Positions 1-64,000 of a stretch of 64,000 nucleotides of DNA are shown here, in pieces. Under the pieces are notes generated by a model. It had not been told where the DNA came from. It did no database searches and saw only the letters and a program-made list of their open reading frames with translations. Location of the stretch: positions 372,001 through 436,000 of the forward strand of contig NZ_FNVQ01000005.1 of NCBI RefSeq assembly GCF_900108065.1, read 5' to 3'. The position numbers and the translations under genes were made by a program. The stretch comes from Marinobacterium lutimaris. GTDB lineage: Bacteria; Pseudomonadota; Gammaproteobacteria; Pseudomonadales; Balneatricaceae. Each line of letters begins with the position of its first letter. Position 1 is the first letter of the stretch.

Positions 1-676
1 CCTTGTTCCAGAGATAGAAGCCCAGCCCCGAGGCCAGCAGCCCCAGCCAGGCCAGCACTCCCCATTGCAGCGAGGTCTGCGGCAGTTTCTCCGGGTTCCC
101 CAGCAGCAGAAACGCCGGCAGCACCACCATCAGCGCACCGATAAAGAACAGACCAAAACTGCGGTACAGCGGCCCCTCCACGGCATAGCGCTTCACCAGA
201 TGGGCATAGCCCACCTGCCCCGCCGCAAACGCCAGGTTGGCTAGCTGCAGAATCAGGAAGCCGGTGAGAAATTCACTGGAGATATTGTCGTAACGGATGA
301 TCGCCGCGCCCACTACCGCCATGGCTGTGGAGATCAAAGGACCTGCCGTAAACCGCCCTTTCAGCCCCTCGTCGATCAACGCCACATAGAGCGGCGTGGT
401 GATGGTAAACAGCAGCACCTCAGGTACGCTCAGGTACTCGAACGACTGGTAAAGGCAGACGTAAGTGACGCCAAACTGCAGCGCGCCGCAGACCGCGATA
501 CCGGCGATCAATCCATTGGAGAGTCCCTTGAGACGCAGCAGCGGCAGAAACAGCGCCCCCGCCAGCAGTATGCGCGTCAGCACCGCAAAATAACTGTCCA
601 CCCGCCCGGCGAGATATTCGCCAATCAGGCTGAATGAGAACGCCCAGAGCAGGGTCACAAACACCAGGTAACGCAC
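1..676 (-). CDS. EamA/DMT-family transporter, 3' end outside the window
   Basis: Reading the minus strand from a GTG at 676 gives a highly hydrophobic protein of at least 225 residues that runs off the left edge. It begins VRYLVFVTLLWAFSFSL, which is the usual first helix of drug/metabolite transporter (EamA) proteins, and shows about seven predicted membrane helices. AAGGAAG lies about six bases before the GTG, which supports that start. A WNKG-like stretch near the visible end resembles the second EamA repeat. Substrate cannot be told from sequence; family members export amino acids, amines or metabolites across the inner membrane. The gene is read in the same direction as fba but a terminator separates them. 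Confidence 0.75.
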   Translation of the reverse strand, partial: MRYLVFVTLLWAFSFSLIGEYLAGRVDSYFAVLTRILLAGALFLPLLRLKGLSNGLIAGIAVCGALQFGVTYVCLYQSFEYLSVPEVLLFTITTPLYVALIDEGLKGRFTAGPLISTAMAVVGAAIIRYDNISSEFLTGFLILQLANLAFAAGQVGYAHLVKRYAVEGPLYRSFGLFFIGALMVVLPAFLLLGNPEKLPQTSLQWGVLAWLGLLASGLGFYLWNK

Positions 677-710
677 GGCTGCTTCCTTTACGAATCGAAA
701 TGAGGGGACG

Positions 711-736
711 AAAAAGGGCGGCCTGAGGCCGCCCTT
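711..736 (-). terminator. Rho-independent terminator of fba
   Basis: A perfect 10-bp stem (714-723 with 727-736, loop TGA) is followed on the minus strand by five T residues (711-715). It lies just after the fba stop and ends the tkt-epd-pgk-fba block before the EamA gene. Confidence 0.85.
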
Positions 737-758
737 GAGATCATGCGTCGATCAACGA

Positions 759-1823
759 TCAGTTGATCTTGGCGTCCAGCTTGCCGGCATCATAATGCTC
801 GGCCATGGTTTCCAGCGGAATCGCCTTGATCTTGTCGGCGTGACCTGCGGTACCAAAGGCTTCGTAGCGGTCGATACAGATATCGCGCATGGCGCCGATG
901 GTTTCCTTGAGGAATTTACGCGGGTCGAACTCGGACGGGTTCTGCGCCATGAAACGACGCACCGCGCCGGTAGAGGCCAGACGCAGGTCGGTATCGATGT
1001 TGACCTTGCGCACGCCGTGCTTGATCCCTTCAACGATCTGCTCGACCGGTACACCGTAGGTTTCCGGAATCTCACCACCGTATTCGTTGATGATCGCCAG
1101 CCACTCCTGAGGAACGGAGGAAGAACCGTGCATTACCAGGTGGGTGTTCGGGATACGGGCGTGGATCTCTTTGATACGGCCGATGGACAGGGTATCGCCG
1201 GTGGGCGGCTTGGTGAACTTGTAGGCACCGTGGGAGGTACCGCAGGCGATCGCCAGGGCGTCCACGTTGGTGGCCTTAACGAACTCAGCGGCTTCGTCCG
1301 GGTCGGTCAGCATCTGGTCGTGGGACAGTACGCCCTCGGCGCCGATACCGTCTTCTTCACCGGCCATACCGGTTTCCAGGGAACCCAGGCAACCCAGTTC
1401 GCCTTCAACGGAAACACCGCAGGCGTGCGCCATTTCGACGGTACGACGGGTCACGTCCACGTTGTACTCGTAGGAGGTCGGGGTTTTACCGTCGGTGCCC
1501 AGAGAACCATCCATCATGACGGACGAGAAGCCCAGGGCGATGGAGCGCTGGCAGACCGCCGGGCTGGTGCCGTGGTCCTGGTGCATGCAGACAGGCACAT
1601 CAGGAAACTCTTCGATAGCCGCCAGGATCATGTGCTTGAGGAAGTTGGAGCCCGCGTACTTACGTGCGCCTGCGGATGCCTGCACGATCACCGGAGAGTT
1701 GGTCTTGGATGCGGCTTCCATGATGGCGCGCATCTGTTCCAGGTTGTTGACGTTAAATGCCGGAATGCCATAACCGTACTCGGCGGCGTGGTCCAGCAGC
1801 TGACGCATAGAGATCAGTGCCAT
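759..1823 (-). CDS. fba: Class II fructose-bisphosphate aldolase, Calvin-cycle subtype
   Basis: This 354-residue protein reversibly splits fructose-1,6-bisphosphate into dihydroxyacetone phosphate and glyceraldehyde-3-phosphate in the cytoplasm. Class II hallmarks are visible: the metal/catalytic MHQDHGTSP segment (about residue 80), GVSVEGELG, and the late zinc histidine in VMHGSSSVP, followed by the KVNIDTDLR phosphate-binding stretch. The start [13 protein letters not shown] is the family start. Length and motifs match the Calvin-cycle subtype found in Pseudomonas rather than the E. coli FbaA subtype. It is the last gene of the tkt-epd-pgk-fba series, 78 bp after pgk. Confidence 0.97.
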
Positions 1824-1866
1824 GTTATTTCACCCTTAATCTTTTGAAATCGTGTAAATCGTTGGT

Positions 1867-1884
1867 GGGCCGCTATCGCGGCCC
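1867..1884. other. Hairpin in the pgk-fba spacer
   Basis: GGGCCGC (1867-1873) pairs with GCGGCCC (1878-1884) around a TATC loop. No T run follows on the minus strand, so it is more likely an mRNA processing or stability hairpin between two co-transcribed genes than a terminator. Confidence 0.4.
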
Positions 1885-1901
1885 TGGCCCTTAATGCAGC
1901 C

Positions 1902-3068
1902 TTACTGCGCCGCACGCTGCTCAAGCATGGCTACTGCCGGCAGCACCTTACCCTCTACAAACTCGAGGAACGCGCCGCCCCCGGTGGAGATGTAGGAAAC
2001 CTGCTCGGCGATGCCGTATTTATCCACGGCCGCCAGTGTATCGCCACCGCCAGCGATGGAGAAACCCGCGCTGCCGGCGATCGCCAGCGACAGGGTTTTG
2101 GTGCCTTCGCCAAACTGGTCAAACTCAAATACGCCAACCGGGCCGTTCCAGATGATGGTGCCCGCTTCCTTCAGCAGCTCTGCCAGGTTAGCGGCAGACT
2201 GGGGACCGATATCGAGAATCATATCGTCCTCGGCCACGTCATCAACCGACTTGATGGTCGCGACCGCGGTTTCAGCAAACTCGGTTGCCACGACCACATC
2301 CACCGGCAGCGGGATGCTGACCTTTTCCATCAGCGCCTTGGCGGTATCGATCAGATCATGCTCGCACAGGGACTTGCCAACCGGCTTACCCGCAGCGGCG
2401 AGGAAGGTGTTGGCGATACCACCGCCGACGATCAGCTGATCGCACTTCTCGGACAGAGCGTTAAGCACTTCCAGCTTGGTGGACACCTTGGAACCACCGA
2501 CGATGGCGGCCATCGGGCGTGCCGGCTTATCCAGCGCCTTGCCCAGGGCATCCAGCTCATTGGCCAGCAGCGGACCTGCGCAGGCCACGGGTGCGAACTT
2601 GCCGACACCGTGGGTGGAAGCCTGGGCGCGGTGAGCGGTACCAAAGGCATCCATCACGTAGATGTCGCACAGCGCCGCCATCTTCTGGCTCAGAGCTTCG
2701 TCATCTTTCTTTTCGCCGTTGTTAAAACGGACATTTTCCAGCAGTACCAGTTCCCCCTCTTCCAGGTCGAAACCGCCATCCAGCCAATCTTTGACCAGCG
2801 GCACTTCGCGCCCCAGCATTTTGCCGATATGGCTGGCGACCGGCGCCAGGGAGTACTGCTCTTCGTACTGACCTTCGGTGGGGCGACCCAGGTGAGACAT
2901 CACCATGACCTTGGCGCCCGCCTTCAGTGCCATCTCGATGGTTGGCAGCGAGGCGCGGATGCGCGCGTCCGAGGTTACCTGTCCATCCTTGACCGGTACG
3001 TTGAGATCTTCACGGATCAGCACGCGCTTGCCTGCCAGATCCAGATCCGCCATTTTCAGTACGCTCAT
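1902..3068 (-). CDS. pgk: Phosphoglycerate kinase
   Basis: This 388-residue enzyme transfers phosphate between 1,3-bisphosphoglycerate and ADP in glycolysis and works in reverse in gluconeogenesis. The N-terminal substrate motif [13 protein letters not shown], the HLGRPTEG segment and the [12 protein letters not shown] hinge are all present. The C-terminal nucleotide-binding glycine motif GGGDTLAAV is also intact. Length equals the bacterial norm (387-390). It lies between epd and fba, the classical gammaproteobacterial order, with a 76-bp spacer after epd. Confidence 0.98.
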
Positions 3069-3144
3069 TCCAGATTCCTGTAATTTAAGTCAATTAAGTC
3101 TTATAGATGTTGTTCTATTTTTGCCCTGAGCCAGCACCGCCAGC

Positions 3145-4164
3145 TCAGCGCAGATCCATCCAGTGTTGCGCCACGTCCAGCATGCGGTTGGCAAAAGCCC
3201 ACTCGTTGTCGAACCAGCATAGCAGCTTCAGCATCCGCCCTCCGGCGAGGCAGGTCTGGGTGCTGTCGACCACACCCGAGCGCGGATCACGATTAAAATC
3301 CACCGAGGCGTGCGGCTCGTCCGTGTAGCCCAGAATCCCCGCCAGCGGCCCTTCACGGGTGGCGCTGCGCAGCATGGCATTAACCTCATCCACGCTGGTA
3401 TCGCGCTTCAGGTTGATCGACATATCCATCAGCGAGACATTGATCGTCGGCACCCGCACATGACGGCAACTGAAACGCCCCGCCAGGTGCGGCAGCAGAC
3501 GGTCTATGCCGCGGTCCAAACCGGTATCGACCGGGATGATCGACTGCAGCGCACTGCGCGTCAGGCGCAGGTCGGTGCGATGATAAGCATCGATCACCGG
3601 CTGGTCGTTCATCGCCGAGTGGATGGTGGTGGTCAGTCCGTACTCGATACCGAAGTGACGGTCCAGCAGGTCCAGCACCGGAATCACGCAGTTGGTGGTG
3701 CAGGACGCCGCAGAAACGATGCGATGTTCCGCTTTCAGCGAGTCCTGATTTACCCCGAACACCACGGTGGCATCCACTTCCGGCAGCGCCGGCTGGGAGA
3801 ACAGCAGTCGACCGGCGCCGGCCGACAGATGCTGCTCCGCGATCTCGCGGCTCTTGAACGAACCGGAGCATTCCAGGATCAGATCGATGCCGAGTTCATC
3901 CCAGGGCAGCTCGCGGGGATCCTCGTAGCTGAGCACGCGGATACGGTCTTCACCGATCAGCAGATACTCGCCATCCCTGTCCACCGGCAGCGGAAAACGC
4001 CCGTGAGTGGTGTCGTAGCGCGTCAGGTAAGCCAGGGTCTCGATATCGGACAGTTCATTAAGCGCAACCACCTCAAACCGGTCGGTCATACCACGCTCAT
4101 AGAGTGCGCGCAGTACACACTGCCCGATTCGACCATAGCCGTTGATCGCTACACGATACGCCAT
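3145..4164 (-). CDS. epd: Erythrose-4-phosphate dehydrogenase (GAPDH family)
   Basis: This 339-residue NAD-dependent dehydrogenase belongs to the GAPDH family. It shows the Rossmann start VAINGYGRIGQ, the active-site cysteine in SAASCTTNC and the IHSAMNDQPVIDAYH segment. That last segment and the exact E. coli Epd length (339) point to erythrose-4-phosphate dehydrogenase, which supplies 4-phosphoerythronate for pyridoxal 5'-phosphate synthesis, rather than glycolytic GapA. The position between tkt and pgk is the standard place for epd (gapB in Pseudomonas). Glycolytic activity as a second role cannot be excluded from sequence. Confidence 0.88.
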   Translation of the reverse strand: MAYRVAINGYGRIGQCVLRALYERGMTDRFEVVALNELSDIETLAYLTRYDTTHGRFPLPVDRDGEYLLIGEDRIRVLSYEDPRELPWDELGIDLILECSGSFKSREIAEQHLSAGAGRLLFSQPALPEVDATVVFGVNQDSLKAEHRIVSAASCTTNCVIPVLDLLDRHFGIEYGLTTTIHSAMNDQPVIDAYHRTDLRLTRSALQSIIPVDTGLDRGIDRLLPHLAGRFSCRHVRVPTINVSLMDMSINLKRDTSVDEVNAMLRSATREGPLAGILGYTDEPHASVDFNRDPRSGVVDSTQTCLAGGRMLKLLCWFDNEWAFANRMLDVAQHWMDLR

Positions 4165-4198
4165 CGATACCTTTACCGAATGCTAAAAGAGAGAACGC

Positions 4199-4238
4199 AA
4201 AACGGGGCGGCCCATCCATCCAGGTATGGGCCGCCCCG
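4199..4238 (-). terminator. Terminator between tkt and epd
   Basis: A 13-bp perfect stem (4203-4215 with 4226-4238, 10-nt loop) is followed on the minus strand by four Ts (4199-4202). It lies 9 bp after the tkt stop and probably cuts tkt expression from epd-pgk-fba, or attenuates it. Confidence 0.75.
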
Positions 4239-4246
4239 CTAACTGA

Positions 4247-6241
<1,995 letters not shown>

Positions 6242-6532
6242 TCACTCTACTCCTGGGCCTGGCCCAATTTGCGGATTAGCGGGTAAGAAGCTCGAATTTT
6301 TGCAGCGCAATTTTCGCGCAGATAACTCCGGTCTTCAAATCCAATTGCCACAATTTGAGCCAAATTCATGCCGATACAGCAAAATTTTCACGCCCGGCGA
6401 GCCGAGAGCCCATGCAATCGGACGGGCAGACCGCTAAAATGTCGTTTTCGGGCAGGCCAGCAATAACCCGGCCGTTCCGCCCCCAGCTAACTGTTTTATC
6501 CCGTTTCACTGCCTTAAGGATTGCGCGTACCG
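6242..6532. other. Divergent tkt/metK intergenic region
   Basis: This 291-bp region must hold the promoters for both tkt and metK. I see no RNA gene and no known SAM or SAH riboswitch shape, and no strong -35/-10 pair in either direction. It is noticeably richer in A/T around 6295-6390 than the genes beside it. Confidence 0.5.
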
Positions 6533-7723
6533 ATGAGCGAATACAGCCTGTTTACCTCCGAGTCCGTCTCCGAGGGCCACCCGGACAAAATCGCCGACCA
6601 GATCTCCGACGCTGTTCTCGATGCGATCATCGCCGAGGACAAGCTGGCCCGCGTGGCCTGCGAGACCATGGTCAAAACCGGCGTCGCCATCGTTTCCGGC
6701 GAGATCAGCACCAGCGCCTGGATCGACCTGGAAAAACTGGTGCGCGATGTTATCTGTGATATCGGTTACACCTCTTCCAACGTCGGCTACGACGGCGAAA
6801 CCTGCGGCGTGATCAACATCATCGGCAAGCAGTCGGTGGATATCGCCCAGGGCGTGGACCGCAGCAGACCTGAAGATCAGGGCGCCGGCGACCAAGGCCT
6901 GATGTTCGGCTACGCCTCCAACGAGACCGAAGTGCTGATGCCGGCACCGATCACCTTCTCTCACCGCCTGGTTGAGCGTCAGGCTGAAGCGCGCCGCTCA
7001 GGCCTGCTGCCCTGGCTGCGCCCGGATGCCAAATCCCAGGTGACCTGCCGCTATGAAAACGGCAAGCCGGTGGCGATCGATGCCGTGGTGCTGTCTACCC
7101 AGCACAACCCCGACGTTTCCCAGGCCGATCTGCATGAAGCGGTACAGGAACTGATCATCAAGCACGTGCTGCCGGCAGAACTGCTGCACAAGGACACCCA
7201 GTACCACATCAACCCCACCGGCACCTTCGTTATCGGCGGCCCGGTCGGCGACTGTGGTCTGACCGGTCGTAAGATCATCGTCGACACCTACGGCGGCATG
7301 GCCCGGCACGGTGGCGGCGCGTTCTCCGGCAAAGACCCCTCCAAGGTGGACCGTTCCGCAGCCTACGCTGGCCGTTACGTGGCCAAGAACATCGTCGCCG
7401 CAGGCCTCGCCGATCGCTGTGAGATCCAGGTTTCCTACGCCATCGGTGTAGCCGAACCGACCTCCGTGTCGATCAACACCTTCGGTACCGGCAAGATCGC
7501 CGAGCACAAGATTATCGAGCTGGTGCGCGACAATTTCGATCTGCGCCCCTACGCGATCACCCGTATGCTCGACCTGCTGCACCCGATGTACAAACAGACC
7601 GCAGCCTACGGTCACTTCGGTCGCCAACCCTATGAAATGACAGTCGGAGACGACACTTTCACCGCATTTCCCTGGGAAAAAACCGACAAGGCCGACGCAT
7701 TGCGCGAAGCCGCTGGTCTCTGA
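6533..7723 (+). CDS. metK: S-adenosylmethionine synthetase
   Basis: This 396-residue enzyme makes S-adenosylmethionine from methionine and ATP. It has the family start [19 protein letters not shown] with the ATP-binding [12 protein letters not shown], the conserved [12 protein letters not shown] (about residue 115) and the glycine-rich [16 protein letters not shown] (about residue 260). An in-frame TTG at 6521 would add four residues, but the ATG at 6533 gives the conserved family N-terminus. The gene is monocistronic, ending in a clear terminator. Confidence 0.97.
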
Positions 7724-7751
7724 TCTAAATTAGATCTAGACTGCGAAACTG

Positions 7752-7777
7752 AAGCCCGGCCAAAAGCCGGGCTTTTT
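7752..7777 (+). terminator. Rho-independent terminator of metK
   Basis: AAGCCCGGC (7752-7760) pairs with GCCGGGCTT (7766-7774) around a 5-nt loop and runs into a short T tract. It lies about 30 bp after the metK stop. Confidence 0.9.
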
Positions 7778-7816
7778 CATCTGAGAACAACAAGATAGCT
7801 GCCTGAACAAGGCGCA

Positions 7817-10018
7817 ATGGAGAGTCACTCCAGCAGGAATCGGGACCTAACAGAGATGCAACCCAAGGAGCCTATCTCAACACTGAGTAACCTCAGCATA
7901 CGTCGCAAGCTGCTGCTGATGGTGACGCTCTCACTTTTCTGCATCCTGGCCACCGCCCTGCTTGCCGCATTTCTGCACCACAACGATCTGATCGACGCCC
8001 GCAAGCGCGAGGTGCGCAGCATCGTTGAAGTAGTCGGCGGCCAGCTCAACGAGGTCTACGCCCAGCATCAGAACGGCGCTATCGACGACGCCCAACTGCT
8101 GGTCCGCGCCCATGAACTGCTCGATCCGGCGCGCTATCGCCATAACAACTACCTGTTTCTGCTCACCGACGAAGGCAAGATGCTGATCAACGTCGGCCGA
8201 CCCTCGCTGGAAGGGAAAAGCTTTTCCGACCTGCGTGACTCCGAAGGCAACCCGGTGCTGCCCGAACTCTTGCAGGCGATCTCCGAGCGCGATCAGACCT
8301 TCTGGCGCTACCGCTGGGCCCAGCTCGACCAGTCCGGCAACCTCACCCCCGCCAGCGACAAACTCAGCTATTTCATGCGCATCAGTGACAGCAACTGGCT
8401 GCTTGGCTCCGGCGTGCACCTGGACGATATCCAGTCACAGCTGTTCTCGCGTCTGCTCAGTCTCGCCATCCTGACGCTGGCGTTGCTGCTGGCAACGCTA
8501 CTGGTGGCGCTGGCGATCAGCCGCAATATCGCCAACCCACTGCGCCGACTGGCTCAGGCCACCCAGGAGATCAGCAACGCCCGCCTCGAAATTGAGGTAG
8601 AGGACAGTCGTCGCCAGGATGAGATCGGCGCCCTCGCCCGAGCGATTCAGCAGTTGCGGGACCACGCCCAAGAGAACCGGCGCCTGCGCAACCTCAGCGA
8701 GCATGCGCGCTTCCTGGAAGAGTTCGACCCGGTGACCCGCCTCTACAACCGCCAGTCGCTGGGCGATGCGCTGGAGCGGGAGATCACCCGCCAGCAACGT
8801 CAGAACAACCGGCTTGCGGTGCTGGTGATCCGCCTGGTATTGCTGCGGGATATCACCACCCGCTGGGGGCCGGATTGCGGCAACCAGGTGCTGCGCACCA
8901 TTGTCGACCGGCTGCGCAACCATCTGCGCGTCGATGATATTCTCGGCCGCCACGGCGACGACACTCTCACCCTGGTACGCCCCGAGGCCGGCGACAACGA
9001 TGCCATCCGTACGCTGATGCGCGAGCTGCTGGAAGAGATCTCCGCACCGATCACCATCGACGACCAGCCTTTCAATCTGCAGGGGCGCATCGGCGTCAGC
9101 CTATACCCTGAGGATGGCGACCAGGAGTTCCAGCTTGTCGGCCGTGCCGAAGAAGCCCTGCGTGCGGCACGCCGCGCTGAGCGCGACTGGTACTGGTTCA
9201 ATAATCTGGCCAGCGCTCCGGTGGACCAGCGTCTGGGACTCTGGCGCGAAATCCAGGTGGCGATGGAGGAGGACCAGTTCTACCTGGTTTTCCAGCCGGT
9301 TTTCGACCTGCAGAGCAACCAGGCCAACTCCGCCGAGGTACTGCTGCGCTGGCGACACCCCGAGAAGGGGCTGATATCGCCAGCCGTGTTTATCCCCTTT
9401 GCCGAGCAGACCGGGCTCGTCAAACGGATCGACCAGTGGGTGCTTGAGGCCGTGGCGCGACAGCTGCGCAGCTGGCAGGAACAGGGGCTTTCCATGCCGC
9501 TGCTGGCGATCAACCTGTCCGGTATCAGCTTCCTGCGCGCTGATCTGGAACAACATCTGAGAACCACCTTCCATGGCGACACGGGGCTGCTGTCGCACCT
9601 GGTGCTGGAGCTGACCGAGGGAGTGCTGATCGAGGATATGGACCGGATTCAGCTGCAGGTTGAGCAGGTGCGTCAACTGGGCGTCAAGGTAGCCATCGAT
9701 GACTTCGGTACCGGTTACTCGTCGCTGAGCCGGATCCGCAACCTGCCGATCGATCACATCAAGATCGACCAGAGCTTTATTGAAGATATCGTCTCCAATC
9801 CGCAGTGCACCAAGATCGTCGAGGCGATCATGCTGATGGCCCATGGTCTGCGCCTGCAGGTCATCGCCGAGGGCGTGGAACATGAGGACCAGCTGCACCT
9901 GCTGCGCCAGATGGGCTGCGATCTGGTGCAGGGCTACCTGCTCAGCCATCCGCTGGAGCGCAGGGAGTTCGAGACGATGCTGCAACAGGACCTGGAGATC
10001 GATCTGGAGATCGACTAG
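7817..10018 (+). CDS. Membrane Cache-HAMP-GGDEF(degenerate)-EAL protein
   Basis: This 733-residue inner-membrane protein has a first helix at about 29-50, a periplasmic single-Cache (SMP_2-like) sensor to about 212, a second helix at about 213-236, and a HAMP stretch. A GGDEF-like domain (about 305-470) and an EAL domain (about 485-730) follow. The GGDEF signature is replaced by HGDDT, so cyclase activity is doubtful. The EAL domain reads EVL and keeps LELTEG, DDFGTGYSS, KIDQSF and AEGVEH, so cyclic-di-GMP hydrolysis looks possible. An ATG at 7856 is an alternative start, only 13 residues in. The ligand of the sensor is unknown. It stands alone between metK and rsmE. Confidence 0.9.
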   Translation: MESHSSRNRDLTEMQPKEPISTLSNLSIRRKLLLMVTLSLFCILATALLAAFLHHNDLIDARKREVRSIVEVVGGQLNEVYAQHQNGAIDDAQLLVRAHELLDPARYRHNNYLFLLTDEGKMLINVGRPSLEGKSFSDLRDSEGNPVLPELLQAISERDQTFWRYRWAQLDQSGNLTPASDKLSYFMRISDSNWLLGSGVHLDDIQSQLFSRLLSLAILTLALLLATLLVALAISRNIANPLRRLAQATQEISNARLEIEVEDSRRQDEIGALARAIQQLRDHAQENRRLRNLSEHARFLEEFDPVTRLYNRQSLGDALEREITRQQRQNNRLAVLVIRLVLLRDITTRWGPDCGNQVLRTIVDRLRNHLRVDDILGRHGDDTLTLVRPEAGDNDAIRTLMRELLEEISAPITIDDQPFNLQGRIGVSLYPEDGDQEFQLVGRAEEALRAARRAERDWYWFNNLASAPVDQRLGLWREIQVAMEEDQFYLVFQPVFDLQSNQANSAEVLLRWRHPEKGLISPAVFIPFAEQTGLVKRIDQWVLEAVARQLRSWQEQGLSMPLLAINLSGISFLRADLEQHLRTTFHGDTGLLSHLVLELTEGVLIEDMDRIQLQVEQVRQLGVKVAIDDFGTGYSSLSRIRNLPIDHIKIDQSFIEDIVSNPQCTKIVEAIMLMAHGLRLQVIAEGVEHEDQLHLLRQMGCDLVQGYLLSHPLERREFETMLQQDLEIDLEID

Positions 10019-10041
10019 CAGGGGCTCTGCAGCCGCGCCAT

Positions 10042-10054
10042 CTATGGCATAATC
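10042..10054 (+). promoter_or_regulatory. Possible extended -10 promoter for rsmE-gshB
   Basis: TGG-CATAAT (hexamer at 10048-10053) forms an extended -10 element about 30 bp before rsmE. No convincing -35 is seen, so this is tentative. Confidence 0.3.
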
Positions 10055-10082
10055 CCAACTATTTACAGGTAGCGAACTGACT

Positions 10083-10811
10083 ATGCGAGTCCCCCGCGTC
10101 TATCTCGATCTGCCGCTGAGCGAAGGTACCCGCATCGAGCTGGACGACAACGCCTTCAACCACTGCATCAAGGTACTGCGTCTGGCCGAGGGAGCGCCGC
10201 TGACGCTGTTCAACGGCGACGGCCTCGAATATCCGGCAGAGCTGTGCGATGTCGCCAAGAAACGAGCCGCAGCCCAGATCGGCACGCCACAGGACCCGGG
10301 CCGCGAGTCGCCGTTGACCATTGAGGTGGGCCAGGCGATCTCCCGCGGCGAGCGCATGGATTACGCCATCCAGAAGAGCAGCGAACTCGGTATTACACGC
10401 ATCCACCCGCTGTTTACCGAACGTTGCGAGGTACGCCTTAACAACGAACGGCAGGAGAAGCGCCAGCGCCACTGGCAGCAGGTCGCGATCAGCGCCTGTG
10501 AACAGAGCCAGCGCTGCCGGGTACCCGCTATCGAAGAGCCCAGCGCCCTGACCGATTGGATTGGCCGGGTCGACGCGGAACTCAAACTGGTGATGCACCA
10601 TCATACGGCTCAACCCCTGGCCTCTATCGAGCCACCAAAATCCGTGGCCCTGTTGATCGGACCGGAGGGCGGCCTCACTGAAGAAGAGGTGGAGCAGGCG
10701 ATCGCTGCCGGTTTCCAACCCGTGGCCTTTGGCCCCAGGGTGATGCGCACGGAAACCGCCCCCGTTGCCGCCGCCGCCATATTGCAGTATCTATGGGGCG
10801 ACCTCGGCTGA
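10083..10811 (+). CDS. rsmE: 16S rRNA (uracil-1498-N3)-methyltransferase
   Basis: This 242-residue SPOUT-family methyltransferase methylates N3 of U1498 in 16S rRNA of the small ribosomal subunit, using S-adenosylmethionine. The trefoil-knot motifs are clear: LLIGPEGGLTEEE (about residue 195) and FGPRVMRTETAPVAA (about residue 220). The N-terminal PUA-like part begins MRVPRVYLDLPL. Length matches the family (about 240). It lies 40 bp before gshB on the same strand and is probably co-transcribed with it. Confidence 0.95.
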   Translation: MRVPRVYLDLPLSEGTRIELDDNAFNHCIKVLRLAEGAPLTLFNGDGLEYPAELCDVAKKRAAAQIGTPQDPGRESPLTIEVGQAISRGERMDYAIQKSSELGITRIHPLFTERCEVRLNNERQEKRQRHWQQVAISACEQSQRCRVPAIEEPSALTDWIGRVDAELKLVMHHHTAQPLASIEPPKSVALLIGPEGGLTEEEVEQAIAAGFQPVAFGPRVMRTETAPVAAAAILQYLWGDLG

Positions 10812-10851
10812 CCGGCCTGGTCGCTCCGTTTCGGACAGACAGGAATTTCAG

Positions 10852-11805
10852 ATGACCATAAAAGTCGGCATCGTGATGGACCCCATCGAGTCGATCACCT
10901 TCAAGAAAGACACCTCCCTCGGCCTGCTGCACGCCGCACAGCGCAAGGGCTGGGAACTGCACTACATGGAGCAGAGCCACCTGTTCAGCCGTGACGGCGT
11001 AGCCCAGGCCAAGATGGCGCCGCTCAAGGTCGCCATGGATCCCGACAACTGGTTTGAGCGTGGCGAGTATGCCGTGCGCCCTCTGGCTGACATGGACGTG
11101 ATCCTGATGCGTCAGGACCCGCCATTTACCAACGAATTTCTCTACACGACCCATCTGCTCGCCATGGCCGAGCGCGATGGCGTGCTGGTGGTCAACCGCA
11201 CCCAGTCGGTACGCGACTGCAACGAGAAGCTGTTCGCCACACAGTTCCCGCAGTGCTGCCCGCCGGTGCTGGTCACCCGCGACGCCCAGCTGCTGCGCGA
11301 TTTCCACGCCGAGCACCAGGACGTAATCTTCAAGCCGCTGGATGGCATGGGCGGCTCGTCGATCTTCCGAATCAAAGAAGATGGCGTAAACCTGGGCGTG
11401 ATTATCGAGACCCTGACCGAACACGGCCAGCAGACGATCATGGCGCAGAAATACCTGCCGGAGATCAAGGATGGCGACAAGCGCATCCTGATGATCAACG
11501 GTGAACCCGTACCCTACGCCCTGGCCCGTATTCCGTCTGCCGGCGAGACCCGTGGCAACCTGGCCGCCGGTGGTCGCGGCGAAGGCCGTCCGCTGTCGGA
11601 CCGTGACCGCTGGATCTGCGCACAGGTCGGCCCCACTCTGAAAGAGAAAGGGCTGTACTTCGTCGGTCTCGACGTCATCGGTGACTATCTCACCGAGATC
11701 AATGTCACCAGCCCGACCTGCCTGCGTGAACTGGATAACCAGTTCGGCCTGGATATCGGCATGCAGCTGATGGATTGCATCGAACAGACCCTGGCCCAGA
11801 AGTAA
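10852..11805 (+). CDS. gshB: Glutathione synthetase
   Basis: This ATP-grasp enzyme of 317 residues joins gamma-glutamylcysteine and glycine to make glutathione. The longer ORF reaches back into rsmE, but the ATG at 10852 follows AGGAA and gives the family start MTIKVGIVMDPIESI. The ATP-grasp KPLDGMGGSSIFR (about residue 160) and the C-terminal NVTSPTCLRE, which closes over the nucleotide, are present. Length equals E. coli GshB (316). The tonB-like gene starts 4 bp after the stop. In Pseudomonas aeruginosa the pilGHIJK-chp genes separate gshB from rsmE; they are absent here. Confidence 0.97.
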   Translation: MTIKVGIVMDPIESITFKKDTSLGLLHAAQRKGWELHYMEQSHLFSRDGVAQAKMAPLKVAMDPDNWFERGEYAVRPLADMDVILMRQDPPFTNEFLYTTHLLAMAERDGVLVVNRTQSVRDCNEKLFATQFPQCCPPVLVTRDAQLLRDFHAEHQDVIFKPLDGMGGSSIFRIKEDGVNLGVIIETLTEHGQQTIMAQKYLPEIKDGDKRILMINGEPVPYALARIPSAGETRGNLAAGGRGEGRPLSDRDRWICAQVGPTLKEKGLYFVGLDVIGDYLTEINVTSPTCLRELDNQFGLDIGMQLMDCIEQTLAQK

Positions 11806-11809
11806 CTGC

Positions 11810-12772
11810 ATGCAACGACGGCGGGCACTGCGCGACGACAACGACTGGCGCCATCTCAGCAAGGAGCGCTTCGGCCTCCTGCTGTTTCTGGCGGCGGCGT
11901 TTCATGGCGTCCTGCTGTTGATGCTCAGCTTCGACTTCCCGGACCCTCCGCCTCCACCGCAGACCCTGGATATCACCCTGGCGCAGTACGAGCAGGCGGA
12001 GGCGCCGGAAGACGCCGACTTTATCGCCCAGTCCAACCAGCAGGGCAGCGGCAGTAGCGAAGAGAAAGAGGTACCCTCATCGCCCGATGAGGCCAACTTC
12101 ACCAGCGAAACACCCCGGCCACAATCGGCCCAGGCCGCTCCCACGCCGCCCTCGCCCGATCCCGAGCCGGTAAAGCCGACGCCACCCACGCCCGAGCCAC
12201 CGGCACAACAGCCGCAGCCACAGGCGCAAAGTGGCGAACGCCAGGTGGTCACCACCGAGGCCAAGGCCCAGCCCAAGGCGGCAGAAAGCCAGGAGCAGAC
12301 GGCCGCTTCAAAGCCCCAACCCACTCGGGGTACCTCCACCTCACTGCTGGCACGCAGCCTGGAGATTGCCAGCCTGCAGGCGCAGATCGAGAACGAGCGC
12401 CAGGCCTACGCCAAGCGACCGCGGGTACTACGGCTGACTGCGGCTTCAACCCTGTCCCACGACGATGCCCAATACCTGGATAACTGGCGCCGCAAGATCG
12501 AGAGCGTGGGCAACCTGAACTACCCGGAAAAAGCCCGTCGCGACAAGATCTACGGCGTGCTCAGGGTACTGGTGGAGATCCAGCCGGATGGCAGCGTAGA
12601 CCGCATCCAGATCCTCGAATCCTCAGGTCACGCCATCCTCGACGATGCCGCCGTGCGCATCGTGCAGCTCGCCGCCCCCTTCCAGCCCTTCCCGGTGGAG
12701 ATGCGCAAACGTGCCGACAAGCTCGCGGTGATCCGCACCTGGAAATTTGAGAAACAGGCCCGGGTGTACTAA
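11810..12772 (+). CDS. TonB-like energy transducer (TonB3 type)
   Basis: This 320-residue protein has one membrane anchor near residues 23-43. A long proline-, glutamine- and glutamate-rich periplasmic linker follows (about 44-165), then a helical stretch and a C-terminal TonB domain. The TonB domain shows NLNYPEKARRDKIYGVLRV and a DGSVDRIQILESSGH segment typical of TonB/TolA folds. It sits where P. aeruginosa has tonB3 (PA0406), between gshB and yqgE. No exbB/exbD gene is nearby, and no siderophore genes. In Pseudomonas TonB3 has been linked to twitching motility and pilus assembly, and pilT/pilU lie 4 kb downstream here; that role is inferred by synteny only. Confidence 0.85.
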   Translation: MQRRRALRDDNDWRHLSKERFGLLLFLAAAFHGVLLLMLSFDFPDPPPPPQTLDITLAQYEQAEAPEDADFIAQSNQQGSGSSEEKEVPSSPDEANFTSETPRPQSAQAAPTPPSPDPEPVKPTPPTPEPPAQQPQPQAQSGERQVVTTEAKAQPKAAESQEQTAASKPQPTRGTSTSLLARSLEIASLQAQIENERQAYAKRPRVLRLTAASTLSHDDAQYLDNWRRKIESVGNLNYPEKARRDKIYGVLRVLVEIQPDGSVDRIQILESSGHAILDDAAVRIVQLAAPFQPFPVEMRKRADKLAVIRTWKFEKQARVY

Positions 12773-12822
12773 TTTTTTGTTAGGTTCGTGGTATTCACTC
12801 ACTCTACCCGGTAGCCCAGTCT

Positions 12823-13389
12823 ATGGCCCTTCCCACCCGCCTGCGCAACCAGTTTCTACTGTCCATGCCACACCTGGACGACCCTAATTTCGCCCAGACG
12901 CTGACCTACATCTGCGAACATGGCGACTACGGCGCGCTGGGACTGGTGATCAACCGCTGCAGTGGCTTGCAGTTGCCTGACCTGCTCAACCATCTGGATC
13001 TGCCCTCTGGCCCCGCCTCACTGGCGCAGCACCCGGTTTACGATGGCGGGCCGGTGCACCAGGATCGCGGCTTCGTCCTCCATCCGCAAAACGCAGGTAC
13101 CTGGCTTAATACCCAGGAGATCACCGACGAAATCGGCGTCACCAGCTCACTCGATATCCTCGAGGCGATCGCCGCCGGCCAAGGCCCGGACGAATTTATC
13201 GTCACTCTGGGTTACGCTGGCTGGGGTCCAGGTCAACTGGAAGAGGAATTGAGCAACAACCTCTGGTTAAGCTGCCCCTTCAATTTCGATATAATATTCC
13301 GGATGCCAGCCGAGGAGCGGCTGAACGCTGCGGCATCCATGCTCGGAATCAATCTGAATCTACTGACGGCTCACGCCGGTCATGCCTGA
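12823..13389 (+). CDS. yqgE: YqgE/AlgH family protein (UPF0301)
   Basis: This 188-residue protein belongs to the UPF0301 family, annotated algH in Pseudomonas. The family start (LRNQFLLSMPHLDDPNFAQT), the GALGLVINR segment and the GYAGWGPGQLEEE motif are all present. Biochemical function is not established; the gene almost always precedes ruvX (yqgF), as here with a 16-bp gap. Length is normal for the family (about 187). Confidence 0.93.
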   Translation: MALPTRLRNQFLLSMPHLDDPNFAQTLTYICEHGDYGALGLVINRCSGLQLPDLLNHLDLPSGPASLAQHPVYDGGPVHQDRGFVLHPQNAGTWLNTQEITDEIGVTSSLDILEAIAAGQGPDEFIVTLGYAGWGPGQLEEELSNNLWLSCPFNFDIIFRMPAEERLNAAASMLGINLNLLTAHAGHA

Positions 13390-13405
13390 ACACATATAAG
13401 CATTC

Positions 13406-13882
13406 ATGAGCACAGACAATCAGCAGGTGATGGGCTTCGACTTTGGCACCGGCCGCATCGGCGTGGCCATAGGTCAGTCGATCACCGCGACCGCCTCACC
13501 ACTGGATCCCCTGGCCGCCCGCGACGGTAAACCCGACTGGCAGGCACTGGATAACCTGATCGCAGACTGGCAACCCGCCACCCTGGTGGTCGGCCTGCCG
13601 CTGAATATGGACGGCAGCATCAGCGATATGGCGCGCCGCGCGCGCAAGTTTGCCAACCGCATCCAGGACCGCTACCAGCTCCCCTGTTTCCTGATCGACG
13701 AACGCCTCACTACTGCCGAAGCCAAGCGTATTCATCTGGACGCCGGCGGCGGCACCAATTTCAAACAGGAGTCGGTGGACGGCATCGCCGCCCGCCTGCT
13801 GCTGGAAGACTGGTTCGCCAGTGATACCCGCATACCGAGTCATACCCGACTGGAGGACCTCTATGCTATCGGGAACCCTTAG
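13406..13882 (+). CDS. ruvX: Putative pre-16S rRNA nuclease YqgF
   Basis: This 158-residue RNase H-fold protein acts in the final 5' maturation of 16S rRNA in E. coli. The first catalytic aspartate lies in [15 protein letters not shown], the glutamate in [11 protein letters not shown], and the last aspartate in [13 protein letters not shown], so all three acidic positions are present. The gene overlaps the start of pyrR by 20 bp, which suggests translational coupling within the yqgE-ruvX-pyrR-pyrB-pyrX operon. Confidence 0.94.
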
Positions 13883-14372
13883 CGTCGAAGCGCTGCTGGA
13901 GAAGATCAGCGCCGAAACGCGTGCTCAGATTATTCAACGCGATATCGAAAACCCGCTGATGATCGGCATCCGCACCGGCGGCGCCTGGATCGCCGAGCGG
14001 CTGCACCAGGATCTCGATCTGGAAACGCCCCTAGGCGTGCTGGATATCTCCTTCTACCGCGATGACTTTACCCAGGTGGGTCTGAACCCCAAGGTGCAGC
14101 CGTCACAGCTGCCCTGCCCGGTTGAGGGCCGCCATATCCTGCTGGTGGATGATGTGGTGATGACCGGCCGCACCATCCGCGCCGCCCTGAACGAGCTGTT
14201 CGACTACGGCCGCCCGGCATCGGTGATGCTGATCACGCTGCTGGACCTGCAGCGCCGCGAACTGCCGATCCAGGCCGATGTGGTCGGCGGCACCCTGGCG
14301 CTGGGGCCGGATCAGTCGATCAAGCTGAGCGGCCCCGACCCTCTTACCCTGACCATTCGCCAGCGCGACTGA
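13863..14372 (+). CDS. pyrR: PyrR bifunctional regulator/uracil phosphoribosyltransferase
   Basis: This 169-residue phosphoribosyltransferase-fold protein has the PRPP loop [12 protein letters not shown] (about residue 95) and an RELPI segment typical of PyrR. GGAGGA lies five bases before the ATG at 13863, so the upstream in-frame codons are not used. In Gram-positives PyrR attenuates pyr mRNA. In Pseudomonas it sits upstream of pyrB and its regulatory role is less clear. No leader/attenuator is visible before pyrB here (20-bp gap), so mRNA-binding control at that spot is unlikely. Confidence 0.93.
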
Positions 14373-14392
14373 CTTAAAGCCGGGAACAGACC

Positions 14393-15409
14393 ATGTCCGA
14401 TCCGATAAACCGATGCCCCATCCAGTTGACCGAAAACGGCCAGCTGCGCCACTTTCTGACCACCGAAGGGCTGCCCAGGGAGCTGCTGACCGAGATTCTC
14501 GACACCGCCGACTCCTTCGTTGACATGAGCGCCCAGCAGGTCAAGAAGGTACCGCTATTGCGCGGTAAAACCGTGGTGAACCTGTTTTTCGAGGCCAGCA
14601 CCCGTACCCTTTCCACCTTCGAGCTGGCCGCCAAGCGTCTCTCTGCCGACGTGCTCAACCTGAACATCAGCACCTCCTCCACCAAGAAGGGCGAGACCCT
14701 GAAGGATACGCTGATGACCATGCGCGCCATGCACTCGGACATGTTCGTGGTGCGCCATTCCGACTCTGGCGCTGCGCACTTTATCGCTGAGCAGGTCACA
14801 CCGGACGTGGCGGTGATCAACGCCGGCGACGGCCGTCATGCGCATCCGACCCAGGCGATGCTGGACATGCTCACCATCCGCCGCCATAAGGGCCAGTTCG
14901 AAGGGCTCAAGGTGGCTATCGTCGGTGATATTCTGCACTCCCGCGTGGCGCGCTCTCAGATCCACGCGCTGCGCATCCTCGGCGCCGAAGAGATCCGCGT
15001 GATCGCGCCGCAGACACTGCTGCCGCGCCATATCGAATCTCTTGGCGCCAAGGTCTACACCGATATGAATTCGGGCCTTCGCGACGTGGATGTGGTGATG
15101 ATGCTGCGCCTGCAGAAAGAGCGTATGGACAGCGCCCTGCTGCCGAGCGAGTCCGAGTTCTACAAGCTCTACGGTCTTACCCGCGACAAGCTGGCCTTCG
15201 CCAAGCCGGATGCCATCGTCATGCACCCGGGCCCGATCAACCGTGGTGTAGAGATCGAATCCGCCGTGGCGGACGGTGAGCGCTCGGTGATTCTGGACCA
15301 GGTCACCAACGGTATCGCCGTGCGTATGGCGGTGATGTCCATGGCCATGAGCGGCCAGCTCGCCGAGAAAAACCGTGCCCAGCCGGATATCGACAACCTC
15401 AACCTTTAA
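14393..15409 (+). CDS. pyrB: Aspartate carbamoyltransferase catalytic subunit
   Basis: This 338-residue enzyme condenses carbamoyl phosphate with aspartate, the committed step of pyrimidine synthesis. [10 protein letters not shown] (about residue 148) and [13 protein letters not shown] (about residue 278) are conserved. The carbamoyl-phosphate motif, usually STRTR or STRTK, reads STRTL here (codon CTT), an unusual loss of a basic residue. The Pseudomonas-type enzyme is a dodecamer with the inactive dihydroorotase PyrX, encoded 14 bp downstream. No pyrI regulatory gene is present. Confidence 0.95.
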
Positions 15410-15423
15410 GGACCGAACAGCGC

Positions 15424-16698
15424 ATGAACATTCTTATTCGGGGTGGCCGGCTGATCGATCCGGCACAGCAACTGGATCAGGTGGGTGACCTCTATATCCG
15501 CGGCGAAGAGATTCTTGCCATCGAAGAAGCGCCGGAAGGCTTTGAAGCCGACGAAGTGATCGAGGCGGCTGGCCTGGTGGTCTGCCCCGGCTTTATCGAC
15601 CTCTGCGCCCATGTGCGCGAGCCCGGTTACACCCAGAAGGGCAGTATTGCCAGTGAAACAGCCGCGGCGGCGGCCGGTGGTATTACCACCCTGGTAACAC
15701 CGCCCACCACCAAACCGGTGGTCGATACCCCTGCCGTGGCCGAGTTGATTCAGGATCGCGCCGCCGAACAGGGCCTTGCCCGTGTACTGCCGATGGGCGC
15801 ACTGACTCAGGGACTGTCCGGTGAGCAGCTGGCACCAATGCACGCCCTGGCCAGCTCGGGCTGTATCGCCTTTACCAACACCCGCAAACCGGTGGCCAGC
15901 ACGCTGGTGCTGCTGCGCGCGCTGGAATACGCCGCGACCCACGACCTGCTGGTGATCTTCCAGGCTCAGGACCCGTCGCTGAGCGCCAGCGGCTGTATGC
16001 ATGAAGGCGCTACCAGCACTCGCCTGGGCCTGAACGGCATCTCCGAAGCGGCAGAGACCATCGAAGTCTCCCGTTGCCTGATGCTGGTGGAGCAGACCGG
16101 CGTGCGCGCGCACTTCGGCCAGCTCTCCTGCGAGCGCTCGGTACGACTGATCGAAGCCGCCCGCGAACGTGGCCTGAAAGTCAGTGCCGACGTCTCGATC
16201 CAGAACCTGCTGCTGATCGACGAATCGGTCAGCGGCTTTGATGCCGACTACCACTTGATGCCGCCGTTGCGCGGCCAGCTGGATCGCGCCGGTCTGCGCC
16301 AGGGCCTGGTCACCGATACGCTGCAGGCGATCTGCTCCGACCATCAGCCCCACGAAGCGATCGCCAAGCAGGCGCCCTTCGCCGCTACCGAGCCGGGCAT
16401 GAGCAACCTGGAAACCCTGCTGCCGCTGTCGCTGCAGCTGGTTGAGGAGCAACTGCTGGAACTGTCCCAGCTGGTGGAGAAGCTGACCCTGGGGCCGGCC
16501 AGAATACTCGGTCTGGATGACGGTACGCTGGAGGTAGGTACCCAAGCAGATATCTGCATCTTCGATCCCAATGAAGAGTGGGTGCTGAACCCCAACGAGA
16601 TGCGTTCGGGCGGCAAAAACACCCCCTTCGCCGGCAAGATGCTGAAGGGACGGGTGCAGATCACCCTGCTCGGTGGCGAGATCATCTACCGCCGTTGA
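15424..16698 (+). CDS. pyrX: Inactive dihydroorotase-like subunit of aspartate carbamoyltransferase
   Basis: This 424-residue amidohydrolase-fold protein is a dihydroorotase homologue that has lost its metal ligands. The HxH zinc motif reads CAH (DLCAHVREPG), the Asn/His-containing middle motifs read FQAQD and SADVS, while CSDHQPHE near residue 300 is kept. The same pattern is known in the Pseudomonas pyrC' product, needed for aspartate carbamoyltransferase assembly rather than catalysis. Its place directly behind pyrB supports that role. A true dihydroorotase must lie elsewhere in the genome. Confidence 0.92.
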   Translation: MNILIRGGRLIDPAQQLDQVGDLYIRGEEILAIEEAPEGFEADEVIEAAGLVVCPGFIDLCAHVREPGYTQKGSIASETAAAAAGGITTLVTPPTTKPVVDTPAVAELIQDRAAEQGLARVLPMGALTQGLSGEQLAPMHALASSGCIAFTNTRKPVASTLVLLRALEYAATHDLLVIFQAQDPSLSASGCMHEGATSTRLGLNGISEAAETIEVSRCLMLVEQTGVRAHFGQLSCERSVRLIEAARERGLKVSADVSIQNLLLIDESVSGFDADYHLMPPLRGQLDRAGLRQGLVTDTLQAICSDHQPHEAIAKQAPFAATEPGMSNLETLLPLSLQLVEEQLLELSQLVEKLTLGPARILGLDDGTLEVGTQADICIFDPNEEWVLNPNEMRSGGKNTPFAGKMLKGRVQITLLGGEIIYRR

Positions 16699-16723
16699 AC
16701 GCAGGATCACCCGCGAAACAAAG

Positions 16724-16754
16724 AAAAAGGCCGCTGAATTTCAGCGGCCTTTTC
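16724..16754. terminator. Bidirectional terminator between pyrX and pilU
   Basis: AAAAGGCCGCTGA pairs with TCAGCGGCCTTTT around a short ATT loop, with A and T tracts on both sides. It serves both the plus-strand pyr operon and the minus-strand pilT-pilU pair. Confidence 0.88.
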
Positions 16755-16779
16755 GTTTTCTGAGCGGCAGTTCGGGAGC

Positions 16780-17943
16780 TTACATCCCTTTCACATCCAC
16801 ATCGCCCTGATAGTTCATGCTGTCGTCCTCGTCCTGGAGCGTAAACGACGGCATATCGTCGGTTTCCAGGTCCGGGTTGGTATCGGAGTTCAGCTTGATC
16901 ATCAGGCGCAGATCGTTGGCGGAGTCTGCGTGGCTGAGGGCGGTCTCATAGGTGATGATGCCATCCTTGTAGAGGATATAGAGCGCCTGGTCGAAGGTCT
17001 GCATCCCCAGGTTGGTGGACTTTTTCACCACGTCCTTGATCTCGTGAACCTCCGCCTTGCGGATCAGGTCCTGGATCAGCGGGGTGTTGATCAGCACTTC
17101 GATCGCCGCACGGCGGCCCTTTCCGTCCACGGTGGGCAGCAGCTGCTGGGCAATGATCGCCTTCAGGTTCAACGACAGATCCATCCAGATCTGATCGTGA
17201 TGCTCAGGTCCGAAGAAGGAGATGATGCGGTCCAGCGCCTGGTTGGCGTTGTTGGCGTGCAGCGTTGCCAGACAGAGGTGACCGGTCTCGGCGAACTGCA
17301 GCGCATATTTCATGGTATCCGCGGAACGGATCTCACCCATCAGGATGACGTCAGGCGCCTGGCGCAGGGTGTTTTTCAGCGCAATCTCGAAGGATTCGGT
17401 ATCGATCCCCACTTCACGCTGGGTGATGATGCTCTTCTTGTGCTTGTGGATATACTCGATCGGATCCTCGATGGTGATGATGTGACCCGCGTGATGCATG
17501 TTGCGGTAATCGATCATCGACGCCAAAGAGGTGGACTTACCGGTGGAGGTACCACCCACAAACAGGATCAGACCACGTTTGGTCATCGCCAGATCCTTCA
17601 ACACCGGCGGCAGGTTCAGCTCTTCCAGTGAGGGGATGTAGTCGTTGATCGCACGCAGCACCATCGCCGGCGAGTTGCGCTGCATATAGGCGCTGACACG
17701 ATAGCGGCCAATGCCCGGCGCGCTGATCGCAAAGTTACACTCGCTGGTGCCTTCGAATTCGGCCAGCTGCTTGTCATTCATGGTGCTGTAAACCAGCGCC
17801 CGGGCCTGCGCAGGTTTCAGAGTTTCGCGGGTCAGTGGCTTGATGGTGCCATCAACCTTGATCGACGGAGCGGCGCCGGCGGTGACGAACAGATCCGATG
17901 CCCCACGTTCCGACATCACTTTCAGCAGTTGCGTAAAATCCAC
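16780..17943 (-). CDS. pilU: Type IV pilus retraction accessory ATPase PilU
   Basis: This 387-residue secretion-type ATPase is a PilT paralogue that helps pilus retraction at the inner-membrane base. Walker A reads GGTSTGKST (about residue 130), a variant of the usual GPTGSGKS that still fits the GxxxxGKS pattern. The Walker B region reads DVILMGEIRSADTM and the His box ETGHLCLATLHANN. The acidic C-terminal tail (about 30 residues past the ATPase core) is a PilU trait. It lies 21 bp after pilT and is probably co-transcribed with it. Confidence 0.94.
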   Translation of the reverse strand: MDFTQLLKVMSERGASDLFVTAGAAPSIKVDGTIKPLTRETLKPAQARALVYSTMNDKQLAEFEGTSECNFAISAPGIGRYRVSAYMQRNSPAMVLRAINDYIPSLEELNLPPVLKDLAMTKRGLILFVGGTSTGKSTSLASMIDYRNMHHAGHIITIEDPIEYIHKHKKSIITQREVGIDTESFEIALKNTLRQAPDVILMGEIRSADTMKYALQFAETGHLCLATLHANNANQALDRIISFFGPEHHDQIWMDLSLNLKAIIAQQLLPTVDGKGRRAAIEVLINTPLIQDLIRKAEVHEIKDVVKKSTNLGMQTFDQALYILYKDGIITYETALSHADSANDLRLMIKLNSDTNPDLETDDMPSFTLQDEDDSMNYQGDVDVKGM

Positions 17944-17964
17944 TCTTTATTCTCCTTCAGCGCA

Positions 17965-18999
17965 TCAGAACGAGCTGGGGTTCTTCGCCTTCTCTCGCGC
18001 GGTATCGCGCGAGATCAGGCCTTTCTGGCACAGCTCGAGCAGCGACTGATCCAGGGTTTTCATGCCGTAGGCGGCGCCGGTCTGTATTGCTGAGTACATC
18101 TGGGCAACCTTGTCCTCGCGGATCAGGTTACGGATCGCAGGGGTACCGATCATAATCTCATGGGCAGCCACACGCCCCCCCTTGGGCTTTTTCAGCAGCG
18201 TCTGGGAGATAACGCCCTGCAGTGATTCCGACAGCATGGAGCGAACCATGTCTTTCTCTTCCGCCGGGAACACGTCAATTATACGGTCAATTGTTTTCGC
18301 CGCCGAGGTGGTGTGCAGGGTACCGAACACCAGGTGACCGGTTTCCGCCGCGGTCAGTGCCAGACGGATGGTTTCCAGGTCACGCATCTCACCCACCAGG
18401 ATGACATCCGGGTCTTCACGCAGCGCCGAGCGCAGGGCGTTGGAGAAACTGTGGGTATCGCGGTGCACTTCACGCTGGTTGATCAGGCACTTTTTGCTCT
18501 CGTGAACAAATTCGATCGGGTCTTCGATGGTCAGGATGTGGTCGGTGCGGGTGTCGTTGACATAATCCATCATCGCTGCCAGTGTCGTACTCTTACCGGA
18601 GCCGGTCGGGCCGGTCACCAGCACCAGGCCTCGGGGCTGATCCGACAGGTCGCGGAACACCTTACCCATGCCGAGATCATCCAGCGTCAGCACCTTGTTC
18701 GGAACGGTACGAAATACCGCCGCCGCACCACGGTGCTGGTTGAATGCGTTGACACGGAAACGTGACAGCTTGGGTACTTCAAACGAGAAATCGGTCTCGA
18801 AGTTTTCCTCGTATTCCTTGCGCTGCTTGTCGTTCATAATATCGTAGACAAGCGTGTGGACCTGCTTGTGGTCCATAGCCGGCAATTTGATGCGGCGCAC
18901 GTCACCATCGACACGAATCAGCGGCGGCATGCCGGCGGTCAGGTGAAGGTCGGAGGCGCCCTGCTGTACGGCAAAGGCGAGAAGTTCGGTAATATCCAT
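17965..18999 (-). CDS. pilT: Type IV pilus retraction ATPase PilT
   Basis: This 344-residue hexameric ATPase powers pilus retraction and twitching. Walker A (GPTGSGKSTTLAAM, about residue 130), the Asp box segment, Walker B (DVILVGEMRDLETI) and the His box (TGHLVFGTLHTTSAAKT) are canonical. The AIRNLIRE motif essential for retraction is present near residue 270. Length equals P. aeruginosa PilT (344). It is divergent from yggS, as in Pseudomonas. Confidence 0.97.
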   Translation of the reverse strand: MDITELLAFAVQQGASDLHLTAGMPPLIRVDGDVRRIKLPAMDHKQVHTLVYDIMNDKQRKEYEENFETDFSFEVPKLSRFRVNAFNQHRGAAAVFRTVPNKVLTLDDLGMGKVFRDLSDQPRGLVLVTGPTGSGKSTTLAAMMDYVNDTRTDHILTIEDPIEFVHESKKCLINQREVHRDTHSFSNALRSALREDPDVILVGEMRDLETIRLALTAAETGHLVFGTLHTTSAAKTIDRIIDVFPAEEKDMVRSMLSESLQGVISQTLLKKPKGGRVAAHEIMIGTPAIRNLIREDKVAQMYSAIQTGAAYGMKTLDQSLLELCQKGLISRDTAREKAKNPSSF

Positions 19000-19032
19000 A
19001 ATGCGGCCCGGGGCTTGTATCTTGAGAGTCCT

Positions 19033-19061
19033 GTTCTAGCAGAATAGCCCACACATGCCAA
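19033..19061 (-). promoter_or_regulatory. Candidate sigma-70 promoter for pilT-pilU
   Basis: On the minus strand TTGGCA (19056-19061) and TAGAAC (19033-19038) are separated by 17 bp, about 35 bp before the pilT start. The -35 is good and the -10 is moderate. Confidence 0.42.
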
Positions 19062-19080
19062 TCAGATTGGTCAAAGGTAG

Positions 19081-19791
19081 ATGAATAGTCATATTTCCGA
19101 TCGTATCCAGAGCGTCAATCAACAGATAGAGGCCGCCTGCGAACAGGCTGGTCGCTCACGCGACAGCGTACAGTTACTGGCCGTCAGCAAGACCCGCTCC
19201 GCCGACGAAGTGCGCAGCGCGGTGGAGCAGGGTCTGACCCATTTCGGTGAAAACTATCTGCAGGAAGCGCTGGATAAAATCGAGGCGCTGTCTGACCTGG
19301 AGCTTGAATGGCATTTCATCGGCCCCATCCAATCCAATAAGACACGCCCCATCGCCGAGCATTTTGACTGGGTGCACAGTGTCGACCGGCTGAAGATCGG
19401 CCAGCGCCTGTCGGAGCAGCGCCCGGACGGGATGGCGCCGCTTAATATCTGCCTGCAGGTGAACATCTCCCGCGAGGAGAGCAAATCCGGCTGCGATCCC
19501 GATGAGGCGCCGGCTCTGGCCAAAACATTGAGCGAACTGCCCGGCGTGCGCCTGCGTGGCCTGATGGCGATTCCGGCGGCCACCGATGATCCGGCTGAAC
19601 AACATCGTGCCTTTGCCGATCTGCGCCAGCTGCTGGAGCAGATCCGCACTGAGCTGCCAGACCTGGACACCCTGTCCATGGGCATGTCCGGCGATCTGAT
19701 TCCGGCTATCGAAGAGGGCGCCACCATCGTCCGTATCGGCACGGCACTGTTCGGCCCAAGAGCCCCAAAGCCGGCCACCACAATCGACTGA
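19081..19791 (+). CDS. yggS: Pyridoxal phosphate homeostasis protein YggS/PLPBP
   Basis: This 236-residue protein has the single-domain alanine-racemase-like fold that binds pyridoxal 5'-phosphate and buffers vitamin B6 and amino-acid pools. The cofactor lysine lies in LLAVSKTRSADEV (about residue 37). HFGENYLQEA, WHFIGPIQSNKTR and the C-terminal SMGMSGDLIPAIEEGAT phosphate-binding motif are present. It precedes proC by 16 bp, a conserved pair. Confidence 0.95.
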   Translation: MNSHISDRIQSVNQQIEAACEQAGRSRDSVQLLAVSKTRSADEVRSAVEQGLTHFGENYLQEALDKIEALSDLELEWHFIGPIQSNKTRPIAEHFDWVHSVDRLKIGQRLSEQRPDGMAPLNICLQVNISREESKSGCDPDEAPALAKTLSELPGVRLRGLMAIPAATDDPAEQHRAFADLRQLLEQIRTELPDLDTLSMGMSGDLIPAIEEGATIVRIGTALFGPRAPKPATTID

Positions 19792-19807
19792 CAACCAGGA
19801 TTTTACT

Positions 19808-20635
19808 GTGACACAGACTGCAAAAATCGCATTTATCGGCGCCGGCAACATGGCCAGCGCTATCTTCGAAGGCCTGATTGCCAACGGCTACCCGGTCGAC
19901 CAGATCTGGGTGACCGATCGCAGCGAAGAGAAACTGGCACCCTACGCCGCCCGCGGCCTCAACGCCACCACCAATAACGATGAGGCGCTGGCCGCCTGCG
20001 ATATCGCTGTGCTGGCGGTAAAACCCCAGGTGATGAAAAGCGTTGCCGAAGCACATCGCGATACGGTTCAGCAGCATAAACCTCTGCTGGTATCCGTGGC
20101 CGCCGGTATCGACGCCGAGTCCCTGTCCAAATGGTTTGGCGGTGATGTCGCCATCGTACGCTGCATGCCCAATACGCCGGCACTGGTGCAGACCGGCGCC
20201 AGCGGTCTTTACGCCAACGCCCTGGTCAGCGAGCAGCAGCGCCAGCAGACCGAAGCAATTCTTGCCGCCGTAGGTCTTACCCTCTGGGTCGATAACGAAG
20301 CACAGATTGACGCGGTTACAGCGGTATCGGGCTCAGGACCTGCGTACTATTTCCTGTTTATGGAAGCGATGACCAAGGCCGGCGAGGAACTGGGTCTGGA
20401 TGCGGAAACCGCACTGAAACTGACCCTGCAGACCGCCCTGGGCGCCGCTCGCATGGCCAGCCAAAGCGATCTGGCGCCAGCCGATCTGCGCCGCAACGTG
20501 ACCTCGCCGAAGGGTACCACCGAGCAGGCGATCCTGAGCTTCCAACAGCAGGGTATCGACGAGATGGTTCTGAAGGCGATGACCGCTTGCCGCGATCGCG
20601 CCGAGGCGCTCACCGAAGAGCTCTGCAAAGACTGA
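19808..20635 (+). CDS. proC: Pyrroline-5-carboxylate reductase
   Basis: This 275-residue enzyme performs the last step of proline synthesis, reducing pyrroline-5-carboxylate with NAD(P)H. The Rossmann motif FIGAGNMASAI starts at about residue 10. The conserved VSGSGPAYYFLFMEA lies at about 175, and the C-terminal NVTSPKGTTEQAI motif near 235. The start is a GTG preceded by AGGA. The length is standard (about 273). Confidence 0.96.
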   Translation: MTQTAKIAFIGAGNMASAIFEGLIANGYPVDQIWVTDRSEEKLAPYAARGLNATTNNDEALAACDIAVLAVKPQVMKSVAEAHRDTVQQHKPLLVSVAAGIDAESLSKWFGGDVAIVRCMPNTPALVQTGASGLYANALVSEQQRQQTEAILAAVGLTLWVDNEAQIDAVTAVSGSGPAYYFLFMEAMTKAGEELGLDAETALKLTLQTALGAARMASQSDLAPADLRRNVTSPKGTTEQAILSFQQQGIDEMVLKAMTACRDRAEALTEELCKD

Positions 20636-20685
20636 CCTTAGAGGGTGGCCCCACAGGGACCGCCCGTACAAGGAATAAGGCGCGG

Positions 20686-20714
20686 TTCAACCGCCTCTTT
20701 GAAACCTCTATACT
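20686..20714 (+). promoter_or_regulatory. Candidate promoter for yggT-yggU-metX-metW
   Basis: TTCAAC (20686-20691) and TATACT (20709-20714) are 17 bp apart in the 121-bp proC-yggT spacer. The -10 is strong, the -35 partial. Confidence 0.4.
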
Positions 20715-20756
20715 GACCGCCGTTCGCTTAATACAACCAGTGCAACAGGATACGAC

Positions 20757-21299
20757 ATGGGACAGGACCCGATCCTTCTGATTATTCACACTATCGGCCA
20801 GATCTACGCTTTCATCCTTACGCTGCGCTTTCTGTTGCAGGTTGCCGGCGCCGATTACTACAACCCGATCTCCCAGGCCGTGGTTCGCGTGACCCGCATA
20901 CCGCTGGCGCCGATCCAGAAAGTGCTGCCACGGGCAGGCCGCTTCGACGTATCGCCGCTGATTCTGGCGCTGATCGTTAACTTTCTGACCCTGCTGGCGA
21001 TCGTCGCCTATCAGGGCGCCAGCGCCCCGATCCCGATGATGCTGCTGCTCGCTGCCGGCACCCTGATCGATGGCATCCTGCTGATCTATTTCTGGGCCAC
21101 CATCGGCGCCGTGATCATCAGCTGGATCGCACCGGACAGCTACCACCCGGCGCCGCAGCTGATTCTGCAGATCACAGAGCCGTTGTTCGGACTGGCCCGC
21201 AAGGTGATTCCATCACTGGGTGGCCTGGACCTGTCCCCGATCCTGATCTTCTTGATCATTCAGATCGTGCGCTCTCAGCTGGCTCCGTTTACCTTCTGA
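20757..21299 (+). CDS. yggT: YggT family membrane protein
   Basis: This 180-residue inner-membrane protein is built of two YGGT repeats, each with two helices. The repeats are visible as LRFLLQVAGADYYNPISQAVVRVT and, later, ISWIAPDSYHPAPQLILQITEPL. Family members have been linked to osmotic stress tolerance and cell-envelope functions, but the molecular role is not settled. It sits between proC and yggU, its normal place. Confidence 0.92.
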   Translation: MGQDPILLIIHTIGQIYAFILTLRFLLQVAGADYYNPISQAVVRVTRIPLAPIQKVLPRAGRFDVSPLILALIVNFLTLLAIVAYQGASAPIPMMLLLAAGTLIDGILLIYFWATIGAVIISWIAPDSYHPAPQLILQITEPLFGLARKVIPSLGGLDLSPILIFLIIQIVRSQLAPFTF

Positions 21300-21303
21300 G
21301 GCG

Positions 21304-21603
21304 ATGACAGAAAACACGTTTTACCGCTGGGACGGTGACCGGCTGATACTCAGCTGTCACCTCCAGCCCAAGGCATCGAAAGATGAGATTTCGGGTCTGC
21401 ACGGCGAGAGTGTTAAGATCCGCATCACCGCACCACCCATCGAGGGCCGCGCCAATGCGCAGCTGGTCAAGTTCCTGGCAAAAACCTTCGGTGTGTCCAA
21501 AACTGCGGTAACCATAATCAGCGGCGAACTGGGTCGCCAGAAGCGGGTCGCCATCGACCGGCCGACCCGATTACCGGACAGCGTTCCGATTGAGAGAGAC
21601 TAA
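21304..21603 (+). CDS. yggU: YggU family protein (DUF167)
   Basis: This 99-residue protein belongs to the small DUF167 family of unknown function. The core LQPKASKDEISGLHGESVKI and APPIEGRANAQLVKFLAK match the family well. It begins 4 bp after yggT and is almost surely translated from the same message. Confidence 0.9.
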   Translation: MTENTFYRWDGDRLILSCHLQPKASKDEISGLHGESVKIRITAPPIEGRANAQLVKFLAKTFGVSKTAVTIISGELGRQKRVAIDRPTRLPDSVPIERD

Positions 21604-21718
21604 GGTGTATACGAGCAAGTTCCTGATCCATTGTCGCGGGCTTTATTACGAGATGTGATGCTCCCGTTCATCCACATCCTGACTGTTTTTGCCCGACAAC
21701 CTGATCGAGAGCCGTTCA

Positions 21719-22900
21719 ATGCCCAGTGATATTCCTGCCGATTCCATCGGCCTGGTGACCCCCGAGACCCTGCATTTCGACACCCCGCTGGCACTCAGCT
21801 GCGGCCGCGTGCTGGAAAGCTACGACCTGGTCATCGAAACCTACGGCAAGCTGAATGCCGATGCCTCCAACGCCGTGCTGATCTGCCATGCGCTGTCCGG
21901 CCACCACCATGCCGCCGGCTACCACAGCATGGAAGACCGCAAACCCGGCTGGTGGGATTCCGCCATCGGCCCCGGCAAGCCGATCGACACCAACCGTTTC
22001 TTTGTCGTCGCCCTCAACAACCTGGGCGGCTGTCATGGCTCCACCGGCCCGAAAAGCATCAACCCGGAAACCGGCAAGCCCTATGGCCCCGATTTCCCGA
22101 TCTTCACCGTCAAGGACTGGGTTAACTCCCAGGTGCGCCTGGCGGATCGTCTCGGCGTTTCCCAGTGGGCCGCGGTCATCGGCGGCAGCCTCGGTGGCAT
22201 GCAGGCGATGCAGTGGGCGATCGACTACCCGGACCGTCTGCGTAACTGCCTGATGATCGCTGCGGCGCCCAAGCTGTCGGCGCAGAACATCGCCTTCAAC
22301 GAGGTCGCCCGCCAGGCAATCAGCAAGGATCCGATGTTCCACAGCGGCCACTACTACGAACACGGCGTGGTACCCAAAACCGGCCTGGCACTGGCGCGGA
22401 TGGTCGGTCACATCACCTACCTGTCCGACGACGGCATGCGTGAGAAATTTGGCCGCGAGCTGCGCGCCGGCAAGCTCAGTTTCGACTTCAACAACCCTCA
22501 GTTCGAGGTGGAGTCTTACCTGCAGTACCAGGGCGAGCGCTTCTCCACCAGCTTCGACGCCAACACCTATCTGCTGATGACCAAGGCGCTAGACTATTTC
22601 GATCCGGCGGCGGAGTACGGCCACGATCTGGTGGCAGCGCTGAGTCACGCCACCTGTCGCTTCCTGGTGGTCTCGTTTACCACCGACTGGCGCTTCTCAC
22701 CGGAGCGCTCCCGGGAAACCGTAGATGCCCTGGTGGCGGCACAGAAAGAGGTCAGCTATGCGGAGATCGAATCGGCCCACGGCCATGATGCTTTCCTGAT
22801 CCCCAACCCGCGCTACATGGCGATTTTCGCCGCCTACATGAACCGGGTTGATGCCGAGAGCAAAGCGCTAGCGAACAAGGAGAGCAATCATGCGAGCTGA
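21719..22900 (+). CDS. metX: Homoserine O-acyltransferase (acetyl/succinyl)
   Basis: This 393-residue alpha/beta-hydrolase enzyme acylates homoserine at the start of methionine synthesis. The nucleophile elbow is [13 protein letters not shown] (serine near residue 158), with the triad aspartate in [12 protein letters not shown] and histidine in [12 protein letters not shown]. The ATG at 21719 gives the Pseudomonas-like start; an upstream TTG at 21689 lacks family support. Pseudomonas-type MetX enzymes with this context are often succinyltransferases, so the acyl donor is left open. It overlaps metW by 11 bp. Confidence 0.95.
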
Positions 22901-23480
22901 TCTGGAAATTATTCAGGAGTGGATTCGCCCCGGCTCCCAGGTGCTTGACCTTGGCTGCGGCGATGGCGAACTGCTGGCCAACCTCAAGAGCCAGAAAAAC
23001 GTCGGCGGCTACGGCCTGGAGATCGACCAGGACAACATCACCACCTGTATCGAAAAGGGTGTCAGCGTGGTCGAGCAGGATATCGACCGTGGCCTGGCCT
23101 CGATCCGTGACAGCAGCTTTGACACCGTGGTGATGACCCAGGCGCTGCAGACCATGCATCGCCCCGACCAGACCGTGGAAGAGATGCTGAGGATCGGCAA
23201 GGAGTGCATCGTCACCTTCCCGAACTTCGCCCACTGGCGCGCCCGCTTCTACCTGGCGTTCAGAGGCAGAATGCCGGTCTCCAAGTTCCTGCCCTATACT
23301 TGGTACAACACACCCAATATTCACTTTTGTACGTTCGACGATTTCGAGCGTCTGTGCGTGGAGCACAACATCCGGATCCTCGACCGTACCGTGGTCGACC
23401 ACAAGCTGCGCGACCGCTGGTGGATCAGGCTCTGGCCGAACATGCTTGGTGAAATCGCCATCTATCGCATCACACGCTAA
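22890..23480 (+). CDS. metW: Methionine biosynthesis protein MetW
   Basis: This 196-residue protein has a class I methyltransferase-like fold with the cofactor motif [13 protein letters not shown] near residue 20. MetW is needed with MetX for homoserine acylation in several proteobacteria, although it is not itself known to carry out that reaction. The start lies inside the metX end, with AAGGAG upstream, giving tight coupling. Length matches the family (about 195). Confidence 0.95.
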
Positions 23481-23515
23481 CCTGGGCACCATTCAAGCTA
23501 ACAAGGAGCATAGCC

Positions 23516-23968
23516 ATGGCCCCGTTTCGTAATCTTTACCGCCTGCTCGGCGTGCTGACACTGGTGTTGACCGCTGGTATCGCCCAGGCCGAACAGAAGA
23601 TCTCCGACGGCAAGTACGAGATCCATTACAACGCCTTCAACTCCAGCTTCATCACCCCAGAAGTGGCCCAGCAGTACAACATCACCCGCAGCCAATACCG
23701 CGCGCTGGTCAATGTGGCGGTGCTGCGACTGGAAGAGGATGGCAGCAAAACACCGGTTCGCGCGCAAGTCAGCGGTGAAGCCGCCAACCTGCTGCAGCAG
23801 GCGCAACAGCTGGAGTTCAAGCAGATCGACGAAGGCACGGCGCTGTACTACATCGGCAGTTTTCGCTTTACCGAGGATGAAAAGCTGACCATCAACCTCC
23901 AGGTTCAGCCGGACGCCAACGCCGATCCGTACGACATCCAATTCGAACAGACTTTCTACGTAGACTGA
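23516..23968 (+). CDS. Exported DUF4426 family protein
   Basis: This 150-residue protein has a signal peptide of about 25 residues ending in AQA, then a small beta-rich domain. It matches the DUF4426 family found at this place in Pseudomonas (between metW and rdgB). The mature part begins EQKISDGKYEIHYNAFNSSF. No function is known; it is predicted to be periplasmic and has no lipobox. Confidence 0.88.
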   Translation: MAPFRNLYRLLGVLTLVLTAGIAQAEQKISDGKYEIHYNAFNSSFITPEVAQQYNITRSQYRALVNVAVLRLEEDGSKTPVRAQVSGEAANLLQQAQQLEFKQIDEGTALYYIGSFRFTEDEKLTINLQVQPDANADPYDIQFEQTFYVD

Positions 23969-23974
23969 GGCCCC

Positions 23975-24583
23975 ATGAGCAACCGCATCGTCCTCGCCAG
24001 CGGCAACCGCGGCAAACTGGAAGAGTTTAACCAGATTCTCGCGCCGCTGAATTTCAGTGCTGTGCCCCAGCACGACTTCTCGGTGCGGGATGTGGAGGAA
24101 ACCGGCCTCAGCTTCGTCGAGAACGCGATTCTGAAGGCGCGCAACGCCTGCCGCGCCACCGGGCTGCCATCACTGGCCGATGATTCCGGCCTGGAAGTGG
24201 ACGCCCTGCGTGGCGCGCCGGGCATCTACTCGGCCCGCTACGCCGGCGAAGGCGCCAGCGACGAGGAAAACAACCGCAAACTGCTCGCCGCGCTGGCCGA
24301 CGTGCCGGATGGTGAGCGTACCGCCCGTTTCCAGTGCGTGCTGGTGTTCATGCGTCACGCCGAAGATCCGACACCGCTGATCTGCCAGGGCACCTGGGAA
24401 GGCTCCATTCTGCGTGAACCCCAGGGGCAGAATGGCTTCGGTTACGATCCCCTGTTTCTGGTACCGGAACTCGGCTGCGCCAGCGCTGAGCTGACACCGG
24501 AGCAGAAACATGAACGCAGCCACCGTGGTAAAGCGGTGCGCCAGCTGATCGCTTCCATCGCCCCCTACCTGGCGCAAGTGTAA
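23975..24583 (+). CDS. rdgB: dITP/XTP pyrophosphatase
   Basis: This 202-residue house-cleaning enzyme hydrolyses non-canonical purine triphosphates (dITP, XTP) to monophosphates, keeping them out of DNA. The family signature [10 protein letters not shown] at the N-terminus, [24 protein letters not shown] (about 67-90), and [12 protein letters not shown] near residue 155 are intact. It starts 7 bp after the DUF4426 gene and ends 8 bp before hemW. Confidence 0.96.
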
Positions 24584-24591
24584 AGCGATCT

Positions 24592-25734
24592 ATGTCACTG
24601 CCGCCTCTGAGCCTCTACGTACACATCCCCTGGTGTGTACGTAAATGTCCCTACTGCGATTTTAATTCCCACGCCCAGCGCGACGAACTGCCGGAAACGG
24701 AGTATGTCGATGCGCTGCTGGCAGATCTCGATGCCGAGCTGGACGAAGTTCAGGGACGTCCGCTGCAGTCGATCTTTATCGGCGGCGGCACGCCCAGCCT
24801 GTTCAGCCCGGAGGCGATCGCCCGCCTGCTGCATGAGGTAGAGCAGCGCATCCCATTCGTGGACGCTATCGAGATCACCATGGAGGCCAACCCCGGCACC
24901 TTCGAGCAGGCGCGTTTTCGCGGTTACCGGGATGCCGGCGTCAACCGCCTGTCGATCGGGGTACAGAGCTTTAATACCGATTCACTCAAGGCCCTGGGCC
25001 GCATCCACAATGGCGATGAAGCGATCACCGCCGCCCGCTACGCGCGTGATCTTTTCCCGCGTCTGAACCTGGACCTGATGCACGGCCTGCCGGGCCAGAG
25101 CCCGGAGCAGGCGCTGGCCGATCTGCAGCAGGCGATCGACCTGAAGCCGGATCACCTCTCCTGGTACCAGCTCACCATCGAGCCCAACACCGAATTTCAC
25201 GCCCGCCCGCCGCAACTGCCTGTGGACGAAGCGCTGTGGGAGATCCAGGAGCGCGGCCAGCAGCTTCTGGAACGGTCCGGCTATCACCAGTATGAGATCT
25301 CGGCCTACGCTCAGCAGGGCTGCCAGGCCCGTCATAACATCAACTACTGGCAGTTTGGGGACTACATCGGGATCGGCGCCGGTGCACACGGCAAGCTGAC
25401 TCGCATGGAAGATGGCGAAATCCAGATCCTGCGCCACCACAAGATCCGCCAGCCCGCCGCTTACATGGATCCTGATCGTCGTCTGGGTGGAGAAAACCGG
25501 GTGGAAGATGAGGATCTCGGCTTCGAGTTTATGCTCAACGCCATGCGCCTCACCGACGGCGTCGATGCGAATCTGCTTATCGAACGTACGGGTATTGACT
25601 TGGTTAATTTTTCGCCAATAATACGCGAAGCTAAACACAAGGGATTGTTGGAAGATTGCGACACTAAGATTGTTCCTACACCCCAGGGACGTCTTTTCCT
25701 TAACGACCTGCTCACACTCTTCCTGCCAGGGTAA
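24592..25734 (+). CDS. hemW: Heme chaperone HemW (radical SAM-like)
   Basis: This 380-residue protein is related to the coproporphyrinogen dehydrogenase HemN but is a heme chaperone that delivers heme to membrane enzymes. The iron-sulfur motif CVRKCPYC lies at about residues 15-22, followed by GGGTPSLFS and GVQSFN. The HNINYWQFGDYIGIGAGAHG segment is typical of HemW. The final 130 bp are more A/T-rich than the rest of the gene and contain a promoter-like sequence for the next gene. Confidence 0.95.
   Translation: MSLPPLSLYVHIPWCVRKCPYCDFNSHAQRDELPETEYVDALLADLDAELDEVQGRPLQSIFIGGGTPSLFSPEAIARLLHEVEQRIPFVDAIEITMEANPGTFEQARFRGYRDAGVNRLSIGVQSFNTDSLKALGRIHNGDEAITAARYARDLFPRLNLDLMHGLPGQSPEQALADLQQAIDLKPDHLSWYQLTIEPNTEFHARPPQLPVDEALWEIQERGQQLLERSGYHQYEISAYAQQGCQARHNINYWQFGDYIGIGAGAHGKLTRMEDGEIQILRHHKIRQPAAYMDPDRRLGGENRVEDEDLGFEFMLNAMRLTDGVDANLLIERTGIDLVNFSPIIREAKHKGLLEDCDTKIVPTPQGRLFLNDLLTLFLPG
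25595..25622 (+). promoter_or_regulatory. Candidate sigma-70 promoter inside hemW for the first chemoreceptor
   Basis: TTGACT (25595-25600) and AATAAT (25617-25622) are separated by 16 bp, five matches of six in each hexamer. It lies about 175 bp before the chemoreceptor ATG, inside the A/T-rich 3' end of hemW. Confidence 0.42.
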
Positions 25735-25799
25735 GGTTCACCCGCACTTAGCGCTGCACAACTAATATTAATAAAACTAGTTTGTCTGAGTGCTCTTAC

Positions 25800-27665
25800 A
25801 TGACCATCAAATCCAAACTGATCCTTCTAGTGGGATTGCTCGTGACCTCCCTGGCCGTGATGACGGCGATCCAGTACATCTCGACTCAGCTTCACGATGA
25901 GCTCACCGAGGTGCGCGAAGATGTCGATCACATCACCATCGACAAGCTGAAGCTGCTCAACACTGAAAAGGACTTTGTCAGCCGCGGCAAGCTGGAGCTT
26001 ATCGAGACCTTCGGCAATCTGCAGACAAGCCTGTTCGAGGACCTCGCCGCCCTGCGCCAGCATATGGAGCATGTCGATATAGATACCCGGCATCTAGCAG
26101 CACTGGTGTCTGGCCTTGAAAGCTACAGCGCCCATTTTGCTGAGGTCGTTACCCTTAAAAAACAGATCGGTCTTGGTGAAGCAGAGGGACTGCAGGGCGA
26201 GCTGCGCTCCGCCATACACGACGTTGAAACCCGTCTTGCCAGCCTGGGCGAACAAGCGCTGCGTATCGAAATGCTGGAACTTCGCCGCACTGAGAAGGAC
26301 TTTCTGATACGGCGCGACACCCAGTACCTGCAGCAGTGGCAGGAACAACAGTCTCAGCTGCTCAACGAACTGGCTGCCGCTACGCTGCCGGTCAGCGCGA
26401 AAGCGGCGCTGCGCAAAGATCTGGAGCAGTATCAGAGCGCCTTCATCGCACTGACAGAGGCACAGCAGAAACTGGGGTTGGATTATTCCCAGGGAATTCT
26501 GGGCGCGATGGAAACCGAGCTGAACGCCACCAGCGCGGTCCTCCATGAGATGCTCGTCCAGCTCGATACCGAATTCGCTGCTACCGAAAAACAGATCAAG
26601 ACAGTCACCGCCATCTGCATTCTGATCATCCTGGTGCTGATTACCAGCCCCACGGTGCTGATCGGGCGCAGCATTATCAAACCGATCTCGGCCCTGGGTG
26701 CACTGATGCGTCGCTCACGGGATGAGAAAGACCTGACGCTGCGCTATGAGGCGCAATCAAAGGATGAGATCGGTGAGATGGCACGTGACTACAACGAGAT
26801 GATGAGCGCCTTCCAGAGCCTGATCAATCATGTCATCGCGACCTCCGGCCAGCTGGCCAGCGCCGCTGAGGAGCTCTCCGCCAACACCGAGGAGACCGCC
26901 ACAGGCCTGGCGCATCAACGCTCGGAAGTGATCCAGGTATCCGCCGCCATCCAGCAGATGGAAGCGGCGATGCAGGAGATCGCCAGCAACACCGAACAGA
27001 CCGCCGGCGCAGCCATCGTTGCGGAAGATGGCGCCCGGGACAGCCGCACCCGCGTGGGCGCCAGCATTCAATCGTTGAACCAGATGGCCAGCAAAGCCCG
27101 GGAAACAGCGGACTCGGTGGCTCACCTGCGTGCCGATAGCGACGAGATCGGCACCATGCTCGATGTGATCAAGGATATCTCCGAACAGACCAATCTGCTC
27201 GCACTCAACGCCTCGATCGAAGCAGCAAGAGCGGGCGAGCACGGCCGCGGTTTTTCCGTTGTTGCCGATGAGGTGCGCGCTCTGGCGTCCCGTTCACGCC
27301 AGTCTGCGGCCAGAATCGAAGAGCTGGTCACCAAGCTGCATTCGCGCACCCGCAATGTCGGCGCTCTGATGGATGAAACCATGACCGAGAGCGAAGCCGG
27401 CGCCAGCCGCGCCGGTGAAACTGTCGCCGCGCTGGAAAGCGTCACCAGCAGCGCCCAAAGCATCGTCGATATGACATCCCAGGTCGCATCCGCCACCGAG
27501 GAGCAGGCTTCGGTGGCCGCTGAAATTACGCGGAACGTGGAATCGATCAGCATGATCATCGAACAGGCCAGCTCTCAGGTAGACCAGAACGCCGAGGCCA
27601 GCCTGATGGTCTCGGAGCAGGCACAGGCCCTGCAGATGGCGGTTTCCCAGTTCAAGGCAGCCTGA
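25800..27665 (+). CDS. Methyl-accepting chemotaxis protein with HBM sensor domain (copy 1)
   Basis: This 621-residue chemoreceptor has a first helix at about 6-28, a periplasmic sensor, a second helix near 265-285, HAMP, and the long cytoplasmic signalling coiled coil. The tip reads [20 protein letters not shown] (about 461-480). The sensor has two EKDF motifs ([12 protein letters not shown] and [12 protein letters not shown]), a mark of the helical bimodular (HBM) domain known from the TCA-intermediate receptor McpS. ATG 25800 was chosen over a TTG at 25782 because it gives the same length and start (MTIKSKL) as its downstream paralogue. No NWETF-type tail is present. Confidence 0.93.
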
Positions 27666-27685
27666 CTCTGAAACCGGTCTGATGC

Positions 27686-27716
27686 AGCGGGAGATCAGCT
27701 CCCGCTGCCGAGCTTT
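27686..27716 (+). terminator. Probable terminator after chemoreceptor copy 1
   Basis: AGCGGGAG (27686-27693) pairs with CTCCCGCT (27699-27706) around a 5-nt loop. The T tract is weak and delayed (CTTT near 27713), so termination may be partial. Confidence 0.45.
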
Positions 27717-27824
27717 AACCCCAGGCCGGTTTACTCGCCGTAGCGGTCACCAACGCAGGGCAGCCAAGGCTGCCAATCCCCTGCCACTCCTTTTTAAACC
27801 TCTTCGCACGCACTACCCTCAGGC

Positions 27825-27851
27825 TGAAGTTTTCTCCAGTTCGGCCGATAG
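27825..27851 (+). promoter_or_regulatory. Sigma-28 (FliA) promoter of chemoreceptor copy 2
   Basis: TGAAGTTT (27825-27832), an 11-bp spacer and GCCGATAG (27844-27851) match the flagellar consensus TAAAGTTT-N11-GCCGATAA at 14 of 16 positions. The start of transcription would be about 27858, leaving a 140-nt leader before the ATG at 28001. Confidence 0.8.
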
Positions 27852-28000
27852 CAATAAATACGACAAAAACACCCCGCAAGGATCCCCAGCCTTCACTACA
27901 TTGAAAGAGGCAAACAGCGATCAGAGCAATCAGCTCTTTTAGTTCATGGATAGAACTGCATACCAATAACTATATCCATCCGTGAAGGAGTGTCCGCAAC

Positions 28001-29866
28001 ATGCTAACCATCAAATCCAAGCTAGCCATGCTGGGAGCGATCATCCTGGCCGGCATCCTCGGCTTTGTCGGTTTTCAATATTATTCGATAGGCCAACTGG
28101 ACCAGTTACGGCAAACGGAGAACTCCCTCACCCGCCTCGATGGCAAAAAGCAGCAGATCCGCGGCTACGCCAAGGACTTCGTTCTATACGGCAAGCCGGA
28201 ATCGGTCGAACAGTTCAACAAAGCCTTTGCCGAAGGCGGTGAGTCGGCAAAAACGCTTTTGGGCCAGCTGGAAAGCCTGGATATTGATGCCACCTCATTG
28301 ACGACGCTGGTCTCTCACATGGAGAGATACAGAGAGCTGTTCATCGAGTCGGTAGGGCTGCGCACCCAGATCGGCCTGACACCCACCGACGGTCTGCGTG
28401 GTTCCCTGCGTGCCTCGATCCACGCTTTTGAAGAAGCGATCGACCGTTATAGCTCCCAGCAACTGATCGATATGCTGCAGCTGCGCCGCGCCGAGAAAGA
28501 CTTCTTCCTGCGCATGGACCTGAGCTACCGGGACAAATGGCTTGCACAATACGATGAAACGCTGACCAACCTGGGTGCCTCCATGACGCTGACACCCCAG
28601 CAGCGCAGCAATCTGGAGGCCAAACTCGAAGCCTACCGCAAGGACTTCCTGGCGGTAACCGAAGCTTACGAGCAGCTGGGCCTGGCGCCTGATCAGGGGA
28701 TCACCAAGGAGATCATCGCATCGGTGCTGGCCACCGACAGCAACTTTGCCGAGATGGACCGCCTGATCAAACAGGCGCTGCAGCAGCGCACCGCTACACT
28801 CAATACAATCATGGTGATCGCCGCGATCCTGTTCATCCTGGTGGCACTGGTGCCCACCTTCCTGATCGGACGCAGCATCGTGGTGCCGATCAAGGCGCTG
28901 GCGAAAACCATGCAGCAGGCGCAGGAGAATCGCGACCTGACCCTGCGCTACAGCCACGAACGCAAGGATGAGGTTGGCCAGATGGCCACCGACTTCAACC
29001 AGATGATGGACGCCTTCCAGAGCGTTATCGACCGTGTCGCCGGCACCTCCACCCAACTGGCGGCCGCAGCTGAAGAGCTCTCAGCCACCACCAAGGACAC
29101 CACTAGGGGCCTAAACACCCAGCAGGCTGAAGTGATGCAGGTGGCCGCTGCGATCCAGGAGATGGAGAGCGCCATGCAGGAGATCGCCGGCAACACCGAG
29201 CGTACCGCCGCCACGGCACAGGACTCACTGGACGGTGCGGTAGACAGCAGCCACCGTGTCAGCCTGAATATGGAAGGCCTGCACAAGATGGCGCAGAAGG
29301 CGCGGGACACCGCTGATGTCGTGTCCCAGCTGCGCTCCGACAGCGACGAGATCGGCACCATGCTCGATGTGATCAAAGATATCGCCGAGCAGACCAACCT
29401 GCTGGCACTGAACGCCTCCATCGAGGCAGCCCGTGCCGGCGAGCAGGGTCGCGGTTTCTCAGTGGTAGCCGACGAGGTACGTAACCTGGCATCACGCTCG
29501 CAGCAGTCCGCCGAACAGATCGCCAAGCTGGTGATTCAGCTGCAGACCCGTACCCGTGATGTGGAAGTGCTGATGCAGGAAAGCGTCGAAGAGAGCGAAC
29601 AGGGTGCCGCCAGCGCCAACGAAACCATCGAAGCACTGAACACCATCACCGAGGGCGCACGCAGCATCGTCGATATGACCACCCAGGTCGCCTCGGCCAC
29701 CGAAGAGCAGGCCTCAGTGGCGGCGGAAGTGACCCGTAATGTGGAGGTGATCAGCTCGATCATTGAGCAGGCGGTGCATCAAACCGAGCAGAATGCCGAG
29801 GCAAGCCACTCGGTGTCTCAGCAGGCGCATGGGCTTGAGGATCTGATGTCGAGGTTTAAGCACTGA
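28001..29866 (+). CDS. Methyl-accepting chemotaxis protein with HBM sensor domain (copy 2)
   Basis: This 621-residue receptor has the same architecture and the same length as the one just upstream. It begins [12 protein letters not shown] behind a good AAGGAG. The sensor contains AKDFVLYG and [12 protein letters not shown] at positions matching the two HBM modules. The HAMP domain follows a helix near 265-285. The signalling tip [20 protein letters not shown] is at about 461-480. The cytoplasmic halves of the two copies are close to each other while the sensors differ, as expected of a duplication followed by change of ligand range. A sigma-28 promoter lies upstream. Confidence 0.94.
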
Positions 29867-29953
29867 GGTCGTAAAGCAGGAGCAATTCAGGCGCGAAGGT
29901 AGGCGTCATTTGCATCTTCCTTCCTTTCTACGCCGGTTTCGCCTGCTGGCGAA

Positions 29954-29983
29954 TTAGGGGCCTTGGACGGCCAAGGCCCCTAA
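29954..29983. repeat. 13-bp perfect inverted repeat
   Basis: TTAGGGGCCTTGG (29954-29966) pairs with CCAAGGCCCCTAA (29971-29983) around ACGG. No T run follows on either strand. Confidence 0.8.
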
Positions 29984-30009
29984 TGACCCGAAACCGCCCC
30001 TACGGCTTG

Positions 30010-30024
30010 ATCGGCTACGCCGAT
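30010..30024. repeat. Small triloop hairpin
   Basis: ATCGGC (30010-30015) pairs with GCCGAT (30019-30024) around TAC. A sister hairpin, TCGGC-TGC-GCCGA, lies at 30114-30126. Confidence 0.6.
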
Positions 30025-30041
30025 TACCCTCCGCTTCTCGC

Positions 30042-30103
30042 CTGAAAGAGCGGGAAAGGAAACTCGCTTCGCTCAAACAGCCTTTCCCTTGTTTCTCTTT
30101 CAG
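30042..30103. repeat. 62-bp nested inverted repeat
   Basis: CTGAAAGAG (30042-30050) pairs with CTCTTTCAG (30095-30103), and inside it GGGAAAGG (30052-30059) pairs with CCTTTCCC (30081-30088). The loop contains a further short palindrome (GCTTCGC). The nested arms suggest a folded RNA or a palindromic repeat element. Confidence 0.7.
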
Positions 30104-30196
30104 CCTGCGATGCTCGGCTGCGCCGAAGGGGAATTGCTGCACTAAGACGGATTAGTGGCAATCGAACTCCGTTTTAGTCCTGTTTGTTTGAGAAAA

Positions 30197-30931
30197 TCAA
30201 AGCGTAGCGCGATGCGTCGCCTTCTCTGCGATCCGTTTTACGGCAGCGGGGATCTGATCCAGTGAGGTCACTTTCTCGTCCGCTTGCGCCTCTTCCGGCC
30301 ACTCCTGGCCCGGCAGGTTTACCCAGATGGTCCAGCAGCCCACGTCGCGGGCGGCCTTTACATCGTTGATCGGGTGATCGCCGATATGCACCACCTGTTC
30401 CGGCCGTAGCTTGGTATGTTCCAGCGCGCGCTCGAACATCAGCGGGTGCGGCTTTGCAGTCCCAACCTTGTCGGCGTTGTACTGGAAATCGAACAGCTCG
30501 CTGGCACCTGTCAGGCTCACGTCGGCGTTGCCGTTGCTGAGCGCGCCGATCACCAGCCCCTCGCTGCGCAGGATTTTAAGCATCTCCAACGCGTGTTCGA
30601 AAAACTCCACTTCGTGGCGGGCACGCATGAATGTCTCAAATGCTTTAACAGCCAATACCTCGGCGTCCTGCGCGCTATAACCGCTGCGCTCCAGCCCTTT
30701 CTCCAGCAGACGCAGGCGCACCAGTGACATGCTGTGGGCGATCTCCGGCTGCTCCGCCAGCAGTTCGTCGCGCAGTTTGGAGCCTTCGACCAGGTCCGCG
30801 GGCTGATGTAACCGGGTAAAGCTGCCGGCGTTATCTTCGAGCCACTGCCAGAGCGTTTGGTTGGCCAGACGGATGACCGGGTCAACCTCCCAGAGGGTAT
30901 CGTCGAGATCGAAAGTGGCGCACTTCAGCAT
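30197..30931 (-). CDS. HAD-family phosphatase, YigB-like
   Basis: This 244-residue haloacid dehalogenase-type hydrolase has motif I DLDDTLW (catalytic aspartates near residues 8 and 10), motif II ALSNGN, motif III lysine in GTAKPHP, and motif IV HIGDHPINDV. The cap region is alpha-helical (subclass IA). Its place 30 bp behind xerC is that of E. coli yigB, whose product dephosphorylates the flavin precursor 5-amino-6-(5-phosphoribitylamino)uracil and FMN. That substrate is inferred from synteny and family. Confidence 0.88.
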   Translation of the reverse strand: MLKCATFDLDDTLWEVDPVIRLANQTLWQWLEDNAGSFTRLHQPADLVEGSKLRDELLAEQPEIAHSMSLVRLRLLEKGLERSGYSAQDAEVLAVKAFETFMRARHEVEFFEHALEMLKILRSEGLVIGALSNGNADVSLTGASELFDFQYNADKVGTAKPHPLMFERALEHTKLRPEQVVHIGDHPINDVKAARDVGCWTIWVNLPGQEWPEEAQADEKVTSLDQIPAAVKRIAEKATHRATL

Positions 30932-30961
30932 GTCCGGCTCCTGTTCATTGATTACAGCGGT

Positions 30962-31870
30962 TTACTGCTCTTTCTTGCGTTTGGCCCGGGGGTGGGAATG
31001 TTCATAGACCTCCATCAGATGCTGGAAGTCCAGATGAGTATAGATCTGGGTGGTGGCGATATCAGCGTGTCCAAGCAGCTCCTGCACCGCGCGCAGATCG
31101 GCGCTGGATTCCAGCATATGGCTGGCGAAGCTGTGTCTCAACCGATGCGGATAGACCCGTCCACTGACGCCGACGTGTTCGCCCTGGCGTTTCAGCCGCT
31201 GTTCGATGGCACGCACGCCCAGGCGGCGCCCCTGCTTGCCGACAAACAGGGCGCTCTCATCCAGCAGCGCGATGGCGTTACGCTCACGTATCCAGCGCTC
31301 AAGCGCCTCGACCGCCTTGCGGCCGATCGGCACTTCACGGGTTTTGTTGCCCTTGCCGGTCACCCTCAGGCTGCCATCGCGAAGATCCGGATCGATCAGG
31401 TCCAGCGATGCCAGTTCCGAAACACGCAGGCCCGAGGAGTAAAGCAGCTCCATCATCGCCAGGTCGCGGATCTCCAGGGGATCATCAGTGCGCTGATCCA
31501 GCAGTGTACCCAGCTGGTCCACATCCAGCGTCTGCGGCAAGCGACGCGACGCCTTGGGCGCCTGCACCGCCAGCGCCGGGTTCTGGGTCACCTCACCCTC
31601 ACGGCTGAGATAACGGTAGAAACTGCGCACGGCGGAGAGCAGCCGCGCCAGCGAACGGCCGGAGAGGCCGTTGCCGTGGAGTTGTGCCACGGCACGACGC
31701 AGGCGGCGCTCATCGAGTGCGCGCCAGCCGGCCTGACCCAGCTCCTGAAGCTGCTCGTCGAGGCGTTCGAGATCGCGCTGGTAGTTTTTCAGGGTATGCG
31801 CGGAGAGCTGTCGCTCCCCTTCGAGGTAGCGCAGGAATGCCGCCAGCAGGCGCTCATCCCCGGCTTGCAT
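30962..31870 (-). CDS. xerC: Tyrosine recombinase XerC
   Basis: This 302-residue recombinase works with XerD at the dif site to resolve chromosome dimers. The catalytic arginine is in SSGLRVSELASLD (about residue 150). The lysine is in VTGKGNKTREVPIG, HRLRH carries the His-x-x-Arg pair, and the tyrosine lies in LGHADIATTQIYTHLD. The gene starts one base after the DUF484 stop, so the dapF-DUF484-xerC order is translationally packed. It is the housekeeping XerC, not a mobile-element integrase, as the neighbours show. Confidence 0.96.
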   Translation of the reverse strand: MQAGDERLLAAFLRYLEGERQLSAHTLKNYQRDLERLDEQLQELGQAGWRALDERRLRRAVAQLHGNGLSGRSLARLLSAVRSFYRYLSREGEVTQNPALAVQAPKASRRLPQTLDVDQLGTLLDQRTDDPLEIRDLAMMELLYSSGLRVSELASLDLIDPDLRDGSLRVTGKGNKTREVPIGRKAVEALERWIRERNAIALLDESALFVGKQGRRLGVRAIEQRLKRQGEHVGVSGRVYPHRLRHSFASHMLESSADLRAVQELLGHADIATTQIYTHLDFQHLMEVYEHSHPRAKRKKEQ

Positions 31871-31871
31871 C

Positions 31872-32579
31872 TCAGAGCTGGCCTTGCTGACGCAGGATGC
31901 GGGCCACGACGCGGCTCAGCACCTCACCCACATAGCTCAGGAACAGGGTGCCCTGGCTGCTCTGGAAGTAGTTGGCGTCATGGCTGCCGATGGCAAGCAG
32001 GCCCAGGGTCTCACCTTTGACCAGCGGCACCACGGCGGAGGACTGCACGCGAACCGATGCATCCTGGAACAGGAAGCGGTTCATCGCCTCGGACAGCTGG
32101 CCACAGCTGGGCAGGTTGGTGTCGATCAGCGGTTGCACGATGCTGCACTCACCGCGGGAGAGCACGCGCAGGTCGTTGGTATCCAGCGGGCTTTCGCTGA
32201 ACAGCAGCAGGACGGTTTCATCACCGTAGAAATCACGGCAGAGGCTCTCTTCCACAGCCACGGCGACCTCGTCGAGCGTTTCCGCTTCCAGCAGGCCGAG
32301 CACCATGCGCTTGGTTTTCTCGAACTGGCCGTCGTTGAAACGCGCCGCATCGATCAGCTCGGACAGACGCCCGTGCAGCTGCTCGTTGCGCGAGCGCAGC
32401 AGCGAAGTCTGGCGCTCCACCAGGGACACCGCCGTGCCGCGCTGATGCGGCACATAGAGCTTCTCCAGCAGATGGGTGTGCTCGGTGAAAAAGTCCGGGT
32501 GCTGCTTCAGGTACTCGGCCACCTGCTCCGCACTGACGGCCTCGACTTCATTGCTGACCGGCTGTTCCGTTTCGCTCAT
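31872..32579 (-). CDS. DUF484 family protein (GAF-like, YigA)
   Basis: This 235-residue protein belongs to DUF484 and has a GAF-like fold in the C-terminal half. An N-terminal helical part ([24 protein letters not shown]) matches the family signature. It lies between dapF and xerC in nearly all gammaproteobacteria. No ligand or function is established. It overlaps dapF by 4 bp. Confidence 0.9.
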
Positions 32580-33406
32580 AGGTAGATCTGCCCTTCAAAA
32601 ACTGTGGTCGCAGGCCCGGTCATCATCACCGGCTGGCCCTCGCCCGCCCAGCTGATTTTCAGATCGCCGCCGGGCAGATGCACCAGCACCTGCTCATCCA
32701 GCAGACCACGCAAACGCCCGGCTACCACCGCCGCACAGGCGCCGGTGCCGCAGGCCTGGGTTTCGCCGGCGCCACGTTCGAACACGCGCAGACGGATCTC
32801 GTTGCGTGACACCACTTCCATAAAGCCGATATTGGCTTTCCGTGGAAAACGCGGATGCGCCTCCAGCGCAGGCCCCAGCGTTTCCACCGGCGCGCTGTCG
32901 ACCGAATCGACCACCAGAACACCGTGGGGGTTACCCATGGAAATGGCGCTCAGCTCAACGCTGTCACCGTTCACGTCAACGCTGTAAATGGCGCTTTTTT
33001 CCGCCGCCTCGAACGGGATTTCCGCCGGTATCAGCTCCGGCGCACCCATATCGACTTCGACCTGCTTGTCTTCATGGATCTGCAGAATCGCCTCACCACG
33101 CGCGGTCTGCACGGCGATGCGATCACGCATGATCAGACGCTTGTCGCGAACAAAGCGGGCGAAGCAGCGCGCACCATTGCCGCAGTGCTCAACCTCGGAC
33201 CCATCCGCATTGTAGATACGGTAGCGGAAGTCCATCTCTGGCCGCGTCGGCGGCTCCACCAGCAACAGCTGGTCGAAGCCGATGCCGAAATTACGGTCGG
33301 CCAGGCTACGCACCTGATCACTGCTCAGGCGGATACGCTGGGAGATCGCATCGATGACCATGAAGTCATTGCCGAGCCCGTGCATTTTGGTGAATCGCAC
33401 CAGCAT
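32576..33406 (-). CDS. dapF: Diaminopimelate epimerase
   Basis: This 276-residue enzyme interconverts LL- and meso-diaminopimelate for lysine and peptidoglycan synthesis. It uses two cysteines as acid and base: one in EHCGNGARC (about residue 75) and one in [10 protein letters not shown] (about residue 220). Both are present. The start [15 protein letters not shown] is the family start. The gene lies 2 bp after lysA. Confidence 0.97.
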
Positions 33407-33408
33407 GA

Positions 33409-34668
33409 TCAGGCATCCTTCGGCAGCAGGTGCTCGCCCCGCATCAGATCACTGACGCGCTCACGCTCGCGCACCACAACAAACTTGTTGTCATCGACAA
33501 TCACCTCGGCCGGGCGGCCACGGGTGTTGTAGTTGGAGGCCATAACAAAGCCGTAGGCACCAGCCGAGCAGACCGCCAGCAGGTCGCCCGCAGCCAGGTT
33601 CAGGTCGCGGTCTTTGCCAAGGAAATCGCCGGTTTCGCAAACAGGGCCAACGAGATCCCAGATCTTGGTCTCGCCCTCTTCACGCAGCTCCACCGGTACG
33701 ATCTCCTGGTAGGCGCCGTACAGGGACGGGCGTATCAGATCGTTCATGGCGCCATCGATAATGGCGAAGTTCTTCTCACCGGTCTGCTTGAGAAACTCAA
33801 CGCGGGTCAGCATGACGCCAGCGTTGGCGGCGATGGAGCGGCCCGGCTCAAACACCAGACCCAGCTCGCGATCGCCAAGGCGCTCGCTGATCGCTGCGAT
33901 ATATTCGGCCGGAGTCGGCGGTACTTCGTCGGTGTAGCAGACCCCCAGGCCACCGCCGAGATCGAGGTGCTTCAGCTTGATGCCCTCGTCGGCGAGCTGA
34001 TCGATCAGCACCAGCAGGCGATCCAGCGCATCCAGGAACGGGCTCAGCTCGGTAAGCTGGCTGCCGATATGGCAGTCGATACCCACCACTTCGACGTTTT
34101 CCAGCGCGGCGGCGCGACGATAAACATCCAGCGCGGAGTCGATATCGATACCGAACTTGTTCTCTTTCAGGCCGGTGGAGATGTACGGGTGCGTCTTGGC
34201 ATCCACATCCGGATTGACGCGGAAGGAGATGCGCGCTGTCTGGCCCATTTCGCCGGCCACGGCGTTGACGCGATCCAGCTCGGCATCGGACTCCAGGTTG
34301 AAGCAGTGAATACCCACTTCCAGTGCACGTTTGATCTCATCGGCTTTTTTAGCAACGCCGGAGAAAACCACCTTGGCGGGATCACCGCCGGCGCGCAGCA
34401 CACGCTCGAGCTCACCGAGGGAAACGATATCGAAGCCGGCACCTAGGCGCGCCAGGATATTCAGCACGCCGATATTGGAGTTGGCTTTCACCGCATAGCA
34501 GACCAGCGCATCACGACCTTTCAGCGCTTCGGCATAGGCCAGGTAAGCGCGCTCGATCGCATCACGGGAGTAAACGTAGGTCGGCGTACCCACTTCATTG
34601 GCGATGCGGCTTAACGGCACCTCTTCACAGTTCAGGCTGCCGTTCAGGTATTCAAAGTTGTCCATCAT
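33409..34668 (-). CDS. lysA: Diaminopimelate decarboxylase
   Basis: This 419-residue pyridoxal-phosphate enzyme makes lysine from meso-diaminopimelate. The cofactor lysine is in [13 protein letters not shown] (about residue 60), with [12 protein letters not shown] nearby. HIGSQL and LDLGGGLGV in the middle, and [10 protein letters not shown] plus [14 protein letters not shown] near the end complete the fold type III signature. Two consecutive ATGs (34668 and 34665) could start it. It follows lptM by 9 bp and precedes dapF, the classical order. Confidence 0.97.
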
Positions 34669-34677
34669 CTCTCTCGT

Positions 34678-34794
34678 TTACTGTTGCGCAGTCTCGGCTT
34701 CATCGCTCGGCGGTGGCAGGGTCAGCGGCCCTTTTTGACCGCAGCCGACCAGCAGCAGCGTTCCCAGCAACAATATTGGCCAGCAGCGTTTCAT
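34678..34794 (-). CDS. lptM: LPS translocon maturation lipoprotein LptM (YifL)
   Basis: This 38-residue lipoprotein has a lipobox LLVGC at residues 14-18 and the conserved GQKGPL right after the lipidated cysteine, then a short proline-rich tail. E. coli LptM starts its mature part CGLKGPL in the same way. It promotes correct disulfide formation in the LptDE outer-membrane LPS translocon. Its place just upstream of lysA and divergent from cyaY is the standard locus, which makes this call firm in spite of the tiny size. Confidence 0.92.
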   Translation of the reverse strand: MKRCWPILLLGTLLLVGCGQKGPLTLPPPSDEAETAQQ

Positions 34795-34846
34795 GACGAC
34801 CTATCCTCACGCAGAACCGGCACAGCCGGTAAAATTCAAACCCCGG

Positions 34847-34852
34847 AGTATA
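34847..34852 (-). promoter_or_regulatory. Candidate -10 of the lptM-lysA-dapF-xerC operon
   Basis: TATACT on the minus strand lies about 55 bp before the lptM ATG. A matching -35 is not convincing. Confidence 0.3.
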
Positions 34853-34944
34853 CCCCGATACAGGGGCCATTGAGTACCTCGCGACCAGTCCGGAAGCAGG
34901 AAAATACGCGGGATTTTCGGGGTGTTTCATGGCAGCCGAAGGCA

Positions 34945-34950
34945 TATACT
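34945..34950 (+). promoter_or_regulatory. Candidate -10 of cyaY
   Basis: TATACT on the plus strand lies 32 bp before the cyaY ATG. The -35 region (around 34922-34927) is weak. Confidence 0.35.
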
Positions 34951-34981
34951 GCGCAGAAAACTTACCAGGCTGGAGAAACCG

Positions 34982-35308
34982 ATGACTGAATCGGAATTTA
35001 TGGTGCAGGTCGATGAAACGCTGCAGCAGATTGAGGAGATCCTCGACGAAGCGGAATCCGATCTGGATTACGAGAGCAACGGCGGCATGATGACCGTCAA
35101 ATGCGAGAACGGCAGCCAGATTATCTTTACCCGTCAGCCACCGCTGAAGCAGCTCTGGCTGGCTCTGCCGGGCGGCGGTTACCATTTCGATTACGACCAG
35201 GACGCGGGTCAGTGGAAGCTCGACAGCGACGGCACCAGCCTGAATTCCATGCTCACCAAAGCCTTCGCCGAGCAGGCCGGCGAGCAGTTCGACTTCAGCG
35301 ATATCTGA
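34982..35308 (+). CDS. cyaY: Iron-sulfur cluster assembly protein CyaY (frataxin)
   Basis: This 108-residue frataxin binds iron and tunes the IscS cysteine desulfurase during Fe-S cluster assembly. The acidic first helix (ETLQQIEEILDEAESDLDYE) that binds iron, followed by the beta-sheet with RQPPLKQLWLA, is typical. The ATG at 34982 follows GGAG, so upstream in-frame codons were dropped. It is divergent from lptM-lysA, its usual setting. Confidence 0.95.
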   Translation: MTESEFMVQVDETLQQIEEILDEAESDLDYESNGGMMTVKCENGSQIIFTRQPPLKQLWLALPGGGYHFDYDQDAGQWKLDSDGTSLNSMLTKAFAEQAGEQFDFSDI

Positions 35309-35324
35309 GCGGCCCGCCCTTTCC

Positions 35325-36593
35325 TCAGTGCCGTGTATCGAGGCGCTCGGCTATCAGCGCCTCGAGCCGGTCCAGCGCGCCCTGGTTCTGTTTCAGGAAC
35401 GCCTCACCGGCACGGCCCGCGGCCCTCGCCTGATCCGGCTGATCCAGCCAGGTGCCAAGCTGAGCGGTCAGCCCCTTCTCATCGACCACCTGACTCATAC
35501 CACCAGCGTCCTTTAACGCCTCACAGATCGCCGCGAAGTTGAAGGTATCCGGCCCCATGATAACTGGCAGGCCAAGCGCCGCGGGTTCAAGCGGGTTGTG
35601 TCCGCCGGTGCCGCTGAAACTGCCGCCGACAAAGGCGATATCCGCCGCTGCGTAGAGCATCATCAGCTCGCCCATGGTATCGCCAATATAAATATCGGTC
35701 TGGCTATCGGGCGTCTCACCGCTGGAGCGGGCACAGACATTGTGACTGAACTGACTTGCAAGCTCGGTCACACCGGCAAAGCGCTCCGGATGCCGCGGCA
35801 CCAGCGCCAGCAGCAGATCTGGCTGACGCTCCTTGAGACTACGCCAGCAGCGTAACAGCAGTTCATCCTCTCCCTCATGAGTACTGGCGGCGATCACAAC
35901 GGGCCGTTCTGCTCCCCAGAGTGTTCGCAACGCCCTGCCTGAGTCACGCAACGAGAGATCCGGCGAAATATCAAACTTGATGCTGCCGGTGACGCTGACT
36001 CGCTCCGGCGGCGCTCCAAGTTCGCGGAAGCGGCCAGCGTCCGCCTCATGCTGGGCGGCGATCAGGTTCAGCCGCTGCAACATGGGCCGGGTCAGCGCCG
36101 AAAAGCGACGATAGCCTCTTGCCGAGCGCTCTGACAGACGGGCATTCACCAGCATCACCGGTACACCTTTGCGGGCGCAGCCGGATACCAGGTTGGGCCA
36201 GAGTTCGGTTTCCACCACGATGCAGATTGCCGGCTTCACGCGGCGCAGAAAGGCACTCCAGGCCAGCGGCAGGTCCCAGGGGCAGAAGCGCTGTTCGACC
36301 CGATCGCCAAAGGCTTTCTCCACCTGGGCTGCTCCGGTGGGCGTCATATTGGTCATCAGGATGCGGTGACTGGGATAGCGCTTGAGCAGCCTTTCCACCA
36401 TAGGCACCACCGCAAGGGTCTCACCCACGGAGACCGCATGAATCCAGATCACCGGCCCGCTAAGACGGTCTCCTAATCCCAGCCTTTGCGTCCAGTTTTT
36501 TCGATACCCTGGAGCTTTGCGCCCACGCCACCAAAGACGCGCCAGTAGCAGCGGTATCAGCAGGTAGAAAAGAAGGGTATAGAGTAAACGCAT
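35325..36593 (-). CDS. waaA: 3-deoxy-D-manno-octulosonic acid (Kdo) transferase
   Basis: This 422-residue glycosyltransferase (GT30) adds Kdo from CMP-Kdo to lipid IVA on the cytoplasmic face of the inner membrane. An N-terminal membrane anchor (LLYTLLFYLLIPLLLARLWW) is followed by the RKNWTQRLG motif, IHAVSVGETLA, and the C-terminal GTGGHNPLEPAALGLP. The ATG at 36593 gives the normal length (E. coli 425); the longer ORF upstream has no family match. It is divergent from a sugar-modification trio. Confidence 0.95.
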   Translation of the reverse strand: MRLLYTLLFYLLIPLLLARLWWRGRKAPGYRKNWTQRLGLGDRLSGPVIWIHAVSVGETLAVVPMVERLLKRYPSHRILMTNMTPTGAAQVEKAFGDRVEQRFCPWDLPLAWSAFLRRVKPAICIVVETELWPNLVSGCARKGVPVMLVNARLSERSARGYRRFSALTRPMLQRLNLIAAQHEADAGRFRELGAPPERVSVTGSIKFDISPDLSLRDSGRALRTLWGAERPVVIAASTHEGEDELLLRCWRSLKERQPDLLLALVPRHPERFAGVTELASQFSHNVCARSSGETPDSQTDIYIGDTMGELMMLYAAADIAFVGGSFSGTGGHNPLEPAALGLPVIMGPDTFNFAAICEALKDAGGMSQVVDEKGLTAQLGTWLDQPDQARAAGRAGEAFLKQNQGALDRLEALIAERLDTRH

Positions 36594-36716
36594 CGGCTGG
36601 CACACCACCAAAATTTGAGGCTGAAGTGTAACATGGTCGCTCAGGGCACAGGCGCTGGAATCAACGTGCCGGATCAGCCACAATGGGAACAAAAGCGTGC
36701 GTTATACGGACAGTCT

Positions 36717-37736
36717 ATGCATCACATCGACTTTTCCGCACAGCTCCCGAGGAGTGAGCGACCCAGCGTCACCTGCGTTCTGCCAGCCTACAACGAGGCC
36801 GGCAGCCTGCGCCATCTCATCCCCGAATTAACCGAATACCTGAAAAAGTTCTCCGACCAGATAGAGCTGCTCGTCGTCGATGATGGCAGTCGGGATGACA
36901 CCCTGGCGGTCGTGTCCGCCATGCTGGATCACTACCCTGTCACGCTGCTCCAGCTGTCGCGCAATTTTGGCAAAGAGGCCGCACTGAGTGCGGGTCTCGA
37001 CCATGCAGACGGCGATGTTGTCCTGCTGATGGATTCTGATGGCCAGCACCCTTTCGAAGTAGTGGACCAGTTTTTCCACCACTGGCATGAAGGCTGGGAC
37101 ATGGTTTTTGGCGTGCACGAGAATCGCTCGGACGAGTCCCGCGCCAAACGCTACCTGACCAAACTGTTCTACAGCCTGCTCAGCCGCAGCGCCGAGATCG
37201 AAATGCAGCCGGATGCCGGCGACTTCCGGCTGCTGGACCGACGGGTGGTGCTTGCTCTGCGCCGTTTGCCGGAACGCTCACGAATGATGAAAGGGCTCTA
37301 CTCCTGGGTGGGCTTTTCCAGCAAGGCGGTGCCGTTTCAGCCAATCGGACGGATCACCGGCAGTTCGCATTTTGGTCTGAGTAAACTCTCGGCTCTGGCG
37401 CTGACCGGTTTTACCAGTTTCAGTAACGCGCCGCTGCGAATGTGGATGCTGATTGGTGCTGCCACCTCGGTACTCTCGGTGCTTTACGCCCTGATCATCG
37501 TCATCCGCACACTGATTTTCGGCTCGGACATTCCCGGCTGGCCATCCATCGCAGCCGGCATCGCCTTCCTCGGCGGTATGCAGCTGTTTTCGGTCGGCAT
37601 TCTCGGCGAATATATCGCGCGTATATTCTCCGAGGTGAAAGCCCGCCCGCTCTACCTGGTTAGCAACGAAATATCCTTCCGCAAACAGAGGCGGCCAGAG
37701 CAGCAACCTGCAGGGGAGGAAGCGAATGACGCGTGA
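36717..37736 (+). CDS. Polyprenyl-phosphate glycosyltransferase (GT2, DPM1/ArnC-like)
   Basis: This 339-residue membrane glycosyltransferase has a GT2 domain with VLPAYNEAGSL (about residue 23), VVDDGSRDDT, and the metal-binding DSDGQHP. Next come DAGDFRLLDRR and RSRMMKGLYSWVGF, then two C-terminal membrane helices (about 240-300). This is the layout of enzymes that load a sugar onto undecaprenyl phosphate (ArnC, GtrB, FlmF2, LgmA). The donor sugar is unknown; the neighbouring deacetylase suggests an N-acetylhexosamine. Alternative starts are ATG 36633 and TTG 36615. It overlaps the GtrA gene by 11 bp. Confidence 0.88.
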   Translation: MHHIDFSAQLPRSERPSVTCVLPAYNEAGSLRHLIPELTEYLKKFSDQIELLVVDDGSRDDTLAVVSAMLDHYPVTLLQLSRNFGKEAALSAGLDHADGDVVLLMDSDGQHPFEVVDQFFHHWHEGWDMVFGVHENRSDESRAKRYLTKLFYSLLSRSAEIEMQPDAGDFRLLDRRVVLALRRLPERSRMMKGLYSWVGFSSKAVPFQPIGRITGSSHFGLSKLSALALTGFTSFSNAPLRMWMLIGAATSVLSVLYALIIVIRTLIFGSDIPGWPSIAAGIAFLGGMQLFSVGILGEYIARIFSEVKARPLYLVSNEISFRKQRRPEQQPAGEEANDA

Positions 37737-38097
37737 AGCACTGAGCTTTATAGCCGTCGGCGTTTCCGCACTGCTGATGCATTGGCTGGTGGTGTTCCTG
37801 CTGGTGCCCCTGGCGCACCTGCATCCGCTGATCGCCAATGTGATCGCGTTTCTGCTGGCCTTCAACGTCAGTTACTTCGGTCATCGCCACCTAACCTTTC
37901 GTGCCCAGGAACTCTCTCACCGCCAGACCTTGCCACGCTTCGCCACCGTTGCCGCCACAAGTTTCTTGCTCAATGAAGCGATGTACTGGGCCCTGCTGAG
38001 CCTGACACCGCTGCGCTACGACGTGGCCCTGTTCATCGTGCTGGGCAGCGTTGCCGTACTGACCTACCTGCTGGGCAAATTCTGGGCGTTCGCATGA
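37726..38097 (+). CDS. GtrA-like membrane protein (putative lipid-linked sugar flippase)
   Basis: This 123-residue protein has four predicted helices and matches the GtrA family. Conserved features are an N-terminal FIAVGVSALLMHW helix and NVSYFGHRHLTFRA, which resembles the family's F/W-x-x-R-K-x-x-F loop. GtrA proteins are thought to flip polyprenyl-phosphate sugars to the periplasm. It overlaps the GT2 gene before it and the deacetylase gene after it (4 bp), so the three are co-translated. Confidence 0.87.
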   Translation: MTREALSFIAVGVSALLMHWLVVFLLVPLAHLHPLIANVIAFLLAFNVSYFGHRHLTFRAQELSHRQTLPRFATVAATSFLLNEAMYWALLSLTPLRYDVALFIVLGSVAVLTYLLGKFWAFA

Positions 38098-38882
38098 GCC
38101 GTACTGTAGTTATCTGCGCCGATGACTTCGGCATGTCGGAAGGGATTAACCAAGCGATACTGGAGCTGATCGATCTCGGCCGCCTGTCCGCTACCAGCTG
38201 TATGACCAATATGCTCTGCTGGACACGGGAGGCAGCTGAGCAGTTGCAGGCGCGACGGCATAAGGCCGCGCTGGGGCTGCACTTTAACCTGACCGAAGGC
38301 GTGCACGCCGTTCCGCTGGGAAAATTGATGCTGAAAAGCCTGGTCCGGCAGTTAGACCGACAGGCGCTGCTCAAACAATTCGATGAGCAGCTGGATAGTT
38401 TCGAGGAGCTGATCGGCTCGGCGCCGGATTTTGTCGATGGCCATCAACATATCCAGATGTTTCCGGTTATCCGCGAGCTGCTGCTAGATCGCTTGCAGCA
38501 GCGCTACGGCAAGCAGGCACCCTGGGTTCGCGCATCCACCCCCCGGCTTTCCGGCCACGATTCAGGCTTCAAGGCGATGGTGCTGCGGCTAATCGGGCTG
38601 GGTTTCGAGTCAGCCCGCCGCCGCTTCCACACCAAGGGAAGCGCAGCCTTTGCAGGCCTCTATTCACTGAGCCCAGAGGCGGATTTTGCCGGCATGATGC
38701 AGCTCTGGCTAAACACTGAGCCGGACGGGGTGCTGATAATGTGTCACCCGGGCAAAACTGGGGACGAATCCTCCCTAGCCCGTGCCCGGCGCAGGGAATA
38801 TGAATGGCTTTCGAGTGATCTTTTTATAGAGGCTCTGCGCAATAGTGATCGCTCACTTCATACAGAACCTACCTTTTCCTGA
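38094..38882 (+). CDS. YdjC/ChbG-family sugar deacetylase (NaxD-like)
   Basis: This 262-residue protein belongs to the YdjC superfamily of carbohydrate deacetylases. Metal and catalytic positions are visible: DD at residues 10-11 (CADDFGMSEG), His63 in LGLHFNLTEG, and His117/His119 in DGHQHIQMF. Family members include ChbG and NaxD/LgmC, which deacetylate undecaprenyl-linked GalNAc or GlcNAc during lipid A modification. The operon with a GT2 transferase and GtrA protein, and the convergent ArnT-like gene, favour the NaxD role over chitooligosaccharide breakdown. Confidence 0.85.
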   Translation: MSRTVVICADDFGMSEGINQAILELIDLGRLSATSCMTNMLCWTREAAEQLQARRHKAALGLHFNLTEGVHAVPLGKLMLKSLVRQLDRQALLKQFDEQLDSFEELIGSAPDFVDGHQHIQMFPVIRELLLDRLQQRYGKQAPWVRASTPRLSGHDSGFKAMVLRLIGLGFESARRRFHTKGSAAFAGLYSLSPEADFAGMMQLWLNTEPDGVLIMCHPGKTGDESSLARARRREYEWLSSDLFIEALRNSDRSLHTEPTFS

Positions 38883-38887
38883 AGCGA

Positions 38888-40348
38888 TTAGTCCACACAC
38901 TCTGTGTGCGGCAACCAGAGACGCCAGGATAGCGTCAGCGGCTCATGGTCGGGCAGACGCGGCCAAGGCACGCTGAACTGTCCCTCGGCATCCCAGTCGC
39001 CTAGTTCTGCCAGCGTTTTATCCCAGCGGGGGCGGTCGCCCTCCGCAATCTCGATCATCCCCTGCTCTGCGACCCACCGGACATCAGCCCAGGGCGCCAG
39101 CCTGAGATCGGACTCGGGCACCGCCGATACGCCAGGCAACTCCAGCGCTAGCAGCTCCGCCGGCCAGTACTGTCCGGCCACAAGCTGAAGCGGGCACTCC
39201 GTATGCTCTCCCCAGACTTGCGACAGAGTCTGCGCCAGGGCCTCATCGGGCCAACCGGTGCGGGAAGGCTTATCGCGGATCTGATCCTTAAAACCGACGA
39301 ACAGCAGCATCAGCACAGTCAGCAGCAGCAGGAAACCACCAAAGGCCCATAGCAGCGGTCGCTGGCGCTGCCTTAGAACCTCGGCCGGGATCATCGACGC
39401 CAGCATCAGCCCGGACAGATTCCACATCGGCGTGCCCCACATATCCCGGGTACCCGCTCCGGTAATCATGGCGCCAATCACGGTAAGCAGTGCGGGAGCC
39501 AGCCCCATAAACAGGATAAACCCGGCGTTCGAATCGGGCTTTTGCCAATAGCTGCGCCGCCAGAAGCCGGCAACCAGCAGTAGAATAAACAGCGGTAAAT
39601 GGTCGATCAGTTGTACCAGCAGGAAGCGTAACGCCCCCCAAGCGGACCAGCCCTGTTCAACAGCCCTGGCAGAGCGGCCCTCAAAATAGGAGAACGGCAG
39701 AAACTCATGCTGCATCAACCAGAACAGATGCGGCAGAAACAACAATACCATGGCCAGAACCCCAACCCACGGCTGGGGACGCAGCAGCTCCTTGCGCAGT
39801 TCCGGCCGCCAGAGCAGCCACAGGAACATCGCCGCCAGCAGCACCAGCGTCGAGTACTTGGTTAACAGGCCAAGTCCCGCCACCAGGCCCAGCAGCAGCC
39901 AGTCGCCATAGCGCCAGTCGGTAATAGCACGGTGGAACAGCAGCACTGCCGCTGCCCAGAGCGGCATCTGCGCGATGTTGTGATTGAACTCCATGCTGGG
40001 CCAGGTGAAGTAGTAAACGCCCATCAGCGCCAATACCCCAAAGGCTGACTGCTCGCAGCTCAATAGCCGGCAGCCAATCCGCCAGACACAGTACAATGTC
40101 AGAGCGATACAGAGCTGGCTGAGAATGAAGGGGCCCATGTCCCCTAAGGTGGAATAGAAGAGATGAAGTACCCAGGCCGGAAACGGCGGGTGCTTGTAAT
40201 AGCCCCACTGCCATTCCCTTCCCCAGTAGGCCCCCTCAACAACGTCGAGAGGCAGGCTTTCGACCAATAGGCCAGGCAGTAGCCCCCAGATCAGCAGCTG
40301 CGCGAGGAGCAGATACACCACCCCCTTAAACGCGGCATTCTGCGGCAC
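38888..40348 (-). CDS. ArnT/PMT-like integral-membrane glycosyltransferase (GT-C)
   Basis: This 486-residue protein has about ten membrane helices and a C-terminal soluble part. The catalytic loop after helix 1 reads SLPLDVVEGAYWGREWQWGY, with the acidic residue and the following KHPPF typical of ArnT and PMT-type transferases that use polyprenyl-phosphate sugars. Such enzymes act in the periplasm on lipid A, LPS core or protein. It lies 3 bp behind msbA on the same strand and converges on the deacetylase gene, which points to lipid A or LPS as acceptor. Confidence 0.88.
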   Translation of the reverse strand: MPQNAAFKGVVYLLLAQLLIWGLLPGLLVESLPLDVVEGAYWGREWQWGYYKHPPFPAWVLHLFYSTLGDMGPFILSQLCIALTLYCVWRIGCRLLSCEQSAFGVLALMGVYYFTWPSMEFNHNIAQMPLWAAAVLLFHRAITDWRYGDWLLLGLVAGLGLLTKYSTLVLLAAMFLWLLWRPELRKELLRPQPWVGVLAMVLLFLPHLFWLMQHEFLPFSYFEGRSARAVEQGWSAWGALRFLLVQLIDHLPLFILLLVAGFWRRSYWQKPDSNAGFILFMGLAPALLTVIGAMITGAGTRDMWGTPMWNLSGLMLASMIPAEVLRQRQRPLLWAFGGFLLLLTVLMLLFVGFKDQIRDKPSRTGWPDEALAQTLSQVWGEHTECPLQLVAGQYWPAELLALELPGVSAVPESDLRLAPWADVRWVAEQGMIEIAEGDRPRWDKTLAELGDWDAEGQFSVPWPRLPDHEPLTLSWRLWLPHTECVD

Positions 40349-40351
40349 GGC

Positions 40352-42127
40352 TCAGGCCCCTCCGGCCTCCTGCTGAACGCGGAAGCTGGCATAGGCGCCC
40401 TCTTTTGCCAGCAACTCCTGGTGGGAGCCTTTTTCAATGATCTCGCCATCGTCCATGACAACAATCATGTCCGCTTTCTCAATTGTAGAAAGTCGGTGAG
40501 CGATCACTAACGTTGTACGACCTTTGACAACAGACTCCAGTGCCGCCTGGATATGCCGTTCAGACTCGGTATCGAGCGCCGATGTGGCCTCATCGAGTAT
40601 CAGCAGCGGTGCATCCTTGAGAATGGCACGGGCAATCGCGATACGCTGACGCTGACCACCTGAGAGCATCACGCCATCTTCGCCGATCATCGTATCCAGT
40701 CCATTTTCCAGCCGGTCCAGAAACTCGGTGACATGAGCAGCTTCTGCTGCCGCCATGATCGCCTCACGACTGGCCCCGGCCATTGCCCCGTAGGCGATGT
40801 TATCGGCCAGAGTACCGTTGAACAGCACCACATGCTGGTTGACCAGGGCGATCTGTTCACGCAGGGAGAGCAACGAATAGTCGTTCAGGGAGACCCCATC
40901 GAGCAAAATATTGCCTTCCCAGCCATCATTGAAACGCGGCAGCATCGCCGCCAGGGTCGACTTGCCACTGCCGGAACGCCCCACCAGCGCCACCGTTGAG
41001 CCGGAGGGAATATCCAGGGAGATACCCTTCAACGCAGGTGTGTCCTGCCCTGGGTAAGTAAAACGCACCTGTTCAAAGCGAAGATCACCGCTAACACCCT
41101 TGGCGTTGCGCTCACCGGAGTCACGCTCGGCGGGCTGATCCATCACGTCAAAGATCGATTCTGCCGCAGCCACACCCTTCTGGATGATCGAGCTGATCTC
41201 GGTTAACTGGCGCAGCGGCTTGGTGATAAGCCCGGCCGCGGTCAAAAAGGCCACAAAACCGCCCGTGGTCATGGTGCCCATCACCGACGGATGCATGGCG
41301 ATAAACAGCAGCCCCGCCAGAGCCATGGCGATAATGAACTGTACTATTGGCGTGTTCAGCGACTGGGTGACCACCATCTTCATCATCTGACGTCGATTAT
41401 TGTCGCTGGCCTTGTGGAATCGCTGCCGCTCCTGCTGCGTTCCACCAAAGATTCGTACCACCTGGTAACCCTTGATCGACTCGGAAGCCGAGCTGGTGAT
41501 ATCTCCCACCGATTTCTGCAGACGACGGCTGAGCATCCGCATCCGCTTTGAAGCAATGGTGACGACAATGCCGATAAACGGCGCCGCCAGCACGAACACC
41601 AGGGTCAGTTTCCAGTTGAGATAGAGCAGGTATCCCATCAGGCCGACCACGGTCAGGCCCTCACGCAGACCGGTTTTGATGGCATTGGTGACCGCCCCTG
41701 TCACCTGCTCCACGTTATAGGTCAGCTTGGCCAGCAGCTCGCCGCTGGCGGTGCGCTGATAGTAACTGCTTGGCAGCGTCAGCATCCGGTCGAACAGGTC
41801 GGTGCGCAGGGCATGAACCACCTGACGCGCCACATGACTGATCGTATAGGTTCCGATGAAAGTGCCTATACCGCGCAGCGCGAAGATCACCAGCACGGTC
41901 AGAGCCAGCATACCGCGCTGATCGAGTTCCCCCGCCTGCACCGCATTGACCACCTGTTCCAGCCAGCGCGCGGACCAGGCCTGAGTCGCACCATAGATCG
42001 CGAAACCGATAAAACTGGCAACAAATGCTACCCAGTATGGCCGGGCATAGCCGAGCAGGCGCTTATACAACTGCCAGGTGCTATGAACGGCGCCCTCCTG
42101 ATTCTGACTGCTCGTTTTACTACTCAT
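40352..42127 (-). CDS. msbA: Lipid A export ABC transporter MsbA
   Basis: This 591-residue half transporter flips lipid A-core across the inner membrane. A six-helix domain is followed by an ATPase with Walker A GRSGSGKSTLAAM (about residue 385), signature LSGGQRQRIAIARA and Walker B LLILDEATSALD. The ATG at 42127 (MSSKTSSQNQEG) gives the normal family length; the longer ORF adds 27 unlikely residues. It is the first gene of a two-gene unit with the ArnT-like transferase and is divergent from the acyltransferase gene. Confidence 0.95.
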   Translation of the reverse strand: MSSKTSSQNQEGAVHSTWQLYKRLLGYARPYWVAFVASFIGFAIYGATQAWSARWLEQVVNAVQAGELDQRGMLALTVLVIFALRGIGTFIGTYTISHVARQVVHALRTDLFDRMLTLPSSYYQRTASGELLAKLTYNVEQVTGAVTNAIKTGLREGLTVVGLMGYLLYLNWKLTLVFVLAAPFIGIVVTIASKRMRMLSRRLQKSVGDITSSASESIKGYQVVRIFGGTQQERQRFHKASDNNRRQMMKMVVTQSLNTPIVQFIIAMALAGLLFIAMHPSVMGTMTTGGFVAFLTAAGLITKPLRQLTEISSIIQKGVAAAESIFDVMDQPAERDSGERNAKGVSGDLRFEQVRFTYPGQDTPALKGISLDIPSGSTVALVGRSGSGKSTLAAMLPRFNDGWEGNILLDGVSLNDYSLLSLREQIALVNQHVVLFNGTLADNIAYGAMAGASREAIMAAAEAAHVTEFLDRLENGLDTMIGEDGVMLSGGQRQRIAIARAILKDAPLLILDEATSALDTESERHIQAALESVVKGRTTLVIAHRLSTIEKADMIVVMDDGEIIEKGSHQELLAKEGAYASFRVQQEAGGA

Positions 42128-42291
42128 AAGCCTCTCAATCGATACTCTCGGCAAGCGGGCAACATTATACACAGCTGGCACTGGCGGCGCTGTGAGGAGA
42201 TCCGCCACGCCCGACCGGCCCCAAATCCCGAATCATTTGCCGCCTACAGGAGCGCGACTTAGAATAGCCGCGAACCCTGGGGACAGATTTC

Positions 42292-43227
42292 ATGGCACGC
42301 GAAAAACGACAGAGATTCCAGAACAGGCCGTTCTGGCACCCAATCTTCTGGCCCAACTGGCTCAGCACCGGAGCACTGTGGGTACTTAACCGACTTCCCT
42401 ATCGAGCCCAGCTGGGCCTTGGTAAGTTGCTTGGTCTCGCCCTTTTCCGACTGGTTCCTGCGCGACGCCAGGTTGTCGAGGTTAACGCAAGATTGTGCTT
42501 CCCGGAACTGACAGAGCAGGAACGGAAGCGTTTTGTACGTGACGTTTTTATCAATAACGGTATCGGTGTTTTCGAAACATCCATGGCCTGGTGGACGCCT
42601 CGCAGGCATTTTGAGAACAGGGTCGAGCTCAAAGGGCGCGAATACCTGGACCAGGCACTGGAGCAGGGCAAGGGTATACTCCTGCTGGGTGCGCATTTTT
42701 CGACGCTGGACCTCGGAGGACTGCTGTTCTCTGAGTTCTATCCCGTTGATGCCATGTATCGCAGGCACAACAACCCGCTGATGGAAGAGATTATCAAAAA
42801 AGGCCGTAGCCGCTACTTCGGTCAATCCATCGAGCGAGCTGACATCCGTTCGGTGATTCGCGCACTGCGTAAAAATCACATCATCTGGTATGCACCCGAT
42901 CAGGACTTTGGCTCCAAGCAATCGGTGTTCGTGCCTTTCTTCGGTGTTAATGCCGCCACAATTACGGCGACGGCCCGTCTGGCCAAGCTCAACGGCTCAC
43001 CGGTGATGATGCTGGCCCAGCATCGTCTGCCAGATGGTCGTTATGAGCTGGAGCTCTTTCCGCCCATCACGGGCTTCCCGACCGGCAACGAAGAAACCGA
43101 CGCATCACTGGTCAACGCGGAGATTGAGCGCGCCATCCGCAAAGACCCGACACAGTACATGTGGGTACATCGACGCTTCAAAACCCAGCCTGATGGTAAA
43201 AACCGTCTCTACAGCCAGAAGCCATGA
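42292..43227 (+). CDS. Lipid A biosynthesis acyltransferase (LpxL/HtrB family)
   Basis: This 311-residue membrane-associated enzyme transfers a secondary acyl chain to lipid A. The catalytic HX4D motif is His135 to Asp140 in GAHFSTLD, with the conserved MYRRHNNPLMEE and WYAPDQDFG segments downstream. An N-terminal hydrophobic region (about 40-56) anchors it. The gene could be lpxL or a paralogue; acyl chain choice cannot be read from sequence. It overlaps the next gene by 4 bp. Confidence 0.92.
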   Translation: MAREKRQRFQNRPFWHPIFWPNWLSTGALWVLNRLPYRAQLGLGKLLGLALFRLVPARRQVVEVNARLCFPELTEQERKRFVRDVFINNGIGVFETSMAWWTPRRHFENRVELKGREYLDQALEQGKGILLLGAHFSTLDLGGLLFSEFYPVDAMYRRHNNPLMEEIIKKGRSRYFGQSIERADIRSVIRALRKNHIIWYAPDQDFGSKQSVFVPFFGVNAATITATARLAKLNGSPVMMLAQHRLPDGRYELELFPPITGFPTGNEETDASLVNAEIERAIRKDPTQYMWVHRRFKTQPDGKNRLYSQKP

Positions 43228-44138
43228 CTGAATCAGCTAACAACCACGCCACGCCCGGACCTTTAAAGCCGTTTCTGAGAGGCGTGCTGCGCAAATCAGC
43301 CCTTATTCTGGCGCCTTTCGGCATAACCCGTAACGGAAGAGCACGCGTCCGGGAATTCTTCGACGACCGGATCATCAGCCTCTACCGGGACGATATAGAG
43401 TCGTTTATTCGCCGCTACCCGAAAGTCTGGAGCGAAGAGGAAACAATTCAGTACATCATCGACCACAAAGCAAGTATATGCAGGTATGGGGATGGTGAAC
43501 TTAAACTGATTGTAGGTGAGCGTCACAAGTCATTTCAGGATGTGAATCCTGCGCTGAATAATCGGCTGCTTGAAGTATTGCACAGCGATGACCCCAACAT
43601 ACTGATCGGAGTTCACCCGGTAAGGAATTTTCACGCTCTGGGTAGAATCTGGCAAAAATTCATCATCCGTATAGGCGATGAAGTACTTGGCCTTTTGGAT
43701 TTGCAACGCGAGTATCCCTCGATGGGAGCCTTCCGCGTATTGCCCAGGGATAGCAAAGAATCCCTCATAAAGCGTGTGCGGCTGATTAAAGAGATCTGGG
43801 AAGGCCGGAATGTGGTGCTGGTAACGGGAAAAAACAGTCGTTTCACATTCGAAGAAGAGCTCTTTAATAACGCGGCCTCTGTCGAGTTCTTTTACGCCCC
43901 GTCAAAAAACGCATTCGACCGCTATGAAGAGATACTGAGCGACATCCAGAAGAAGTACCCCAAAGAGAACTACCTGATACTCCCAGTACTAGGCCCTACC
44001 GCTACCATCCTGGCCTATGACCTGGCCAAAGCAGGATATCAGGCGATCGATTTTGGTCAGATGCCCGGCACCTTCAAAAAAGCCAAGCAGCACCTTTACG
44101 GCAACGAAGAGGCTAAAATCGAAGAGCTTTTAAGATAA
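43224..44138 (+). CDS. GT-D fold glycosyltransferase (DUF1792-type)
   Basis: This 304-residue protein shows SICRYGDGELKLI near residue 85-97, giving the DxE metal motif (Asp90, Glu92) of the GT-D fold. NVVLVTGKNSRF near residue 198 and LILPVLGPTATILAYDLAKAGYQAIDFG near the end are also typical. GT-D enzymes were first described in serine-rich protein glycosylation and occur in many capsule and LPS loci. Translational coupling to an LpxL-type gene is unusual and suggests that it acts on lipid A or inner core. The sugar and acceptor are unknown. Confidence 0.78.
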   Translation: MTESANNHATPGPLKPFLRGVLRKSALILAPFGITRNGRARVREFFDDRIISLYRDDIESFIRRYPKVWSEEETIQYIIDHKASICRYGDGELKLIVGERHKSFQDVNPALNNRLLEVLHSDDPNILIGVHPVRNFHALGRIWQKFIIRIGDEVLGLLDLQREYPSMGAFRVLPRDSKESLIKRVRLIKEIWEGRNVVLVTGKNSRFTFEEELFNNAASVEFFYAPSKNAFDRYEEILSDIQKKYPKENYLILPVLGPTATILAYDLAKAGYQAIDFGQMPGTFKKAKQHLYGNEEAKIEELLR

Positions 44139-44147
44139 AAGCTCTTC
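44121..44147. terminator. Palindrome across the GT-D gene stop, possible convergent terminator
   Basis: GAAGAGCTTTT (44121-44131) pairs perfectly with AAAAGCTCTTC (44137-44147) around AAGAT, covering the stop codon. It lies between convergent genes, but it lacks a following T tract. Confidence 0.45.
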
Positions 44148-44179
44148 GAGAGACACACAAAGTCCAAGCCTGCCAAACT

Positions 44180-45340
44180 TTAAGCAAGTTTCTCTTTTGC
44201 TGACTGTGAGCTTTTGGCGAACAGAGGCTTAAAGAATATCCCTGAAAGCGCAAGCGGCATCCATATCAAAAGCCAAGAGATGTTTGGCCCACTGATAATA
44301 TGATGTCTCATCGTCAGAAACATCACCATCGAACATAAAAATGGGCTCAGCCATACGGATTCAGATTTATAAAGGACCCAAGTCAGCCTTAGCATGAGAA
44401 GAAGAAATAGAACGGCCCCAATAATACCACCGTAGAAAAATTGGGAGAATATTAAATTGTGTAGCTGCGCTATTTTCACTTCCCCGACGTAAAGATTGAA
44501 GTCATAACTGTAACCACAGCCAGCCCATACATTACATTCTGATAATACTTTATTGTACGCATTTTCCCAGATAATAAGCCTCGGGTAATTATTGTGTTCG
44601 AATCTATCGACATTGAAATAGATAAATCCGCCCAAAATTACCAAGAATGCTGAAGCCATAATAACTGTTTTATATTGTTTTTTCTGAAAGAAAAGAACAA
44701 GCAATCCAGCTCCCAAGCCTAGATAAGCAGCTCGAGTCTGGAATGGCGCTATAATCAAGCAAGCCAATAGAAAAACCAGAACGCAAGAAATTGGTTTAAG
44801 GTTATTCACAGACATAAGGGAAAGCGCTGTAAATACCAATATACACGAAAGATAAATTTGCTCATGCAGACCCACAACGTCATCCAAGGCTATACGGGGA
44901 AAATCATTTACCCATGCCAAGAAACCATAGTTTTGCACGAAGAATAGTACTGACAACCCTGCTAGTGAAACTGACGATATCAATAAAGGAATCAGCAGAA
45001 AATTGAAAGGGAATTCACGTTCCTGATACAGATGCATCGCAAATACGAACAAATAAATAAATGCGACGTACTTAACCTGCTTCAAGAAAAACAAAAAGTC
45101 ATTGCCCGACCAATATATACTTAAAAGAACGTATGCAAAGTACGCAAAAAGCCAACCAAGGTTTATTGAAAACTTTGGCTTATAGAAAAAAATGGCAACT
45201 AGCGCAGGTAAAAGAGTAAATACGTAAACTATATTTTGTTGAAGGCCAAGAATAACAAAAACTGACATAGACAGCGCGATGGACAAGAAAAATCCTGTTT
45301 CAAGATTATTCTTTCCCAATTTTTTCTCAGGATACATCAT
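44180..45340 (-). CDS. O-antigen ligase/polymerase family membrane protein
   Basis: This protein of about 386 residues has ten or more membrane helices and a larger periplasmic loop near residues 240-310 with RLIIWENAYNKV, followed by a conserved QLHNLIFSQFFYGG. This is the pattern of the Wzy_C/WaaL family (O-antigen ligase or polymerase). Whether it ligates O-antigen to core or polymerises repeats cannot be decided. ATG 45340 follows AAGTGA by 8 bp; a GTG at 45352 is an alternative. The gene is markedly A/T-rich (17 G/C of 60 at 44641-44700), unlike the flanks. Confidence 0.82.
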   Translation of the reverse strand: MMYPEKKLGKNNLETGFFLSIALSMSVFVILGLQQNIVYVFTLLPALVAIFFYKPKFSINLGWLFAYFAYVLLSIYWSGNDFLFFLKQVKYVAFIYLFVFAMHLYQEREFPFNFLLIPLLISSVSLAGLSVLFFVQNYGFLAWVNDFPRIALDDVVGLHEQIYLSCILVFTALSLMSVNNLKPISCVLVFLLACLIIAPFQTRAAYLGLGAGLLVLFFQKKQYKTVIMASAFLVILGGFIYFNVDRFEHNNYPRLIIWENAYNKVLSECNVWAGCGYSYDFNLYVGEVKIAQLHNLIFSQFFYGGIIGAVLFLLLMLRLTWVLYKSESVWLSPFLCSMVMFLTMRHHIISGPNISWLLIWMPLALSGIFFKPLFAKSSQSAKEKLA

Positions 45341-45397
45341 TAATAAAGTCACTTAATACTTCAAAGAAATTTTATTTGGATCTTCAAATACTAACAA

Positions 45398-46408
45398 TCA
45401 ATCGCCGCGTTCCCAGGCTTCGACCCAGCACTTGTTGATAGGTTTAAATTCTTTATTTTTCCATTCACCGACGCTCTCTAAAGATAAGTCACTACATTTA
45501 ATATCCATGGCAGCTCTTTTCGATACCATGTGATCTACCAATGGTACCGTAAGGCTATTGTATTCAGTTTTGTCGGGTCGAATCACTATAGTTGGAAGAC
45601 GCACATTAATCGCTTCGGAGATCATTGACGCACTGTCATGGGTTACGAAAACCTCACAGGCGCCAGTCAAACAATCGAAGACAGTTTTTCGATCACCATC
45701 ACCCCAACAAACAAAGCATTCACAGGCATTTTTATCAATCTGGCTCTTCAATATTTTTTCGGCATCAATCCCCGTTCTGGGTGATGTCGAAACAACCCAT
45801 TTAATGCCAGTAATATCGCTATAATTATTCACAAAGTTAGATATTTTTACCCAGTCATCACTTTGATAGTGGTAACCTTTAGCATCTCCTCCGAGAAGCA
45901 ATAGCGCATACCTGGAACCCTGAAAAACCTCCGATCTTTCTCTGTACTCAGCATAAGACTTCTCCGTTGGCAACATATCGAGCATGACGGTTGCTGAAGC
46001 ACAAGGGGTCGATGGAGTCGATATTAGTTCACCAAATCTTTCAGATTTAACTCTTTTTGGCGATCCAATATAAAATAATTTTGCTTTACTTCCTGCAGCA
46101 AGCAATAACGCAACATATTCAAAAGGAGGTGTTTTAAGAACGATCACATCCGAGTCATTCACTACAGGAATATGACCGCGCATCGCTATCCTTTTTAGAA
46201 ATTTTGCGATATGACTATCTGCTCCGAATAGGCCAATAAGAAAAATAAAAAGCTCATAAAAAGGAAAAAACAACTTCGCTCGAGTTCTTAGATCAACCTT
46301 AAGAGCTGAAGTTTCATGCTCAGGAAAGATATGCTCAGCAACGCTACCGAGCTGCTTATTACTTCCATGATATTGAGAGCACAAATAGTAAGCTTTAGGA
46401 GTTATCAT
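45398..46408 (-). CDS. ELM1-like (DUF1022) protein in the LPS locus, copy 1
   Basis: This protein of about 336 residues is distantly like the mitochondrial-fission ELM1 / DUF1022 family. LLLGGDAKGYHYQSDDW in the middle and VTHDSASMISEAINVRLPTIVI near the C-terminus correspond to the family's two nucleotide-sugar-like sites. Bacterial members occur in LPS and capsule loci and look like GT-B fold glycosyltransferases. The gene is A/T-rich like its downstream neighbour, 57 bp away, so the two probably arrived together. ATG 46408 was chosen over a TTG at 46420. Confidence 0.68.
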   Translation of the reverse strand: MITPKAYYLCSQYHGSNKQLGSVAEHIFPEHETSALKVDLRTRAKLFFPFYELFIFLIGLFGADSHIAKFLKRIAMRGHIPVVNDSDVIVLKTPPFEYVALLLAAGSKAKLFYIGSPKRVKSERFGELISTPSTPCASATVMLDMLPTEKSYAEYRERSEVFQGSRYALLLLGGDAKGYHYQSDDWVKISNFVNNYSDITGIKWVVSTSPRTGIDAEKILKSQIDKNACECFVCWGDGDRKTVFDCLTGACEVFVTHDSASMISEAINVRLPTIVIRPDKTEYNSLTVPLVDHMVSKRAAMDIKCSDLSLESVGEWKNKEFKPINKCWVEAWERGD

Positions 46409-46477
46409 TTCACAATTCAATTACAAGAAAACTGTATTGATGTACCATACGAAACATCAGGCTTTCGTAGGATGATC

Positions 46478-47608
46478 ATGAGCCAAACACATCGCCCCTT
46501 AAAGATCCTGCAACTACTTCCCGCCTTGGATTCAGGCGGTGTCGAACGCGGAACAGTCGAGTTCGCCCGCGAGCTGGTCAAACAGGGGCACGAATCTATC
46601 GTTATCTCCAATGGCGGTCGCCAGGTGGCCAACCTGGAAGCGGAGGGCTCCCGGCATATCAGCATGCCGGTGCATCGCAAGTCGCTGCGCTCGCTGGCAC
46701 TGGTTCGTCCCATGCGCCGCCTGCTGGCCGAACTCAAACCCGATATTATTCATGTCCGTTCCCGCGCTCCCGCCTGGATCGCCTGGCTTGCCTGGCGCAA
46801 ATTGCCTAAGGCTGATCGCCCGCGCCTGGTAAGTACCGTGCATGGAATGTACTCGGTGAATGCTTACAGCGCCATTATGACAAAAGCGGAACACATAATC
46901 GCTATTTCCGATTGTGTGCACGATTACATTACGCAGAATTACGGCATAGACCCCCGCCATATCACCCGAATCTATCGCGGTCTGGACCCTTCAGTGTTTA
47001 ACGATGCTGTCGATCTCAGCCAGTGGCGGGAAAACCTGTTTCGGGAATACCCTCAATTCCAGGGTAAACGCCTGCTGTTGATGCCCGGACGCCTGTCACG
47101 CTGGAAGGGGCAGGAAGCCTTTCTCGATGTCATGCGGGATCTCTGCGCTCTGCGCGATGATTGCCACGGTGTAGTGGTCGGTGGCGCTGAGGATAACAAG
47201 CAGCACTATCTGCAGGAGCTGCTCGATAAGCGCAAAGAACTGGGGCTGGACGACAAAGTCACCTTCGTCGGCCACCGTTCCGATATCCAGGCGTTCTATT
47301 CACTGGCGGATATCACCTGCCACCTGTCCAACAAGGCGGAACCCTTTGGCCGCACCGTGCCTGAGGCACTGGCCTGTGGCTGCCCGGTCATCGCCTATGA
47401 CCGTGGAGGCGCCGCCGAATCTCTGCACCAGGCATTCCCCGAGGGTCTGGTAGAGGCGGACAACCCCAAAGCCTTTGCCCAGCGCGCCCATGAACTTCTG
47501 GAGCGTGAGGCGATCGATATCCACCTGCCCGAAGAGTTCTACCTGCAGCACCAGGCCGACGCCACACTGGAAGTCTATCGCCGGCTGCTGGCCTCGCCGC
47601 CCGGCTGA
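46478..47608 (+). CDS. Family 4 glycosyltransferase
   Basis: This 376-residue GT-B enzyme has the N-terminal glycine loop LPALDSGGVERGTVEFARE (about residue 15) and a C-terminal donor site with PGRLSRWKGQEAFLDV. The retaining EX7E motif is complete (EPFGRTVPE, about residue 290). Such enzymes add sugars to the LPS core. The ATG at 46478 follows AGGA at a good distance; the ORF upstream overlaps the divergent gene. Base composition returns to the high-GC norm at this gene. Confidence 0.88.
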   Translation: MSQTHRPLKILQLLPALDSGGVERGTVEFARELVKQGHESIVISNGGRQVANLEAEGSRHISMPVHRKSLRSLALVRPMRRLLAELKPDIIHVRSRAPAWIAWLAWRKLPKADRPRLVSTVHGMYSVNAYSAIMTKAEHIIAISDCVHDYITQNYGIDPRHITRIYRGLDPSVFNDAVDLSQWRENLFREYPQFQGKRLLLMPGRLSRWKGQEAFLDVMRDLCALRDDCHGVVVGGAEDNKQHYLQELLDKRKELGLDDKVTFVGHRSDIQAFYSLADITCHLSNKAEPFGRTVPEALACGCPVIAYDRGGAAESLHQAFPEGLVEADNPKAFAQRAHELLEREAIDIHLPEEFYLQHQADATLEVYRRLLASPPG

Positions 47609-47681
47609 GGCTGCCCCTCAATACCCGGATCGGCTACACTTCGCGCTACTGCATTTTTACCCCCGACTGGACGGATTCGCC

Positions 47682-48728
47682 ATGCGAGTACTTCATATTG
47701 CCTACCAACAACTGCGTCGTTACGGCCACACCCGCGTCAGCTGGGCACAGAAGCTGACCTTCGGCCTGATCAAGAACGATCACCTGGTGCATGGATTCAG
47801 CGATCGTGACGTAGCGGCTTTTGAGGCCCCGCTGGGGATCCGCGACCTGGGCACAAAGAAGGCCAACAAGCGCCTGCTGGAAACCGTTGAGTCCTTCGAG
47901 CCGGATCTGGTGATCGCCGGCCACTGCGACATGATCAGCAACGAAACCCTGGCCGAGATCCGCAAAATCGCGCCTAACTGCGTCATCGCACACTGCAACA
48001 ACGACCCGCTATTCGTGCCCTCTAACGTGGACCGCCTCAAGTACCGGGCCGAAGTCGCTGACGCCATTTTCGTATCCACCGGTCGTCGCGAACTGACCCA
48101 GTTCGAGGGCTCCCGGGCCCGGGTTTACCATATGCCCAACCCGGTTGAGCCCTCAGTGGAGAGCTTCGACAACTCGGTCAAAGCCGACTCGGAACTGCCG
48201 ATCGACCTGATTTTCTGCAGTAACAGCCAGAACTTCACCAAGCGCCTGGAGATGATCGGGCGCATGAAGGAGCAGCTGGACCCGATCATGACGTTCAAGA
48301 CCTTCGGCAGCTTCGGCGAAGCGCCGGTCTGGGGACGCGACTATGACCGCGCGCTGGAGAAGAGCAAGATGGGCCTGAACTTCAACCGTCAGGAAGGCGA
48401 TTACTGGTACGCCTCGGCCCGCATGGCTCAGCTGGGCGGTAACGGAATCCTCCAGTTCACCCACTCGGCGAATAAATTCGATGAACTGTTCCCGGCCGAA
48501 TCGATTGTCTATTTCGACGACGAAGCCTCGTTGATGGAGCGGATCCGTGAGTTCCAGGGCGATGACGCCAAGCGTCAGGCCTGGGCCTCGAAAGCACGTG
48601 AGTTTTTCCACCAGGAGATCAACTCAACCCTTTACGCCCAGTACATCGTCGAAGCCACCACCCAGACCCCGTTCAGCCACGACTACGTCTGGGCACGGGA
48701 CATCAATCTGGATGGCAGCCTGAAATGA
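47682..48728 (+). CDS. Glycosyltransferase, CgeB-like GT-B type
   Basis: This 348-residue protein shows a GT-B outline: LEPDLV-type segment FEPDLVIAGHCDMISNE (about residue 78), then a donor domain with IFCSNSQNFTKRLEMIGRM and a late GLNFNRQEGDYWYASARMAQLGGNG. That last segment resembles the Glyco_trans_1_2/CgeB family, where a conserved R/E pair holds the donor. It starts 73 bp after the GT4 gene and overlaps the kinase-like gene by 4 bp. Sugar specificity is unknown. Confidence 0.75.
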   Translation: MRVLHIAYQQLRRYGHTRVSWAQKLTFGLIKNDHLVHGFSDRDVAAFEAPLGIRDLGTKKANKRLLETVESFEPDLVIAGHCDMISNETLAEIRKIAPNCVIAHCNNDPLFVPSNVDRLKYRAEVADAIFVSTGRRELTQFEGSRARVYHMPNPVEPSVESFDNSVKADSELPIDLIFCSNSQNFTKRLEMIGRMKEQLDPIMTFKTFGSFGEAPVWGRDYDRALEKSKMGLNFNRQEGDYWYASARMAQLGGNGILQFTHSANKFDELFPAESIVYFDDEASLMERIREFQGDDAKRQAWASKAREFFHQEINSTLYAQYIVEATTQTPFSHDYVWARDINLDGSLK

Positions 48729-49417
48729 CGCTCAAGCTACAAACAGAGCAGGCCTTTGCCCAGGGTGGCAACCGGCTCTGTTTCGAGTACCCGGGGGATC
48801 CATCGCGTTGCATCAAGGTACGCCGGCCTGACTTTACGCTGGCGGATCTGCGGCGCAAAAAAGGCTTCCCGAAAACCCTGCTGCCACTGAGTGCGTTTGA
48901 CGATAACCAGGAAGAGTTCGATGTTATCTCCGGCCTCGCCAAACGCCAGGGCGAAGCGGTATTTGACGTGATCAGCCGCTGTTATGGCTTTGAAGAGAGC
49001 GATCTTGGACCGGGGCTGGTGCTGGAACTGGTGCGCGACGGAGATGGCCGCATCTCCCAGTCATTGAAAGCGCAGATCTGGTTTGAGGGCTACAGCGACG
49101 AATGCCGCGCCGCCGTTGAGGCCTTTTGCCAGCGCTGGCTGAAACTAAAAATTCCGTCCCGCGACCTGCTGCTACACAACATCCTGGTGCAGAAAGACAG
49201 CAACGGAAAAATAGAGCGACTGGTAGTGATCGATGGCCTCGGCAGCCCGAATATCATTCCGTTCAACTGGCTGCCCGGCACCCTGAAACATGCCAAGGTA
49301 GAACGCAAGGTGGCCAACCTGTATCAGCGTATAAACGACCTGCTGGCTAAAAAGGAACGCGGCGCTTCGCCCGGCAACCATGGCATGGCCACTGCTCATC
49401 ATTCCGCGAACAACTGA
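48725..49417 (+). CDS. YrbL-like kinase-fold protein
   Basis: This 230-residue protein belongs to the YrbL (PhoP network) family with a protein-kinase-like fold. CIKVRRPDF provides the nucleotide-side lysine (about residue 31). DLLLHNILVQKD (about residue 145) stands for the catalytic loop and VVIDGLGSPN for the metal-binding DG. Placed inside a core-LPS cluster and coupled to a glycosyltransferase, it may be a core sugar kinase, in analogy to WaaP. This is inference; YrbL itself has no proven substrate. Confidence 0.82.
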   Translation: MTLKLQTEQAFAQGGNRLCFEYPGDPSRCIKVRRPDFTLADLRRKKGFPKTLLPLSAFDDNQEEFDVISGLAKRQGEAVFDVISRCYGFEESDLGPGLVLELVRDGDGRISQSLKAQIWFEGYSDECRAAVEAFCQRWLKLKIPSRDLLLHNILVQKDSNGKIERLVVIDGLGSPNIIPFNWLPGTLKHAKVERKVANLYQRINDLLAKKERGASPGNHGMATAHHSANN

Positions 49418-49436
49418 GTTTTAAAGGCTTAACACT

Positions 49437-50489
49437 ATGACCAATTCTACGATCCGCACCGCTCAGGTTCTCGCCGGCGCCGAAAATGGCGGCGCTGAGA
49501 ACTTTTTCGTGCGCCTGGTGACCGGCATGCACGAACACCCGGATATGCAGGTCAAAGCCTTTATCCGTGACCATGAGCATAGGGTCAACGCCCTGCGCCA
49601 GGGCGGCGTCGAGACCGAGGGGTTCAGGTTCGGCTCCCCCGTAGACCTGATCGACCGCCATCGTTTTCGCAAAGCGCTGAACGCCTTCGAGCCCGACGTG
49701 GTTATGTCCTGGATGGGCCGCGCCACCGCGTACACACCAAACTCCAAGCGTTACACCCTGGTCAGCCGCCTGGGCCACTACTACAAGCTCAAGTACTACC
49801 AGCACTGCGATTACTGGGTCGGTAACAGTAAAGGGATCTGCCAGCACATGATCGATGGCGGCTTCCCGGCCGAGCGCGTGGTGCATATCTCCAACTTTGC
49901 CGACGAAACCCCCGTCACGCCGATTCCACGCGACAGCTTCGATACCCCTGCCGACAAACCGATCATCCTCAGCGCCGGCCGGTTGCACGTTAACAAGGCG
50001 TTCGATGTGCTGCTGCACAGCCTTACCGAACTGCCGGATGTGACGCTCTGGCTGGCCGGTGCGGGTCCGGAAGAAGCGAATCTCAAGGCGCTGTGCAAAC
50101 AGCTGGGGCTGGAGTCGCGGGTGCGTTTTCTCGGCTGGCGTACCGATGTCACCACCCTGATGGCCAGCGTCGATCTGTTCGTCTGCCCGTCACGTCACGA
50201 GGGACTGGGTTCAATCGTGCTGGAATCCTGGGCGCACCGCTGCCCCATCGTCGCCACAGACTCGCAAGGACCGGGCGAGTTGATCACCGACGGGCTGAGC
50301 GGCCTGATCACGCCAATTGATGAAGCCCCGGCGCTGGCCAAGGCGATCGACCGGGTGCTGAAAAGCGATGATCTGCGCCAGCAACTGATCGAAGACGCCA
50401 GCCGGGTGTACGCCGAAGGCCACAGCAAAGCGTACATCGTCCAACGCTATGCAGAGTTCTACGAGGAGATACGCCACAAACGCGGCTAA
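49437..50489 (+). CDS. Family 4 glycosyltransferase
   Basis: This 350-residue GT-B protein has the acceptor-side loop LAGAENGGAENFFVRLV near residue 13. The donor domain has SAGRLHVNKAFDVLL (about residue 180), FLGWRTDV, and the EX7E motif EGLGSIVLE (about residue 260). It belongs with WaaG-like core glycosyltransferases. It follows the kinase-like gene by 19 bp and converges with the ELM1 gene, overlapping it by 4 bp. Confidence 0.9.
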   Translation: MTNSTIRTAQVLAGAENGGAENFFVRLVTGMHEHPDMQVKAFIRDHEHRVNALRQGGVETEGFRFGSPVDLIDRHRFRKALNAFEPDVVMSWMGRATAYTPNSKRYTLVSRLGHYYKLKYYQHCDYWVGNSKGICQHMIDGGFPAERVVHISNFADETPVTPIPRDSFDTPADKPIILSAGRLHVNKAFDVLLHSLTELPDVTLWLAGAGPEEANLKALCKQLGLESRVRFLGWRTDVTTLMASVDLFVCPSRHEGLGSIVLESWAHRCPIVATDSQGPGELITDGLSGLITPIDEAPALAKAIDRVLKSDDLRQQLIEDASRVYAEGHSKAYIVQRYAEFYEEIRHKRG

Positions 50490-51382
50490 GCCTGGGCTCC
50501 AAACAGGCCGCGCGCCATTAACTCACGGGCGCAGCGGCCCGCCTCATCCAGAGGCTCTGCATCCGGCTGCAGCGCTTCACCGCGCCATTGCTCCAGCGGC
50601 ACCACACGCTTAGCATCAACCAACTGCTGCAGCCCGGCCTGCAGCCGGTTCTGCTTCAGTTGCGGCACCGGCAGAACACCGACCGCGCACCCTGCGCTCA
50701 GCGCTTCATAGACCATCGATACGCTGTCGGCGCTGACCCAGCAGCACTCCGTTACCGCCAGTTGTTGCGGCAGCCAGCCGGAAGGGGTTTGTGCCGCCGG
50801 AACAAATTCCAGCCCGCTAAGGTGCGCAAGTTTCACCTCGGTTTCGGCGGGGGTGCGGCGCGAGCTGGTGGCGCGCCAGCTGCGACCATCCTCAGACACT
50901 ATCCGTTCGATCGCCCGGATCAGACCCGTCTCATCCCAGCCGCTGTGTTTGGAGGGACCGCCCACCAGGATCATGCCGCTGTCCGGCGTTTTCTCACCCG
51001 GTCGCATCCGGTTCAATGCACCGCGGGTGGCAACCACATTGCCCTGCGACGGCGGGCTGTCGTGCTCTGGAATCAGGCAAAGATCAAACAGCGACAGCGG
51101 CAGGCTGGGCTTCATCAGCACCACCGCCGGCACACGCCAGCCACGTTTCAGCGCCAACAGCGTCAGGTGCGTTGCGTGGCCTGCACCAATCAGCAGATCC
51201 GGCTTGGCTATCTGTGCGGACGACCGACCCAGCAGCAGCTCTTTAAGGGCGACACCCCGAGTAAACGGCGGCAGAGTCTCAATTTCGACCTCAGGTAGCA
51301 GGCGCTGCAACGCCTCGGCCAGACCCTGCGATTGGTTGAGATGGCCCGGCTTGCCGTCACTGACAATAACAATTCGCTTCAC
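50486..51382 (-). CDS. ELM1-family (DUF1022) protein, copy 2
   Basis: This 298-residue protein is a clear member of the bacterial ELM1/DUF1022 family: IVIVSDGKPGHLNQSQGLAE at the start, LIGAGHATHL near residue 78, a VGGPSKHSGWD loop and VSADSVSMVYEALSAGCAVG near residue 215. The family is GT-B-like and found in LPS and capsule loci. GTG 51382 puts the start at the domain edge; ATG 51439 and TTG 51448 are alternatives. It is convergent with the preceding glycosyltransferase and divergent from ilvE. Confidence 0.85.
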   Translation of the reverse strand: MKRIVIVSDGKPGHLNQSQGLAEALQRLLPEVEIETLPPFTRGVALKELLLGRSSAQIAKPDLLIGAGHATHLTLLALKRGWRVPAVVLMKPSLPLSLFDLCLIPEHDSPPSQGNVVATRGALNRMRPGEKTPDSGMILVGGPSKHSGWDETGLIRAIERIVSEDGRSWRATSSRRTPAETEVKLAHLSGLEFVPAAQTPSGWLPQQLAVTECCWVSADSVSMVYEALSAGCAVGVLPVPQLKQNRLQAGLQQLVDAKRVVPLEQWRGEALQPDAEPLDEAGRCARELMARGLFGAQA

Positions 51383-51613
51383 GGTCGCTCTCGCGTTGAT
51401 GGCTTGGGTGTTATTCCGTCCCGAAGAGGACGCGATCATGATAAACAAATCAACCTGAGCAGGATAATCCGGCTAAAAGCAGGATTTCACTGTTGAGGCA
51501 ATTCCATTTTTCGCGTGAAAGCATACAATCTACAATCTTGCGTAAAAGTCCCGGTGCTTTATCAGCATTTCTGGGGCACTTTCCTGTTTACCCGGTCTTT
51601 AGGATGGTCTGAT

Positions 51614-52609
51614 ATGTCGGCGTTCGGCTCTGTTTTCATGCCTGAAATGGCAATCTCCTGGTTTGATGGTTCGAGCTGGAGCGAAAGCCAGGTCGTGCCG
51701 AGCGAAAGCCTGCATCTGCACGCCGGTGCCCACGTACTGCACTACTCCAGCACCTGCTTCGAAGGCCTGAAGGCGTTCCGCCATGCAGACGGCTCGATCA
51801 AGATCTTCCGTATGGATCGTAACATCGACCGTATCGCGCAGAGCTCCCAGCTACTGGCACTGCCGGAGATCAACAAGGACCAGGTCGCCGAGATGATCAA
51901 ATCGGTGGTCGCGAAGTTTGCAGCGGAGGTTCCGGAAGCGCCGGGCTCCATGTATATCCGCCCGACCCATATCGGCACCGAGCCCGCCATCGGCAAGGCC
52001 GCTGCGCCGACGCTGTCATCCTGCTTCTACGTGCTGCTGTCGCCGGTAGGCGATTACTTCTCCGGCGGCGACCGCGCCCTGCGTCTGCTGATCGATGACA
52101 AGAACATGCGCTGCCCGCCGCATATGGGCATGGTAAAGAGCGGTGGTAACTACGCCGGCGCCCTGCAGCCGACCATGAAAGCACGCGCCGAATTCCAGGC
52201 CGACCAGGTTCTGTTCTGCCCCAACGGCGATGTTCAGGAAACCGGCGCTGCCAACTTCCTGCTGATCGATGGCGACGAGATCATCACCAAGGCGCTGGAC
52301 AGCACCTTCCTGCACGGCGTGACCCGCGACTCGATCCTCACCATCGCTCGCGATATGGGCATGAAAGTCTCCGAGCGCCAGCTCAGCATTGAAGAGCTGC
52401 TGGAGCGCTCCGCCAAGCCGGGCTGCGAAGCCGCCCTGTCCGGCACAGCCGCTGTACTGACCTCCGTCGGCACCCTGATCCACAACGGTCAGGAGTTCAC
52501 CGTCGGCAACGGCGCCATCGGCGAAACCACTGTCAAACTGCGTCGCGCCCTGAACGATATCCAGTGGGGCCGCAGCGAAGACAAATTCGGCTGGCTGATC
52601 GACGTTTAA
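51614..52609 (+). CDS. ilvE: Branched-chain amino acid aminotransferase
   Basis: This 331-residue fold type IV pyridoxal-phosphate enzyme makes leucine, isoleucine and valine from their keto acids. The cofactor lysine is in GMVKSGGNYAGAL (about residue 180). LHYSSTCFEGLKAF near the N-terminus and the phosphate-binding GVTRDSILTIAR near 240 are typical. ATG 51614 is preceded by AGGA; the longer ORF adds 33 residues without family support. It ends in a strong bidirectional terminator shared with glnE. Confidence 0.94.
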   Translation: MSAFGSVFMPEMAISWFDGSSWSESQVVPSESLHLHAGAHVLHYSSTCFEGLKAFRHADGSIKIFRMDRNIDRIAQSSQLLALPEINKDQVAEMIKSVVAKFAAEVPEAPGSMYIRPTHIGTEPAIGKAAAPTLSSCFYVLLSPVGDYFSGGDRALRLLIDDKNMRCPPHMGMVKSGGNYAGALQPTMKARAEFQADQVLFCPNGDVQETGAANFLLIDGDEIITKALDSTFLHGVTRDSILTIARDMGMKVSERQLSIEELLERSAKPGCEAALSGTAAVLTSVGTLIHNGQEFTVGNGAIGETTVKLRRALNDIQWGRSEDKFGWLIDV

Positions 52610-52631
52610 GTCAAAAGAATCCGTCAGATAT

Positions 52632-52659
52632 GAAAAGACCGGGCTGATGCCCGGTCTTT
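52632..52659. terminator. Bidirectional terminator between ilvE and glnE
   Basis: A perfect 12-bp stem (52632-52643 with 52648-52659) starts with AAAA and ends with TTTT around a TGAT loop. It serves both convergent genes. Confidence 0.92.
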
Positions 52660-52680
52660 TCGTTTATGCGGGTATTCAAT

Positions 52681-55590
52681 TCACTCCATCAAATCACCCC
52701 AATACCCACTGATCCGCTCACGATACTCAACCAACTGATCACCGCTGATCACCCGCGGCTGGTTCTGCATGGTCTGGCGATGGCCAAAGGCACGATAGGC
52801 TTTGTAGGCTTCACGCAGCTCCTCCGCCTGCTCGGCGGGCATAAGGCCGGATTCCTCCAGCGATTCAAGAATGCGGATGTTGTCCGTATAGGTCAGCAGA
52901 CGCGCATCGTCGTGTGCATTCGCCAGCACCAGGTACTGCACCATAAACTCGATATCAACCAGACCACCCCGATCCTGCTTCAGGTCGAACGCTTCGCTTT
53001 CACGGCTCGGAGCAGTGCCAAGCTGCTGGCGCATCCTCTCGCGCATTTCGCGCACCTCCTGCTGCAGTGCACTGCGCTCACGCGCCTGCCCCAGCACATC
53101 GGCACGCACGGCTTCGAAGCTCCTGGCAACGCGCTCACTGCCGCTGACCACCCGGGCGCGCACCAGGGCCTGATGTTCCCAGGTCCAGGCGTCATTACGC
53201 TGGTACTGCTCGAAAGCATTCAACGAGCTCACCAGCAGGCCAGAGTTGCCCGAGGGCCGCAGCCGCATATCCACCTCGTAGAGCTGTCCTGAGGGCGTTA
53301 TCGTACCGAGGATATGGATAATCCGCTGGCCAAGCCGTGTAAAGAATACCGCGTTGGCCAACTCCCGCTTGCCGCCCTGGGTCATCAGGTTGGAATCGGC
53401 ATCGTGGATAAACACCAGGTCCAGGTCTGAGCCATAGGAGAGCTCGATACCGCCGAGCTTGCCGTAACCGACGATGATGAAATCCGGGTCACAGGGCTCG
53501 CCCGGCGACTTCTGCGGTATGCCGTACTTGGCGGTCATATCGCGCCAGGCGATCTCCAGCACCGCATCCAGGATCACCTCGGCCAGCCAGGTCAGATAAT
53601 CGCTGACCTTCATCAGCGGCAGTGCACCGGTAATATCGGAGGCGGCCACCCGCAGCACATGGGAGTGCTTGAAGTAGCGCAGCGCCTCCATCAACTGCTC
53701 GGTGTCGTCTTCCGGGATACGCACCAGCACCTGGCGCAGCTCGTCGTTCAGTTTTGCCTTGTCCGGCGGTGTGAACAGCGTACGCGGATCGATCAGCTCA
53801 TCGAGCAGACCGGGCTGACGTGACAACTGCTCGGCAAACCAGTGGCTGGCGGAGCAGAGTCGCACCAGCTGCTGCAATGCACCGGGATTTTCGTTCAGCA
53901 GCACCAGGTAGGCGGAACGACGCAGCACCGCCTGGATCAGCAGCAGCACCCGCTCCAGGGTCACTTCCGGGTTTTCGGTCCCGCCCACCGCCTTCAGCAG
54001 CTTGGGAAGTACCGCCTGCAGGCGATCATGTCCGACCTGCTGCAGCATCTGCACGGTACGCTGTTGTTGCAGGCTACGCAGCTGCTGCAGCGCCTGTTGC
54101 GGCTCGGCAAAGCCCAGCTCACGGAGGTAACGCTCCACCGGCTCGCTTTCGAGCTCAGCATCCCAGAGCGAGTGCCACTGATCGGCACACTTATCGGCAT
54201 GTTCCGTTTGCTCTGCCGCCTCCTCCGCCGGTGCAATCACCTCGGCAAAGTGGGCGGATACGGTACGACGATAACCATCAAGGCGTTCGCTGAACGACTG
54301 CCAGTCCTTGGCCCCCATGACAAAGGCCAGCCGCGCCTGCCCCAGCTCATCACGGGGCAGCTCCTGGGTCTGGCGGTCGGCCAGCGCCTGCAGCGCATGC
54401 TCGGTATCACGCAGGAAGCCGTACGCCTCCAGCAGTTCATCGACCACCTGCTGCGGCATGCCGACACATTCCGGTAGCAATGGCAGTATGCGGTTGAGCT
54501 CACGCTGCTGCAGGCGCTGGTCCCGACCGCCACGGATCAACTGGAACGCCTGGGCGATGAATTCCACCTCGCGGATGCCGCCGGCACCGAGTTTGACGTT
54601 CTGATCACGGTTTTTGAGCTTCACTTCACGATTGATCAGCGCCTTCATATCGCGCAGGGACTCGAACGCACTGAAATCGATATATTTGCGGTAAACAAAG
54701 GGCCGCAGCAGGGTGAAGAGCTCATCGCCCTGCTCCTTGTCCCCGGCCACGACACGGGCTTTGACCATGGCGTAACGTTCCCACTCACGCCCCTGGTCCT
54801 GGTAATAGGTTTCCAGGGCATCGAAGCTGCACGCCAGCGGACCGACGCTGCCGAAGGGACGCAGGCGCATATCAACGCGGAACACGAAGCCATCCGCCGT
54901 GGTGTTATCCAGAGACTGGATCAGCTTCTTGCCCAGGCGGGTGAAGAACTCCTGGTTGCTGAGGTTCTTGTCCTGGCGGTCGGTCTCGCCGTTCTGCGGG
55001 AAGGCAAAGATCAGATCGATATCGGAGGAGAGGTTCAGCTCGTAGGCGCCGAGCTTGCCCATGCCGATCACCACCATGCGCTGCTCGACCAGCTCACCGG
55101 AGGCATCGCGTGCCATTGGCCTGCCCCAGCGGGCAGCGGTGGCTTCGTGCAGCCATTCAAGGCTCAAATCGATCAGGGCGTCGGCCATATGTGTCAGGGT
55201 GCCGGTGGTCTCCGCCAGGTCGGCCAGACGATTCAGGTCACGCCAGATAATGCGCACCATCTCCCGACGGCGGATCAGGCGCAGGCGCCGCTGTAGCTCC
55301 GCTTCGCTGTCACACTCCTGCAGAGTAGCCTGCGCCAGCTGGCGAACCTCACCAGGCTCGTAGCTACGCCATAGATCGCCGCTCTGGTGCAGCTCAGCCA
55401 GCAGCTGCGGCTGCCGTTCCAGCTGTTCGCAAACGTAGTCGCTGCCGATCAGAATTCGGGGCAGTCCGTGCCTGATCTGTTCGGGTAGCTCCGCCCCGAG
55501 CTGCTCCAGTGCGGGCGTTACCCGCCGCAGATTTGCCTCCAATACGGTATGCAGCTCAGCGGGGGTTCCGCTTTTGAGTTCTTCCAACAT
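52681..55590 (-). CDS. glnE: Glutamine synthetase adenylyltransferase/deadenylylase
   Basis: This 969-residue bifunctional enzyme adds or removes AMP on glutamine synthetase in response to PII. Two nucleotidyltransferase domains are seen, each with its acidic pair: GKLGAYELNLSSDIDLIF (about residues 175-192) and KLGGIELSYGSDLDLVF (about 710-727). The first is the deadenylylating, the second the adenylylating site in E. coli. ATG 55590 follows GAGGAG; a TTG at 55611 is the alternative. Position next to ilvE is as in Pseudomonas. Confidence 0.96.
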   Translation of the reverse strand: MLEELKSGTPAELHTVLEANLRRVTPALEQLGAELPEQIRHGLPRILIGSDYVCEQLERQPQLLAELHQSGDLWRSYEPGEVRQLAQATLQECDSEAELQRRLRLIRRREMVRIIWRDLNRLADLAETTGTLTHMADALIDLSLEWLHEATAARWGRPMARDASGELVEQRMVVIGMGKLGAYELNLSSDIDLIFAFPQNGETDRQDKNLSNQEFFTRLGKKLIQSLDNTTADGFVFRVDMRLRPFGSVGPLACSFDALETYYQDQGREWERYAMVKARVVAGDKEQGDELFTLLRPFVYRKYIDFSAFESLRDMKALINREVKLKNRDQNVKLGAGGIREVEFIAQAFQLIRGGRDQRLQQRELNRILPLLPECVGMPQQVVDELLEAYGFLRDTEHALQALADRQTQELPRDELGQARLAFVMGAKDWQSFSERLDGYRRTVSAHFAEVIAPAEEAAEQTEHADKCADQWHSLWDAELESEPVERYLRELGFAEPQQALQQLRSLQQQRTVQMLQQVGHDRLQAVLPKLLKAVGGTENPEVTLERVLLLIQAVLRRSAYLVLLNENPGALQQLVRLCSASHWFAEQLSRQPGLLDELIDPRTLFTPPDKAKLNDELRQVLVRIPEDDTEQLMEALRYFKHSHVLRVAASDITGALPLMKVSDYLTWLAEVILDAVLEIAWRDMTAKYGIPQKSPGEPCDPDFIIVGYGKLGGIELSYGSDLDLVFIHDADSNLMTQGGKRELANAVFFTRLGQRIIHILGTITPSGQLYEVDMRLRPSGNSGLLVSSLNAFEQYQRNDAWTWEHQALVRARVVSGSERVARSFEAVRADVLGQARERSALQQEVREMRERMRQQLGTAPSRESEAFDLKQDRGGLVDIEFMVQYLVLANAHDDARLLTYTDNIRILESLEESGLMPAEQAEELREAYKAYRAFGHRQTMQNQPRVISGDQLVEYRERISGYWGDLME

Positions 55591-56004
55591 CCTGACGTTC
55601 TCCTCACTCAACGCGGCCTCTACTGTAAACCAGAAGAACGCAGCAGGAATAGACGCACCATAAAAGTGCCCAGACAGCTCTCCAACAGGGCAGGTTCAAA
55701 TTCACGGGAGACAAGACTCTACCCACAAGCCAGCTGGCAAGCCGGACTGCCCTCACTCTATAGATGCTATCTAACCTCCTGCTTTTTCTGGAATAACTGT
55801 CGATTACCTACTACACATATAAGGGTCCACCCAAGGATGATGCAAAAGCCTGAGCCAGAGCAAAACGCTCCCCCGTAGTGCACCTACACTGTCACCGGGT
55901 AACTGGAACAAGATTTGCTAACTAAGTGGTCAAGCTTTTAGAAACAGAAAAAAACCTTATTTCCAACACGCTGCAAAAAAGAACTCACCAGAGAGGACGA
56001 CAAA
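55591..56004. other. Intergenic region glnE/aapJ
   Basis: This 414-bp region separates divergent glnE and aapJ. It holds a sigma-54-type promoter for aapJ at 55904-55919 and a TGCACC half-site (55879-55884) just before it. The 109-codon ORF crossing it has no family signature and is rejected. I see no RNA gene. Confidence 0.55.
55904..55919 (+). promoter_or_regulatory. Sigma-54 (RpoN) promoter of aapJQMP
   Basis: TGGAAC-N5-TTGCT keeps the essential GG and GC with the exact 10-bp distance between them. Consensus is TGGCAC-N5-TTGCW; the only mismatch is A for C. It lies 85 bp before the aapJ ATG, suiting nitrogen-controlled amino-acid uptake. Confidence 0.7.
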
Positions 56005-57027
56005 ATGTTGAGAAAAGCCTTTATCGCAACCGCGACGCTTTCACTGGCAGCTGCTGCCACTGGCGCCCAGGCCGCCGGTACGCTCGATGCGGTTAAAGAA
56101 CAAGGTTATGTGCAGTGCGGTGTGACCTCAGGCGTCCCCGGCTTCTCTGTTCCGGACGAGCAGGGCAACTGGGTAGGTCTTGATGTCGACGTATGCCGCG
56201 CTGTCGCCGCAGCGGCACTGGGCGATGCCAGCAAGGTCAAATACACTCCGCTGAACGCCAAGGAGCGCTTCACTGCGCTGGCTTCCGGTGAGATCGATGT
56301 ACTCTCCCGTGTAACCACCTGGACCCTGACCCGCGACACCCAGCTGGGTATCAACTTCGCCGGCGTGAACTACTACGACGGCCAGGGCTTCATGGTTAAG
56401 AAAGATCTCGGCCTCACCAGCGTCAAGGAGCTGGACGGCGCCACCATCTGCGTACAGTCCGGCACTACTACCGAGCTGAACATGGCTGACTACTTCCGTA
56501 CCCACGGTCTGGAGCATACTCCGGTGGTGTTCGACACCAACGAACAGGCGGCTACCGCCTTCGATACCGGCCGTTGCGACGCCTTCACCACTGACCTGTC
56601 CCAGGCTTACGGCCTGCGTACCCGCATGACCGATCCGTCATCCGTGGTAGCGCTGCCGGAAGTTATCTCCAAGGAACCGCTCGGCCCGTCCGTGCGCCAG
56701 GGTGATGACCAGTGGTTCAACATCGTTAAGTGGTCCCTGAACGCCATGCTTAACGCCGAGGAACTGGGTGTTACCTCCGCCAACGTGGACGAGATGAAAG
56801 CTTCCAGCGAGAACCCGAGCGTCAAGCGTCTGCTCGGTGGTGAAGCTGGCCTGGCCGAAGGCATGGGCATCAGCGATGACTGGGCTTACCAGATCGTCAA
56901 ACAGGTCGGTAACTACGGTGAATCCTTCGACCGTAACGTCGGTAAGGACTCTCCGCAGAACATCGACCGCGGTATCAACAACCTGTGGAACAACGGCGGC
57001 ATCATGTACGCCGCGCCGATCCGCTGA
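56005..57027 (+). CDS. aapJ: Amino-acid ABC transporter substrate-binding protein AapJ
   Basis: This 340-residue periplasmic protein captures polar and general L-amino acids for the Aap permease. A signal peptide ends at AQA (residue 23). The type 3 binding fold begins LDAVKEQGYVQCGVTSGVPGFS, and the AapJ/BztA traits VGLDVDVCRAVAAA and SGTTTELNMADYF follow. The length is characteristic of AapJ (about 340) rather than shorter GltI-type proteins. A stable hairpin lies right after the stop. Confidence 0.94.
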   Translation: MLRKAFIATATLSLAAAATGAQAAGTLDAVKEQGYVQCGVTSGVPGFSVPDEQGNWVGLDVDVCRAVAAAALGDASKVKYTPLNAKERFTALASGEIDVLSRVTTWTLTRDTQLGINFAGVNYYDGQGFMVKKDLGLTSVKELDGATICVQSGTTTELNMADYFRTHGLEHTPVVFDTNEQAATAFDTGRCDAFTTDLSQAYGLRTRMTDPSSVVALPEVISKEPLGPSVRQGDDQWFNIVKWSLNAMLNAEELGVTSANVDEMKASSENPSVKRLLGGEAGLAEGMGISDDWAYQIVKQVGNYGESFDRNVGKDSPQNIDRGINNLWNNGGIMYAAPIR

Positions 57028-57043
57028 TCATCCGTTAGTCATA

Positions 57044-57065
57044 GAGGCCGCCTCCGGGCGGCCTC
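57044..57065 (+). other. Hairpin between aapJ and aapQ
   Basis: GAGGCCGCC (57044-57052) pairs with GGCGGCCTC (57057-57065) around a 4-nt loop, without a T tract. Hairpins of this type after binding-protein genes often protect the upstream message and lower permease output. Confidence 0.55.
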
Positions 57066-57142
57066 CTGCATCCGACATAGATCCCTTAACCGGGAAAGCC
57101 CCTGAGACGGACGATCCCGTCTAGGGTATGGAGAAGCAAGAG

Positions 57143-58348
57143 ATGGCATCGGACACCAACCAAAACAGCAGCTCCCCCCCTTCCGAGCCGGAGCACAAGA
57201 TCAAATTCTGGAACGACCCCGGCAAGCGCGCCCTGATATTTCAGGTACTGCTGGTGCTGGTGCTGGGCGGCTTCGTCTGGTTTATCGTATCCAACACCCT
57301 GAATAACCTGGAACAGCGCGGTATCACCACCGGCTTCGACTTCCTGTCGCAGGAAGCGGGCTTTGGTATTCCTCTCTCACTGGTGGAATATACCGAAGCA
57401 TCCAGCTACGGCCGCACCTTCATTGTCGGCCTGCTCAATACCGTGCTGGTATCGGTCCTGGGCATCATCGCGGCCACTATTCTTGGCTTCATCCTCGGTG
57501 TGGCGCGACTCTCGGACAACTGGCTGATTTCACGCCTGTCCGCACTCTATATCGAAATTTTCCGTAACATTCCTCTGCTGCTGCAGATCTTCTTCTGGTA
57601 CTTCGCGGTACTGCGGGCACTGCCTTCGCCCCGCGACAGTATCGAGTTTCTTGGCAGTTTCCTGAACATCCGCGGCCTGTCGATGCCGGCCCCGGTGACA
57701 GAACCCGGCTTTAACCTGGTCTGGATTGCACTGGCAGTGGGTATTGTCGGCACCTTCGTGATGACCAAGTGGGCTCACAAACGTCAGGATGCCACCGGCA
57801 AAATATTCCCGGTGGGCTGGACCTCGCTGGGCCTGATTATCGGTCTGCCCCTGCTGGTGTTCCTGCTCAGCGGCGCACCGATGACACTGGATTATCCCGA
57901 GCTGCGCGGTTTCAACTTCCGCGGCGGCATGACGATCATCCCCGAGTTCGTGGCTCTCTGGCTGGCACTGACCATCTACACCGCGGCGTTCATCGCCGAG
58001 ACGGTGCGCGGTGGTATCCTTTCTGTACCTCACGGTCAGCTGGAAGCGGCCTCGGCCCTGGGTCTGCCGAAAACCCGCACCCTGCGTCTGATCGTTATCC
58101 CCCAGGCGATGCGCGTGATCATCCCACCGCTGACTAACCAGTACCTGAACCTGACCAAGAACTCATCGCTGGCCACCGCCATCGGCTACCCGGACCTGGT
58201 GTCCGTGTTCGCCGGTACCACGCTGAACCAGACCGGTCAGGCGATCGAGGTGATATCGATGACCATGGCGGTCTACCTGTCGTTGAGCGTGCTCACATCG
58301 ATATTCATGAACTGGTACAACAAGCGCAAATCGCTGATCGAGCGCTAG
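57143..58348 (+). CDS. aapQ: Amino-acid ABC transporter permease AapQ
   Basis: This 401-residue inner-membrane protein has about eight helices and the ABC-contacting EAA loop ETVRGGILSVPHGQLEAAS (about residue 290). Its length, with an extended loop between the helices, is typical of AapQ/BztB (about 400) and distinguishes it from short HisMQ permeases. ATG 57143 follows GGAG by nine bases; ATG 57128 is the alternative. AapQ and AapM form the transmembrane channel. Confidence 0.93.
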   Translation: MASDTNQNSSSPPSEPEHKIKFWNDPGKRALIFQVLLVLVLGGFVWFIVSNTLNNLEQRGITTGFDFLSQEAGFGIPLSLVEYTEASSYGRTFIVGLLNTVLVSVLGIIAATILGFILGVARLSDNWLISRLSALYIEIFRNIPLLLQIFFWYFAVLRALPSPRDSIEFLGSFLNIRGLSMPAPVTEPGFNLVWIALAVGIVGTFVMTKWAHKRQDATGKIFPVGWTSLGLIIGLPLLVFLLSGAPMTLDYPELRGFNFRGGMTIIPEFVALWLALTIYTAAFIAETVRGGILSVPHGQLEAASALGLPKTRTLRLIVIPQAMRVIIPPLTNQYLNLTKNSSLATAIGYPDLVSVFAGTTLNQTGQAIEVISMTMAVYLSLSVLTSIFMNWYNKRKSLIER

Positions 58349-58358
58349 GAGGCAAGGT

Positions 58359-59459
58359 ATGAAATACGAACTTCAACCCACGCTACCGCCTCCCGCCAAC
58401 ACCATTGGTGTGATCGGCTGGGCGCGCAAGCACCTGTTCAACGGACCGTTGAACTCCATCGCCACACTGTTTCTGGCCTGGCTCGCCTTTACCCTGCTGA
58501 CGCCGCTGTTCGACTGGGCGTTTTTCAGCGCCGACTGGGCTGGCACCACCCGTGAAGACTGCACCAGCGGCGGCGCCTGCTGGGTGTTCGTCGGTCAGCG
58601 TATCGAGCAGTTCCTGTACGGTTTCTATCCCCGTGAGGAAACCTGGCGGCTGGACCTGTCGTTCTTCCTGATGCTGGCGCTGATTCTCTGGCTGGCGATA
58701 CCGAAGATCCCCGCCAAGGGTATCGCCGCCGTGCTGACGCTGGTGGTATTCCCGGTGGTGGCGTTCTTCCTGCTGACCGGCGGCGCATTCGGCCTGGAAG
58801 CGGTAGATACTCATCAGTGGGGCGGCTTGAGCCTGACCCTGGTGCTGGCCGTGGTCGGCATGGTGGCGTCACTGCCGCTGGGCATCCTGCTGGCGCTGGG
58901 CCGGCGCTCGGAGATGCCGATCGTCAAGTCCCTGTCGGTGGTTTACATCGAGGTGTGGCGCGGCGTGCCGCTGATCACCGTGCTGTTCATGGCATCGGTG
59001 ATGCTGCCGCTGTTCTTCCCGGAAGGGATGAGCTTCGACAAGCTGCTGCGCGCCCTGATCGGTATCACCCTGTTCCAGACCGCCTACATGGCGGAAGTGG
59101 TGCGCGGCGGTCTGCAGGCGATCCCCAAGGGGCAGTACGAGGCGGCCGACTCACTGGGCCTGGGCTACTGGCAGAAGATGATTCTGATCATTTTGCCTCA
59201 GGCGCTGAAAATGATGATTCCCGGCGTGGTGAACACCTTTATCGCGCTGTTCAAGGACACCAGCCTGGTGCTGATCATCGGTCTGTTCGACCTGCTGGCG
59301 ATTGTCCAGGCGGCCACCAACGATCCCAAGTGGATCGGGTACGCCACCGAAGGCTATGTCTTCGTGGCACTGGTGTTCTGGATCTTCTGCTTCAGCATGT
59401 CCCGCTACAGCCAGTACCTTGAGAAACGGCTACAAACCGGCCATGGCAACCGAGCCTGA
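58359..59459 (+). CDS. aapM: Amino-acid ABC transporter permease AapM
   Basis: This 366-residue permease pairs with AapQ. The EAA loop is [19 protein letters not shown] (about residue 245). The N-terminal extension with a [10 protein letters not shown] segment in a periplasmic loop is usual for AapM/BztC. It starts 10 bp after aapQ and ends 17 bp before aapP. Confidence 0.93.
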
Positions 59460-59476
59460 ACACGGAGAAAGAGACA

Positions 59477-60241
59477 ATGACAGACGCGGCAAGCAATACC
59501 GGTGAGCAGCTGATGATCGAGCTGCGCGACATGAACAAGTGGTACGGCGAGTTCCATGTGCTCAAGAACATCAACCTGAAGGTCAAAAAGGGCGAGCGCA
59601 TCGTTATCTGCGGACCTTCGGGCTCGGGCAAGTCAACCATGATCCGTTGCATCAACCGGCTGGAGGAGCACCAGCGCGGCGATATCATCGTTAACGGTGT
59701 ACCACTGACTCATGACATCAAGAACATCGAGACGATCCGCAAGGACGTGGGCATGGTGTTCCAGCACTTCAACCTCTTCCCGCACCTGACCGTGCTGGAA
59801 AACTGCGTGCTGGCCCCGATCTGGGTAAAGAAGATTCCGCGTAAGGAAGCCGAAGCCACGGCGATGAAGTACCTGGAGCGCGTGAAGATTCCGGAGCAGG
59901 CGAAGAAGTATCCCGGCCAGCTCTCCGGCGGTCAGCAGCAGCGTGTGGCGATTGCCCGCTCGCTCTGCATGAACCCGGACGTGATGCTGTTCGATGAGCC
60001 TACCTCGGCGCTGGACCCGGAGATGATCAAGGAAGTACTCGATGTCATGATCGAGCTGGCCCAGGAAGGGATGACCATGCTCTGCGTAACCCATGAAATG
60101 GGCTTCGCCAAGACCGTGGCCGACCGAGTCATCTTTATGGCGGATGGCCAGATCGTTGAGGAGAACGAGCCACACGAGTTCTTCAACAACCCGCAGCATG
60201 AACGGACCAAGCTGTTCCTGAGTCAGATCATCGATCACTGA
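59477..60241 (+). CDS. aapP: Amino-acid ABC transporter ATPase AapP
   Basis: This 254-residue ATPase drives the Aap transporter. Walker A is [13 protein letters not shown] (about residue 50), signature [14 protein letters not shown] (about 153) and Walker [15 protein letters not shown]. The strong match to GltL/AapP and its place as the last gene of aapJQMP make the call safe. A clear terminator follows. Confidence 0.95.
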
Positions 60242-60270
60242 TCCTGCCGACTGCAGCGAACAGGAATACG

Positions 60271-60306
60271 AAAGGGTGACTCTCTGTTGAGCGTCACCCT
60301 TTTTTG
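60271..60306 (+). terminator. Rho-independent terminator of aapJQMP
   Basis: AAAGGGTGAC (60271-60280) pairs with GTCACCCTTT (60293-60302), followed by a T tract to 60305. Confidence 0.9.
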
Positions 60307-60311
60307 TCACC

Positions 60312-60343
60312 GTGAGCCATTAAGCTAGTGAGTCATTAAGCTA
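60312..60343 (+). repeat. Tandem 16-bp repeat upstream of the dioxygenase gene
   Basis: GTGAGCCATTAAGCTA (60312-60327) is followed directly by GTGAGTCATTAAGCTA (60328-60343), differing at one base. It overlaps a weak promoter (TTAAGC at 60320-60325, TAAATA at 60342-60347), so it could be an operator. Confidence 0.65.
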
Positions 60344-60411
60344 AATACAGAAAGTCATCTGGCTGGGTTAGTATCCTCCTCCCCGCCAGCTTTCCGGACT
60401 ATGGAAATCCG

Positions 60412-61293
60412 ATGAAACGACGTCAATTGATTCAGGGCGCACTGGGCCTGTGCTGTGCACCACTCTCAGGCTCCCTGTTTGCGCAGCTCACCGAAGCACT
60501 GCCAAAGACGGATACTCAGCCCGTCGCCTTTATCGGCCACGGCTCGCCGATGAACGCCATCGAGGACAACCTCTACAGCCAGGCCTGGAAGTCGATGGCC
60601 GGCGATCTGCCGAGGCCCGCAGCGATTCTCTGTATTTCCGCGCACTGGCTGAGCCGGGGCAGTTTTGTCGGTGCCGTGCAAGCGCCTGAAACCATTCATG
60701 ACTTTGGTGGCTTCCCGCAGGAACTGTTCGACGTGCAGTACCCGGCGCCGGGCTCACCGGAAGGCGCCGAGCTGTTGCAGACACTGACCCGGCAGAAATC
60801 GGGAAAAGATGTGGTCAGGCTGGATCACGAGCGGGGGCTGGATCACGGCACCTGGTCGGTGCTCAGACAGATGTACCCGGACGCCGATATCCCGGTGTTT
60901 CAACTCAGTATCGATTACCACCGGCCCATGGCCTACCACTATGCACTGGCGCAGCAGCTGGCGGCGCTGCGCGAACGCGGTGTGCTGATCATCGGCAGCG
61001 GTAATATCGTCCATAATCTGCGCGCGGTGCAGGCCGTCAACGGCGGCTACGACTGGGCGGTGGCCTTTGATGAGCAGATCAAACGGAAGCTTATCGACGG
61101 TGATCACCAGAGTATTCTTAACTACCAGTGGTACGGCAAAGCGGCGGAGCTGTCGGTACCGACGCCGGATCATTATATTCCGATGCTTTACAGCATCGGC
61201 CTGCAGCGCAGCAGCGACGAGCTCAGCTTCTATAACGAATCGCTGACCCGCGGCGCCATATCGATGCGCTCCTTTGTGCTTTCGCCCAGCTGA
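60412..61293 (+). CDS. DODA-type extradiol aromatic-ring dioxygenase (YgiD-like), possibly exported
   Basis: This 293-residue protein belongs to the 4,5-DOPA dioxygenase extradiol / YgiD family. Metal-binding and active-site histidines are seen in FIGHGSPMNAI, LCISAHWLSRG, LDHGTWSVLRQ and SGNIVHNLR. The N-terminus reads KRRQLIQGALGLCCAPLSG, which has twin arginines, a hydrophobic core and an FAQ-type cleavage point near residue 25, resembling a Tat leader. E. coli YgiD (zinc/iron enzyme acting on DOPA) lacks it. The natural substrate is unknown. Confidence 0.86.
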   Translation: MKRRQLIQGALGLCCAPLSGSLFAQLTEALPKTDTQPVAFIGHGSPMNAIEDNLYSQAWKSMAGDLPRPAAILCISAHWLSRGSFVGAVQAPETIHDFGGFPQELFDVQYPAPGSPEGAELLQTLTRQKSGKDVVRLDHERGLDHGTWSVLRQMYPDADIPVFQLSIDYHRPMAYHYALAQQLAALRERGVLIIGSGNIVHNLRAVQAVNGGYDWAVAFDEQIKRKLIDGDHQSILNYQWYGKAAELSVPTPDHYIPMLYSIGLQRSSDELSFYNESLTRGAISMRSFVLSPS

Positions 61294-61311
61294 TCCAGCT
61301 TTTAAGAAGCC

Positions 61312-62328
61312 TCAGTTCGCCAGTTGCTCGCCGCAGAGCGACTGGCGCAGCTTCGCCGCCACATCTTCTGAAGATAAGTTCTGCGCCAGAAGCCAGTGCA
61401 GCTTGGCAAAGGCCGCTTCCAGCGTCAGGTCAGCACCGGATATCACGCCGATACGCGACAGAGCCGCGCCGGTGGCGTAGGTATCGCTGGCCACCGCGCC
61501 GCGGCTGCACTGGGTCAGGTTCAGAATGGTCACACCCCGGGCGATGGCGGATTCCAGCGTTTCCATCAGAGCTGCGTCCGAGGTCGGCGCATTCCCTACT
61601 CCGTAGCTCTGCAAAATCACACCGCGTAAACCCGGCTGGCTCAGCACCGCCTGGATCAGCGTTGCGCTGATACCGGGGAAGACGCGAATCACCGCCACAG
61701 CGGCGGGATCAAACTCGAGAGAGCTGAACGCCGGACTTGCGGACTCCAGCATCAGATCAGTGCGTAGCGAAACCTCGATGCCCACTTCTCCCAGACGCGC
61801 CAGATTCGGTGAATCAAAAGCCGCCAAGGCGCTGGCATCAACCTTGACGCTGCGGTTACCGCGCAGCAATCGACCATTGAAGTAGATACAGACCTCGTTG
61901 ATCTCGGGCCGCACCGCCAATTCCAGGGCACCCAGCAGGTTGCTGTCGGCGTCGCTTCTGCGCTCCGCCAACGGGATCTGCGAGCCGGTGAGAATCACCG
62001 GCTTGGTCAGTCCCTGCAGCATGAAGGAGAGTGCCGACGCGGTATACGCCAGAGTATCGGTACCGTGGAGCAGGATAAAACCGGCGTAGTCCTCGTACCG
62101 TTCGATAATCGGTGCGGCGATGCCAGGCCACTGCAGGGGCGAGAGCTCCGCGCTGTCGATCAGCGGATCAAGTTCAATCAGATCGAACGCCGGCAGTGTG
62201 TCCAGCCTTTCGGCAAGCCTCTGCCTGAGCAGCTGCTCAAAGCCCGCTGCGGGCGCAAGCCCCTGTTCCGTGGGCAACATACCGATAGTGCCACCGGTAT
62301 GGATAATCAACACCTTGTCAGCTTGCAC
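61312..62328 (-). CDS. ansA: Type I (cytoplasmic) L-asparaginase
   Basis: This protein of about 338 residues hydrolyses asparagine to aspartate and ammonia. The first threonine lies in IIHTGGTIGM and the second catalytic pair in ILLHGTDTLAYTASALSF; GSQIPLAERRSDA and YFNGRLLRGNRS follow. No signal peptide is present, which fits the type I enzyme. GTG 62328 is preceded by AGGAG at seven bases and gives an E. coli AnsA-like start; ATG 62343 is the alternative. Confidence 0.93.
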   Translation of the reverse strand: MQADKVLIIHTGGTIGMLPTEQGLAPAAGFEQLLRQRLAERLDTLPAFDLIELDPLIDSAELSPLQWPGIAAPIIERYEDYAGFILLHGTDTLAYTASALSFMLQGLTKPVILTGSQIPLAERRSDADSNLLGALELAVRPEINEVCIYFNGRLLRGNRSVKVDASALAAFDSPNLARLGEVGIEVSLRTDLMLESASPAFSSLEFDPAAVAVIRVFPGISATLIQAVLSQPGLRGVILQSYGVGNAPTSDAALMETLESAIARGVTILNLTQCSRGAVASDTYATGAALSRIGVISGADLTLEAAFAKLHWLLAQNLSSEDVAAKLRQSLCGEQLAN

Positions 62329-62379
62329 GCGGCCACTCCTCATCCTTCAGCGTCATTGCTCTGCGTTCAATTGGACTGC

Positions 62380-63420
62380 TTAGTCCTCGTCATCATCGAT
62401 CTGCCAGAGCAGCTCCCCGGTGGCCAGCGCCAGCTGTCCCGGCAGGGTTTTCCGACTCAGTCCCTGCAGCAGCCCGGCGGCCTGATCATGCTGTTTCTGC
62501 CGCCACTGTGTCGGCATCATCTCCAGCAGGCGCCAGTCCCAGGCGCGACCGGTATCGGCCCGCAGCCGCTGATATTGCGAGATCAGTACCTGGCAATGCG
62601 CAGCAATATCGGGCTGGGATTCCAGCGCGACCAGCATCAGGTCCAGGGTCCGGTTCAGCTCCTGCAGCGCCGAATCATCGCCGGCAATCGCTTTCGCCAG
62701 CTGTGCTGGCCAGGCTTTGAGGCAGTCAGAAATCAGCTCAACCAGGGTTTGATCTTCCCCGCCCTTGAACGCCAGCTCAACCCGGAACGGCGACCGCTGC
62801 AGTCCAGCCAGGGCGTAGCCTCGCTGAGCCTTGCTGTCATCACGCACCTGCACCGGAATCTGACGCGCTATCTCCAGCGCCAGCTGGAACAGCGCCTCGG
62901 TAGGACCGGATTTCAGCTCAAGCTCAAGCTCCGACAGTTCCGTACTCTGCAGACCGGCGCGGATCTCGCCGCGGTCCAGCGCCATTTCCACCTGCCAGGC
63001 TTCAGCTCCTTCGCCACCGCCAAGCAGCCAGATATGACGTTCGAAATTGGTATCGAACACAGGCTCCAGCGTCGTCAGCAGCGCGTCATCGTTTAACTGC
63101 GGCGGCAGATGAGCACGAACCTTGTCCAGCTCCAGCACCGGCTCAGCCAGTTCCCACTCCCACTCGCCACGCACGCTCAAGCCGCCACGGCCGTCGCCAG
63201 CGGTTTTCAGGGTCTGGATATAGCGCTCACCGTCGCGGCGGATGCGCAGCGCGACCCGGGCGGCGGTCAGCGCATGGTCCGGGGTATCGAAATAGGTGTT
63301 ATCCAGCTGTCTGCATTCGGGCTCGGCCTTGGCGTACTGCTCCAGTATCGGCAACCCCGCCACTTCTGGACCATACTCGGGCAGCAGCCCAAGCTTGAGT
63401 TCTGTTTCCGCTCCCATCAT
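62380..63420 (-). CDS. CYTH-domain inorganic triphosphatase (YgiF-like) with a short C-terminal part
   Basis: This protein of about 346 residues has the CYTH signature ETELKLGLLP at the N-terminus, followed by RVALRIRRDGERYIQTLK, EWEWEL and LELELKSGPTEALFQLA. This tunnel-fold domain (about 1-200) cleaves inorganic triphosphate in E. coli YgiF. YgiF has a long CHAD domain behind it (433 residues in total); here the C-terminal helical part is about 145 residues and lacks most of the regular CHAD histidines. ATG 63420 or 63417 follows GGAG; the upstream ATG 63447 has no ribosome site. Confidence 0.85.
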   Translation of the reverse strand: MMGAETELKLGLLPEYGPEVAGLPILEQYAKAEPECRQLDNTYFDTPDHALTAARVALRIRRDGERYIQTLKTAGDGRGGLSVRGEWEWELAEPVLELDKVRAHLPPQLNDDALLTTLEPVFDTNFERHIWLLGGGEGAEAWQVEMALDRGEIRAGLQSTELSELELELKSGPTEALFQLALEIARQIPVQVRDDSKAQRGYALAGLQRSPFRVELAFKGGEDQTLVELISDCLKAWPAQLAKAIAGDDSALQELNRTLDLMLVALESQPDIAAHCQVLISQYQRLRADTGRAWDWRLLEMMPTQWRQKQHDQAAGLLQGLSRKTLPGQLALATGELLWQIDDDED

Positions 63421-63602
63421 CCAACTCCACTGATTCAATCCTTCCATTTTATGGGGCAGGGCCGAAACACTCTAGGGAATCGGGCAATTTGTCCCCTGCC
63501 CGCACCAGATTCAAAGCGATTCGCGTGCGAACCTTAACTTCCGGTTTTCACGCTATTTTTTAAAATCGATCTGTGCGGTGTGACAAATTCATTGTTGTTT
63601 TA

Positions 63603-63632
63603 TTACAAAAACGACAAATCGATACGTATACT
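63603..63632 (+). promoter_or_regulatory. Candidate promoter of the DUF47 gene
   Basis: TTACAA (63603-63608) and TATACT (63627-63632) are 18 bp apart, about 36 bp before the ATG. The surrounding 90 bp are A/T-rich. I see no clear PhoB box. Confidence 0.5.
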
Positions 63633-63668
63633 TGCGCCAAATTACAACCGGCCAACAGGTATACATCG

Positions 63669-64000
63669 ATGGTTAACAGCCCCCTATTTCAGATGTTCGC
63701 CCGTTCCCCCTTTCTGCCGATTCAGGAACATATCGCTAAGGCACAGGATTGCGCCGCTGAGCTGGTCCCGTTTTTTCAGGCGGTGATCAAGGAGGACTGG
63801 GCTGAAGTCGCCGAGTGTCAGCAGCGTATCACCTCGCTTGAACATGATGCCGACGATATCAAACGCAAGATCCGCCAGAACCTGCCCGGCAACCTGTTCC
63901 TGCCGGTCGCACGTACCGACCTGCTGGATCTGGTGCGTATGCAGGACAAGATCGCCAACAAGGCAAAAGATATTGCCGGGCTGATTCTTGGACGGCAGAT
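63669..64000 (+). CDS. DUF47/TIGR00153 family protein (Pit accessory, PhoU-like), 3' end outside the window
   Basis: The visible 110 residues begin MVNSPLFQMFARSPFLPIQ, the family start of TIGR00153 (DUF47) proteins. LEHDADDIKRKIRQNLPGNLFLPVARTDLLDLVRMQDKIANKAKD, with its acidic metal-binding HDADD, is typical of the PhoU-like fold. Such genes generally precede a low-affinity phosphate (Pit) transporter gene, which would lie just outside the window. AGG lies upstream of the ATG. Confidence 0.9.
   Translation, partial: MVNSPLFQMFARSPFLPIQEHIAKAQDCAAELVPFFQAVIKEDWAEVAECQQRITSLEHDADDIKRKIRQNLPGNLFLPVARTDLLDLVRMQDKIANKAKDIAGLILGRQ

Follow-up and report, generated by a model that had tools for sequence, protein, structure and literature searches.

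A predicted amino-sugar decoration cassette between msbA and waaA in Marinobacterium lutimaris, and a relative with other donor genes beside the same GT-C transferase

Which modification of lipopolysaccharide (LPS) is encoded by the four genes lying between msbA and waaA in Marinobacterium lutimaris, and which molecule receives it? We addressed this question in a window of 64,000 nucleotides (contig NZ_FNVQ01000005.1, positions 372,001 to 436,000; "the window" means this whole stretch). An earlier note on this DNA had described an overlapping GT2-GtrA-YdjC operon on the plus strand, facing an ArnT-like GT-C gene on the minus strand, with msbA on one flank and waaA on the other, and we find the same layout. 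The Pfam assignments of all four cassette proteins score above the curated cut-offs. The features are the following:

35325..36593, minus strand: waaA, Kdo transferase, context gene, start revised (NF004388, 533.5 vs 438 bits)
36717..37736, plus strand: GT2 polyprenyl-phosphate sugar transferase of the GtrB/ArnC class (PF00535, E 2e-26)
37726..38097, plus strand: small membrane protein of the GtrA type, a putative flippase for the charged carrier (PF04138, E 4e-25)
38094..38882, plus strand: YdjC-family deacetylase (PF04794, E 7e-49)
38888..40348, minus strand: ArnT-like GT-C glycosyltransferase, assigned to a distinct subfamily (PMT_2, PF13231, E 5e-30)
40352..42208, minus strand: msbA, lipid A-core flippase, context gene (TIGR02203, 744 bits vs an NCBIfam cut-off of 602)
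42292..43227, plus strand: lpxL/htrB, lipid A acyltransferase, context gene (TIGR02207, 336 vs 298 bits)

The GT2 and GtrA genes overlap by 11 nt and the GtrA and YdjC genes by 4 nt, the convergent YdjC and GT-C genes are 5 nt apart, and 3 nt separate the end of msbA from the start of GT-C. On the other flank, the NF004388 match starts at residue 34 of the longest waaA reading frame, and a candidate start was checked at 36591-36593. The true start of waaA is probably 36593 (MRLLYTLL...), a small correction that would place the starts of the divergent waaA and GT2 genes around 120 bp apart. A promoter scan of 36400-42400 gave one site for 2.2 expected, and nine terminator-like sites were found in the same interval for 4.8 expected.

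We propose, with a probability of about two in three, that the locus encodes a complete system for amino-sugar decoration, in the periplasm, of lipid A-proximal LPS; the cassette likely puts a hexosamine on lipid A or on the inner core. The GT2 would transfer an N-acetylhexosamine (HexNAc) from a UDP-sugar to undecaprenyl phosphate (Und-P), YdjC would take the N-acetyl group off Und-P-HexNAc on the cytoplasmic face, and GtrA would flip Und-P-hexosamine. Then GT-C would transfer the hexosamine, in the periplasm, to the newly flipped lipid A-core, with a lipid A phosphate as the first candidate acceptor and Kdo or the inner core as the second. These enzyme classes and their sequence of action, from the charging of undecaprenyl phosphate through deacetylation and flipping to transfer, agree with the earlier note, and they are supported by Pfam for the families and by a model for the fold. 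We infer from them every catalytic step, the kind of hexosamine, the exact acceptor (lipid A or inner core), and an effect on charge or on antimicrobial peptides, including polymyxin tolerance. If this is right, cationic-sugar LPS decoration, so far studied in a few pathogens, also occurs in Marinobacterium and Nitrincola and, judging by the same gene set, in Snodgrassella, Psychrobacter, and Comamonadaceae.

On the donor side, the best solved relatives of the GT2 are GtrB sll0501 (E 7e-84) and ArnC (E 2e-38), and its identity is 38% to E. coli YfdH and 31% to ArnC. The YdjC protein belongs to the YdjC/ChbG family, as already claimed for this deacetylase: its Pfam score is 167.5 for a cut-off of 29.7 bits, and D10, D11, H63, D115, H117, H119, and H218, among which we take some to bind metal, are invariant in 11/11 aligned YdjC proteins. 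Its N-terminal half (residues 1-129) aligns with the chitooligosaccharide deacetylase 7vi8, which is a partial match, and its score does not reach the chitin disaccharide deacetylase equivalog model (68.5 vs 227 bits). As for GtrA, its place inside the operon had been seen as a possible difference from the described systems. We reject this idea, since GtrA is a usual component of the gene set: the full GT2, GtrA, and YdjC set is present in 33 of the 66 named loci outside the family, which were drawn from the top 80 among 302 confirmed GT-C relatives. At two loci (L306 and L310), GtrA is found beside YdjC, an ArnT-type GT-C, and a GT2. A literature search, mostly outside subscription papers, returned no description of YdjC with GtrA or of the cassette arrangement.

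The final enzyme is predicted to have an ArnT-like fold. In a fold search with its AF2 model (pLDDT 93.7), ArnT (5f15), a structure with undecaprenyl phosphate bound, ranked first (E 2.9e-8, TM 0.63/0.58), also ahead of the oligosaccharyltransferases, and Pmt1-Pmt2 (6p25) came at rank 17 (E 2.2e-3, TM 0.33). The earlier note had opposed ArnT to the protein O-mannosyltransferases, and this ranking by fold rules out the latter identity, which the Pfam name could suggest; the PMT of PF13231 is a family label. A profile-profile comparison (hhalign) also matches GT-C with ArnT, at E 2.4e-10 across 196 columns. Sequence searches of the PDB with the single GT-C or a 20-member profile found no relative, the lone match (E 2.8) being due to chance. 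The ArnT-like identity holds for the fold, but not for the subfamily. Indeed, the ArnT HMM NF009784 has no match to the window GT-C at E 0.1 and none in the whole genome at E 0.001, and it matches 1/20 members of the GT-C subfamily, at 8e-7; this model is strict, 75/143 genomes of the class matching it at 0.001 and 0/143 exceeding its cut-off. ArnT proper is ruled out by this HMM. Judged by HMM and by its motif (LDVxEGxxWGxEWQxGYxKHPP), GT-C is assigned to a subfamily apart from ArnT.

The ArnT site residues are Asp55/Arg58, Glu84/Lys85, and Asp158/Lys203 in C. metallidurans numbering, according to PMC8306577; we reached these positions via their E. coli counterparts, with an E. coli-to-Cupriavidus mapping of our own. 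In a comparison read by eye from a gapped loop alignment (hhalign), and so approximate, E38 and K164 of GT-C keep Asp55 and Lys203 in kind, and Y41, K52, H53, and Q127 stand in place of Arg58, Glu84, Lys85, and Asp158; Arg270 and Tyr345 of ArnT fall outside the aligned region. With site residues unlike those of ArnT, namely Lys52/His53 and Tyr41, GT-C may therefore use a different acceptor.

We then considered the distribution of the cassette. Among the 99 genomes of the family, a GT-C ortholog is strong (E at most 2e-118) in 16, out of 37 with any GT-C match at 0.001, and YdjC is strong (E at most 5e-37) in 16, out of 24 with any match; 15 genomes carry both strong genes, a co-occurrence that exceeds chance. 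The lipid A gene context on which the earlier note relied is kept in all 16 GT-C holders: GT-C lies beside msbA and/or waaA or lpxL, and msbA is its neighbour in 15. Moreover, 10/15 queried relatives without GT-C ortholog have msbA next to waaA on the same strand. The cassette occupies a slot between msbA and waaA, which is a new observation. M. mangrovicola has lost the msbA next to GT-C; the top MsbA homolog in the rest of its genome shares 45% identity. The GT-C holders do not form one clade in a WaaA tree, and a plasmid search gave 10 records, each with less than 60% identity and less than 40% coverage.

This neighbourhood bears on the acceptor. The same enzymes and donor could act on Kdo or on an inner-core sugar, and not on a lipid A phosphate: waaA adjoins the cassette, core-type glycosyltransferase genes and a Wzy_C ligase-like gene (slightly below its cut-off) are found from 43224, and several ArnT site residues are unconserved in GT-C. 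We regard this as unlikely, given that the nearest solved fold is that of ArnT, which acts on lipid A phosphate, and that msbA, not a core gene, adjoins GT-C in 15/16 family holders.

Outside the family, among the same 66 named loci (from the best 80 of 302), a strong MsbA lies within 10 kb of GT-C in three (Magnetococcales L205, Pontiellaceae L226, and Desulfatitalea L232), an LpxL homolog in 14, of which 11 are Psychrobacter, and WaaA in one. In a genome outside the family (G251, locus L150), msbA directly adjoins GT-C. The lipid A gene linkage of GT-C is largely the synteny of one family. The LPS neighbourhood could be incidental and the target a phospholipid, an O-polysaccharide, or a protein. 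Indeed, the P. aeruginosa gpgSDF operon, with a glycosyltransferase, a deacetylase, and a predicted flippase, makes glucosaminyl-phosphatidylglycerol (PMC12713373), classical GtrA/GtrB systems modify the O-antigen (PMC11127046), and 24 of these 66 loci (again from the best 80 of 302) have no GT2, GtrA, or YdjC within 6 kb of GT-C. We find such a target improbable: the gpgSDF families (GT4, COG3233 deacetylase, and YbhN-type flippase) are absent from the cassette, ArnT outranks the protein O-mannosyltransferases and oligosaccharyltransferases in the fold search, and the msbA/waaA/lpxL synteny is kept within the family.

The window GT2 carries the signature DSDGQHP, with H111, and falls in a clade of YdjC-linked GT2s, on a different branch from E. 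coli YfdH. The YdjC-linked GT2s form one side of a branch with a support of 99 in a 37-row tree, restricted to GT2 matches with E <1e-70 and 250-450 aa and built without 15 loci of the Snodgrassella/Psychrobacter type and the majority of the duplicate loci of the family, and of 84 in a 57-row tree. YdjC is thus paired with one GT2 clade, and the signature His is present in 57/57 GT2s located beside YdjC; the 20 YdjC loci added to this set represent 20 of 57 matched genomes, chosen mostly from the top of the list, and one of them (L304) apparently duplicates a contig already in the first set, that of L170. A strict His rule is rejected by a survey in which 30 of 35 matches were read: one GT2 (L337, genome G551) has the His in a genome without YdjC or GT-C match, and the GT2s of eight genomes that encode a long divergent YdjC are of the Asn type and lie far from it or on another contig. 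For annotators, the signature is a first hint, without being a rule, as to which GT2s work with a deacetylase. In four other family genomes (L133-L136), the GT-C is more distantly related and lies apart from msbA; the GT2, next to GT-C in three and at another place in the fourth, is Asp-type and has no YdjC, so amino sugars are not a fixed feature of the GT-C subfamily.

A close relative has different donor genes beside the same GT-C. M. sediminicola is the sole one of the 16 strong GT-C holders, among the 99 family genomes, without YdjC in its genome. Its GT-C nests inside the Marinobacterium GT-C clade, its GT2 shares 66% identity with the bactoprenol glucosyl transferase YfdH of E. coli, and its GtrA 50% with YfdG. 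This likeness to YfdG/YfdH, with no YdjC, predicts a glucose in place of the amino sugar. We tentatively suggest that the msbA-waaA gap in Nitrincolaceae is a modular slot with a conserved GT-C and exchangeable donor genes: GT2(His)-GtrA-YdjC would provide a cationic amino sugar, and the prophage-like GtrA-GtrB of M. sediminicola a neutral glucose, for the same acceptor. As part of this reading, which we hold as possible rather than probable, the choice between N-acetylhexosamine and hexose would be signalled, and perhaps even determined, by His vs Asp in DxDxQ(H/D). If it is true, an exchange of donor genes changes the LPS charge from species to species, and GT-C tolerates either sugar. M. 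sediminicola offers a natural experiment on the sugar selectivity of an ArnT-like transferase.

A sugar swap in M. sediminicola supposes that its GT-C works with the neighbouring GtrA/GtrB pair. This would fail if GtrA/GtrB served another transferase or if GT-C were idle or altered, which we consider rather unlikely. The E. coli relatives of the pair belong to a cryptic prophage and carry an annotation for O-antigen-type glucosylation, and the M. sediminicola GT-C differs at 18/266 positions invariant in six Marinobacterium cassette holders (a count without control), 9 of these 18 being in residues 442-479, in the C-terminal part. On the other hand, msbA, GT-C, gtrA, gtrB, and waaA follow one another on a single strand, each overlapping or touching the next, and this GT-C differs at only 2/120 positions invariant in 15 cassette holders, where the counts for the other members, left out in turn, are 0 to 2, apart from two members with 7 and 8.

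The decoration system that we propose can be compared with several known ones. With ArnT/ArnC/ArnEF, which put Ara4N on lipid A, the cassette shares the ArnT fold (in the GT-C model) and an ArnC-class GT2, but none of its four genes is an Ara4N-pathway gene; by BLASTP, the window GtrA and YdjC have no significant match to ArnE, ArnF, or ArnD. With gpgSDF (GT4 synthase, COG3233 deacetylase, YbhN-type flippase; PMC12713373), the shared logic is that of an N-acetyl sugar added and then deacetylated, with a predicted flippase, but the protein families differ and the target is a phospholipid; identity with this GlcN-PG system is ruled out, the window families being GT2, YdjC, and GtrA. The three components of the GtrA-GtrB-Gtr(type) model of O-antigen glucosylation (PMC11127046), i.e., GtrA (PF04138), a GtrB-class GT2, and a GT-C, are all present in the window cassette, which adds a deacetylase and whose GT2 is outside the YfdH branch. 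BLASTP of the window GT-C against E. coli YfdI listed no match.

All roles of the Lgm/Flm type are present (Und-P sugar synthase, YdjC-type deacetylase, and ArnT-like GT-C), with the flippase candidate as an extra. FlmK is the GT-C of the Francisella FlmF2-NaxD-FlmK system, which puts GalN on lipid A phosphate, and NaxD is reportedly a deacetylase, from the title of the NaxD study. The window cassette has the same enzyme roles, likened by description. In Francisella, an Und-P-sugar synthase and a glycosyltransferase act on lipid A, according to PMC8306577 and PMC4688374. In Bordetella, lgmA, lgmB, and lgmC are required for GlcN on the lipid A phosphates and the fourth cluster gene, lgmD, proved non-essential (PMC4993483); LgmB is named an ArnT ortholog in a title cited in PMC8306577. 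The likeness to Lgm is one of roles, drawn from descriptions of the Bordetella system. The window GT-C falls outside the ArnT type, and the window genes sit between msbA and waaA. The gene set is of a known kind; what is new is a close relative that pairs the same final enzyme with different sugar-supplying genes.

The earlier note had proposed that this locus decorates lipid A or core with an amino sugar. We found that it named the right kind of system, and that this system is real, conserved and probably complete. What is new here is that the GT-C transferase belongs to another subfamily than ArnT, that the cassette sits in a defined slot of the msbA-waaA neighbourhood, and that one relative, M. 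sediminicola, carries different donor genes beside the same GT-C.

The window's genome (5.57 Mb, 21 contigs) is 99.4% complete. Four genes fill its waaA-msbA interval, and the proteins of all four exceed their Pfam cut-offs, as MsbA, WaaA and LpxL exceed those of NCBIfam. A PDB search places the GT2 in the GtrB/ArnC class (GtrB sll0501 at E 7e-84 over residues 18-317, ArnC at 2e-38), and the YdjC deacetylase retains its motif residues. Beyond the cassette lie core-LPS-like genes, i.e., a GT-D, a Wzy_C ligase-like protein scoring slightly below cut-off, three more glycosyltransferases and two ELM1-family proteins.

Cassette and neighbouring features in the window
Cassette, + strand: GT2, GtrA-type membrane protein and YdjC deacetylase, genes overlapping each other
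Cassette, - strand: GT-C, its 3' end facing YdjC at 5 nt and its start 3 nt from msbA
43224-44138: GT-D fold glycosyltransferase of SP_1767 type, overlapping lpxL by 4 nt, NCBIfam score below cut-off
45398-46420 and 50486-51448: two mitochondrial fission ELM1 family (PF06258) proteins, within the LPS core gene region
48725-49417: YrbL-PhoP_reg protein, in the same region as the ELM1-family genes

A GT-D fold glycosyltransferase adjoins lpxL in M. mangrovicola too. Polymyxin tolerance is a possible outcome of the window cassette; an EptA-family protein is also encoded in the genome, so the cassette would not be alone in making lipid A more cationic.

The predicted GT-C model (45 sequences used, pLDDT 93.7, pTM 0.92) was compared with the PDB. 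Its top match was the Cupriavidus metallidurans ArnT with undecaprenyl phosphate (E 2.9e-8, TM 0.63), the same enzyme without this lipid giving E 3.0e-7 and TM 0.62, and ALG12 and ALG9 came next after ArnT. By fold, the proposal of an ArnT-like enzyme rather than a protein O-mannosyltransferase was supported, the latter appearing at rank 17 with a TM of 0.33. A profile of the GT-C also matched a profile of 16 ArnT-like proteins over 196 columns (probability 96.8%, E 2.4e-10). The curated ArnT HMM, NF009784, gave no match to the window GT-C at E 0.1 and none in the whole genome at E 0.001; across the class, it matched 75 of 143 genomes at 0.001 and its cut-off was exceeded in none of the 143. 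The invariant residues of the GT-C include W21, D35, E38, Y50, P54, W150, K164, Y165 and W304, and unlike ArnT it has K52-H53 at the Glu-Lys position. Judged by the missing HMM match and the different invariant motif, the GT-C, although predicted to fold like ArnT, belongs to a separate subfamily. Among the best 80 of 302 relatives, the closest named GT-C is that of M. mangrovicola (76% identical), whose genome is assigned to the genus of the window's.

Among 99 genomes of the family Nitrincolaceae, a GT-C match at E 0.001 was found in 37 and a strong ortholog in 16. Strong YdjC likewise occurs in 16, and both are present together in 15. The two exceptions are M. sediminicola, which has the GT-C and no YdjC, and a genome (G598) with YdjC in which the GT-C was not found, this assembly being 84% complete with a contig that stops in waaA. 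The GT-C adjoins msbA and/or waaA or lpxL in all 16 holders; in most of the Nitrincola group, waaA is inverted and the GT2-GtrA-YdjC trio lies beyond it. We queried 15 relatives lacking a strong GT-C ortholog with WaaA. Ten have msbA and waaA adjacent on the same strand, overlapping or at most about 20 bp apart by ORF ends (L355 and L356 being less certain), four have waaA with no msbA within the 1.5 kb covered, and in the last one WaaA found no match. On the WaaA tree, the cassette and empty states need five changes each, at least three being forced by starred branches, so the cassette was gained, lost or transferred more than once. The lpxL-GT-C interval of M. mangrovicola (L118 6988-9770; L158) lacks msbA, and since its best MsbA homolog, elsewhere in the genome, is merely 45% identical to the window MsbA, replacement of this essential gene is suggested. 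Three genes are split into two open frames (msbA in L169, waaA in L132, GT2 in L172), probably by sequencing errors or decay.

The genes msbA, GT-C, gtrA, gtrB and waaA of M. sediminicola form a single run on the same strand. The GT2 of this run shares 66% identity with E. coli YfdH, the two grouping together with support 100, and the GtrA shares 50% with YfdG. Since YfdH is annotated as the bactoprenol glucosyl transferase of the cryptic prophage CPS-53, we infer by analogy that the donor sugar would be glucose. The M. sediminicola GT-C falls within the Marinobacterium clade (support 99; at most 78% identity to neighbours) and deviates at 2 of the 120 positions that do not vary among the other 15 family GT-Cs compared, a leave-one-out control giving 0 to 2 deviations in thirteen members, and 7 and 8 in two. 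It also deviates at 18 of the 266 positions that are constant across six Marinobacterium holders, a count that has no control; nine of these 18 sit in C-terminal residues 442-479, where the changes could reflect adaptation or decay. Read most simply, these comparisons point to an inherited GT-C whose donor genes were replaced. In four family genomes (L133-L136) the GT-C is more distantly related and does not lie near msbA; in three of them its neighbours are GtrA and an Asp-type GT2, YdjC being absent, and the fourth has its Asp-type GT2 on a different contig. Sedimenticola (L228) shows a similar arrangement. The GT-C subfamily therefore pairs with both donor types, with and without YdjC.

In a tree of 50 GT2s, all 37 with a YdjC neighbour lie on one side of a branch with support 99, a clustering equalled in 0 of 500 shuffles. 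The signature D-x-D-x-Q-H/D-P has, at position 111, His in 37/37 with YdjC, Asp in the 12/12 others and Asn in ArnC. A phylum-wide YdjC search matched 57 of 398 genomes; in all 20 loci picked blind to GT2, one of which repeats L170, the adjacent GT2 carries His. Over all rows, His occurs in 57/57 with YdjC against 0/13, the branch of the enlarged tree having support 84. Of 30 GT2s examined from a search across the family, all 16 whose genomes hold a strong YdjC have His, and the remaining 14 comprise five Asp, eight Asn and one His. This last case (L337) combines a His-type GT2 with GtrA in a genome (G551) without YdjC or GT-C match, and contradicts a strict His-YdjC rule; either the deacetylase was lost, or this would be a HexNAc system without deacetylation. 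The eight Asn cases also run against such a rule; they belong to genomes of one genus (g5) that have no GT-C match and whose divergent YdjC domains, located away from these GT2s in open frames of 360-559 aa, possibly represent a fused or different enzyme. The His signature is a clade mark, so the cases are not independent.

Outside the family, we considered the 66 non-Nitrincolaceae loci among the best 80 of 302 GT-C relatives from a contig scan. GT2, GtrA and YdjC were all found within 6 kb of the GT-C in 33, some in 9 and none in 24, although the ORF rule may miss some partner genes in high-GC loci. The 33 full sets (Psychrobacter, Snodgrassella and other Neisseriaceae, Comamonadaceae) share the order GT-C, GT2, GtrA, YdjC on a single strand. 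Within 10 kb of the GT-C, these same 66 loci show a strong MsbA in 3, WaaA in 1 and an LpxL homolog in 14. In Psychrobacter (L185-L236), 11 of 15 loci encode an acyltransferase resembling LpxL (E 3e-22 to 4e-27) within this distance, some of the other four having short flanks. msbA is directly beside the GT-C in one genome (G251, L150), and in Desulfatitalea alkaliphila (L232 8073-13455) a single run comprises msbA, GT-C, a GT2 with a weak match and an LpxL homolog. Two loci (L306 and L310) of a group that also contains Acidovorax sp. Leaf160 (L304) have YdjC followed by an ArnT-type GT-C (E 3e-50 and 1e-53 against NF009784, both below cut-off), GtrA and GT2 being encoded on the other strand; the donor gene set therefore occurs with two or more kinds of GT-C. 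Their layout resembles that of Bordetella Lgm, as far as the literature consulted describes it, and both loci are candidates for comparison with this system.
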